Positions 1 to 33,329 of a stretch of DNA of 33,329 bases are shown piece by piece. The DNA is from Planctomycetia bacterium (GTDB lineage Bacteria > Planctomycetota > Planctomycetia > Gemmatales > Gemmataceae). Under the pieces are notes generated by a model, which saw only the letters and a program-made list of their open reading frames with translations, did not search any database and was not told where the DNA came from. Location of the stretch: contig JAEUIF010000306.1 of the NCBI GenBank assembly GCA_016795185.1, forward strand, positions 1-33,329, given 5' to 3'. Made by a program: the position numbers and the translations under genes. Each line of letters opens with the position of its first letter. The first letter of the stretch is position 1.

Positions 1-2121
1 CAGGTAGGCCAGTTCGCGTCCGGCCACGGCCGAACCAGCGACCTTGAGTTCCTTCCACTCCTTGTCTGCCAATCCCCGCGTGTGGACCTCGATCAGGTCG
101 GGCCCGCCCATCAGGTGGATCAGTCGATCCCGTTTGCTGTCGTGGACAACTGGCAGCCACTCGTAGTTGTACTTCGTCGATCGGGAACGCGGCAGAGCGC
201 CCCCCAGAGATTGCCACTCGACCTGGGCGCCCTGGACCGCCGCCTGATGCAGGTTGTCCAACGTGCAAGCGTAGATGCCGCGTGGCGTCGCGGCCAGGCA
301 CAGGTCCCACGAGTTGCGGAACGGTCGGCCGAACGAGGGCAAGGACAGCTTGCGCGTGGCCGGGTCAAATACCCACGTCCAGTGGCCGTGCTTCTTGCTG
401 TCATAAACAAACGCCTTGCCTGGATCCGGATCCAGTTGCACAGTCTCGCCGTCACGGATGCCGGGCCGAGCACAGTAGATCACCTTCTTCGAAACCGGGT
501 CGTAGCCATACCAGAGGTAGGTATGCTGCGACCACGGCCGGACGTTGTAGCTCCAGCCGTAGACGGCCCCACCGGTGCTCTCCAGGAACGGCGGAAACCG
601 AGGAGGACTGTCCAGAGACCAGCGGTTCTCGGCGATGGAATAGATGGCGATGTCATTGCCGGAGTACCCACTGTGGCCGCCGCCGGTGTAGATCACTTCG
701 CTGCGAGCGGTGTCGATCACCGCCCCGCTCCAGGTCTTGGCAACGAGTGTGCCCGGCGGCTTCGCCTCCACGAACTGGTTGGTCGGCAGGTTCGCCAGGA
801 ACTTGGCGTGGGCGGCCACATCCGGTTTAGGGGCGCTGGCCAGGCTCTCGTGCTGCTCAAGGTACTTGAAGCGTTTGGTGCCCGGTGCGGCCCCCTTGAG
901 CGTTTGCGCCATCGTGGCGTCTACCGTGGTCGAGTCGTAACGCAAGGCGAACGTCTGGCGGGCCGCTGGGTCGAAGCTCACCAGGAAGGCCACGCCATGC
1001 TTGGTGCTGCTGGTGGCGGTCAGCCAGCGGCCCGGCAGTTTGAGGACGCCGATCGGCTGCCAGGCGTTCTTTGCACTGTCGTACGTCCAGGTTTCCTTGG
1101 CGGCCCAGCTGGCCTGGTCGCTATCCTTGCCAACCAGCGCGTTGCTGCCGCAGATGAGAACGCGCCCGCCCGGCAATGTGGCCGCAGCCACTACAAACAT
1201 GGGCGGCGGCGACAGGGCCGGTTGCCGCCGTTCCCAGCGACGTTCCTTGCAGTGATAAACCCAGGTGTCGTTGAGGGCAGCCGCCTGGTCATTGCCGCCG
1301 AACAGGACCATCGATTGGGTGACCGGCTCGAAGACCATCGCGCTGGTACAACGCAAACCCGGCTCATCTGCCTCAATCTTGGGGCGATACCATTCGTTCT
1401 TCTTGCAGCTGTACAGCCAGGTGCGCGCCCCGCCGTCCAGGTTGAACGCCATGCCGCCGCCAAACAGCAGGATCTCGTCGTTGACAGGATCGTAGCACAG
1501 ACTGCCCCAGGCCAGAGAGTTGCACCCGATGGGCGTTTTCGCGGGAGCCAGATCTGTCCAGGTGTTGGTGCCTGGGTCCAGCGCGAGAGTCTTGCCGCCC
1601 CCGAAGTAGACAATCCGTTTGCGGGTCGAATCGTAACACGCCTGATTGAACGTATGGATGGGGCTGGGCCGATGAACGTTCTCGGTCTCGAAAAACCGGA
1701 CGACGTTCGGTTGCATGCTGCCCCCAATCAAGCTCATCCGGGGGCCATCGCTGCCATCAATGCCGTTCAGTCGGAAAGGCGGCCACTTCCCATCCGCCCA
1801 TGCCTTTTCTTTCGCCTGCGGCAGGGCCTCGACCCACTTTTGTTCGGCGGGAGCCAGGGAAAAGCTCTCGAGTTCGTGGCGCTCGTAGGTGCTGCGATTG
1901 CGCAACTTCCCCCCAGCACCCCAGAGGTAAATCCGGTCGCAATCCTCGGCCAGGACCGCCTGCGCAAACTCCTTGCCTCCGTCCGGCCCCTCCTTGTGAA
2001 TCAGCGTCCAGGTATTGGGCGGCAACTTGGTCCAATCACGAAACGGCTCATCCGCCCACGCTATTGATGGCTGCGCGGCCAGTACGAGCACGAACCAGAC
2101 AACCTTCACAGGTGATCGCAT
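1..2121 (-). CDS. Secreted kelch-repeat beta-propeller protein (C-terminus beyond window)
   Basis: The frame is open on the minus strand from an ATG at 2121 to the left edge (707 codons, no stop), so the C-terminus is missing. A GGAGAG Shine-Dalgarno lies 5 bases before the ATG. Residues 1-24 (MRSPVKVVWFVLVLAAQPS, then IAWADE) form a Sec signal peptide. The body has repeated kelch-like blades of the form V-x-F/Y-x-G-G followed by an aromatic pair: RIVYFGGG, EILLFGGG, SMVLFGGN, RVLICGSN and EVIYTGGG, each followed by a W-containing strand such as NTWTDL or NEWYRP. Kelch propellers bind proteins or glycans, and the export signal places this one outside the cytoplasm. The ligand cannot be told from sequence. 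It is followed downstream only by the window edge and lies 622 bases from the next minus-strand gene. An opposite-strand open frame at 82-2067 is a codon-bias shadow. Confidence 0.88.
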   Translation of the reverse strand, partial: MRSPVKVVWFVLVLAAQPSIAWADEPFRDWTKLPPNTWTLIHKEGPDGGKEFAQAVLAEDCDRIYLWGAGGKLRNRSTYERHELESFSLAPAEQKWVEALPQAKEKAWADGKWPPFRLNGIDGSDGPRMSLIGGSMQPNVVRFFETENVHRPSPIHTFNQACYDSTRKRIVYFGGGKTLALDPGTNTWTDLAPAKTPIGCNSLAWGSLCYDPVNDEILLFGGGMAFNLDGGARTWLYSCKKNEWYRPKIEADEPGLRCTSAMVFEPVTQSMVLFGGNDQAAALNDTWVYHCKERRWERRQPALSPPPMFVVAAATLPGGRVLICGSNALVGKDSDQASWAAKETWTYDSAKNAWQPIGVLKLPGRWLTATSSTKHGVAFLVSFDPAARQTFALRYDSTTVDATMAQTLKGAAPGTKRFKYLEQHESLASAPKPDVAAHAKFLANLPTNQFVEAKPPGTLVAKTWSGAVIDTARSEVIYTGGGHSGYSGNDIAIYSIAENRWSLDSPPRFPPFLESTGGAVYGWSYNVRPWSQHTYLWYGYDPVSKKVIYCARPGIRDGETVQLDPDPGKAFVYDSKKHGHWTWVFDPATRKLSLPSFGRPFRNSWDLCLAATPRGIYACTLDNLHQAAVQGAQVEWQSLGGALPRSRSTKYNYEWLPVVHDSKRDRLIHLMGGPDLIEVHTRGLADKEWKELKVAGSAVAGRELAYL

Positions 2122-2743
2122 CGTCACTCTCCGGCAGGAAGAAAGTAGTCTTTCCTGGCTCGCTTCGTCGGTGCCGTCGGCACGATGCGAGCAGGCGGGA
2201 AAAACCGGGACCCATCCAGCGCCAATTCCTGGTTGCAGCGCTTCTACGCCCTTCGATCCCAATGGGCAATGACAACCCCGATTTACTCATTGGTTGTCAA
2301 ATTGCTCTTTTAATCCTGCCACCGTCCCGTTTCGCGATCCTGCTCCCGTCTTCAAAAGTTGCCGCCTATGACTGGTCAGGAAGGGATCGAAGCGATGGGC
2401 AGGAAAGGTCGCACAGCCACCAGAGATCGAGCGATTTCTACCGAAAGAGCCGTGGTCACGCAGTTGGGCTGTCAGCGAGTTCAATGGTTTGCAGAGCGCT
2501 GACGATCCAGCCTGGCACGCGTGAGGGCTTGAGCACGCCACGCGAGAGCCTTGCAGAGCACGGACAAGACTATCGAGAAAGGCGTTTAATCGTTGGGCCT
2601 GCTCCGCCAAAGATCGATCAACGTGCCGATCAGCGCCCCCGCGAAGGCGAAGATGCCGACGACGATGGTCTTGAGAAGCAATCCTGGCGCAGTTGCTTGT
2701 CACGCAACCCGAGGTCGGGAACGCGAGCAGTACAACGTCCGCC
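2122..2743. other. Intergenic region, 622 bases
   Basis: It separates two minus-strand genes. No frame in it has the third-position GC bias of the neighbours over any useful length. It must hold the promoter of the kelch gene, but no convincing -35/-10 pair stands out. The one structured item is a short minus-strand frame at 2586-2681 encoding a hydrophobic helix, listed separately. Confidence 0.6.
2586..2681 (-). other. Possible 31-residue membrane peptide or gene remnant
   Basis: A minus-strand frame from a TTG at 2681 to a TAA at 2586 encodes LLLKTIVVGIFAFAGALIG followed by TLIDLWRSRPND. This is one textbook transmembrane helix of about 20 residues with a basic C-terminal tail. No good ribosome binding site was found, and the frame is closed by a TGA just upstream. 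It could be a small membrane protein, the tail end of a lost gene, or chance. The clean hydrophobic segment with flanking charges is the only support. Confidence 0.22.
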
Positions 2744-5326
2744 TTACGGCACCTTGGCGGAGGCTTCCACCTTGAACTTCTTCGCGATCCGCAGCAGCCG
2801 GAGGTTGACCATGTCCGCGACGTAGATGAAATCGTCGGTCGCGTCCACGCTGTTGGGAAAGCCCAAGGGAATGTCCTTGGTGGGCACCAGGTCTCCGGTC
2901 AGGCCGCCCAGCGAGTCGCGATTGCCGTACGTGCCGAACTGGAGGATTTCGTTGCCGGCGTTGTCGATCACCGTGACCCGGGGCGCAATGTTGGTGGGGA
3001 AGCAGATCCGGCCGTAACCGTCGACGCCGAAGCGTGGACTGCGCGTCACGCACTCTACCTCGAACGCGCCGTAGAGCACGTCGTAGGTGTGGGAGGGGCC
3101 GGGCGGCGCCTTGGGAAACAGGTTGCCGCTGTCCAGAGATCCAGTCGGCTTGTACTTGTGAATGCGGCCGATGGCCGGCATGTACTTGTCGCCCTCAAAG
3201 CCAGGCAGGACAGTTGTCGGTTTCTTGTCGACGTAGCCGACGTACAGGTTGCCGGCGCGGTCGAAGCGCACGCCGCCGGCGAGCGCGGGCAACTTCGCGA
3301 CGGTGATAGCTTCCCAGGGCACCTTGGTCTGGTTCCCGGAGAAGACCCGCAAGCCATCCGCTGGCTTGCCGACGACCGCTAGATTGCCGTTCGGGGCCAC
3401 GGCGATGCCTTGATCGCTGTTGCCTTCAAAGCACCACTCGGAGTGGAACTGCGGCGTGACGCGATTGGTCCCGGTATCTCCATAGTTCGCCGGCGGATAG
3501 TCTTCCCGATCCAGGTGGAAGCGTGCGACCTTGCCGACCGAGTAAGAGGAACTGCCGTCGGCCAGTGTGCGGATGTAAAGGTGGCGCTGGCGGGAGTCGA
3601 GGGCAATGCTGGCGGTCTTGAGCGGGAGTTTGCTCATCCGCGGGTTCTTCCAGTCGCCGATCTTCCAGACGGCATCATGGGCATCCAGGACGTAGACTTC
3701 GTCGTTCTTCTGATCCACCTCCATACGGTCGAAGCCCAGGCAACGCTGCCCGCCGTCGACGCGATAGAAATCCTTCAGCAGCATGAGGCCCTTCTCGTCA
3801 TCCCGGTAGATGCGGACGGGCATCTCGGTATAGGCCACCCAGACATTGGTGGACTTGGCGGTGTCGCAGACCGTCACGTAGGAACACTTGTAGTGCCCGG
3901 TGTAGCCGGTCTTGGACACTTCCAGGGCAACGGTGGGCTTGTCATCCTTGCGCCAGTCGTTGAACTTGAGGAGTTGCACTACCCCGCGCGCGTGGTAGTC
4001 GCCAAAGCGGGTGGTGACAAAGAGCGCACCCGTGCGTGCGCTGAGAGCGATGGCATCCGGGTGCTCGACCGGAATCTGCCGGATGAGCTTGCCTTTCTTG
4101 TCCAGCACGACCACTCGCTTGTTCAGACGATCGCAGACGAACACGTTCTCGTCCCGATCCACGGCGACGCCATGAAGCGTGGCGTAGCTGTCCGTGCCGC
4201 CGAAGGCTGCCACGCGCTCTTTGCCCTTCGCAGGGATCGTCTTGGCCTCCAGGACGAAGAACGGCTTGGCGGTGCGGGTTTCCGCATCCACCTTCCAAAC
4301 CTGTCCGTCCCGCCAGAAGCCGTCCGTCTTGATCTCCTGCACGGAACCGGACCGGGCCGTGGCCGCATAAGCGCCGCTCAGGTAGAACGATTTTCCATCC
4401 GGCGTGAAACAGGTAAAAATCGGTCCCAGGAACACATGGACGAACGGGCTGCCAGGCTCGACCGGCCCTGAGGGGAGCGGCGGGTTCTTGACGAGTGGTC
4501 CGGGCAAGCGCTCGCTGGGATTCTCCGCGATCGTACCGTCGGTGTTGATCAGCAGCGTGTCGAAGTTGCCCGCGCCCAGGCCGGTGCGCCACAGACTCAG
4601 GCGTTTCTGGTCGGGCGTTGGCAGCAGACGGGCCATCCCGAGTGATCCGGTATCCAGGAACGTCGTGGTCAAGGATGGGTCGGTGAGCTTGTTGAATTTG
4701 GGGGTGTAACTGTCGTCAGGCTGGATATTCAGCCCCCAGCCCTTCATGTTCGCCAGGTCCTTGCCCGCTGGCGGCGGAAAGACGGTTCGCAGGTAGTGGC
4801 CGTCGCTGTCGTACTGGCGCAGAGCCGCTGGACCGAGATTGCTGGAGTGCCCCAGCACGTACACCTTCCCGTCCGCCTTCGCCTCCAGCCCATTGATCCC
4901 CCAGGGGCTGTGGTCGTAGTGCCGCATGTCCTCGGAATAATAAGCGTACGGATCGCCGCCGACGACTTGCGCCAACGATACGCCCATTCCGGCTCGGACG
5001 CGCACCGTGAGCGCGGCGGGATTGGCCGCCGGCTTCCCGAAGTCATCCTTGCCGTCCCAGTCCAGGACCTGGGACAACCCCGGCTTGAGGGGCGCCGGGG
5101 GCGCAGTCTTACCGCCGAGCACCCCAGCCGCCAGATGGCGGACTACTTTCCCGTCGGCACCGAGCACGGCCACTTCCACATCGGTCGGCGCGGAGACCGT
5201 AAATGCGATCGTAACCCTGTCGCCGGATTGGGTGACGGAAGGCTTGGTAGTGAAACTGACCTCACCGGCAGCAACAGCCGATGAAGCCACGGATAGCACC
5301 AGCCCTGCAACTGTCAGCGTTCGCAC
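2744..5326 (-). CDS. Secreted FlgD-Ig / NHL-type beta-propeller protein, 860 aa
   Basis: The GTG at 5326 was chosen as start. It has AGGAGA six bases upstream and begins a Sec signal peptide (MRTLTVAGLVLSVASSAVAA), whereas the in-frame ATG further upstream at 5434 gives a non-signal leader. Residues ~25-110 resemble the FlgD Ig-like fold: VEVAVLGADGKVVRHL, then LDWDGKDDFGKP. The rest is propeller-like, with NHL-type blades such as GVAVDRDENVFVCD, YVLDAHDAVWKIGDW and, at the C-terminus, FPNSVDATDDFIYVADM. Proteins of this design are common in planctomycetes, exported and of unknown ligand. The 5' side faces the divergent PSD1 gene at 5793 across 466 bases. Function beyond surface binding or scaffolding is inference. 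Confidence 0.88.
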   Translation of the reverse strand: MRTLTVAGLVLSVASSAVAAGEVSFTTKPSVTQSGDRVTIAFTVSAPTDVEVAVLGADGKVVRHLAAGVLGGKTAPPAPLKPGLSQVLDWDGKDDFGKPAANPAALTVRVRAGMGVSLAQVVGGDPYAYYSEDMRHYDHSPWGINGLEAKADGKVYVLGHSSNLGPAALRQYDSDGHYLRTVFPPPAGKDLANMKGWGLNIQPDDSYTPKFNKLTDPSLTTTFLDTGSLGMARLLPTPDQKRLSLWRTGLGAGNFDTLLINTDGTIAENPSERLPGPLVKNPPLPSGPVEPGSPFVHVFLGPIFTCFTPDGKSFYLSGAYAATARSGSVQEIKTDGFWRDGQVWKVDAETRTAKPFFVLEAKTIPAKGKERVAAFGGTDSYATLHGVAVDRDENVFVCDRLNKRVVVLDKKGKLIRQIPVEHPDAIALSARTGALFVTTRFGDYHARGVVQLLKFNDWRKDDKPTVALEVSKTGYTGHYKCSYVTVCDTAKSTNVWVAYTEMPVRIYRDDEKGLMLLKDFYRVDGGQRCLGFDRMEVDQKNDEVYVLDAHDAVWKIGDWKNPRMSKLPLKTASIALDSRQRHLYIRTLADGSSSYSVGKVARFHLDREDYPPANYGDTGTNRVTPQFHSEWCFEGNSDQGIAVAPNGNLAVVGKPADGLRVFSGNQTKVPWEAITVAKLPALAGGVRFDRAGNLYVGYVDKKPTTVLPGFEGDKYMPAIGRIHKYKPTGSLDSGNLFPKAPPGPSHTYDVLYGAFEVECVTRSPRFGVDGYGRICFPTNIAPRVTVIDNAGNEILQFGTYGNRDSLGGLTGDLVPTKDIPLGFPNSVDATDDFIYVADMVNLRLLRIAKKFKVEASAKVP

Positions 5327-5792
5327 CGCAGGTCTCCTGGTTTGCTCACGCAGGTTTCCAGCGGCGCAATCGCTGGTAGGATCGTGAGAACCGGCTTGGC
5401 TGAGTATCTGAAGGCCCGCGGCCTTCGCAAGCAAGAAGGTAACCTGCCCTGCCAGCTTGCTCCAAATGATCAGCGTAATGACACGAAGATAGTCAATGTG
5501 TTATTGTCTGGCAATCTTGCCCGAAACGCGTGGCTGCGTCTGGACGTATCAGCGATCTGCGACGACCAGGACCGGCCGCTACCGGCCAAGGTCATTAAAC
5601 CGCGGACACGCGCCCCATCCCGTGCAATAGTGAAAATCTAGTGCTGGTCTTGCCAGTTTTCACGCGATGAAGACCTCGTCAACTCGTTGAACCTGTGGTA
5701 GTTTCCAATCCCGGCACTCACCACCGCGGACGGCGTTCCGCCCGCCGCCCAACGCGGCCCGCATCGGACCCGCCAGCCAGGAGCCTTGGCTC
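5327..5792. other. Divergent intergenic region between propeller and PSD1 gene
   Basis: The 466 bases must carry promoters for both the minus-strand propeller gene and the plus-strand PSD1-DUF1501 pair. No gene with matching codon bias was found. A 7-bp inverted repeat with a 3-base loop lies at 5410-5426 and is listed separately. No convincing -35/-10 pair was identified. Confidence 0.55.
5410..5426. promoter_or_regulatory. Strong small hairpin in the leader of the propeller gene
   Basis: GAAGGCC, then CGC, then GGCCTTC forms a perfect 7-bp GC-rich stem with a 3-base loop, 84 bases upstream of the GTG start at 5326. There is no T-tract on either strand, so it is not a standard intrinsic terminator. 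It could be a leader structure or an operator. Confidence 0.3.
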
Positions 5793-8339
5793 ATGAAACT
5801 TCCCTCCCTGTTGTGGCTCGGTTCGCTCGTCGCATTCCTGCTCGGTCCCCTCGATCTCCAGGCCGGGGAAGGCAGAACAGAGAAGCCATCCCTACCGGCC
5901 GAGCCGCTGTTCAGCCGGCATATCGTGCCGCTCTTCAGCCGGCTGGGGTGCAATGCCGGCACCTGCCATGGGACAGTGCCGGGCAAGAATGGTTTCCGGC
6001 TCAGCCTCTTCGGCGCGGACCCCGGACTCGACCACTCCCGGCTACTGCGCGAGTTCGGCGGCCGTCGGCTCAATTTCACATCGCCGGAGCAAAGCTTGCT
6101 CGTCCTCAAGGCCACCGGACAGGTTCCCCACGAGGGTGGCAAGCGCATGGCGGTCGGCAGTCCGGAGCACACGGCACTGCTGGGCTGGATAGCGAAGGGG
6201 GCGCCGCTCGATCCGCTGGACAAGTCGCGCATGGCCGGCTTGCAGGTCAGCCCGCGGCAACAGACTCTGAAACCCGGCGAGCGCTATCGCTTGCAAGTGC
6301 GGGCCACGTTCAGCGACGGCAGCCAGGAAGATGTTACCTCGCTCTGCACGTTCGAGAGCCGGGATGGATCCGTGGTGATGGTGGACCGGGAGGGACAAGT
6401 CCAGGCGGTGGGCCCTGGCGGCGCGGCGCTGCTGGCCCGGTTCCGCGGCCAGCCGGCCGTCAGCCGGGTGGTCGTGCCCGCCGAGGCGAAGGCAGCCTTC
6501 CCCGAGGTCAAGGAACACAACTTCATCGACAAGCAGGTCCTCGACCAGCTCCGCCGGCTCAACATCCATCCGTCAGACGTGTGCGATGATGCGACGTTCC
6601 TGCGCCGGGCCACGCTGGACGTAAGGGGGGCACTGCCGACGCCCGACGAGATTCGCTCCTTTGTCGCCGACCAGGATCCGACCAAACGGGCCAAGAAGAT
6701 TGACGAGTTGCTGGCACGCCCCGGTCATGCCGCCCTGTGGGCGACGAAGTTCTCCGACCTGCTGCGGCCGCAGTTTCGCGAGGACAACCGCGTCTGGGCC
6801 GAGGCAGCCTATCAGCGCCGCTTCTACGAATGGCTCCGGGCCCGGTTCCTGGAGAACACGCCCTACGACGAGTTCGTCGAGCGCATCCTGCTGGCGACCA
6901 GCATGGAAGGCAAGACGAAAGAAGAGCTGCTGCAAAACTTGCAGCAAATGGCCGAGGAAGACGCCGCGCGTAGCCCGCACCTGAAGGCCTACCAGGAGCG
7001 GCGCACGCTCGACCTGTACTGGTTGCGAGCCAATTCCAACGGCGTGCAGGGGACGATTCAGTTCGCCCACGCGTTCCTGGGGCTGCGAATGCAGTGCGCC
7101 CAGTGCCACCGTCACCCCACCGACGTGTGGCAGCAGGATGACCTGCTGAGCTTCGCCAACTTCTTCAACCGCGTCGGCCGGCAGCGGGAGGGCACGGTAC
7201 CGCCGGCAGAAAAGGCCAAGCAGGCCGAGGAGATCAAGAAGCTCCAGGAGCAGGCCAAGAAGCTCCGCGACCAGGCCAAGGACAAATCGCTGGCCAAGGA
7301 CGACGCAGACAAGCTGCTGGCAGAGGCGGCCGACGTTGACAAGAAAGCCGGGATGATGAACCGGTTCAACTATCTCCGCAGTTCATTCACCCACGTCGAC
7401 CACTCGCCCAAGGGGCAATTCGTTGCCATCGACACGCCGCTGGGCAAGGCGGCTTCCAAGGAGTTTCGGTTGCTTGCCAGCCAAACACCAGTCAGCCTGC
7501 CGGCGGAAAAAGACCCGCGCGAAGTGGTGCTGGCCTGGTTGCGCCAGCCGGATAATCCGTTCTTCGCGCGGGCCATCGTCAACCGCGTCTGGGCACACTA
7601 CTTTGGCCGGGGAATCGTCGATCCGCCGGACGACCTGTCGCCGCTCAATCCGCCCACGCATCCCGAACTGCTGGACGAGCTTAGCCGGGGCTTCATCGAA
7701 AGCAAGTACGACCTGAAATGGCTGCACCGGGCTGTCCTCAACAGCCGGACCTATCAGCAATCGGCCCAGGCCAACGCGAGCAATCGCGCGGACAGGGTCA
7801 ACTACGCCCGTTTCGCTGTGCGCCGCCTACCGGCCGAGGTGGTGGTGGACGCCATCAATCACGCGACGGCCAGCGCCGAGACGTTTCCCGAGATTTCGCA
7901 TTTGCCCGCCGGGACCAAGGCGATCGAGGTTCCCGGCATGACGAACTTCAACCGCGACGGCAGTGGGGCGATGTCCGCCGCCTCGCTCGACTATGCCTTC
8001 CAGCTCTTCGGCCGTTCCAAACGCCAGGTGTCGTCGCAATGCGACTGCGATACCGGCAGCGAGTCGTCCCTGGTGCAGAGCCTCTACCTGGCCAGCTATG
8101 GCGACGTGCTCAAGAAACTCAACGCCCCCACGGGGCGCGTGGCCCGGCTCGTCAAGGACATTCCGGATGAGAACCAGCGGATTGAGGAAGCATTCCTGTG
8201 GGTGCTGGCACGCTTTCCCACCGCCGGCGAGCGCCAGAAATTCCAGGCGTTCCTGAAAGAGGCCAAGTCTCCCGAAGACGGGACCCGCGAAATCCTCTGG
8301 GTGCTGTTGAATGCCCATGAGTTCTTGCTGAACCGCTAA
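5793..8339 (+). CDS. DUF1549/DUF1553 (PSCyt2-PSD1) cytochrome-like secreted protein, 848 aa
   Basis: The ATG at 5793 has AGGAG upstream and starts a Sec signal (MKLPSLLWLGSLVAFLLG). The order is: a C-terminal part of a cytochrome-like module with C53-NAGT-C58-H59, a CX4CH variant of the haem-binding motif; a bacterial Ig-like (Big_2) domain at ~150-230; DUF1549 at ~242-450 with a true CXXCH (C435-A-Q-C438-H439, followed by RHPTDVW); a Lys/Glu/Gln-rich coiled coil at ~470-520; and DUF1553/PSD1 at ~565-848, with NPFFARAIVNRVWAHYFGRG and the usual family ending NAHEFLLNR. The family is abundant in planctomycetes, exported, and biochemically unassigned; the haem motifs suggest redox function. It lies 55 bases before a DUF1501 gene, its normal partner. 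A close paralogue lies at 22987-25560. Confidence 0.93.
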   Translation: MKLPSLLWLGSLVAFLLGPLDLQAGEGRTEKPSLPAEPLFSRHIVPLFSRLGCNAGTCHGTVPGKNGFRLSLFGADPGLDHSRLLREFGGRRLNFTSPEQSLLVLKATGQVPHEGGKRMAVGSPEHTALLGWIAKGAPLDPLDKSRMAGLQVSPRQQTLKPGERYRLQVRATFSDGSQEDVTSLCTFESRDGSVVMVDREGQVQAVGPGGAALLARFRGQPAVSRVVVPAEAKAAFPEVKEHNFIDKQVLDQLRRLNIHPSDVCDDATFLRRATLDVRGALPTPDEIRSFVADQDPTKRAKKIDELLARPGHAALWATKFSDLLRPQFREDNRVWAEAAYQRRFYEWLRARFLENTPYDEFVERILLATSMEGKTKEELLQNLQQMAEEDAARSPHLKAYQERRTLDLYWLRANSNGVQGTIQFAHAFLGLRMQCAQCHRHPTDVWQQDDLLSFANFFNRVGRQREGTVPPAEKAKQAEEIKKLQEQAKKLRDQAKDKSLAKDDADKLLAEAADVDKKAGMMNRFNYLRSSFTHVDHSPKGQFVAIDTPLGKAASKEFRLLASQTPVSLPAEKDPREVVLAWLRQPDNPFFARAIVNRVWAHYFGRGIVDPPDDLSPLNPPTHPELLDELSRGFIESKYDLKWLHRAVLNSRTYQQSAQANASNRADRVNYARFAVRRLPAEVVVDAINHATASAETFPEISHLPAGTKAIEVPGMTNFNRDGSGAMSAASLDYAFQLFGRSKRQVSSQCDCDTGSESSLVQSLYLASYGDVLKKLNAPTGRVARLVKDIPDENQRIEEAFLWVLARFPTAGERQKFQAFLKEAKSPEDGTREILWVLLNAHEFLLNR

Positions 8340-8394
8340 CCTGCCGCGCGCCGTCAGGGCCGCGTGCGTTTTCCTTCCCGAAAGGAGCCACGTC

Positions 8395-9747
8395 ATGCTG
8401 TCGGGTTGCTTGGATTTTCATACGCAGTACCGCTTGCACCGCCGCCAGTTTCTCAAGGTCGGCGGCAGCGGCCTGTTCGGCTTGAGCTGGGCGGTCATGC
8501 ACAAGGCCGAAGCGCTCGCCGCGCAGGCGCAGACCAAACGCCAGGCCAAGCAGCTGGTCATTCTCTGGTGCAACGGCGGCCTCGGGCACCTCGATTGCTT
8601 CGACCCCAAGCCGGACGCCCCGGACACCATCCGCAGCCCCTGGCCGGTGGCGCAGACGAAGGTCCCCGGCATGGTGCTTGGCGAGCGCGTCGGCAGCCTG
8701 GCGCGCGTGGCCGACAAGATCACGCTCCTGCGTTCCTGCAACGCCAAAGGCTATCCGCAGGAAGGCCAGCACGGCATCCCCGCCGCCTGGGCGTTCCTGA
8801 CGGGCACCCGGCGCGACACCCGCGAGCGGCAGCCCAATATCCCCCAGTCGCCGCTGTACGGGAACGCCATGGCGCATTTCCGCTTCGGCCCCGGCGACGT
8901 GCCGCCCAATGTGATTCTCGGCTCCGCGCGCAGCCACGACAGTTTCCTTGGCGTGGCCTGCGACCCGATGGAAATCAAGGTCAACGACCCCAGCGACAAG
9001 CTCAAGCAGATGCTGGCGCCGCCGCGCGACCTACTGGAGCTGGACACCCTGGAGCGGCGCAGGTCGCTCCTCGAATCGGTCAATGACCAGCTGCGCCAGC
9101 TTGACGCCGCAGACGACCTGATCGGCGGTTTGGACGAGTTCAAGCAAAAAGCGTTTGACCTGCTACGTTCACCGAAGCTGCGCGAAGCGGTGGACCTGAA
9201 GCGCGAGGACCCCAAATCGGCCGAGCGCTATGGCCGGGCGGACACGGGCCAGCGCGTGCTGACCGCCCGTCGGCTGATCGAGGCCGGCGTGCCTTGCGTC
9301 TTCGTCGATATCCCCGGCGGCTGGGATTGGCACGGTGGCAGCAACCTGGACCGCGCGGCCGGCGACCTGAAAGCCCTCGGCGACTCCGCTGCGGCGCTCA
9401 TCGAAGATCTCGATGCCCGCGGCCTCTTGAAATCCACGATCATCATGATCGGCAGCGAGATGGGCCACACGCCCAAGATCAACCGGCCGGGCTTCGGCCG
9501 CGAGCACTGGAACGACGCGCAATCGTTCCTGCTAGCCGGCGGCGGCCTGGCTGGTGGCACCGTGATCGGCGCCACCGACAAGGTCGGCGCCTACGTCACC
9601 AACCAGCACTACAACGCCACCAGTCTGGCACGAACGATTTACGGACAACTGGGCATCGACCCCGACCACGAGTTGTACACCGCCGACCGCCGGCCAGTGA
9701 AGCTGGTGCCGGATGACGCGGCGGTCATCAAGGAAGCGATCGGTTGA
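8395..9747 (+). CDS. DUF1501 family protein, Tat-exported, 450 aa
   Basis: The ATG at 8395 follows AAAGGAG. The N-terminus carries a twin-arginine motif, R16-R17-Q-F-L-K, then a weakly hydrophobic stretch (VGGSGLFGLSWAVM), so the protein is probably exported folded. DUF1501 belongs to the alkaline phosphatase/sulfatase-like superfamily. Visible family blocks include LVILWCNGGLGHLDCFDPKP, GVPCVFVDIPGGWDWHG, SEMGHTPKIN and the C-terminal LGIDPDHELYTADRRPVKLV. No substrate is known. It is the second gene of the PSD1-DUF1501 pair and ends just before a terminator-like hairpin. Two other DUF1501 genes lie in the window, at 21565-22935 and 26979-28334. Confidence 0.94.
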   Translation: MLSGCLDFHTQYRLHRRQFLKVGGSGLFGLSWAVMHKAEALAAQAQTKRQAKQLVILWCNGGLGHLDCFDPKPDAPDTIRSPWPVAQTKVPGMVLGERVGSLARVADKITLLRSCNAKGYPQEGQHGIPAAWAFLTGTRRDTRERQPNIPQSPLYGNAMAHFRFGPGDVPPNVILGSARSHDSFLGVACDPMEIKVNDPSDKLKQMLAPPRDLLELDTLERRRSLLESVNDQLRQLDAADDLIGGLDEFKQKAFDLLRSPKLREAVDLKREDPKSAERYGRADTGQRVLTARRLIEAGVPCVFVDIPGGWDWHGGSNLDRAAGDLKALGDSAAALIEDLDARGLLKSTIIMIGSEMGHTPKINRPGFGREHWNDAQSFLLAGGGLAGGTVIGATDKVGAYVTNQHYNATSLARTIYGQLGIDPDHELYTADRRPVKLVPDDAAVIKEAIG

Positions 9748-9773
9748 GCGGCGGCGCTCGGGCCGCCCGTGGC

Positions 9774-9811
9774 GTGAGGAAGCGCGACCCTGATGGGTCA
9801 GGCTTCCTCAC
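9774..9811. terminator. Bidirectional terminator-like hairpin
   Basis: GTGAGGAAGC (9774-9783) pairs perfectly with GCTTCCTCAC (9802-9811). Inside it GACCC (9786-9790) pairs with GGGTC (9795-9799) around a TGAT loop. It lies between the convergent DUF1501 and LysR genes, which is where a shared terminator is expected. No long T-run follows on either strand, so its efficiency as an intrinsic terminator is uncertain. Confidence 0.6.
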
Positions 9812-9860
9812 CCATTGTTGAGACTCTCCCATGCAGTTTCACTGGGGCCAGGAGAGTCTG

Positions 9861-10859
9861 TCAGGACTCGTGCTTCTCGGAAACGCGCGTGCGCGTCGTG
9901 GCTTGGCTTGGCCTGCCAGCTGCCTGATACTTCTTGCCAAGCAGTTGCTGGACGGTATCCGCGAAGGCGCGGGCGTGCGGCTGCGGCAAAACCCCTTTGC
10001 GCCAGATCAGGTTGACTTCCACCAGGCCGAAATGCCGGCTCAAGGAATGCGCGCAGAGCTGGCGCGGCTGGATCTGGCCGCGCCGACCGACCACGATGCC
10101 AATGCCCAAGCCCATCTCGACGTAGCGGCGAATAACCGGGGTGTTGACCGCCTCGACCCGCCGTGGCTGCACCGCGAATGCTCCCAGTTTCTGCAAGGCG
10201 GCAGCGATCTCCCGCCGCGGAAACCCGTTCACGGCGTTGACCAGCGGGTAGCCTTTCAGATCGCGCAGCCCGATGCGGTCTTTCTTGGCCAGGGGATGGC
10301 TCGGCGGGCAGATCAGCAGAATGTCGAGTTCGTAGCCCAGTTCGTAGTGCAGCCAGGGTGTAGCCTCGCCCGCTTCCTGCTCAGTGCTGATGCCCAGGTC
10401 CGCCGTGCCCTTTTCGACCGCTTCCGCGACGGTGCCGCTCATGCGCTCGAGCAGGTTCAAGCGGACCTGGGGATGTTGCCGCTCAAACGCGGCGATCACC
10501 TCCGGCAGCTCTTCCACCAGGATACGCTGAGGCGCGGCCACGGTGAGACAGGCCTCGACCTGCTGGAGCTGTTCCCGGAACACCCGACCCAGCGAATCCA
10601 TGCCCGTGACCAGCGGACCGGCCAGCTGGGCGAGGAGCGTGCCGGCGTCGGTAAGCCGGCAGCCGCGCCCGTGGGGCTCGATGAGCTGGGCGTTCAGCGA
10701 CCGCTCCAGGGCATGAACCTGCGCCCAGACGGTAGGCTGAGCGACGCCCAGGGAAGCGGCCGCGGCGGCCAAACTTCCCAGCCTCGCGGTCTCGGCGAAG
10801 CTGCGGAGCTGCTGGAACCGCAGTTCCTTGTAGCGACGGCTGGTGGCATGCGCGGCCAT
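9861..10859 (-). CDS. LysR-family transcriptional regulator, 332 aa
   Basis: The ATG at 10859 was preferred over one 45 bases upstream because GGAGG lies 8 bases before it. The N-terminal winged helix-turn-helix spans ~10-70: FQQLRSFAETARLGSLAAAA, then SLGVAQPTVWAQVHALERSL. This is the standard LysR DNA-binding unit. The effector-binding domain follows at ~95-300, with DLGISTEQ, YELDILLICPPSHPLAKK and IRRYVEMGLGIGIV, a CysB-like layout. The effector is not predictable. LysR regulators often control a divergent gene; here the divergent neighbour is a decayed Gfo/Idh/MocA gene followed by a TauE/SafE gene, so its original target may be lost. A palindrome 83 bases upstream may be its operator. 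Confidence 0.93.
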   Translation of the reverse strand: MAAHATSRRYKELRFQQLRSFAETARLGSLAAAAASLGVAQPTVWAQVHALERSLNAQLIEPHGRGCRLTDAGTLLAQLAGPLVTGMDSLGRVFREQLQQVEACLTVAAPQRILVEELPEVIAAFERQHPQVRLNLLERMSGTVAEAVEKGTADLGISTEQEAGEATPWLHYELGYELDILLICPPSHPLAKKDRIGLRDLKGYPLVNAVNGFPRREIAAALQKLGAFAVQPRRVEAVNTPVIRRYVEMGLGIGIVVGRRGQIQPRQLCAHSLSRHFGLVEVNLIWRKGVLPQPHARAFADTVQQLLGKKYQAAGRPSQATTRTRVSEKHES

Positions 10860-11214
10860 GAACGGCCTCCAATGGCAAACGGGATCGAACGTTGGTTCGG
10901 ACACGGCGCTATCAGAAACTCTATAGTACTTGTCTGGTGGTCATCTAGCAAATATTAGATGCAGTATTGTGGTGACAAGCGTGCCCCGATGCCGTTAGAT
11001 CACTTGAGCAATGCGTCCGCAACGGCAAGCTGCGCCCAATCCTCCCGGCCTGATGATCAGCGAAGTACGGCCTGCCCCGACTATTGGGAAGCTCCCCCCA
11101 TACTTCCAATGGCATGCGGCTTTGTGGCAGGAGCCGCGAACGGAATGGCGCCTTCGCGGACTCGGGCCGGGATTGTCTGAACCTTCCACCTCCCCTCCGC
11201 GAAGACTGACTGGG
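10860..11214. other. Divergent intergenic region upstream of lysR
   Basis: The 355 bases lie between the LysR gene and the Gfo/Idh pseudogene. The part near 10920-10965 is the most AT-rich stretch in the area and holds the palindrome listed separately. No coding frame with the local codon bias is present. Confidence 0.5.
10942..10961. promoter_or_regulatory. Candidate LysR operator palindrome
   Basis: CATCTA and TAGATG form a perfect 6-bp inverted repeat separated by 8 AT-rich bases, in the AT-rich zone about 83 bases upstream of the LysR start. LysR proteins bind such dyads in divergent promoters. The spacing does not fit the classical T-N11-A box exactly, so the assignment rests on position and symmetry only. 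Confidence 0.4.
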
Positions 11215-11932
11215 ATGAACATCAATCGTCGCAACTTTCTCCAGACCGTCGTCCTGGGCGGTGCAGGCTGCTGGGCAGTCGGCGGCACGGTCGGGGCTAC
11301 CTTGCAGGCTTCCGCGAACGAGAAACTCAACATCGGCGCGAGCGGCGTCGGCGGCAAAGGCGTCGAAAACCTGAATGGTGTCAGCAGCCAGAACATCGTG
11401 GCGCTGTGCGACATCGACGAGAACAGTTTGGGCAAGGCAGCGGAGACGCATCCGAAGGCTGACAAATATCACGACTTCCGCAAGCTGCTCGAGCGCAAAG
11501 ACCGGGACGCAGTCGTCATCAGCACGCCCGACCACACGCATGCCCCCGCCGCGGCCGCTGGCCGAAGGCGTCAAGCTGCCCGCCAACCGCGCGCTCTTCG
11601 TCGGCGACCGCGGCAAGCTGCTGGTTCCTCACGGCGGCGGCAAGTGGCAACTGCTGCCGGAAGCGAAGTTCGCCGAGTTCAAGGGACCGGAACCGTTCGT
11701 GCCCAAGTCCGCCGGCCACTATGCCGACTGGATCGCGGCTTGCTAGGGCGGGCCGCCGGCGGGAAGCAATTTCAGCGATGCTGGCCCGCTCACCGAGACG
11801 GTCTTGCTCGGCAACGTCGCCTTGCGCGTCGGCAAGAAACTGACCTGGGATAGCGCCGGGCTGCAAGTGAGCAATTGCCCGGAAGCGGCGGCATTGATCC
11901 GCAGGGACTACCGGAAAGGCTGGTCGTTGTAA
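11215..11932 (+). pseudogene. Gfo/Idh/MocA oxidoreductase pseudogene (internal deletion, frame change, amber stop)
   Basis: An ATG at 11215 opens a Tat-type signal ([16 protein letters not shown]) and the start of a Gfo/Idh/MocA Rossmann domain ([18 protein letters not shown] ... [15 protein letters not shown]). Near 11545-11565 the reading frame changes and the sequence jumps to the far C-terminal part ([28 protein letters not shown]). The usual EKP motif and some 150-200 middle codons are missing. In that second frame an amber codon at 11744-11746 stands where the family normally has Lys (AC-K-GG), yet family-like sequence continues after it ([20 protein letters not shown]) to a normal end, RRDYRKGWSL, at 11932. 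At least two lesions make the gene non-functional. The family uses NAD(P) to oxidise sugars; planctomycetes carry many Tat-exported members. Confidence 0.85.
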
Positions 11933-11933
11933 C

Positions 11934-12479
11934 GTGAGCATGAAGATCTGGCTTTACCTGAGCATCGGCCTGTCGGTGGGGACGGTGAGCGGGTCACTGG
12001 GAACTGGCGGCGGCGTGCTGCTGGTGCCCGCGCTGATCTGGCTGTGCCAGTTTAAACCCGGCCGCGCGGCCGGCACCACCCTGGCCGTGCTGATGATCCC
12101 GGTATGTCTGCCGGCGGCCTGGAAGGCCATTGGCCAGGAGCGGGTCGACCTGGAAGCGGCGTGCTGGATCGCCGCGGCCTGCGCCGTGGGGGCACTGCGC
12201 GGTGCGTCGCTGGTGCCGTCCCTGCCGGAACCGCTGCTCCGCTTGTGGCTCGGCGGGCTGCTGATCGCCATCGGCTGGCAATTCGTGACCAGTATCATGA
12301 GCAACTCGGCCGGGGCGAGTGGCGTCGCCACGGCCCTGACAGGCATCACGCTACTGGGTGAAATCTTAAGCGCTCGGCGGCGGAGCACCGTGCCCGCCCC
12401 TTCACCAGCGCTTGCCTTGCATGGTCCGCTCGGCCCCGAAATCGATAACTACATTGGATTTCAAGGGGAGAAGTCATGA
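11934..12479 (+). CDS. Half-size TauE/SafE (TSUP) family membrane protein, 181 aa
   Basis: The start is GTG 11934, or ATG 11940 two codons later; neither has a strong ribosome binding site. Residues 1-120 look like one TauE/SafE repeat: a first helix leading into GTVSGSLGTGGGVLLVPAL, with the Gly-rich turn typical of the family, then three more helices ending near LLIAIGWQFVTSIM. Members are anion exporters (for example of sulfite or sulfoacetate), built from two such repeats or from dimers of one. The last ~55 residues are Pro/Ala/Ser-rich and unlike the family, so they may be read-through after loss of the native stop. The stop overlaps the next start (ATGA at 12476-12479), suggesting translational coupling. 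Transport function is uncertain given the surrounding gene decay. Confidence 0.7.
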   Translation: MSMKIWLYLSIGLSVGTVSGSLGTGGGVLLVPALIWLCQFKPGRAAGTTLAVLMIPVCLPAAWKAIGQERVDLEAACWIAAACAVGALRGASLVPSLPEPLLRLWLGGLLIAIGWQFVTSIMSNSAGASGVATALTGITLLGEILSARRRSTVPAPSPALALHGPLGPEIDNYIGFQGEKS

Positions 12480-13453
12480 GACCGGTTTCCTTCCTGACGC
12501 TGCGGTGCCATTGGCTGGAGAAATTCATGTTCCACACTTGGCGCGGTCGCTTTATCGCCGGGACTGTATGGTGCGCAATTCTTTCTGGTGCGGCCGCCCA
12601 GGGACCGGGGACCAGCAGCGCAGCGAGCAAGCCATTGATCTTGTTGGTCGGCGACTCGATTACTTCAGGCACACCCAGCGCACAGACCATCTACCGCCCG
12701 AGCGCTGCGGGGTTGGCTGCGAAAGCAGACTTGGAGGAGGGCAACTATGGTTACTACGACGCGCTCGTCGACGCGCTCGTCGAAGCGACCGCCAGCAAGG
12801 ATGTTCCCTTCCGCTTCCGCAAAATCGGCCTACGCGGTCAGGCTCTCACCGGCTCGCTCGGCCTGGCCTGCCGACAAGTGCTGGCGCGTCGGCACCGTAC
12901 CCTGAAAGAGCAACCGGCCTACCTGATCGTGCAGGACTACTTCATTGCTCAGGATGGCTCTTTAGAGGAACTCGACAAGGCCTTGCGGCAATTGGCGGAG
13001 GCCGCGAAGAAGGCCAGAGTCACGATCGTCTTTTCGACGGTAACCACGGACCCACGAGGCTCCAGCCCCTGGAAGGCTAAAGACGAGGATGTCCAGAGAA
13101 CGAATGCGTTGATCCTGAAGTCAGCCAAGGAGGTTGACGTTCCCGTGGTAAGGCTAGACCTGGCCTGGGAGCGATACGAGAAATTCGCGAAAGGCAAGGA
13201 ACCGGCGCGGGACTGGATCCTGACGAACGTTGGCAAACGTGCCGATGGCGTACATCCAGGCCCCGTGGGTGCGTTGCTTCAGGCTTTGGTGTTCGCGCGA
13301 GAACTCGGCATTCCACCCGGAAAGTGCGACGAGACCATACCGGAACTCGGGGTGCCCGAGGAACAAGCCGTCGCGCTCAAGAAGTTGGTCTACTCCTGGG
13401 TCGATCCGACCGTGATCCCGCTTCCGCAGGCCGCGACGACCGACAAGAAGTAA
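12476..13453 (+). CDS. SGNH/GDSL-type hydrolase, secreted, 325 aa
   Basis: The ATG at 12476 overlaps the previous stop and follows AAGGGGAG. An in-frame ATG at 12527 with GGAG six bases upstream would give a more typical signal peptide (MFHTWRGRFIAGTVWCAILS) and is an equally good start. Block I, with the nucleophile, is LLVGDSITSG (Ser61 by the long numbering). The catalytic D-x-x-H is D257-GV-H260 in ADGVHPG. A Gly typical of block II may be GLRGQALTG; the GxND of block III is not obvious and may be replaced near DYFIAQDGS. SGNH enzymes remove acyl or acetyl groups from lipids and polysaccharides; the exported form suggests a glycan esterase, but this is inference. It is 37 bases before the IS-cut propeller gene. 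Confidence 0.8.
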   Translation: MRPVSFLTLRCHWLEKFMFHTWRGRFIAGTVWCAILSGAAAQGPGTSSAASKPLILLVGDSITSGTPSAQTIYRPSAAGLAAKADLEEGNYGYYDALVDALVEATASKDVPFRFRKIGLRGQALTGSLGLACRQVLARRHRTLKEQPAYLIVQDYFIAQDGSLEELDKALRQLAEAAKKARVTIVFSTVTTDPRGSSPWKAKDEDVQRTNALILKSAKEVDVPVVRLDLAWERYEKFAKGKEPARDWILTNVGKRADGVHPGPVGALLQALVFARELGIPPGKCDETIPELGVPEEQAVALKKLVYSWVDPTVIPLPQAATTDKK

Positions 13454-13489
13454 GGCAACCATCAGGTCGTGATGGTTCGGAGGATTGCC

Positions 13490-14324
13490 ATGAGACAACT
13501 GCAACTGTGGGCAGGCGGGCTGGCGATGCTAGCGTTCCTCGTGACAGTGGGACCGTCGGCAGTGTCGGCTGCGGACGCCCCCAAGGTGGGCAAGTTCCCG
13601 ATACCCGACTGGCACCCGGACGCGCGCTGGGAGGTAGAAGATCCTTTCGCGGGTTCCGTGCCGGGGTTTCTGGACGGCCCGCACCGCGAAAGCCAGCCGT
13701 TCGCTGGCAAAGTCGACTTCGTTTACGGCCCCACACAGGCGGGACGCAATGTTCTGCTCTCGTACGATCCGGAGTCGGAGTTCGTCCACATCGCAGCCGG
13801 AGTCGCCCGCGGCTACCTGGATGGGCCTTTCTCGCAGGCCCGCTTCGGCCGGAACGACTACACCGCCCGGCCGCGGTTCGTGGCCTCGCCCGACCGGCGC
13901 TACTACTACTTGATGGACGTGGAGAACCAACGTGCCTTGCGCCGCTGCGATCTGGAAAACCAGGAAGTGACCACGATCCGCCGCACGGTCAAGAACTTTG
14001 GCGGCATGACGGTGGACGACAAGGGCAACCTCCTGATCATCGATGGTGCGGAACTGCATTGGCTCGACCCTGCCGGCAAGCAAGAGAAGTCTGTCAGCCT
14101 CAAGCTGGAAGTAAAAGTCAGCGGCATCGGCGGCGCCGGGGCCTCCCGCGCGCTGGACGAAGTTCATGGACGGCTGTACGCGACCGCCATTGGCCCCACG
14201 CAGTGGTACGTGTGGTACTGGGACCTGAAGGACGGTTCGTTTCACGGCGTCCTGCCCGTGCCAACCAAGGGGATCGGACGCAAACGGAACGAGGCCGGGC
14301 CCTTCGCCGGCACCGACCTCTATG
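13490..14324 (+). pseudogene. Secreted beta-propeller gene truncated by an IS4-like element
   Basis: The ATG at 13490 has GGAGG six bases upstream and starts a Sec signal (MRQLQLWAGGLAMLAFLV). The protein then matches the intact gene at 18621-19733 block for block: FPIPDWHPDARWEVEDPFAG against FAIPVWHPDARWEVAEPFAG, ARGYLDGPFSQARF against ARGYLDGPLARARF, and WYVWYWDLKDGSFHGVLP against WYIWFWDLKDGSYHGVLP. Homology stops at GTDLY, exactly where the left terminal inverted repeat of the element begins (14325). The frame then runs to a TGA at 14350 inside the element. About 90 C-terminal residues present in the paralogue are missing and do not reappear on the other side of the element. A shortened product could still be translated. 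Confidence 0.85.
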
Positions 14325-15632
14325 CAGTAATGACAAAATTTCTCAGCTGAGGTGCAGCTGCGATGAAAAACATACCTATTCCCGAGAAGACGTTGTTACC
14401 AGCAAAGCTTCTCCGGAGGTCGGTATGCGCGCTTCCCAGTATCGCCACTGTGCCCGGCAGGTGCAAGCGCAGGTGCTCGCGCTGCTCCAGCGCCAGTTGC
14501 TCCCCCGCGACTTCTCCCGCCGCTGCTCGGCCTGGCAGTTGCTCTCCAGCCTGGTGCTGGCCACCGCCAGCTGCCTGTCGCTGACCGCCATCGCCGCCCT
14601 GCGCCGCCACAGCCCCAGCCAGACCGCGCTGTTCCAGGCCTGGCGCGCCACGCTGCCCGGCTACGACCGCCTGCTGGCCCGCACCCCGCGCCTGCTCCGC
14701 GCGTCGTTGCCCGCAGGTTTGCGCCGCCGCGCCGCCCGGCGGCGCCGCTACCCGCTGGCCATCGACCTGCACGGCGTGCCCTACTACAAACGCGACCGCA
14801 CGCCACCGGCCCCGGTCCGCAAAGGCCGGCGCTTGCAGGGCACCGCCTACGCCCACCAGTACGCCACCGCCTGCCTACTGTGCAAGGGGCAGTACTACAC
14901 CGTGGCCCTGACGCCCTACACCCCCGGCGAGACGCTGGTCGATCTGGTGCGCCGCTTGCTGCGGCAGGCGGCCGGCAACGGCTTCCCGCCCCGCTACGTG
15001 CTGATGGACCGCAGCTTCTGGTCAGCCGTAGTCTTCCGCTACCTGCAACGTGCGCGCTACCCGTTCTTGCTGCCGGTCCTGGGCCGGGGCAAGCGGCCCG
15101 CCCGGCCGGGTGGACCGACCGGCACCCACCCGTTCTTGCACGGCTTGTGCCCCAGCGGGCGTTATCCCTATACCCTGCGGCCGGGCCGGAAGTCGGTGGT
15201 GACGGTGACCATCGTGGTGCAGCGCCGCAACCACGCGGGCCGGCACGGCCGGCACACCCAGGCGTACGCGCTGTGGCGGGTGCCGGTGGGCAGCGTCCGC
15301 TGGGTGCGCGAGAGTTACCGGCGGCGCTTCCGCATCGAGAGCAGCTGCCGGTTGCTGGAGGAGGCACGGGGCCGGACCAACAGCCGCCGGCCGGAGGTGC
15401 GGCTGTGGTATGTGGTGCTGGCCCTGCTGCTGGCCAACGCCTGGCTCCAGGTGCGCTGGGCATTGGCGCGGCAACACCGCGGCGACCGGCGCTGGGAGCC
15501 GTGCTGGAGCGCGCGCTTGCTGACGGCACTGGCCCAAGTGCTGTGGACGGAGCCCGACCCAACGCGCGCACAACTACCGCCCCCGTCATGAGTTCCCGAC
15601 GTCCCATGCACACGCCCATTTTGTCATTACTG
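14325..15632 (+). mobile_element. IS4-like insertion sequence, 1308 bp
   Basis: It is bounded by perfect 15-bp terminal inverted repeats: cagtaatgacaaaat at 14325-14339 and its reverse complement at 15618-15632. It contains one transposase gene filling almost the whole element. No target-site duplication is visible: the left flank ends ...cctctatg and the right flank begins gaccgggg. The flanks belong to two different genes, so the copy was probably involved in a deletion or recombination after insertion. Confidence 0.92.
14425..15591 (+). CDS. IS4-family DDE transposase, 388 aa
   Basis: The ATG at 14425 has GGAGG six bases upstream, which fixes the start inside a much longer open frame that extends left out of the element. 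The DDE catalytic residues are visible: first Asp in LAIDLHGVPYYKR, second Asp in YVLMDRSFWSA, and Glu in SYRRRFRIESSCRLLEEARG. The last block fits the IS4 signature Y-(2)-R-(3)-E-(6)-K, with Glu in place of the final Lys. The protein is very rich in Arg and Leu with high-GC codons. The frame is intact from start to stop, so the enzyme may be active. A long opposite-strand frame (14396-15862) is a GC shadow. Confidence 0.92.
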   Translation: MRASQYRHCARQVQAQVLALLQRQLLPRDFSRRCSAWQLLSSLVLATASCLSLTAIAALRRHSPSQTALFQAWRATLPGYDRLLARTPRLLRASLPAGLRRRAARRRRYPLAIDLHGVPYYKRDRTPPAPVRKGRRLQGTAYAHQYATACLLCKGQYYTVALTPYTPGETLVDLVRRLLRQAAGNGFPPRYVLMDRSFWSAVVFRYLQRARYPFLLPVLGRGKRPARPGGPTGTHPFLHGLCPSGRYPYTLRPGRKSVVTVTIVVQRRNHAGRHGRHTQAYALWRVPVGSVRWVRESYRRRFRIESSCRLLEEARGRTNSRRPEVRLWYVVLALLLANAWLQVRWALARQHRGDRRWEPCWSARLLTALAQVLWTEPDPTRAQLPPPS

Positions 15633-15789
15633 GACCGGGGTTTTCCTGGTCCCGGTGGGAGTGACCCTGCTCGGCGCGACGGCGTTCCTGCTGCTTTTTG
15701 CCGAGCGGAAGTACGACCGGCGGGGGGAGCCATTGACCGGGCCGCAGCCCGGCGCGATGCCGGCGAGGAAAGAGATCGTACCGGCGTGA
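15633..15789 (+). pseudogene. C-terminal remnant of a major facilitator superfamily transporter
   Basis: Starting at the last bases of the right inverted repeat, one frame reads WTGVFLVPVGVTLLGATAFL, then LLFAERKYDRRGE, and ends at the TGA at 15787-15789. This is one hydrophobic helix followed by a basic cytoplasmic tail, the pattern at the C-terminus of planctomycete MFS permeases of the nucleoside/sugar type. No start, no other helices and no continuation left of the element exist in the window. The remnant sits 27 bases before the PHP gene, suggesting they were once an operon. The family assignment rests on a short segment and my recollection of the family ending. Confidence 0.6.
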
Positions 15790-15816
15790 GCCCTGACCTG
15801 ATGGAGTGTTTCACCA

Positions 15817-16963
15817 ATGACCTGGCGCTGGTACTGGGGAGACTTGCACAGCCACTGTTCAATCAGCTACGGCCACGGCACCGTGAACCAGGCGCTGGCG
15901 CGAGCTCGACAGCAGCTTGATTTTTGTTCCATCACCGGGCATGCCTTCTGGCCGGACATGCCGACCGACCGCTCGGTCTACGCGGAGATCATCGACTACC
16001 ATACCGTGGGCTTTGCCCGGCTGGCACGGAACTGGGACAAGTTGCTCGCCCGGCAAGCCGCGGCGACAGAGCCGGGGAAGTTCATCGCCTTGCCCAGCTA
16101 CGAATGGCATTCGCTCCAGTACGGCGACCACAACGTCTATGCCGCCGGCCCTGACTTGAAGCTGGTTGATGCTCCCGATCTGCCGGCCCTTCGTGAACAA
16201 GCCAAGCAGCAAGGCGCAATCGTTATCCCGCATCACATCGGCTACGCGGCGGGTTATCGCGGTATCGACTGGCAACACTTCCGCGCTGAGGCTTCGCCAT
16301 TCGTGGAGATCTATTCGCTGCACGGCTGCTCGGAAAGCGAAGCGGCGCCCTACTCGATGCTGCACGACATGGGGCCGCGCGACGCTGGCAGTACCGCTGA
16401 AGCGGGCTGGGACCTGGGCCACCGCTTCGGGGTCATCGGCTCGACCGACCATCACAGTGCCTACCCCGGCAGCCACGGCGATGGCCGCCTGGGCGTCATT
16501 GCCTCGGCTCTGACACGGGACGCTATCTGGGAAGCGCTTCTGGCCCAACGGGTGTGTGCCGCCACCGGAGACCGGATCGACGCCCGCCTGTTTGTGAACG
16601 ATGCCGGGATCGGCGCGACAATTCAAGCGCCAGGCCCGCGACCGATCAAGGTCCAGGTCCGCGGCACCGATGCGCTCGACCGGGTCGAACTGCTGAAAAA
16701 TGGCCGCGTGCTGCGCCACTGGTGGCCGGACGGCAACGAATCGGCGACGGTCTCGAACAGGCATCGGCTGCGCTTGACCTGGGGCCGGGGCCGCAAGCAC
16801 CGTCCCGTCCGCTGGGATTGTCAACTGAGTTTGTCCGAAGGGGCCATTACCGAGGTCGAGTCCTGCTTTTCCGGGCCGCCGGTGGTCGCGCCAGTTACCC
16901 AGATCGGCGACGCCGAGGTGGCGGACGACAGTGTGGTTGACGCCCATCTGGGCCGAGCGCTGA
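15817..16963 (+). pseudogene. PHP-type (DUF3604-like) metallophosphoesterase gene with internal deletion
   Basis: The ATG at 15817 is preceded by GGAG. The N-terminal ~350 residues carry metal-binding motifs of the PHP fold: GDLHSHCSISYGHG near residue 8, SITGHAFWPDM, SYEWHS, IPHHIGY and GSTDHH. The family hydrolyses phosphate esters, but this branch has no assigned substrate. Around 16880-16930 the sequence leaves the family pattern. In the +1-shifted frame the expected ending, VWLTPIWAER followed by TGA at 16961-16963, is present. The simplest reading is a deletion of the last large segment (about 100 or more codons) that also shifted the frame, so translation now runs on into the next gene. 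A single open frame of 481 codons (15817-17262) results, but I do not regard it as a natural fusion protein. Confidence 0.72.
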
Positions 16964-16989
16964 TGGTCGCCCTCCTCGCGGAGATACCG

Positions 16990-17295
16990 ATGGCCGATGC
17001 TTTTCGTGTAGCTGTGCTCGGATTGACGCACGACCACGTCTGGAACAACCTACAGGAGCTACAGGCATCGGGGCGCGGGACGCTCGTGGCCGCCGCCGAT
17101 CCTCATCCGCCCTTGCTCGACCAGGTCCAGCAACTCCACGGCTGCCCGGTTTACAGCGACCTTGAGGCGCTGCTGGAACGCGAGCACTTTGACGCGGTTT
17201 ATGTCTTTGCCGACAACGCCACGGGTGCCCGCCTGGCGGAACTGGCTGCCAGCCGAGGCTAGCACGTGCTGATCGAGAAGCCGATGGCCGCCAGA
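16990..17295 (+). pseudogene. Gfo/Idh/MocA oxidoreductase remnant with amber codon and lost C-terminus
   Basis: An ATG at 16990 has its own GGAG six bases upstream. It starts MADAFRVAVLGLTHDHVWNN, the Rossmann dinucleotide-binding start of the Gfo/Idh/MocA family, and continues through FDAVYVFADNATGARLAELA. At 17260-17262 an amber codon replaces the Lys of the conserved G-K-H-V-x-x-E-K-P block; the following HVLIEKPMA is intact in the same frame, with the catalytic-site Lys still present. Family similarity ends at about 17295, shortly before the end of the convergent gene at 17328, so roughly the C-terminal two thirds of the protein are gone. It is in frame with the damaged PHP gene only because of that gene's deletion. 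Confidence 0.78.
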
Positions 17296-17327
17296 TTAGC
17301 CGTGCGCTGGATGGCGGTGCACTTGGT

Positions 17328-18599
17328 TCATTTCCCTTTCAGAATCCGATAGCCGATCTGGATTGGCATGTCGCCCTTTTCGGGATGCTTTTCGTAGGCG
17401 ATCAGCGTGACACCGGTGCCATTGGACGCCACAGTCGGCCGGATGGCCGGGTTTTCAGCGGCGCCCGAAACATGAAGCATGTCCCCGGGCTGCCCGTCGC
17501 TGGAGATGCGCGTCAAGAAGACCTTCTCCGCGGGCGGCCGAGCGTTGCCACCCATGTCCCAGGCGGCGATGAAGCCGGTGCCGTCCCAGGCCGCTTGCGG
17601 GTTGCGGATGCGCGGCGGTTCCTTGTCGCCCTTGCCGGTCAGCAGAAACGTTCTGTCCAGCTGGCCATCTTGCTTGAAGAGCGCCGCGTGAGCGTCGTTC
17701 AAGGCGGCACCTCGTCCCAGGAAGATGCTCGTCGTCCAGGTACCCAGGTAGCCTTTGGGGCCAGCAGCCAGGGACATGGGGAATTGGCCGTACTGCCCGC
17801 CTGGGGCCTTCTTTTCCGTATTGCTGATCGGTGGAGTCTCGTAGGTCGGCTGGTCGGCGGCCTTGCCATCCTGCACGAAATGGCTGCCTGCTAGCGGCTT
17901 TCGCGCGAAATTGTTGTGACTGCCCAGCCAGAAGAGCAGGCTTTTCCCGTCATTGGCGGCGCTGGCCACCACTGGCCCAAACCGGCTCACCGGGGCCTTT
18001 TCCGTGACGAGCAAACTGCCTTCGGGGTCCCGCACCTTGCCTTCGGGCGAAACGCGGGCACCATAAATCTCGTAGCGATTGCCGGAGCGCGCATCCTGCC
18101 AAACCACCAGGAAGTTCTTGCCATCCCAGACCACTTGCGGCAGCGCCTGATTGTGCTTGCTGCCCGCGATCAGGAAGCCGGCCGTGTCCAGCACCTCGCC
18201 TTCCGGCGTCACGCGCGCGCCGTACACGTCCCAGTCCTTTTCGTTCCGCAAGTCCTGCCAGACGACGAGAAAGACGCCCGCACCGAAGGCGAGGCGCGGC
18301 CTTTCCTGCAAGTCCTTGGCCGCGCAGACCGAGAACGGTTTGGCGTCGAGAACCTTCCCCGCTGCATCCACCCGGCAGGCGACGATGTCGCCGGCATACT
18401 TGATTTCCTTGCGGAGATCGCCCTCCTCCAGGTTGCCGGACTGCCAGGCAACGAGGAAGACACCCTTGCCGAACGCCGCTGCTGGGGTAAAGGCATCCTG
18501 TCCCTCCGCCAGTGGCAGAAGGGCTTCAGGGGCCAACGACTCCTCGGCCAACGCCGTTCCCAGGAATCCGCACAAGAGCAGAGCTATCGTCGAGCGCAT
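17328..18599 (-). CDS. Secreted VWQD-repeat (propeller-like) protein, 423 aa
   Basis: The ATG at 18599 follows AAAGGAAAG and opens a clean Sec signal (MRSTIALLLCGFLGTALAEE). The mature part consists of repeats built on an F-L-V-x-W-Q-[SD] strand, each followed by the source/version pair x-x-x-R-V-x-x-x-G-x-V-x-D: VFLVAWQSG ... ACRVDAAGKVLD, VFLVVWQDLR ... GARVTPEGEVLD and NFLVVWQDARSG ... GARVSPEGKVRD, with weaker copies later (GYLGTWTTS, GFIAAWDMG). Such repeats usually fold as propeller blades. No catalytic motif is seen. It begins 21 bases after the stop of the preceding gene and is last in the minus-strand operon. No function is assigned. Confidence 0.87.
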   Translation of the reverse strand: MRSTIALLLCGFLGTALAEESLAPEALLPLAEGQDAFTPAAAFGKGVFLVAWQSGNLEEGDLRKEIKYAGDIVACRVDAAGKVLDAKPFSVCAAKDLQERPRLAFGAGVFLVVWQDLRNEKDWDVYGARVTPEGEVLDTAGFLIAGSKHNQALPQVVWDGKNFLVVWQDARSGNRYEIYGARVSPEGKVRDPEGSLLVTEKAPVSRFGPVVASAANDGKSLLFWLGSHNNFARKPLAGSHFVQDGKAADQPTYETPPISNTEKKAPGGQYGQFPMSLAAGPKGYLGTWTTSIFLGRGAALNDAHAALFKQDGQLDRTFLLTGKGDKEPPRIRNPQAAWDGTGFIAAWDMGGNARPPAEKVFLTRISSDGQPGDMLHVSGAAENPAIRPTVASNGTGVTLIAYEKHPEKGDMPIQIGYRILKGK

Positions 18600-18620
18600 G
18601 ATGGCTTTCCTTTACTGGGG

Positions 18621-19733
18621 TTATTTGATCCGTCGGGCGAGCGTGACCGTGTGGCCGGGATAGAAATGCAGCCAGCCGGAAAAACTGCCATCCTCGAACC
18701 AGAACGGCGGCTCCATGTAGGTGATCGGTGTGCCCTTGCCCTTGTCGGTGAAGCGGCCTTCCTTGCCGTTAAACACGCGCAGCACCTTCTCCTCCAGATC
18801 GAGCCGGTAGCAACTGGCGTCGTCCACGCGTGTCATGTACAGGAAACGCTTGTCGGGGTCGTCCGGCCCCCAGGAGATCGCGCCCTCGTTATAAACCACC
18901 GTCCCCTCGAACGGGCCGGCCTCGCCCATGGCCCGCTTGTTGGCCTCTTTCGAGGCGTTGGGCAGGACGCCATGATAGCTGCCGTCCTTGAGGTCCCAGA
19001 ACCAGATGTACCAGGGCGCCGCAGCATACGTAGTGCCATACAGGCGACCGCGCTTCTCGTCGACCGCCAGCACGGCGCTGAGGGGATTCAGCGCCTGGGT
19101 TCCTTGTAGTTTCACGGTTTCCAGCAGCTTCCATTCCGGCCCGGGGCTGAGCACCGCCACTTCGGTGGCGGGATTGTTCAGGGCCGCGTAGACCTTGCCA
19201 CTATCGCCGCAAGCGATGGCCTTCGCCACGCCCTTGATGGGCACGGTTGAAACATACTGTTTGGCGAAGTCCAGCGCTCGGACGCGGCCTGTGCCGACAT
19301 CTTCCAGCACGTAGAAGAAACGGCCGTCGGGCGCGGGAACCCAGTAGAGCGCATCGTGGTAGTGCCCGCCCTTGAAGCGGGCCCGCGCCAGCGGGCCGTC
19401 CAGGTAGCCGCGGGCGCCGCGGGTGGCCTGAAAGTATCGGTCGGTCCGGGCATCGAACGACAGGAAGACGTGGCGTTCGCCCTGAGTGAAGCCGCCGAGC
19501 AGTCCCGGCCGCACCCCGGTCAGCCACATCACTTCACGGCGCGGGCCATCGAGTTCTCCGGGCAAGAGCAGGTTGCCCGCGAACGGCTCGGCGACTTCCC
19601 AGCGGGCATCGGGATGCCAGACGGGAATGGCAAACTTGGGTTTCTTTGCCGTTGGTTCCTGGGACAACGCGGCGCCGGAGAACGGCAGAGGCCCGAGACA
19701 CGCCAGCAACATCACCCACCACTTCGTCCTCAT
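18621..19733 (-). CDS. Secreted beta-propeller protein, intact paralogue of the IS-disrupted gene, 370 aa
   Basis: The ATG at 19733 was preferred to one 15 bases upstream because GGAG precedes it, and it begins directly with a signal peptide (MRTKWWVMLLACLGPLPF). The mature protein opens FAIPVWHPDARWEVAEPFAG and has propeller-like strands: RHVFLSFDARTDRYFQ, FFYVLEDVGTGRVRALD, KVYAALNNPATEVAVLS and RFLYMTRVDDASCYRLDLEE, ending YPGHTVTLARRIK. It is the full-length version of the truncated gene at 13490-14324, so the window holds two members of one family on opposite strands about 4 kb apart. I do not recognise a named family. It lies 33 bases after the PAD gene and 21 bases before the VWQD-repeat gene, consistent with one transcript. 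Confidence 0.85.
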   Translation of the reverse strand: MRTKWWVMLLACLGPLPFSGAALSQEPTAKKPKFAIPVWHPDARWEVAEPFAGNLLLPGELDGPRREVMWLTGVRPGLLGGFTQGERHVFLSFDARTDRYFQATRGARGYLDGPLARARFKGGHYHDALYWVPAPDGRFFYVLEDVGTGRVRALDFAKQYVSTVPIKGVAKAIACGDSGKVYAALNNPATEVAVLSPGPEWKLLETVKLQGTQALNPLSAVLAVDEKRGRLYGTTYAAAPWYIWFWDLKDGSYHGVLPNASKEANKRAMGEAGPFEGTVVYNEGAISWGPDDPDKRFLYMTRVDDASCYRLDLEEKVLRVFNGKEGRFTDKGKGTPITYMEPPFWFEDGSFSGWLHFYPGHTVTLARRIK

Positions 19734-19766
19734 CGCGAATTTCTCCATGCTGATCTTGAGTTGCTG

Positions 19767-21404
19767 TCAGTGCTTGCAATCGTCCCGTGTGCTTCCGCCC
19801 GGCCTGCGAATGACATTGGTGCCGCAATGGGCGCCACCGTCGCCTCGATGCAAAGCGTCCCAGCCGTCGAGGAAAAGGGGCCGAGACGACCCGCGCTGCA
19901 ACGCCGCGCGCCAGGCCAGGGCGAAAAGATCGCTGTCGTCGTCGGCTGGGTCTCCGCGCGGGCCGAATGGACGGAGAAGGACGACGTCGTTGTCGAGTGG
20001 CACGAGGTTGACGGGGTTGGGCAACAGTGCGCCAGCGCACTCGCCCTGTTCGTCGGCGGAAAAGATTACGGGAAGGCGGAGCACAGCGTCGTCGCCAATA
20101 CCCAGTGCTTCCAGCGCTGCCGGGATGCCAGTGCCTTTGGCCCGAAGGCGCGCGGTGCATCGCTTGGCTGTCTTGCGCAAAGCCGAATCGTGGGCCAATT
20201 CGCCGGCGGTAACGAGCGCTGGAAACTCCTGGCCCGCGCCGTCGCGCCACATCTTGGCGTCCTCCACGGCCACAAAGCGGCTCGTGGCGTCGGGCGTTTC
20301 GAGCCAGATGGGCATGGTTTCACAACGGCCTGCTCGGGCCGCGGCAACGACCTGTGACACTTCGGTGCCGCGCAGGTCCCAGACGAAGTCGATGGTGATG
20401 CGTCGGCCCTCGACCTTGTGAATCCGCGCCACCTGGCCGGCACCGGTACCGCTGATGATGCGCACGTACTTCCATTTGCCAGCCGGCAAGCCCGGAGCGG
20501 CGGTTTCGATGAGTCGCGCGCCCGCACCAGTCACGGAGCCGGCGGTCTCGGCGCTGCTGTGTGCATAGAAGAGTGCCCGCTCGACAGGCGCGGAATCCAG
20601 CAGGCGCAGGCCCGCCTCGAAGTCGGGGAGCACCACGCGGAATCCCGGCTGCCCAGGAGCGCCAACGAAGGCCAGAATTTCGTCCACATGGCCGACCTTC
20701 AGCCAGTCCGTGTCAATCTCGAGCAGTTTTCCGTCGGGACCGGCCTGAATGCGCTGGTGCCGGAAATAGTCCTTGATGTCCTGCTGGAGAGAGCGCCCCA
20801 CAAGGAGCCGCCCATGTGGGAAGCCTGGCAAGGGCGGTGAGGCGAGGACATTGCCGCCCCCGTCGAACCGGCGCCGCTCCGCCTCGGCGCGCTCTGGGCT
20901 GACCTCGACTCGTTCCCATCCCTGCTTCGCAAAGAGCGGATCGCCCCAGCCATCGAGGTTCCGACTGCCGGGCAGGCGCAGGACGGCGCGCCGACCGCGC
21001 CGCTCGCCGACAAGCCAATCGTCGGTGGGCCACGGCGCGAACAGGGCCGACGCCGCCCGGCCATCGGGGCCGAACGCGGGCACGGCAAAGACGCGCTCGG
21101 CGCCGAGTCCCGGGACGGCTACGAGGCGCTGGGCCCAACCGCCCGTTTCACATGCGATGACGTGCTCCACGGCCGCCGTCGCTGACGGAACGATGAAGCC
21201 ATCGTTCACCGCAAGCGCACGGCCCTGTGCATCCGGTTCCAGCGTGGTGGAGCGGAGAGGGACGCTTGGGTTCTCCGCCGCAGCGCTGCATCCCGTGAGA
21301 CAGGCGACCATAATGAAGAACCACCGAGACGCTGCCCCTGGGGAGCACGCCGCCGTCTTCATCAGCAGTCCGCGTGCCTTGACGGTCTGCCCGGCAGCCG
21401 CCAT
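19767..21404 (-). CDS. Protein-arginine deiminase (PAD) family lipoprotein, 545 aa, with internal insertion
   Basis: The family is recognised from several blocks shared with animal peptidylarginine deiminases, which convert peptidyl-arginine to citrulline: GNVLASPP ... GRLLVG (near 184-203), DWLKVGHVDEILAFV with His239 and Asp241, LGIGDDAVLRLPVIF and LPNPVNLVPLDN ... LLRPFGP (435-481), and the nucleophile block GGAHCGTNVIRRP with Cys527. The first catalytic Asp is probably in PTDDW (128-129). The N-terminal Ig-like domains of mammalian PADs are absent. A lipobox (V-A-C-L-T-G-C39) predicts a lipid-anchored exported protein. His-to-Cys spacing is about 288 residues, against about 174 in human PADs; the extra ~110 residues (about 285-395) contain YVRIISGTGAGQVARI. 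The start at 21404 follows AGGGGA; the frame is open back to a TTG at 21572 overlapping DUF1501, so the start is not certain. Confidence 0.92.
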   Translation of the reverse strand: MAAAGQTVKARGLLMKTAACSPGAASRWFFIMVACLTGCSAAAENPSVPLRSTTLEPDAQGRALAVNDGFIVPSATAAVEHVIACETGGWAQRLVAVPGLGAERVFAVPAFGPDGRAASALFAPWPTDDWLVGERRGRRAVLRLPGSRNLDGWGDPLFAKQGWERVEVSPERAEAERRRFDGGGNVLASPPLPGFPHGRLLVGRSLQQDIKDYFRHQRIQAGPDGKLLEIDTDWLKVGHVDEILAFVGAPGQPGFRVVLPDFEAGLRLLDSAPVERALFYAHSSAETAGSVTGAGARLIETAAPGLPAGKWKYVRIISGTGAGQVARIHKVEGRRITIDFVWDLRGTEVSQVVAAARAGRCETMPIWLETPDATSRFVAVEDAKMWRDGAGQEFPALVTAGELAHDSALRKTAKRCTARLRAKGTGIPAALEALGIGDDAVLRLPVIFSADEQGECAGALLPNPVNLVPLDNDVVLLRPFGPRGDPADDDSDLFALAWRAALQRGSSRPLFLDGWDALHRGDGGAHCGTNVIRRPGGSTRDDCKH

Positions 21405-21564
21405 CTTGTGTTCCCCTGTCATCATGCCTGGGATTTCTCCTTCGTACTCTCCCTGACCCGCCACTAACACCCGGAGGGCAAAATCCGCGCCGGCCTGCTC
21501 GGCGTCCAGGAAGAACTGTTCCGGTCGGGCTACTGCTGCGGCACCGCAATAAGTGCATCTTGAA

Positions 21565-22935
21565 TCAGGCAATCACTTCCTTGATTAACGGGACATCCTC
21601 GGTGATCAGCTTCAATGGCCGGTTGTCTGGCGTCAACAACTCGTGATCCGGGTCAATCCCGAGCAGATGGTAGAGCGTCTTCCCCAGGCTGGCGATCTTG
21701 TAATCCTTGTCCTTGACATAGGCCGCATGGGCGTCGGTCGCGCCGACGACCTGCCCGGACTGGAAGCCGCCGCCAGCCACCAGCACGAACTGCGCCGCTG
21801 CCCAGTGTTCCCGGCCATAGGGTTTGCCCTGGCCGACCTTCGGCGTGCGGCCCATCTCGCCCAAGGCCACGACCATGGTGTTTTCGAGCAAGCCGCGCGC
21901 GTCGAGGTCCTCCAGCAAGGACGGGAGGGCCGCATCGAGACAGGCCAAGTCCGGCAGCGCCTTGTCCAAGCCGTTGCCACTGTGCCAGTCCCAGTAGGCA
22001 AAGTCCACGTAGACGAACGGCACGCCCGCCTCGATCAGCCGGCGCGCCATCAACACCTTTCGGCAATGATAGTTGCCTTTGATATTCGTGTTGCCGTAGT
22101 GCTGGATCTGGCAGCCGTAGCGTTCTCGGTTCTTGGCAGGCTCCTTCTCCAGATCGAGCGCTTCGCGCAGCTTCGGCGCGCGAAGCAGGTCAAACGCCTT
22201 TTGCTGGAAGCGATCCAGGCCCTCGATGATCGGGCTGGCGGCATCCTGCCTGCGGATCTGCTGCTCCAGGGACCGCAGCATGTCCACGTTGCGGTCGAAG
22301 CCGGCCAGGTCGAGCTGCGGTGGCGTCAGCATCCGTTCGGTCTGGTCATCGCGGCGGTCGTCGGGAATGCTGAGCGGATCGTAAGCCGGGCCCAGAAAAT
22401 TCTCGCTCAGTCCTGTGGCATGCGAGTTGATGTTGCCCAGCGCCACGAAGCTCGGCACCTCTTTGGGGGTCGGCAGCAGCTTGGATGTGACACAGCCAAT
22501 CATCGGGTACTTCGGCGTGCCGCGCAGGCCGCGTGGGTTGCCGGTCTTCCAGCTCAGCCCGGCATGATGATCGCCTGCCTCCGGGTAGCCCTTGGAATGC
22601 ACCGAGCGCAGCACGCTGTACTTGTTCGCCAGCTTGGCCAGGCGCGGCAAGTGCTCGCAAACTTCCAGGCCGGGCACCACGGTCTGGATTGGCTTGAAGG
22701 GCCCGCGCACGTCCGCGGGCGCGTCCGGCTTCATGTCGAAGGTATCCTGATGCGGCGGCCCGCCGTGCAGCCAGATGAAGATCACCTGCTTGGCTGTCGC
22801 TTTGCTGGCAGCGGCGGCCTGAGCCTGGGCCTGGAACAGGTTGGCCCAGGTCATGCCAAACAGCCCAACTCCACCTACCTGCAACATCTCGCGGCGGTTC
22901 AAGGAATTTCGGAAGGACTGGCATCCCAGGTTCAT
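21565..22935 (-). CDS. DUF1501 family protein, Tat-exported, 456 aa
   Basis: The ATG at 22935 has GAGGA seven bases upstream. A twin-arginine motif (NRREMLQVGGVGLFGM) near residue 13 predicts Tat export. The alkaline phosphatase-like family blocks are present: FIWLHGGPPHQDTFDMKP, GVPFVYVDFAYWDWHS, ALGEMGRTPKVGQGKPYGRE and LLGIDPDHELLTPDNRPLKL. Compared with the copy at 8395 it belongs to the more usual subtype, with HGGPPHQDTFD where that copy has NGGLGHLDCFD. It lies 51 bases after the PSD1-family gene and upstream of the PAD gene. Its stop is at 21565; the PAD frame may start shortly after or just overlap it. Confidence 0.94.
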   Translation of the reverse strand: MNLGCQSFRNSLNRREMLQVGGVGLFGMTWANLFQAQAQAAAASKATAKQVIFIWLHGGPPHQDTFDMKPDAPADVRGPFKPIQTVVPGLEVCEHLPRLAKLANKYSVLRSVHSKGYPEAGDHHAGLSWKTGNPRGLRGTPKYPMIGCVTSKLLPTPKEVPSFVALGNINSHATGLSENFLGPAYDPLSIPDDRRDDQTERMLTPPQLDLAGFDRNVDMLRSLEQQIRRQDAASPIIEGLDRFQQKAFDLLRAPKLREALDLEKEPAKNRERYGCQIQHYGNTNIKGNYHCRKVLMARRLIEAGVPFVYVDFAYWDWHSGNGLDKALPDLACLDAALPSLLEDLDARGLLENTMVVALGEMGRTPKVGQGKPYGREHWAAAQFVLVAGGGFQSGQVVGATDAHAAYVKDKDYKIASLGKTLYHLLGIDPDHELLTPDNRPLKLITEDVPLIKEVIA

Positions 22936-22986
22936 GGCAGCATCCTCTGGCGCGGGCCGACCGTCAGCCGGCCGATGGTTTGCGGA

Positions 22987-25560
22987 TCAATGATTTAGCA
23001 GAAACTCACTGGTATTCAGCAGGGTCCACATCAGGCCCTCCAAGCCCTTCTGGGGTGAGGGGCTCTTTTTCAGGTAGTCCAGGCAGATTTGTCGCTCCGC
23101 CTCGGTTGGCGGGCGGCTCAGCGTCCACAGGTAGGTCTCGTCGATGCGCCGGGCGTCGTCGGCATGGTCCTTGACGATCTGGGCCACGCGACCCTTCGGA
23201 TCGTTGATCTTCTTCAGAACTTCGGGATGATTGGCCAGGTACAGGCTCTGCAAGAGCGCCGGCCTGGTTTCCCGATCGCAGTCGCACAGCGCCTCGGTGT
23301 TTCGAGTCGGACGGCCGAAGACCGTGAAGGTGTACTCCACGAACTTACTGCCGACGGCGCCGTCCAGCACCGAGACCGGTACTTCCAGCGCCCGCGCCCC
23401 CGGCAGGACAGTGGCGCCGAACTTTTCGCTACTGCCCGTCGCGTGATTGAGTGCGTCGAGAAACACCTCGGCCGACAAGCGGCGGCGGTAGAACGAGGCG
23501 AAGTTGCGTGTGTCGCCCTGGTTGCCCGCATGAGTGCGGTACGAAAGCTGGTAAGCCCGGCTATGCAGGATCGTCCGGTGCAGCCATTGCAGATCGTACT
23601 TGCTGGCGACGAAGCCCGCGCACAACTCGCGCAGCAACTCGGGATGCGAGGGTGGATTGAGCGGCGACAGGTCATCCACCGGTTCGACGAGGCCGCGCTC
23701 GAAGTAGTGGGCCCAGACGCGGTTGACGATGGCCTTGGCGAAAAATGGATTCTCCGGTTGTCGCATCCAGGCGACGACCAGCGGCCGGGGGTCCTGATCC
23801 CCTGCCAGCGCGACGGCCTGTTTTTCACCCAGGAAGCGAAACTGCTCCGACTGCTGTGTCCCCAGCGGACTGGTCACGCTGGCCCAGCCGAAGGGATTAC
23901 CCGGGGCGTGGTAGACCTGGGAGCAATCGAGAATAGCGACGGCCCTGCCGATTGCGCCGCTGCGGTCTTGCAGCTGCTTGGCCTCCCGCTGAATCTTTTC
24001 CGCCTCGGCCTTGTCCTTGCCCTTGGCCTGGTCTTGCAGCTGCTTGGCCTGGTTGGCCAGTTCCTTGCCTTCGTCTTGCAGCTTTTTCTTTTCCTCGGCG
24101 GTCAGGGCGCCGCCCGCCTTCTTCTTGATCTCGGCCGCGTCCTTGACTGACAGCACGCCCGTGTTGGCCCGGACGCGGCTAAAGAAGTTGGCGAAGCTCA
24201 ACAGGTCGTCCTGCGTCCACACATCGGTCGGATGGCGATGGCACTGCGCACATTGCAAGCGTAATCCCAGGAAGGCATGGGCCACCTGGACCGCGCCCTT
24301 GACACCGGTCGTATCAAACCGATGCCAGTAGAGATCGAGGCTCTTCCGCTGGGCATACTTCGAGGAATTATCGCGTGCCCCAGCCTGGTCTTGCTCCGTC
24401 TGTTCCAGGACTTCGCGGATCCACTCATCGCGCGTGCGGCCGTCGAGACTGGTCGCCGTCAACATGCGCTCGACCATTTCGTCATAAGGTGTGTTCTCTT
24501 GCAGCCGGGCACGAATCCACTCATAGAACCGTCGCGTGCTGGCCGGCGCGGGTTGATGGGTGAAATCCTGGTAGCTGATCCGCGGCCGGAGAATATCGCA
24601 GAACTTGGTCGCCCACAGGGCGGAGTAGCCAGGCCGCGCCAGCAGTTCCTCGATCTTCTTGGAGCGTTTCTCCGGCGCGGGGTCCGCCTGAAAGGCACGG
24701 ACCTCATCCGGGGTCGGCAAGGCTCCCGTCACGTCGAGCGTCGCGCGGCGGAGAAACGTCGCGTCGTCGCACACGTCGGAAGACGGCACCTGAAGTTGTC
24801 GCAGCTTGTCGAAGAGGTGCCGGTCGATGAAGTTATTTTCCGGGACTCTTGGAAAGTCCCCGCGCGCCTCGGCTGGCACCAGTACGATCGACATCACGGG
24901 CTGGGCGCAAAAGCGAGCGACTACGGCCGCGTCCCCAGGACTGCTTGCCCGGATCAGCCCGGCGCGATTGACTTCCGCCACAACAGTGTCGCGCGACTCA
25001 AAGGAACAGAGATTGGTGACATCTTCCACGGAACCATCGGCAAAAGTGGCCTCCACGCGCATCTGACAGCTCTGGCCGGGCTTCAACGTTTGCCGGGCCG
25101 GGGTCGCGGTCAGCTGGCGAACCCGACCCTGTTCGGGAGCATCCCGGGAAGCCCCGCGGTCAATCCAGTCATGGAGCAATTGGTACTCCTGGCTGCCGGC
25201 CCCCAGCCGCTTGCCGCCCTCGTGCTTGACCTGACCAGTCGCCTTGAGCAGCAGGAGGCTAGCGGCAGGATCCTCCAGGTTTAGTCGTCGCCCGCCAGCC
25301 TCGCGAACCAGTCTTTCATGGTCCAGCGCCGGTTCGACACCAAACAAGCTCAGACGGAAGCCATTCTTGCCTTGCACAGCGCCATGGCACAGGCCGGCAT
25401 TGCAGCCCAAGCGGCTGAACAACGGCACCACGTGCCGGCCGAACAGCGGTGTGGCCTGCTGAGGGCTCGATCCGGTCGCGGATTGTGCGCTTGCTCTCTG
25501 CTCGACGCTCAGGAGCAGCAGGCAAGCGGAAGAGGCCAGCCATAGTGGAGAGCGGAGCAT
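22987..25560 (-). CDS. DUF1549/DUF1553 (PSCyt2-PSD1) cytochrome-like secreted protein, 857 aa
   Basis: The ATG at 25560 was chosen because GGAG lies five bases upstream and it begins a Sec signal (MLRSPLWLASSACLLLLS); the frame is open 32 codons further but without signal character. Domain order equals the paralogue at 5793: C53-NAGL-C58-H59 (CX4CH), Big_2-like domain, DUF1549 with LQCAQCHRHPTDVW (CXXCH), a Lys/Gln/Glu-rich coiled coil, then DUF1553 with NPFFAKAIVNRVWAHYFERG and the ending NTSEFLLNH. The coiled coil includes two copies of a KQLQD(Q/R) unit, encoded by an almost identical 18-20 base direct repeat near 23970 and 24035. It is first in the operon with DUF1501, PAD and two propeller-like genes, and a LexA-like palindrome lies about 60 bases upstream. 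Confidence 0.93.
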   Translation of the reverse strand: MLRSPLWLASSACLLLLSVEQRASAQSATGSSPQQATPLFGRHVVPLFSRLGCNAGLCHGAVQGKNGFRLSLFGVEPALDHERLVREAGGRRLNLEDPAASLLLLKATGQVKHEGGKRLGAGSQEYQLLHDWIDRGASRDAPEQGRVRQLTATPARQTLKPGQSCQMRVEATFADGSVEDVTNLCSFESRDTVVAEVNRAGLIRASSPGDAAVVARFCAQPVMSIVLVPAEARGDFPRVPENNFIDRHLFDKLRQLQVPSSDVCDDATFLRRATLDVTGALPTPDEVRAFQADPAPEKRSKKIEELLARPGYSALWATKFCDILRPRISYQDFTHQPAPASTRRFYEWIRARLQENTPYDEMVERMLTATSLDGRTRDEWIREVLEQTEQDQAGARDNSSKYAQRKSLDLYWHRFDTTGVKGAVQVAHAFLGLRLQCAQCHRHPTDVWTQDDLLSFANFFSRVRANTGVLSVKDAAEIKKKAGGALTAEEKKKLQDEGKELANQAKQLQDQAKGKDKAEAEKIQREAKQLQDRSGAIGRAVAILDCSQVYHAPGNPFGWASVTSPLGTQQSEQFRFLGEKQAVALAGDQDPRPLVVAWMRQPENPFFAKAIVNRVWAHYFERGLVEPVDDLSPLNPPSHPELLRELCAGFVASKYDLQWLHRTILHSRAYQLSYRTHAGNQGDTRNFASFYRRRLSAEVFLDALNHATGSSEKFGATVLPGARALEVPVSVLDGAVGSKFVEYTFTVFGRPTRNTEALCDCDRETRPALLQSLYLANHPEVLKKINDPKGRVAQIVKDHADDARRIDETYLWTLSRPPTEAERQICLDYLKKSPSPQKGLEGLMWTLLNTSEFLLNH

Positions 25561-25617
25561 GGGTGCTCCTTCTTGGGTGGGGAGGAATGTTGCGGTCTGT
25601 AACGGAAAGCAGGCAGG

Positions 25618-25641
25618 GTCGAACATCTGTTCCCGTTCGAC
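25618..25641. promoter_or_regulatory. Nested palindrome resembling a GAAC-N4-GTTC (LexA-type) box
   Basis: Two inverted repeats overlap 58-81 bases upstream of the PSD1-PAD operon start. CGAACATCTGTTCC at 25620-25633 fits the Gram-positive-type LexA pattern CGAAC-N4-GTTCG with one mismatch. GTCGAAC (25618-25624) also pairs with GTTCGAC (25635-25641). The position suits an operator. An 8-base GAAC-N4-GTTC match is expected by chance about once in 65 kb, so the LexA reading is tentative. Confidence 0.35.
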
Positions 25642-25696
25642 GAGAGTGTATTTCACGCTCGCCAGGTCGAAAAGGAAAGTCTAAACTGCGACTAAA

Positions 25697-26332
25697 TCAT
25701 GCTTGATCTTCAATAGGTTTCACCTTGATCCCGAAATCGAGATTCAGGACCAGAGTTGATACCAGCCAGTTCCTTGAAGCCTCGACTCGCCCGGCCCGCG
25801 CAATGCCGCCTTCGTAAGGTGACCACGGCCCCATCTTGGGAGTAGTTGGGGTAGCTGAGCGTGACGAAGCTGAAGAAATCGCCGGAGTTGGCCGGCGCGC
25901 CCCAGGTGCCGTTCTTGCGCAGCGCGACCACGTGCTCTTTCTCGTGACGGCACGTGACGTAGGGGACTTCGTTCTGAAACACGGACCAGCCTTCCGGCGC
26001 CACCCCCGCGCCCATTGGGCAATGGACCACGTAGCAAGCGGGATCGCCCTTGCGCAATGGAGAACTCTGACCTCCTGCACGGCAAACGCGACCAGGTCGT
26101 CAATCGTGTACTCCGGCAGGCCCGCCTGCTGCGCCGCTGGTCCGAGTCGCCGACCGGAAAGGCACCGGATTCGCGCAACCCCGTCGGCGGCAATATCGCC
26201 GAGACCGAGTGAAGCCTTGCTATAGGACGGAAATGGCAGTGCTTCGCGGATGATCGAACTCGGCGTGGTTGCGGACACGACCACGCCGAGTTCAATCAAG
26301 CCGATGACATCGCGGAAGTGCCGACAATTCAA
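25697..26332 (-). pseudogene. Frameshifted gene of unknown function
   Basis: Two minus-strand frames share what looks like one gene. From 26332 one frame reads through to LPEYTIDDLVAFAVQEVRVL. Near 26050-26065 the strong third-position GC bias moves to another frame, which reads GDPACYVVHCPMGAGVAPEG, WSVFQNEVPYVTCRHEKEHV and SGDFFSFVTLSYPNYS to about 25830. Beyond that none of the three frames keeps the bias, though one ends NLDFGIKVKPIEDQA at 25697. The pattern indicates at least one frameshift. I recognise no family; the Cys/His content (CYVVHC, CRHEKEH) is notable. No ribosome binding site was found at 26332, so the true start may differ. It lies between the operon promoter and two small ORFs. 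Confidence 0.45.
26256..26293. repeat. Perfect 14-bp inverted repeat with 10-base loop
   Basis: GAACTCGGCGTGGT (26256-26269) and ACCACGCCGAGTTC (26280-26293) are exact reverse complements separated by TGCGGACACG. The stem is long and GC-rich enough to fold in RNA or DNA. No T-tract follows on either strand. It falls inside the N-terminal part of the frameshifted minus-strand frame, which argues that this part of the frame may not be coding, or that the repeat arose as a small inverted duplication. Confidence 0.6.
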
Positions 26333-26392
26333 AAACCCAAAGCCTGGTAGTGCTCATCCAAACTCCGTACCCTACGGACTTCTTCCCGCTCT

Positions 26393-26686
26393 TCACTTGG
26401 GTCGATAGGCGGTGAAGAGATCTTCCTCGGCTTCGACATCAGCTGCTGCTGATGCCGCCGGAGCGGGCGGCGCCGTCACGGACTTGCCTGAAGCGGAAGG
26501 AACGGTGAATTCGTCCCCGCAACTCTGACACGTCAAGTTTCGCCCCGCGAGGTGGTCCGCCGCACTTTGTCTCGCGCCACAGCTAGAACAGGCGAATGCT
26601 GATCTCTCCTGCCTGTACATCCTTCGATCATTGACACCACTGCCCGGCGCATTTTTGGCACGCGTACGGAGGCGACAGCGATTCAC
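26393..26686 (-). CDS. Small zinc-ribbon protein, 97 aa
   Basis: The GTG start at 26686 overlaps the TGA of the preceding small frame (GTGA at 26683-26686) and has GGAG three bases upstream. An internal ATG at 26620 would give a 75-residue protein and is also possible. The key feature is a four-cysteine zinc ribbon, C-S-S-C ... C-Q-S-C, in FACSSCGARQSAADHLAG and LTCQSCGDEF. This is the type of ribbon planctomycetes often carry at the N-terminus of larger proteins (a CxxC, then DxxxG(R/K), then CxxC). A short Ala/Pro/Glu-rich tail ends in LFTAYRPK. It may be a stand-alone adaptor or a relic of a larger membrane protein. Confidence 0.45.
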   Translation of the reverse strand: MNRCRLRTRAKNAPGSGVNDRRMYRQERSAFACSSCGARQSAADHLAGRNLTCQSCGDEFTVPSASGKSVTAPPAPAASAAADVEAEEDLFTAYRPK

Positions 26687-26928
26687 CTACTCCCGGATGC
26701 GGTGGCCTGCGTCCAGTAGCCGATTCGCCCTTGGCGGAGTCCTTGCTTCGCCTGGCTAGATTGAAGTGACCGGCCATTTTGGGGCTTTCCAGTGGTTTGC
26801 AGGGTGTCGGGAACGATTTTGCGGGGCAGCCGGAAAAAGTGAAAGGTTGGGGCGCCCTCCGGCCTCTGACCAAGAGACGAGGCAAACAGCGCTACCACGC
26901 CTGCGGCCCCTGCGGCCCAGCCTGCCAT
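26683..26928 (-). CDS. Small hypothetical protein with hydrophobic N-terminus, 81 aa
   Basis: The ATG at 26928 starts MAGWAAGAAGVVALFASSLG, an export- or anchor-like hydrophobic stretch, followed by a polar tail (RPEGAPTFHFFRLPRK ...). Third-position GC is high in the first half and weak later. The only other support is the GTGA overlap with the zinc-ribbon frame, which suggests translational coupling. No clear ribosome binding site is visible and no family is recognised. It is divergent from the DUF1501 gene at 26979, with 50 bases between starts. Confidence 0.3.
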   Translation of the reverse strand: MAGWAAGAAGVVALFASSLGQRPEGAPTFHFFRLPRKIVPDTLQTTGKPQNGRSLQSSQAKQGLRQGRIGYWTQATASGSR

Positions 26929-26978
26929 GAACGCACGCAGTCCGTCCCCACCCCGATGTTCCTGGTCCGGAGTCAGCC

Positions 26979-28334
26979 ATGCTCACCGTCTACTCTCAGC
27001 CCCTCGTTGGCAAGTCGCGCGCCGGCATCTCCCGGCGCAGCTTTCTCCAGGCCGGGGGTCTGTGCATTGGCGGCCTGACGCTCGCCGACGTCTTGCGCTT
27101 GCAAGCCAGGGGAGCGACGGATCGGCGGGGCCGCAATAAGGCCGTCATCATGATCTATCTGCCAGGAGGCCCCAGTCACATCGACATGTTCGACCTCAAA
27201 CCTGATGCGCCCGTCGAGTACCGGGGCGAGTTTCGGCCGATCCGGACGAATGTCCCTGGCATGGACGTCTGCGAACATCTGCCACTGCACGCGAAGATGG
27301 CAGACAAGCTAGCCATCGTCCGGAACATGGTGTTCGGCAATTCTTTCCACAATGGGCCCTTGGAGCTCGAAACCGGCTTCGGCGGCAAGGGGCTTGGCCC
27401 GCGCCCGTCTCGGCCAGGCATCGGCTCCGTGGTCAGCCGGATACAGCGGGACGCCGGCGGCGCGGACGGTATGCCTCCTTACGTCGCTCTGAGCTCGAAC
27501 ATGACTGGCTACCCTGTCTACCTGGGGGAAGCCCACAAGCCGTTCATTCCAGTTGGACAGTTCCAGACCCTTGCGTTGCCCAAGGAGATGACCGCGGAAA
27601 AATTGCAAGAGCGCACCGAGCTTCTGCACGCTTTCGACTCACTCAACCGCGACCTGGATAGGCAGCGACTGACCGCGCATGACGCCTTCACGGCACAGGC
27701 GCTGGAAATGATCACCTCCAATCGGGCACGCGACGCTTTCGATGTCAGCAAAGAGCCCGATTCGGCCCGCGCCCGGTATGGCTCAACCGGGACCGCGTTG
27801 CTTCAGGCCCGTCGCCTGGTCGAGGCCGGCGTGCGAGTGGTTTCCCTCTCGTTTAGCGGCGTCGAACGTGGCGAGAAGGCCGGTCAATGCGCCGGTACGT
27901 GGGATAACCACGGCAACATCTTCAACGATCTCAAACTGGTGGTGCCCCGCCTGGATCGAGCCCTGTATGCCCTGGTGACCGACCTGCACGATCGTGGGCT
28001 GGACCAGGACGTAGCCGTAGTCGTCTGGGGCGAATTCGGCCGTACCCCGAAAGTCGGCCGGGACGAAGGCACGGGCAATCGCTCGGACGGCCGCAATCAC
28101 TGGACGGAAGCGGGTTTTGCCCTGATGGCAGGAGGCGGTTTGAAGATGGGGCAGGTCATCGGCGCCACGGACGCCCGCGGCGGCCGCCCGGTGGGCGGGG
28201 CTTACCGACCTCAGAACGTGCTCGCAACTCTTTACCATGTGCTCGGCATTGACCCCCGCTCGACTCTGCCCGATCTCACGGGTCGGCCAATCTACCTGCT
28301 CGATGACCCCGAGCCGATTAAGGAACTGGTGTAA
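26979..28334 (+). CDS. DUF1501 family protein, Tat-exported, 451 aa
   Basis: The ATG at 26979 has GGAG six bases upstream. The twin-arginine motif is SRRSFLQAGGLCIGG near residue 18, giving Tat export. Family blocks are IMIYLPGGPSHIDMFDLKP, MPPYVALSSN, GTWDNHGNIF, VVVWGEFGRTPKVGRDEGTG, NHWTEAGFALMAGGG and LGIDPRSTLPDLTGRPIYLL. This is the GGPSHID...WGEFGRTP subtype, distinct from the other two DUF1501 copies here. It is followed after 32 bases by a DUF1080 gene rather than by a PSD1 partner, although a PSD1-type gene starts further on at 33219. Confidence 0.94.
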   Translation: MLTVYSQPLVGKSRAGISRRSFLQAGGLCIGGLTLADVLRLQARGATDRRGRNKAVIMIYLPGGPSHIDMFDLKPDAPVEYRGEFRPIRTNVPGMDVCEHLPLHAKMADKLAIVRNMVFGNSFHNGPLELETGFGGKGLGPRPSRPGIGSVVSRIQRDAGGADGMPPYVALSSNMTGYPVYLGEAHKPFIPVGQFQTLALPKEMTAEKLQERTELLHAFDSLNRDLDRQRLTAHDAFTAQALEMITSNRARDAFDVSKEPDSARARYGSTGTALLQARRLVEAGVRVVSLSFSGVERGEKAGQCAGTWDNHGNIFNDLKLVVPRLDRALYALVTDLHDRGLDQDVAVVVWGEFGRTPKVGRDEGTGNRSDGRNHWTEAGFALMAGGGLKMGQVIGATDARGGRPVGGAYRPQNVLATLYHVLGIDPRSTLPDLTGRPIYLLDDPEPIKELV

Positions 28335-28366
28335 CCATTGCTGCCTTCGCCCAGGAGTTTGCCAAC

Positions 28367-29155
28367 ATGACCTGTGCATTTCGGAAGTTGCTCTTGCTGG
28401 TGACCCTGAGCCTGACCGTGAGCGTGTCGTCTCCACACGGTTCGGCCGCCGACAGTTTCAAGCTGGAAGAGGGCTACACGCTGCTCTTCAATCGCAAGGA
28501 CCTGACCGGCTGGGAATTGGGCTTCTGCCCGCCAGGGACCAGACCCAACGACGAGAAGCTCGACGGCAAGACCGTCAGCAAGGACAAGACCTTTGAAGTC
28601 GTGGACGGTCTCCTTATTGCCAGCGGGAAGGGCCTGAGGGGCGCGTACACGACCAGGGAATTCAACAAGGACTTTCATCTCAAGTTCGAGTTCCGCACCC
28701 CGGCCGACAACAAAAAGAATAACAGCGGCCTCTTTATTCGCGGCCCGCAGCTACAGCTGGACGGCACGAGCGAGGGAGGCTTGACCAACGTGTTCAAGAA
28801 CCTCAAGAATTTCAAAGAAGGCGACTGGAACGAGATTGAGGTCACTGTCACGGGCGGCATCATCTCGAACAGCGTCAATGGCAAGGCGCTGACCGCGAAG
28901 GATGTGCTGGAGGTGACGGTCAAGGATGGCAAGCCGACGGCCAAGCTCAATGGCCAGGTAATCGAGGTCGGATCCATCCAGTGTTCGGTGAGCGCTGAGG
29001 CGGTCTGCAAGTGCAACGGTGAACGGATCGGCAAGCCGATGCGCATTCCGGCCACGGGAGTGATTGGCCTACAGTCCGAGATCGGCAAATTCGAGTTTCG
29101 CCGGATTCGGATCAAGGAGCAGCAACCTGCCGAAGTATCAAGCCCGTCGCGCTGA
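28367..29155 (+). CDS. DUF1080 (3-keto-disaccharide hydrolase-like, concanavalin fold) secreted protein, 262 aa
   Basis: The ATG at 28367 has AGGAG nine bases upstream. A Sec signal (MTCAFRKLLLLVTLSLTVSV) is followed by one DUF1080 domain over nearly the whole length: YTLLFNRKDLTGWELG, TFEVVDGLLIASGKG, YTTREFNKDFHLKFEFRTPA, NSGLFIRGP, EGDWNEIEVTVTGG and, at the end, IPATGVIGLQSEIGKFEFRR. These match the F-N-G-K-D-L-x-G-W and NSG(I/L)-x-x-R landmarks of the family. Characterised members cleave 3-keto-glycosides, and the fold is that of LamG/concanavalin-like sugar-binding proteins. Periplasmic location and the preceding Tat-exported DUF1501 suggest co-expression. The exact substrate is not predictable. 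Confidence 0.92.
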   Translation: MTCAFRKLLLLVTLSLTVSVSSPHGSAADSFKLEEGYTLLFNRKDLTGWELGFCPPGTRPNDEKLDGKTVSKDKTFEVVDGLLIASGKGLRGAYTTREFNKDFHLKFEFRTPADNKKNNSGLFIRGPQLQLDGTSEGGLTNVFKNLKNFKEGDWNEIEVTVTGGIISNSVNGKALTAKDVLEVTVKDGKPTAKLNGQVIEVGSIQCSVSAEAVCKCNGERIGKPMRIPATGVIGLQSEIGKFEFRRIRIKEQQPAEVSSPSR

Positions 29156-29434
29156 TCACGATTTCAGTTTGACAACTCATGTGTAAATCGGCATTTGTTA
29201 TTGCCACCACAGATCAAAACGGCTAGAAGCGCAACAAGGCTGGGCCATTGCCGCGCATGTGCCGGTTTTGCTCCACCCACCCCTATTTCCCTCCCGCGTG
29301 CCTTGTCCCGACGCCCCTCCGTACACGGGACGTGGTATCAAGACCTACTTTCGGTGACTGACCCGGATTTGTGAAAGGTACTCCCTGCCCCTCTCCTCTA
29401 CGGAGGAAGCAGGACGTTTCGGAGAGTCCGACCA

Positions 29435-31564
29435 ATGCCAAACGGCGATCTTGGGCTGGTGTTCCAGCAGATTCGCAAGACAGTAAACCTGCAGACGGCC
29501 GCCAGTGCGCCCGACGGCGAACTCCTGCAACGTTTCGTCGCGCAGCAAGATGAGGCCGCCTTCGAGGCCCTGGTGCGGCGGCACGGTCCCCTGGTCCTGG
29601 GCGTGTGCTGCCGGATGCTCTCCGATCGGAACGATGCAGACGATGCCTTTCAGGCAACCTTCTGCGTCCTGGTTCGCAAGGCGCATACCATCACCAAGGG
29701 GGAGTCCGTGGGCAGCTGGTTATACCAGGTCGCCTACCACGCTGCGGCCAAGGCACGAGCAGCGGCCGGGCGGCGGCGAGCGCGGGAGAATTACCATCCG
29801 AATCTCGATACGGCAGCCCTCGCAGCTCCGGCAGACGACGCGAGCGAGCTGCGGCCGGCTCTCGACGAGGCCGTCAACCGTTTGCCGGAGAAATACCGTC
29901 GCCCCATCGTGCTCTGCTACCTGGAAGGCAAGAGCAACGAAGAGGCGGCACGGGAAATCGGCTGCCCGGTTGGGACCGTATGGACCCGACTAAACCGCGG
30001 TCGGGAACGCTTGCGCGGCTTGCTCCAGCGGCGCGGAGTGGTCCTCTCGGCCGGCGCGGTTGCCGTCGCACTGGAAAAAGCTCCGCTTTCGGCCGCCGTG
30101 CCGGTGGCGCTTGTGCAGGCCACGGTGCGGGGCGGCATGCTGCTGGCGACCGGGGAAACGGCCGTCGCTGGCGCTTTTCCCGCATCAGTGGTCGGCTTGG
30201 CCCGTAGCGCAACCTGGGCCATGCTCTTGACTCGCCTGAAGACCGCAGCGTTGTTCCTTGCAGCCACGGCAGTCCTGGTCGGTTCGACCTGGCTAGCGGT
30301 CAGCTCGTCGGCGCCGACTCTTCCTGCCGGTGTTCAGGCTGTTGCCGTCGCTCCTGATCTGCGGTTGAACGACGAAGCACGCTTCGTCCAGGTCCATCAG
30401 TTCCTCAAGCCGCAACCGGGCGAGTCGCGCTGGCAGGCAATTCCCTGGCGGACCAGCGTCTGGCAAGCCAGGCAGCAAGCGGCCGTCGAGGGCAAACCAA
30501 TCCTGCTGGTCGTGGCGGGGCGGGAGCATCCCCTTGGTCCCTGCGACACGACTGCCCGTTCCTTCCGTTCTCCCAATCTTTGGTCGGAAGCCAATTTCGA
30601 CTTGATCCGCGAACGTTTCGTCGCCGTGGCCGCCAACGGCCAGGTCCTGATGAAGCGCCAGGATGCCGAGGGTGAGTTCATTCGCACTACCTGCGGTTTT
30701 GAATTCAGACCGCAAGGTCAAGCAGTCGTCTGCTTCACTGCCGGCGGCAAGAACCTGGGGAGCGACCCGCAGCGAGCCTGGCAAGCATTCCTCAAGCTGC
30801 CAAACGAGGAGCGGAGCGCGGGGGCCGTCGTGGTGGACGATCTCGACCCGGTCGATACCAGTATCGCGCCCACGCAACCACCCGCCGGTGGGCTGATTCT
30901 CAAGATCTACGCCCGGCCTCTGACGCGGGATGCTCACGGCGAACTGCGCCATGCGGCAGCTGCGGACTTCACGCTGGGCGAGGCGCAGTCGTTCGACCGG
31001 CGCACCATGATCGAGGCGTCCCCCGATCACATGTGGCTGACTGCTGACGAATGGAAATCCCTGGTTCCCACCACCTCCTGGCAAGGAGAACGATATTTGG
31101 TCCAGTCGGCGATCACGCACCGCCTGGTCCGTCATCACCTGGTCCCTAGCCGTATCTGCTCGTCGGGTGCGCCTTGGTCTGCCAGGAGCATCCGCGCAGC
31201 CGAGCTGACCTTGACCGTGGCCGAAGTGCATCCCGATCGCCTACAGCTTCGGCTGGAAGGACATGCCCAACTCGGAGCGACCCATGATCCTACTCGGCCA
31301 GTCGAGGAGCATGAGTTGGGCTATGAAGCCCAGGTGCACGGGTTTCTGACTTACGATCGCGCCCGGCAAGGCTTCACCCGGTTCGACGTGACGGCGCTCG
31401 GCGACGTCTATGGCAAGCTGGAAGGCTTGAACGGCCTGCTGGGAGCACGCCCTGGCCGGCAACCGCTCGGCTTTGCCTTCGAGCTCGCTACAAGCGACAA
31501 GCCTGCGGATCGCACCGTGCCGACCGGGAGGGAAAGGAAGGACTATTTCCAGATAGGCAACTGA
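29435..31564 (+). CDS. Membrane-tethered ECF sigma factor with thioredoxin-like extracytoplasmic domain, 709 aa
   Basis: The ATG at 29435 follows GGAGAG. Residues ~29-90 are sigma region 2 (ELLQRFVAQQDEAAFEALVR, then DADDAFQATFCVLVRKA) and ~142-200 region 4 (LPEKYRRPIVLCYLEGKSNE, then GCPVGTVWTRLNRGRERL), the ECF pattern typical of planctomycetes. After a linker, residues ~269-291 form one transmembrane helix (TAALFLAATAVLVGSTWLAV). Outside lies a region at ~335-445 that resembles a thioredoxin fold: SVWQARQQAAVEGKPILLVV, a cysteine at 370 (GPCDTTAR) and a strand RERFVAVAANGQVLM. It lacks a CXXC pair. A further ~260 residues have no recognised domain. The design suggests a sigma factor controlled by its own tail without a separate anti-sigma factor. 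No anti-sigma gene is adjacent. Confidence 0.88.
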   Translation: MPNGDLGLVFQQIRKTVNLQTAASAPDGELLQRFVAQQDEAAFEALVRRHGPLVLGVCCRMLSDRNDADDAFQATFCVLVRKAHTITKGESVGSWLYQVAYHAAAKARAAAGRRRARENYHPNLDTAALAAPADDASELRPALDEAVNRLPEKYRRPIVLCYLEGKSNEEAAREIGCPVGTVWTRLNRGRERLRGLLQRRGVVLSAGAVAVALEKAPLSAAVPVALVQATVRGGMLLATGETAVAGAFPASVVGLARSATWAMLLTRLKTAALFLAATAVLVGSTWLAVSSSAPTLPAGVQAVAVAPDLRLNDEARFVQVHQFLKPQPGESRWQAIPWRTSVWQARQQAAVEGKPILLVVAGREHPLGPCDTTARSFRSPNLWSEANFDLIRERFVAVAANGQVLMKRQDAEGEFIRTTCGFEFRPQGQAVVCFTAGGKNLGSDPQRAWQAFLKLPNEERSAGAVVVDDLDPVDTSIAPTQPPAGGLILKIYARPLTRDAHGELRHAAAADFTLGEAQSFDRRTMIEASPDHMWLTADEWKSLVPTTSWQGERYLVQSAITHRLVRHHLVPSRICSSGAPWSARSIRAAELTLTVAEVHPDRLQLRLEGHAQLGATHDPTRPVEEHELGYEAQVHGFLTYDRARQGFTRFDVTALGDVYGKLEGLNGLLGARPGRQPLGFAFELATSDKPADRTVPTGRERKDYFQIGN

Positions 31565-31640
31565 CGGTGCGTTTGCATTCGCCCGAAAATAAACAAGTCC
31601 TTTGACCTTAGCGGCTGGCCTGTTGCGAATTGAGGACATT

Positions 31641-32875
31641 ATGAAGCGATATTGCCTCGTTCCGCTGCTCATTGCCACGTTGTTGCTGGGCCTTGGCCGC
31701 CTGGATGCGGGCGACGATAAAACTCCTGGTGACGTCGCTGGCCAGCTCCGTGAGCTGAATCCGAGAATCTTTCCGGCCGACGGCGACAAGGCGAAGGAAC
31801 TCAGCCAGATGCTGGAAAAGGACTCCAGGCCCGCCTGCAAGCGGCCGCACTCCGCGAGAACCAGGCCTGGCAAAAGGTGAAGACCAAAGCGGACCGGGAG
31901 AAGTTCCGCGACGAACGGATCGGCGCTCTCAAGCGTTCGCTGGGAGAGTTTCCGGCTGCGCCGCTGGACCTGAAGATCCGGATCAGCGGCAAGCTGGAAG
32001 GAGAGGGTTATCGCATTCACAACCTGGTGTACGAGAGCCGACCGGGGCTGGTGGTAACCGCGAATCTGTACCTCCCAGCCAAGCCCGGCAAGGCGATGCC
32101 GGGAATCATCATTTCCCATAGCCAGCAAAATCCCAAGCCGCAGGGCGAATTGCAAGACATGGGGATGACCTGGGCCCGGCAAGGTTGCCTCGTCCTCGTG
32201 CCGGATGTTTTGGGCCACGGGGAACGTCGGCAACATCCTTTTGTTGATGCCAAATCGTACCCCGGAACGTTTCGCGTTGGGCGGCAGGACTACTACTTCC
32301 GGTACAACACCGCCCTTCAGTTGCATGCGGTCGGCGCGAGCCTGGCGGGCTGGATGGCCTGGGACCTGATGCGCGCGGTCGATGTGCTCCTTGCCCAGCC
32401 CGGCATTGACAAGGAACGCATCGTCCTGCTGGGCTCGGTCGCCGGCGGTGGTGATCCGGCGGTGGTGGCGGCTGCTTTGGACCCGCGCATTGCAGCGGTG
32501 GTGCCCTTCAATTTCGGTGGACCGCAGGCGGACTACGCTGTCCCCGAAAACGCGCAGCGGGATCTTTACTGGTTCGGTGTGCCGATCTGGGAGTCGACGC
32601 GCTGCCTGCGCCTCGGTGCGCGAGATGGCTTCGCCCACTGGCTGATCGATACGGCGGTGGCGCCGCGCGGGCTCCTCTACTCCCACGAGTTCGGTTGGGA
32701 GAAAAAAGGCGATCCCGCCTGGCCCCGGATGCAAAAGGTCTTCGCCCTCTACGACAAAGCCGACCACCCGGCTGTTGCCGCGGGGCGCGGCAACCTCAAG
32801 GGCCGGCCGCCGGAACATACCCACTGCAATAACATCGGCGCGCTCCACCGCCTCACCGGCGATCTCTGGCAATGA
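31641..32875 (+). pseudogene. Alpha/beta hydrolase (acetyl xylan esterase-like), frameshifted
   Basis: The ATG at 31641 has GAGG four bases upstream and opens a Sec signal (MKRYCLVPLLIATLLLGLG). The frame runs to MLEKD at about 31823 and then goes wrong. In the next frame the protein continues as LQARLQAAALRENQAWQKVK and on to a TGA-terminated end at 32875. Restoring one C (gac-ctc instead of ga-ctc) joins the two parts smoothly. The body is hydrolase-like: VTANLYLPAKPGKAMPGIII, ISHSQQNPKPQG, LVPDVLGHGERRQHPF and LDPRIAAVVPFNFGGPQ. At the nucleophile elbow it reads LLGSVAGGGDPA, so the canonical G-x-S-x-G serine is not in place. The C-terminus (THCNNIGALHR ... TGDLWQ) seems to end early relative to relatives. 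A sequencing error at the frameshift cannot be excluded; a rebuilt or partial protein from 31877 is possible. Confidence 0.72.
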
Positions 32876-33218
32876 GCTGATTTACCGGACAGATTCTCAC
32901 CTGTATTGCATCGGCGCCAAGTGATCACGACCGTTCGCGACTTCCACGCTGGACCGGCGGCCCGATTGACCTGTACCAGCAGGGCGAGCGTCGGCACGGC
33001 CGCTTACAAAACGTGTCAAATAGAGATTCGACTGGAACATCGTGCGCGCACGCTCTTAAGATCGAGGTCAATTCCTGCTCGCCTTGATATGTCGTTGGTT
33101 TTGAACGGACCTTCCGAGAACCTTGCTCTCCTTACCGGCTCAGCGTACTCAGCGAAAGTCGTGCTCTCCCGGCTCCCCTGCCATCCATCTGAAAACTGGG
33201 CAAGCTCAGGAGCGCGTC
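32876..33218. other. Intergenic region, 343 bases
   Basis: It lies between the frameshifted hydrolase and the partial PSD1-family gene. There is no frame with local codon bias and no strong hairpin with a T-tract. It probably carries the promoter of the 33219 gene, but I could not identify a convincing -35/-10 pair. Confidence 0.5.
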
Positions 33219-33329
33219 ATGAAACCTCGGTCTCTTTTCGGTCTCGCTGCCTTGGCTATGGCCCTCTGCCACGGTCCCATGCTGGCCGCGGATGCGGATG
33301 GCATCGCGCTCTTCGAGTCGAAGATCCGG
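33219..33329 (+). CDS. N-terminus of a probable PSCyt1/DUF1549/DUF1553 secreted protein (runs off window)
   Basis: The ATG at 33219 has AGGAG six bases upstream. The 37 visible codons give a Sec signal (MKPRSLFGLAALAMALCHGP) cut near MLAADADG, followed by ALFESKIR. An x-F-F/L-E-x-K-I-R segment right after the signal peptide is the normal entry to the PSCyt1 haem-binding domain (usually continuing PVLxxxCxxCHS) of large planctomycete PSD1 proteins. The CXXCH itself would lie just beyond the window edge, so the family call is by position and pattern only. Confidence 0.6.
   Translation, partial: MKPRSLFGLAALAMALCHGPMLAADADGIALFESKIR

What the first reader, a model, noticed from the sequence alone, without database searches (positions are those of the whole stretch)
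19767..21404. Bacterial PAD lipoprotein with a ~110-residue domain inserted between its active-site blocks
Seen: the VGHVDE block (His239/Asp241) and the HCGTN block (Cys527) of peptidylarginine deiminases are both intact, with several other shared blocks, behind a lipobox. The His-to-Cys distance is about 288 residues against about 174 in human PADs. The surplus (about 285-395, DNA about 20220-20552) contains YVRIISGTGAGQVARI, a motif resembling small beta-domains of exported proteins. Known: PAD-family enzymes citrullinate arginine residues in proteins; bacterial relatives exist but few are studied. Inference: a surface-anchored deiminase whose insert could gate the active site or bind the envelope, making citrulline an envelope protein modification in this lineage.
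Basis: partly seen in the sequence, partly recalled or inferred. Interest (0 to 1): 0.82.

Follow-up and report, generated by a model that had tools for sequence, protein, structure and literature searches.

The report
Arginine deiminase carrying phage-tail-type domain
A planctomycete surface lipoprotein looks like the animal enzymes that turn protein arginine into citrulline, but a small domain of a kind found in phage tails is spliced into its catalytic fold and it lacks the residues of calcium site 1, so it is probably an unusual, calcium-free relative of a medically important enzyme family.

Summary
ORF 19767-21404(-) is a PF03068 PAD with a lipobox, an intact Asp128/His239/Asp241/Cys527 set and a 288-residue His-Cys spacing; 21 of 36 bacterial PADs surveyed have 167-194. 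The surplus (residues 283-395, DNA 20220-20558) is a real domain. Its core is an uncatalogued "GTGAGQ" beta module. It is shared with an RHS-like ORF of the same genome, another planctomycete ORF and phage ORFs; its model resembles phage tail and tailspike domains. It is interrupted by a PAD-only stretch of about 26-35 residues. It defines a 4-member clade: the window gene, a paralog and two other MAGs.

"Distinctive" needs qualification. The same loop holds more than 40 residues in 13 of 36 bacterial PADs, once with an unrelated phage-tail module, so it is an insertion hot spot. I infer a calcium-independent, extracytoplasmic deiminase. PAD and two predicted secreted propeller-like proteins form a cassette duplicated in the genome. 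Substrate, activity and the insert's role are untested. Known family, new variant.

The parts
19767..21404 (-). PAD-family lipoprotein gene, 545 aa as called from ATG 21404; likelier start M15 at 21362
   Evidence: Pfam PF03068 99 bits; paralog at 66% identity
21288..21299 (-). lipobox LTGC, lipidated Cys39
   Evidence: Gly38-Cys39 invariant in the four clade members; sequence reading
21021..21023 (-). catalytic Asp128 (PAD4 Asp350 equivalent)
   Evidence: alignment with human PAD4
20679..20696 (-). VGHVDE block, His239/Asp241 (PAD4 His471/Asp473)
19815..19829 (-). HCGTN block, nucleophile Cys527 (PAD4 Cys645)
20220..20558 (-). inserted domain, residues 283-395
   Evidence: segment is 11-26 residues in 23 of 36 bacterial PADs, 116-124 in this clade; profile hit at exactly these coordinates
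20433..20450 (-). GTGAGQ signature, residues 319-324, of the beta module
   Evidence: shared with RHS-like ORF, L077 ORF and phage ORFs
20295..20372 (-). nested PAD-only stretch R345-T370 splitting the module between ...VWDL and PDATS
   Evidence: absent from all module copies outside PADs
20844..20846 (-). Leu187 at the position of Ca-site-1 ligand Glu411
   Evidence: ligand list from PMC13023937
21012..21026 (-). Thr127...Leu131 at the positions of Ca-site-1 ligands Gln349/Glu353
   Evidence: ligand list from PMC13023937
18621..19748 (-). propeller-like protein A, 375 aa, predicted secreted; 18 bases downstream of the PAD gene
   Evidence: same order in the paralogous locus, 77% identity; no Pfam family
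17328..18599 (-). propeller-like repeat protein B, 423 aa, predicted secreted
   Evidence: 75% identity in the paralogous locus; sub-threshold TIGR04275 beta-propeller match
21565..22935 (-). DUF1501 protein upstream, same strand
   Evidence: PF07394
22987..25656 (-). PSCyt2/PSD1 (DUF1549/DUF1553) protein with Big_2 domain, upstream, same strand

Best explanation
The gene encodes an extracytoplasmic, lipid-anchored, single-domain deiminase of the PAD (PF03068) pentein family. Shown by sequence: the Asp/His/Asp/Cys catalytic set and Trp347 are intact, PAD_M is not detectable and little room is left for it, and the three side-chain ligands of Ca site 1 are gone. Inferred: the enzyme is held active without calcium and hydrolyses the guanidino group of arginine in proteins or peptides outside the cytoplasmic membrane to citrulline. 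A phage-tail-type GTGAGQ beta module sits in the loop between the His/Asp and Cys blocks and carries a nested PAD-specific stretch. Inferred: it works as an accessory surface or substrate-positioning domain at the rim of the catalytic domain, probably replacing some of the scaffold role that PAD_M and calcium play in animal PADs. The PAD gene is probably co-transcribed with two predicted secreted propeller-like proteins that are plausible partners or substrates (inference from synteny and 18-21 base gaps).
For: PF03068 at 99 bits. Catalytic residues aligned with human PAD4 and with 32 bacterial PADs outside the clade. Foldseek's best matches are human PAD4, E 4e-21. Ca-site-1 positions are T, L/I and L/M in all four clade members, but Q in 31 of 32, E/Q in 31 of 32 and E/D in 30 of 32 others. 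Asp350 equivalent lies only 89 residues after the lipid Cys and Pfam finds no PAD_M. An HMM built only from module copies outside PADs finds the insert in all four clade PADs: E 6.5e-9, 1.3e-4, 1.4e-4, 2.8e-4. The insert's model is beta-rich; its best structural matches are phage tail tube and tailspike proteins and phage pectate-lyase-superfamily proteins. Insert dN 0.21/dS 0.90, core dN 0.18-0.23/dS 0.69-1.14. PAD-A-B cassette duplicated at 66/77/75% identity. Clade support 100; insert-free L041, which keeps the Ca ligands, is its sister (86).
Against: No activity data for any clade member. R372 is lost in all four and R374 in two, so peptidyl specificity is doubtful. The insert has low confidence in the full-length model (pLDDT about 30-60) and fold matches of the isolated insert are weak (PDB best E 0.067). 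The propeller neighbours are absent beside the two MAG homologues, so they are not obligatory partners. Ca-independence rests on residue loss alone, and sites elsewhere could replace it.
Confidence: 0.5

Rival explanations
1. A small-guanidine deiminase: the enzyme acts on free arginine, agmatine or short guanidino compounds scavenged outside the cell, not on proteins. The insert narrows the cleft or only stabilises it.
For: R372 and R374, which bind the substrate backbone in human PADs (established knowledge), are lost or not consistently kept in the clade. Other pentein hydrolases act on small guanidines (established knowledge).
Against: Closest by sequence and fold to PADs; no arginine deiminase family in Pfam. 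R374 also varies among other bacterial PADs, so its loss is a weak indicator.
Confidence: 0.2
2. The insert is a tolerated passenger: a mobile beta module that landed in a permissive surface loop and does nothing specific.
For: The same loop is extended by apparently unrelated sequences in 13 of 36 bacterial PADs, as expected of a permissive site. The module occurs in unrelated protein contexts.
Against: The insert is as conserved as the core across members of distant planctomycete groups, and the nested stretch has invariant residues (GxC, MPIW).
Confidence: 0.15
3. The loop extension is ancestral: the insert descends from the 72-88-residue extension of L042-type PADs and diverged, with convergence on the GTGAGQ motif.
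For: Same loop and similar right-hand boundary (...YPADISPSEVI / ...FPALVTAGELA). L040 (Chitinophagaceae) has a 168-residue segment with a look-alike YIRFYQGPAQGWVAKI.
Against: Module profiles do not detect the L042-type or L040 extensions above shuffled controls; hhalign probability for L040 is 4.5%. The sister sequence L041 has no insert.
Confidence: 0.1
4. A decayed or regulatory PAD: the fold is kept but Ca-site loss leaves it inactive, and it serves as a binding protein.
For: All three Ca-site-1 ligands lost. Human PAD6 is listed in the PDB as inactive.
Against: All four catalytic residues and Trp347 kept in all four clade members, with dN/dS well below 1.
Confidence: 0.1

Closest known systems
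Human PAD2/PAD4 (PF03068 with PAD_M and PAD_N)
   Same: Asp350/His471/Asp473/Cys645 equivalents, Trp347, LP-x-x-F and PN-x-VN blocks, pentein fold match
   Different: no detectable PAD_M or PAD_N, Ca site 1 ligands lost, R372 lost, about 105 extra residues in one loop, lipoprotein signal
Insert-free planctomycete and verrucomicrobial PADs (L034, L041, L005-L025)
   Same: same catalytic residues and block order
   Different: loop of 11-26 residues, Ca-site-1 ligands kept (E353 as Q in L034), clearly longer N-terminal part in most
Other loop-extended bacterial PADs (L042, L045-L047, L051; L027/L030)
   Same: extension in the same loop between the His/Asp and Cys blocks
   Different: no detectable sequence relation to the window insert; L027 carries a different phage-tail module (PHROG tail families, E 2e-6); the L042 type has a second insertion before Cys
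GTGAGQ beta module of phage structural ORFs (L088-L092), RHS-like ORF (C1188/L037) and L077 ORF
   Same: core VRI-sGTGAGQ-xARI ... W ... PDaTS-x-Y
   Different: in the PADs the module is split by a 26-35 residue PAD-only stretch and sits inside an enzyme domain
Porphyromonas gingivalis PPAD (PAD_porph)
   Same: secreted bacterial deiminase, pentein fold (established knowledge)
   Different: separate family; Cummings et al. place it outside the PADI group (PMC8826395); Pfam assigned only PF03068 here

Membership tests
PAD family, PF03068 (PAD_C) | profile match above curated cut-off (25 bits) | tested here: met
   99 bits, E 3.7e-28
PAD family, PF03068 (PAD_C) | catalytic Asp350, His471, Asp473, Cys645 and Trp347 | tested here: met
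   D128, H239, D241, C527, W125
PAD family, PF03068 (PAD_C) | PAD pentein fold | tested here: met
   AF2 model pTM 0.75; best PDB matches human PAD4, prob 1.00, TM 0.58; residue distances not available
PAD family, PF03068 (PAD_C) | Ca site 1 side-chain ligands Q349, E353, E411 (described as conserved among PADIs in PMC8826395) | tested here: not met
   T127, L131, L187; lost in all four clade members. A regulatory feature; catalytic membership does not depend on it
PAD family, PF03068 (PAD_C) | PAD_M middle domain (PF08527), found in divergent form in bacterial and fungal PADIs (PMC8826395) | tested here: not met
   no Pfam match; 89 residues between lipid Cys39 and Asp128. Pfam also missed PAD_M in some other bacterial PADs
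PAD family, PF03068 (PAD_C) | substrate-backbone arginines R372/R374 | tested here: inconclusive
   R372 lost in all four; R374 kept in WIN and L002 only
PAD family, PF03068 (PAD_C) | converts peptidyl-arginine to citrulline | not testable with these tools
   needs biochemistry
GTGAGQ beta module | detected by a profile built only from copies outside PADs | tested here: met
   WIN E 6.5e-9; other three clade PADs 1.3e-4 to 2.8e-4; best shuffled control 0.024
GTGAGQ beta module | fold like phage tail/tailspike small beta domains | tested here: inconclusive
   model pLDDT 68; BFVD phage pectate-lyase-superfamily protein TMq 0.54, rmsd 1.9, E 8.6e-4; PDB best E 0.067
Bacterial lipoprotein | signal with lipobox ending in Cys | tested here: met
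   LTGC36-39; Gly-Cys invariant in four homologues; no signal predictor was available

The most novel reading that the evidence does not exclude
The loop between the His/Asp and Cys blocks of bacterial PADs is a docking site that has been loaded more than once, independently, with phage-tail-type beta modules. In the window clade this coincided with loss of PAD_M and Ca site 1, giving constitutive, calcium-free surface deiminases whose targets are chosen by the borrowed phage-type module.
Probability: 0.3. Interest if true: 0.72.

Novelty: new variant of a known kind. Interest (0 to 1): 0.52.

Why it matters
Animal PADs are studied as strictly calcium-switched enzymes. A naturally minimal PAD that keeps the catalytic set but lacks Ca site 1 and PAD_M offers a direct test of what calcium does in this family, and possibly a calcium-free deiminase scaffold. 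It would also put protein citrullination, if confirmed, on the surface of a free-living planctomycete, and it shows phage-tail-type domains being spliced into an enzyme's catalytic fold at a preferred site.

Tried and rejected
No PAD relatives in viral contigs. First genome-contig scan with two sequences found nothing; a four-sequence alignment found 15 loci. KOW (E 0.064-0.085) and PHROG (best 0.006, one member) hits for the insert were judged chance; no PDB relative by sequence. Homology of the L040 extension was suspected by eye but not supported (hhalign probability 4.5%, HMM E 0.34). Operon partners as a conserved system: rejected as obligatory, because L038/L039 lack proteins A and B and G415 has A but no PAD of this clade. 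First tree run failed on thread count, rerun. Five PADs were skipped in the census because my motif patterns missed their Cys or His block. No paper linking planctomycetes with peptidylarginine deiminase and none naming GTGAGQ in the open-access library; absence there is not proof of novelty.

Full report
What is there. The window is one whole contig (33,329 bases, G000:C1079) of a 9.5-Mb planctomycete-like genome in 1,500 contigs, 93.8% complete and 4.1% contaminated by the tool's estimate. ORF 19767-21404(-) encodes 545 residues; Met15 (21362) is the likelier start. Pfam finds PF03068 only, 99 bits, in two stretches, 168-272 and a C-terminal one. Sequence search of the PDB hits human PAD2, PAD3 and PAD4, again in two pieces around a gap. 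Mapping to human PAD4 gives Trp347=W125, Asp350=D128, His471=H239, Asp473=D241, Cys645=C527. Spacing H239-C527 is 288.

Is the insert distinctive? I aligned 36 bacterial PADs from three searches. The His-Cys spacing is 167-194 in 21 of them. The loop that in the window runs from F279 to P395 is 11-26 residues in 23 PADs and more than 40 in 13. The window gene and its paralog have 116, the two MAG homologues 121 and 124, L040 (Chitinophagaceae) 168, the L042/L045/L046/L047/L051 group 72-88, L027 76, L050 59 and L043 47. The insert is therefore neither universal nor unique: it is clade-specific content in a loop that tolerates insertions. L027's content matches phage tail families (PHROG 1101, 2885, 11439; E 2e-6 to 1e-5), while the profile of the window's module does not detect it.

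What is the insert? A match to residues 267-401 turned up in a 2,790-residue RHS-like ORF of the same genome (L037). A further copy was found in another planctomycete ORF (L077), and five viral contigs carry it in ORFs that look structural. All share VRI-sGTGAGQ-xARI ... W ... PDaTS-x-Y. A profile built only from copies outside PADs detects the insert in WIN at E 6.5e-9 and in the three other clade PADs at 1.3e-4 to 2.8e-4; the best of 500 shuffled controls reaches 0.024. In WIN the match falls in two pieces because the PADs have an extra stretch of about 26 residues (somewhat longer in the MAG homologues) between ...VWDL and PDATS, with invariant Gly-x-Cys and MPIW. No Pfam, PHROG or PDB family covers the module convincingly. 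Modelled alone it is mostly beta (pLDDT 68, pTM 0.66). PDB matches are weak (best E 0.067), but the top row is a phage tail tube and the next three are phage tailspikes; the BFVD library gives a phage pectate-lyase-superfamily protein at rmsd 1.9 over 104 columns. I read it as a phage-tail-type beta module. The direction of transfer is not established.

Selection. Between WIN and its paralog dN/dS is about 0.24 in the insert and 0.16-0.34 in the two core parts; between L038 and L039 about 0.17 against 0.18-0.23 (Nei-Gojobori, dS 0.56-1.14). The insert is kept about as strictly as the enzyme.

Published work describes Ca sites 1 and 3 as conserved across PADI homologues (PMC8826395). The side-chain ligands of site 1 are residues 349, 353 and 411 of PAD4 (PMC13023937; residue 349 is Gln in the PAD4 sequence). 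In all four clade members these are Thr, Leu/Ile and Leu/Met. Among the 32 other bacterial PADs, 349 is Gln in 31, 353 is Glu or Gln in 31 and 411 is Glu or Asp in 30. L043 lacks all three too. In WIN only 89 residues separate the lipid cysteine from Asp128, and Pfam finds no PAD_M. Calcium independence is an inference from these losses.

Phylogeny and distribution. The four insert-bearing PADs form a clade with support 100; insert-free L041, which keeps the ligands, is sister at 86. In the order of the window genome only the window genome itself has this clade, out of 102 genomes. In the class of G219, 2 of 29 have it. In a phylum sample 25 of 392 genomes have any PF03068 match. This patchiness suggests horizontal movement or repeated loss; I did not test which.

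Neighbourhood. PSCyt2/PSD1, DUF1501, PAD, propeller-like A and propeller-like B lie in a row on the minus strand with gaps of 18-161 bases. PAD-A-B recurs in order on contig C1305 at 66, 77 and 75% identity, with PSCyt and DUF1501 genes next to it in the other orientation. The two MAG homologues lack A and B, so the cassette is local to this genome as far as seen.

Function. Shown: family membership, catalytic residues, insert identity, loss of Ca site 1 ligands. Predicted: lipid anchoring, PAD_M absence. Inferred: deiminase activity, calcium independence, extracytoplasmic protein or peptide substrate, targeting or scaffold role for the insert. R372 is lost in all four and R374 in two, so a small-guanidine substrate remains a serious rival.

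Noticed in passing
L043:6324-9878 (Enhygromyxa salina SWB007): PAD fused to a ubiquitin carboxyl-terminal hydrolase domain (UCH, PF00443, E 3e-19) in a bacterium; this PAD also lacks all three Ca-site-1 ligands.
   Followed up: partly
L030:79-2856 (G160:C272): A PAD with a GTGAGQ-like module near its N-terminal end and a different phage-tail module in the catalytic loop.
   Followed up: partly
L026:433-2889 (G011:C116): PAD with an insertion of about 95 residues one loop later, after the helix, of unknown kind (no PHROG match).
   Followed up: partly
window 13484-14323 (+): Third, more diverged copy of propeller-like protein A (40% identity) without a PAD gene beside it.
   Followed up: no
window 5793-9747, 21565-25656, 26979-28334: Several paralogous PSCyt (DUF1549/1553) and DUF1501 genes, two of them as adjacent pairs; the copy at 22987-25656 also carries a Big_2 domain.
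   Followed up: no
window 17328-18599 (-): Protein B has repeated FLVVWQD motifs with weak similarity to a beta-propeller repeat family and to the CV39L lectin family.
   Followed up: no
window 15817-17262 (+): ORF with a weak DUF3604 match and a C-terminal GFO_IDH_MocA NAD-binding match at residues 396-481 that ends with the ORF.
   Followed up: no
L042, L045, L046, L047, L051: These PADs have a second insertion of roughly 90-115 residues between the GP(R) block and the catalytic Cys, besides the loop extension.
   Followed up: no
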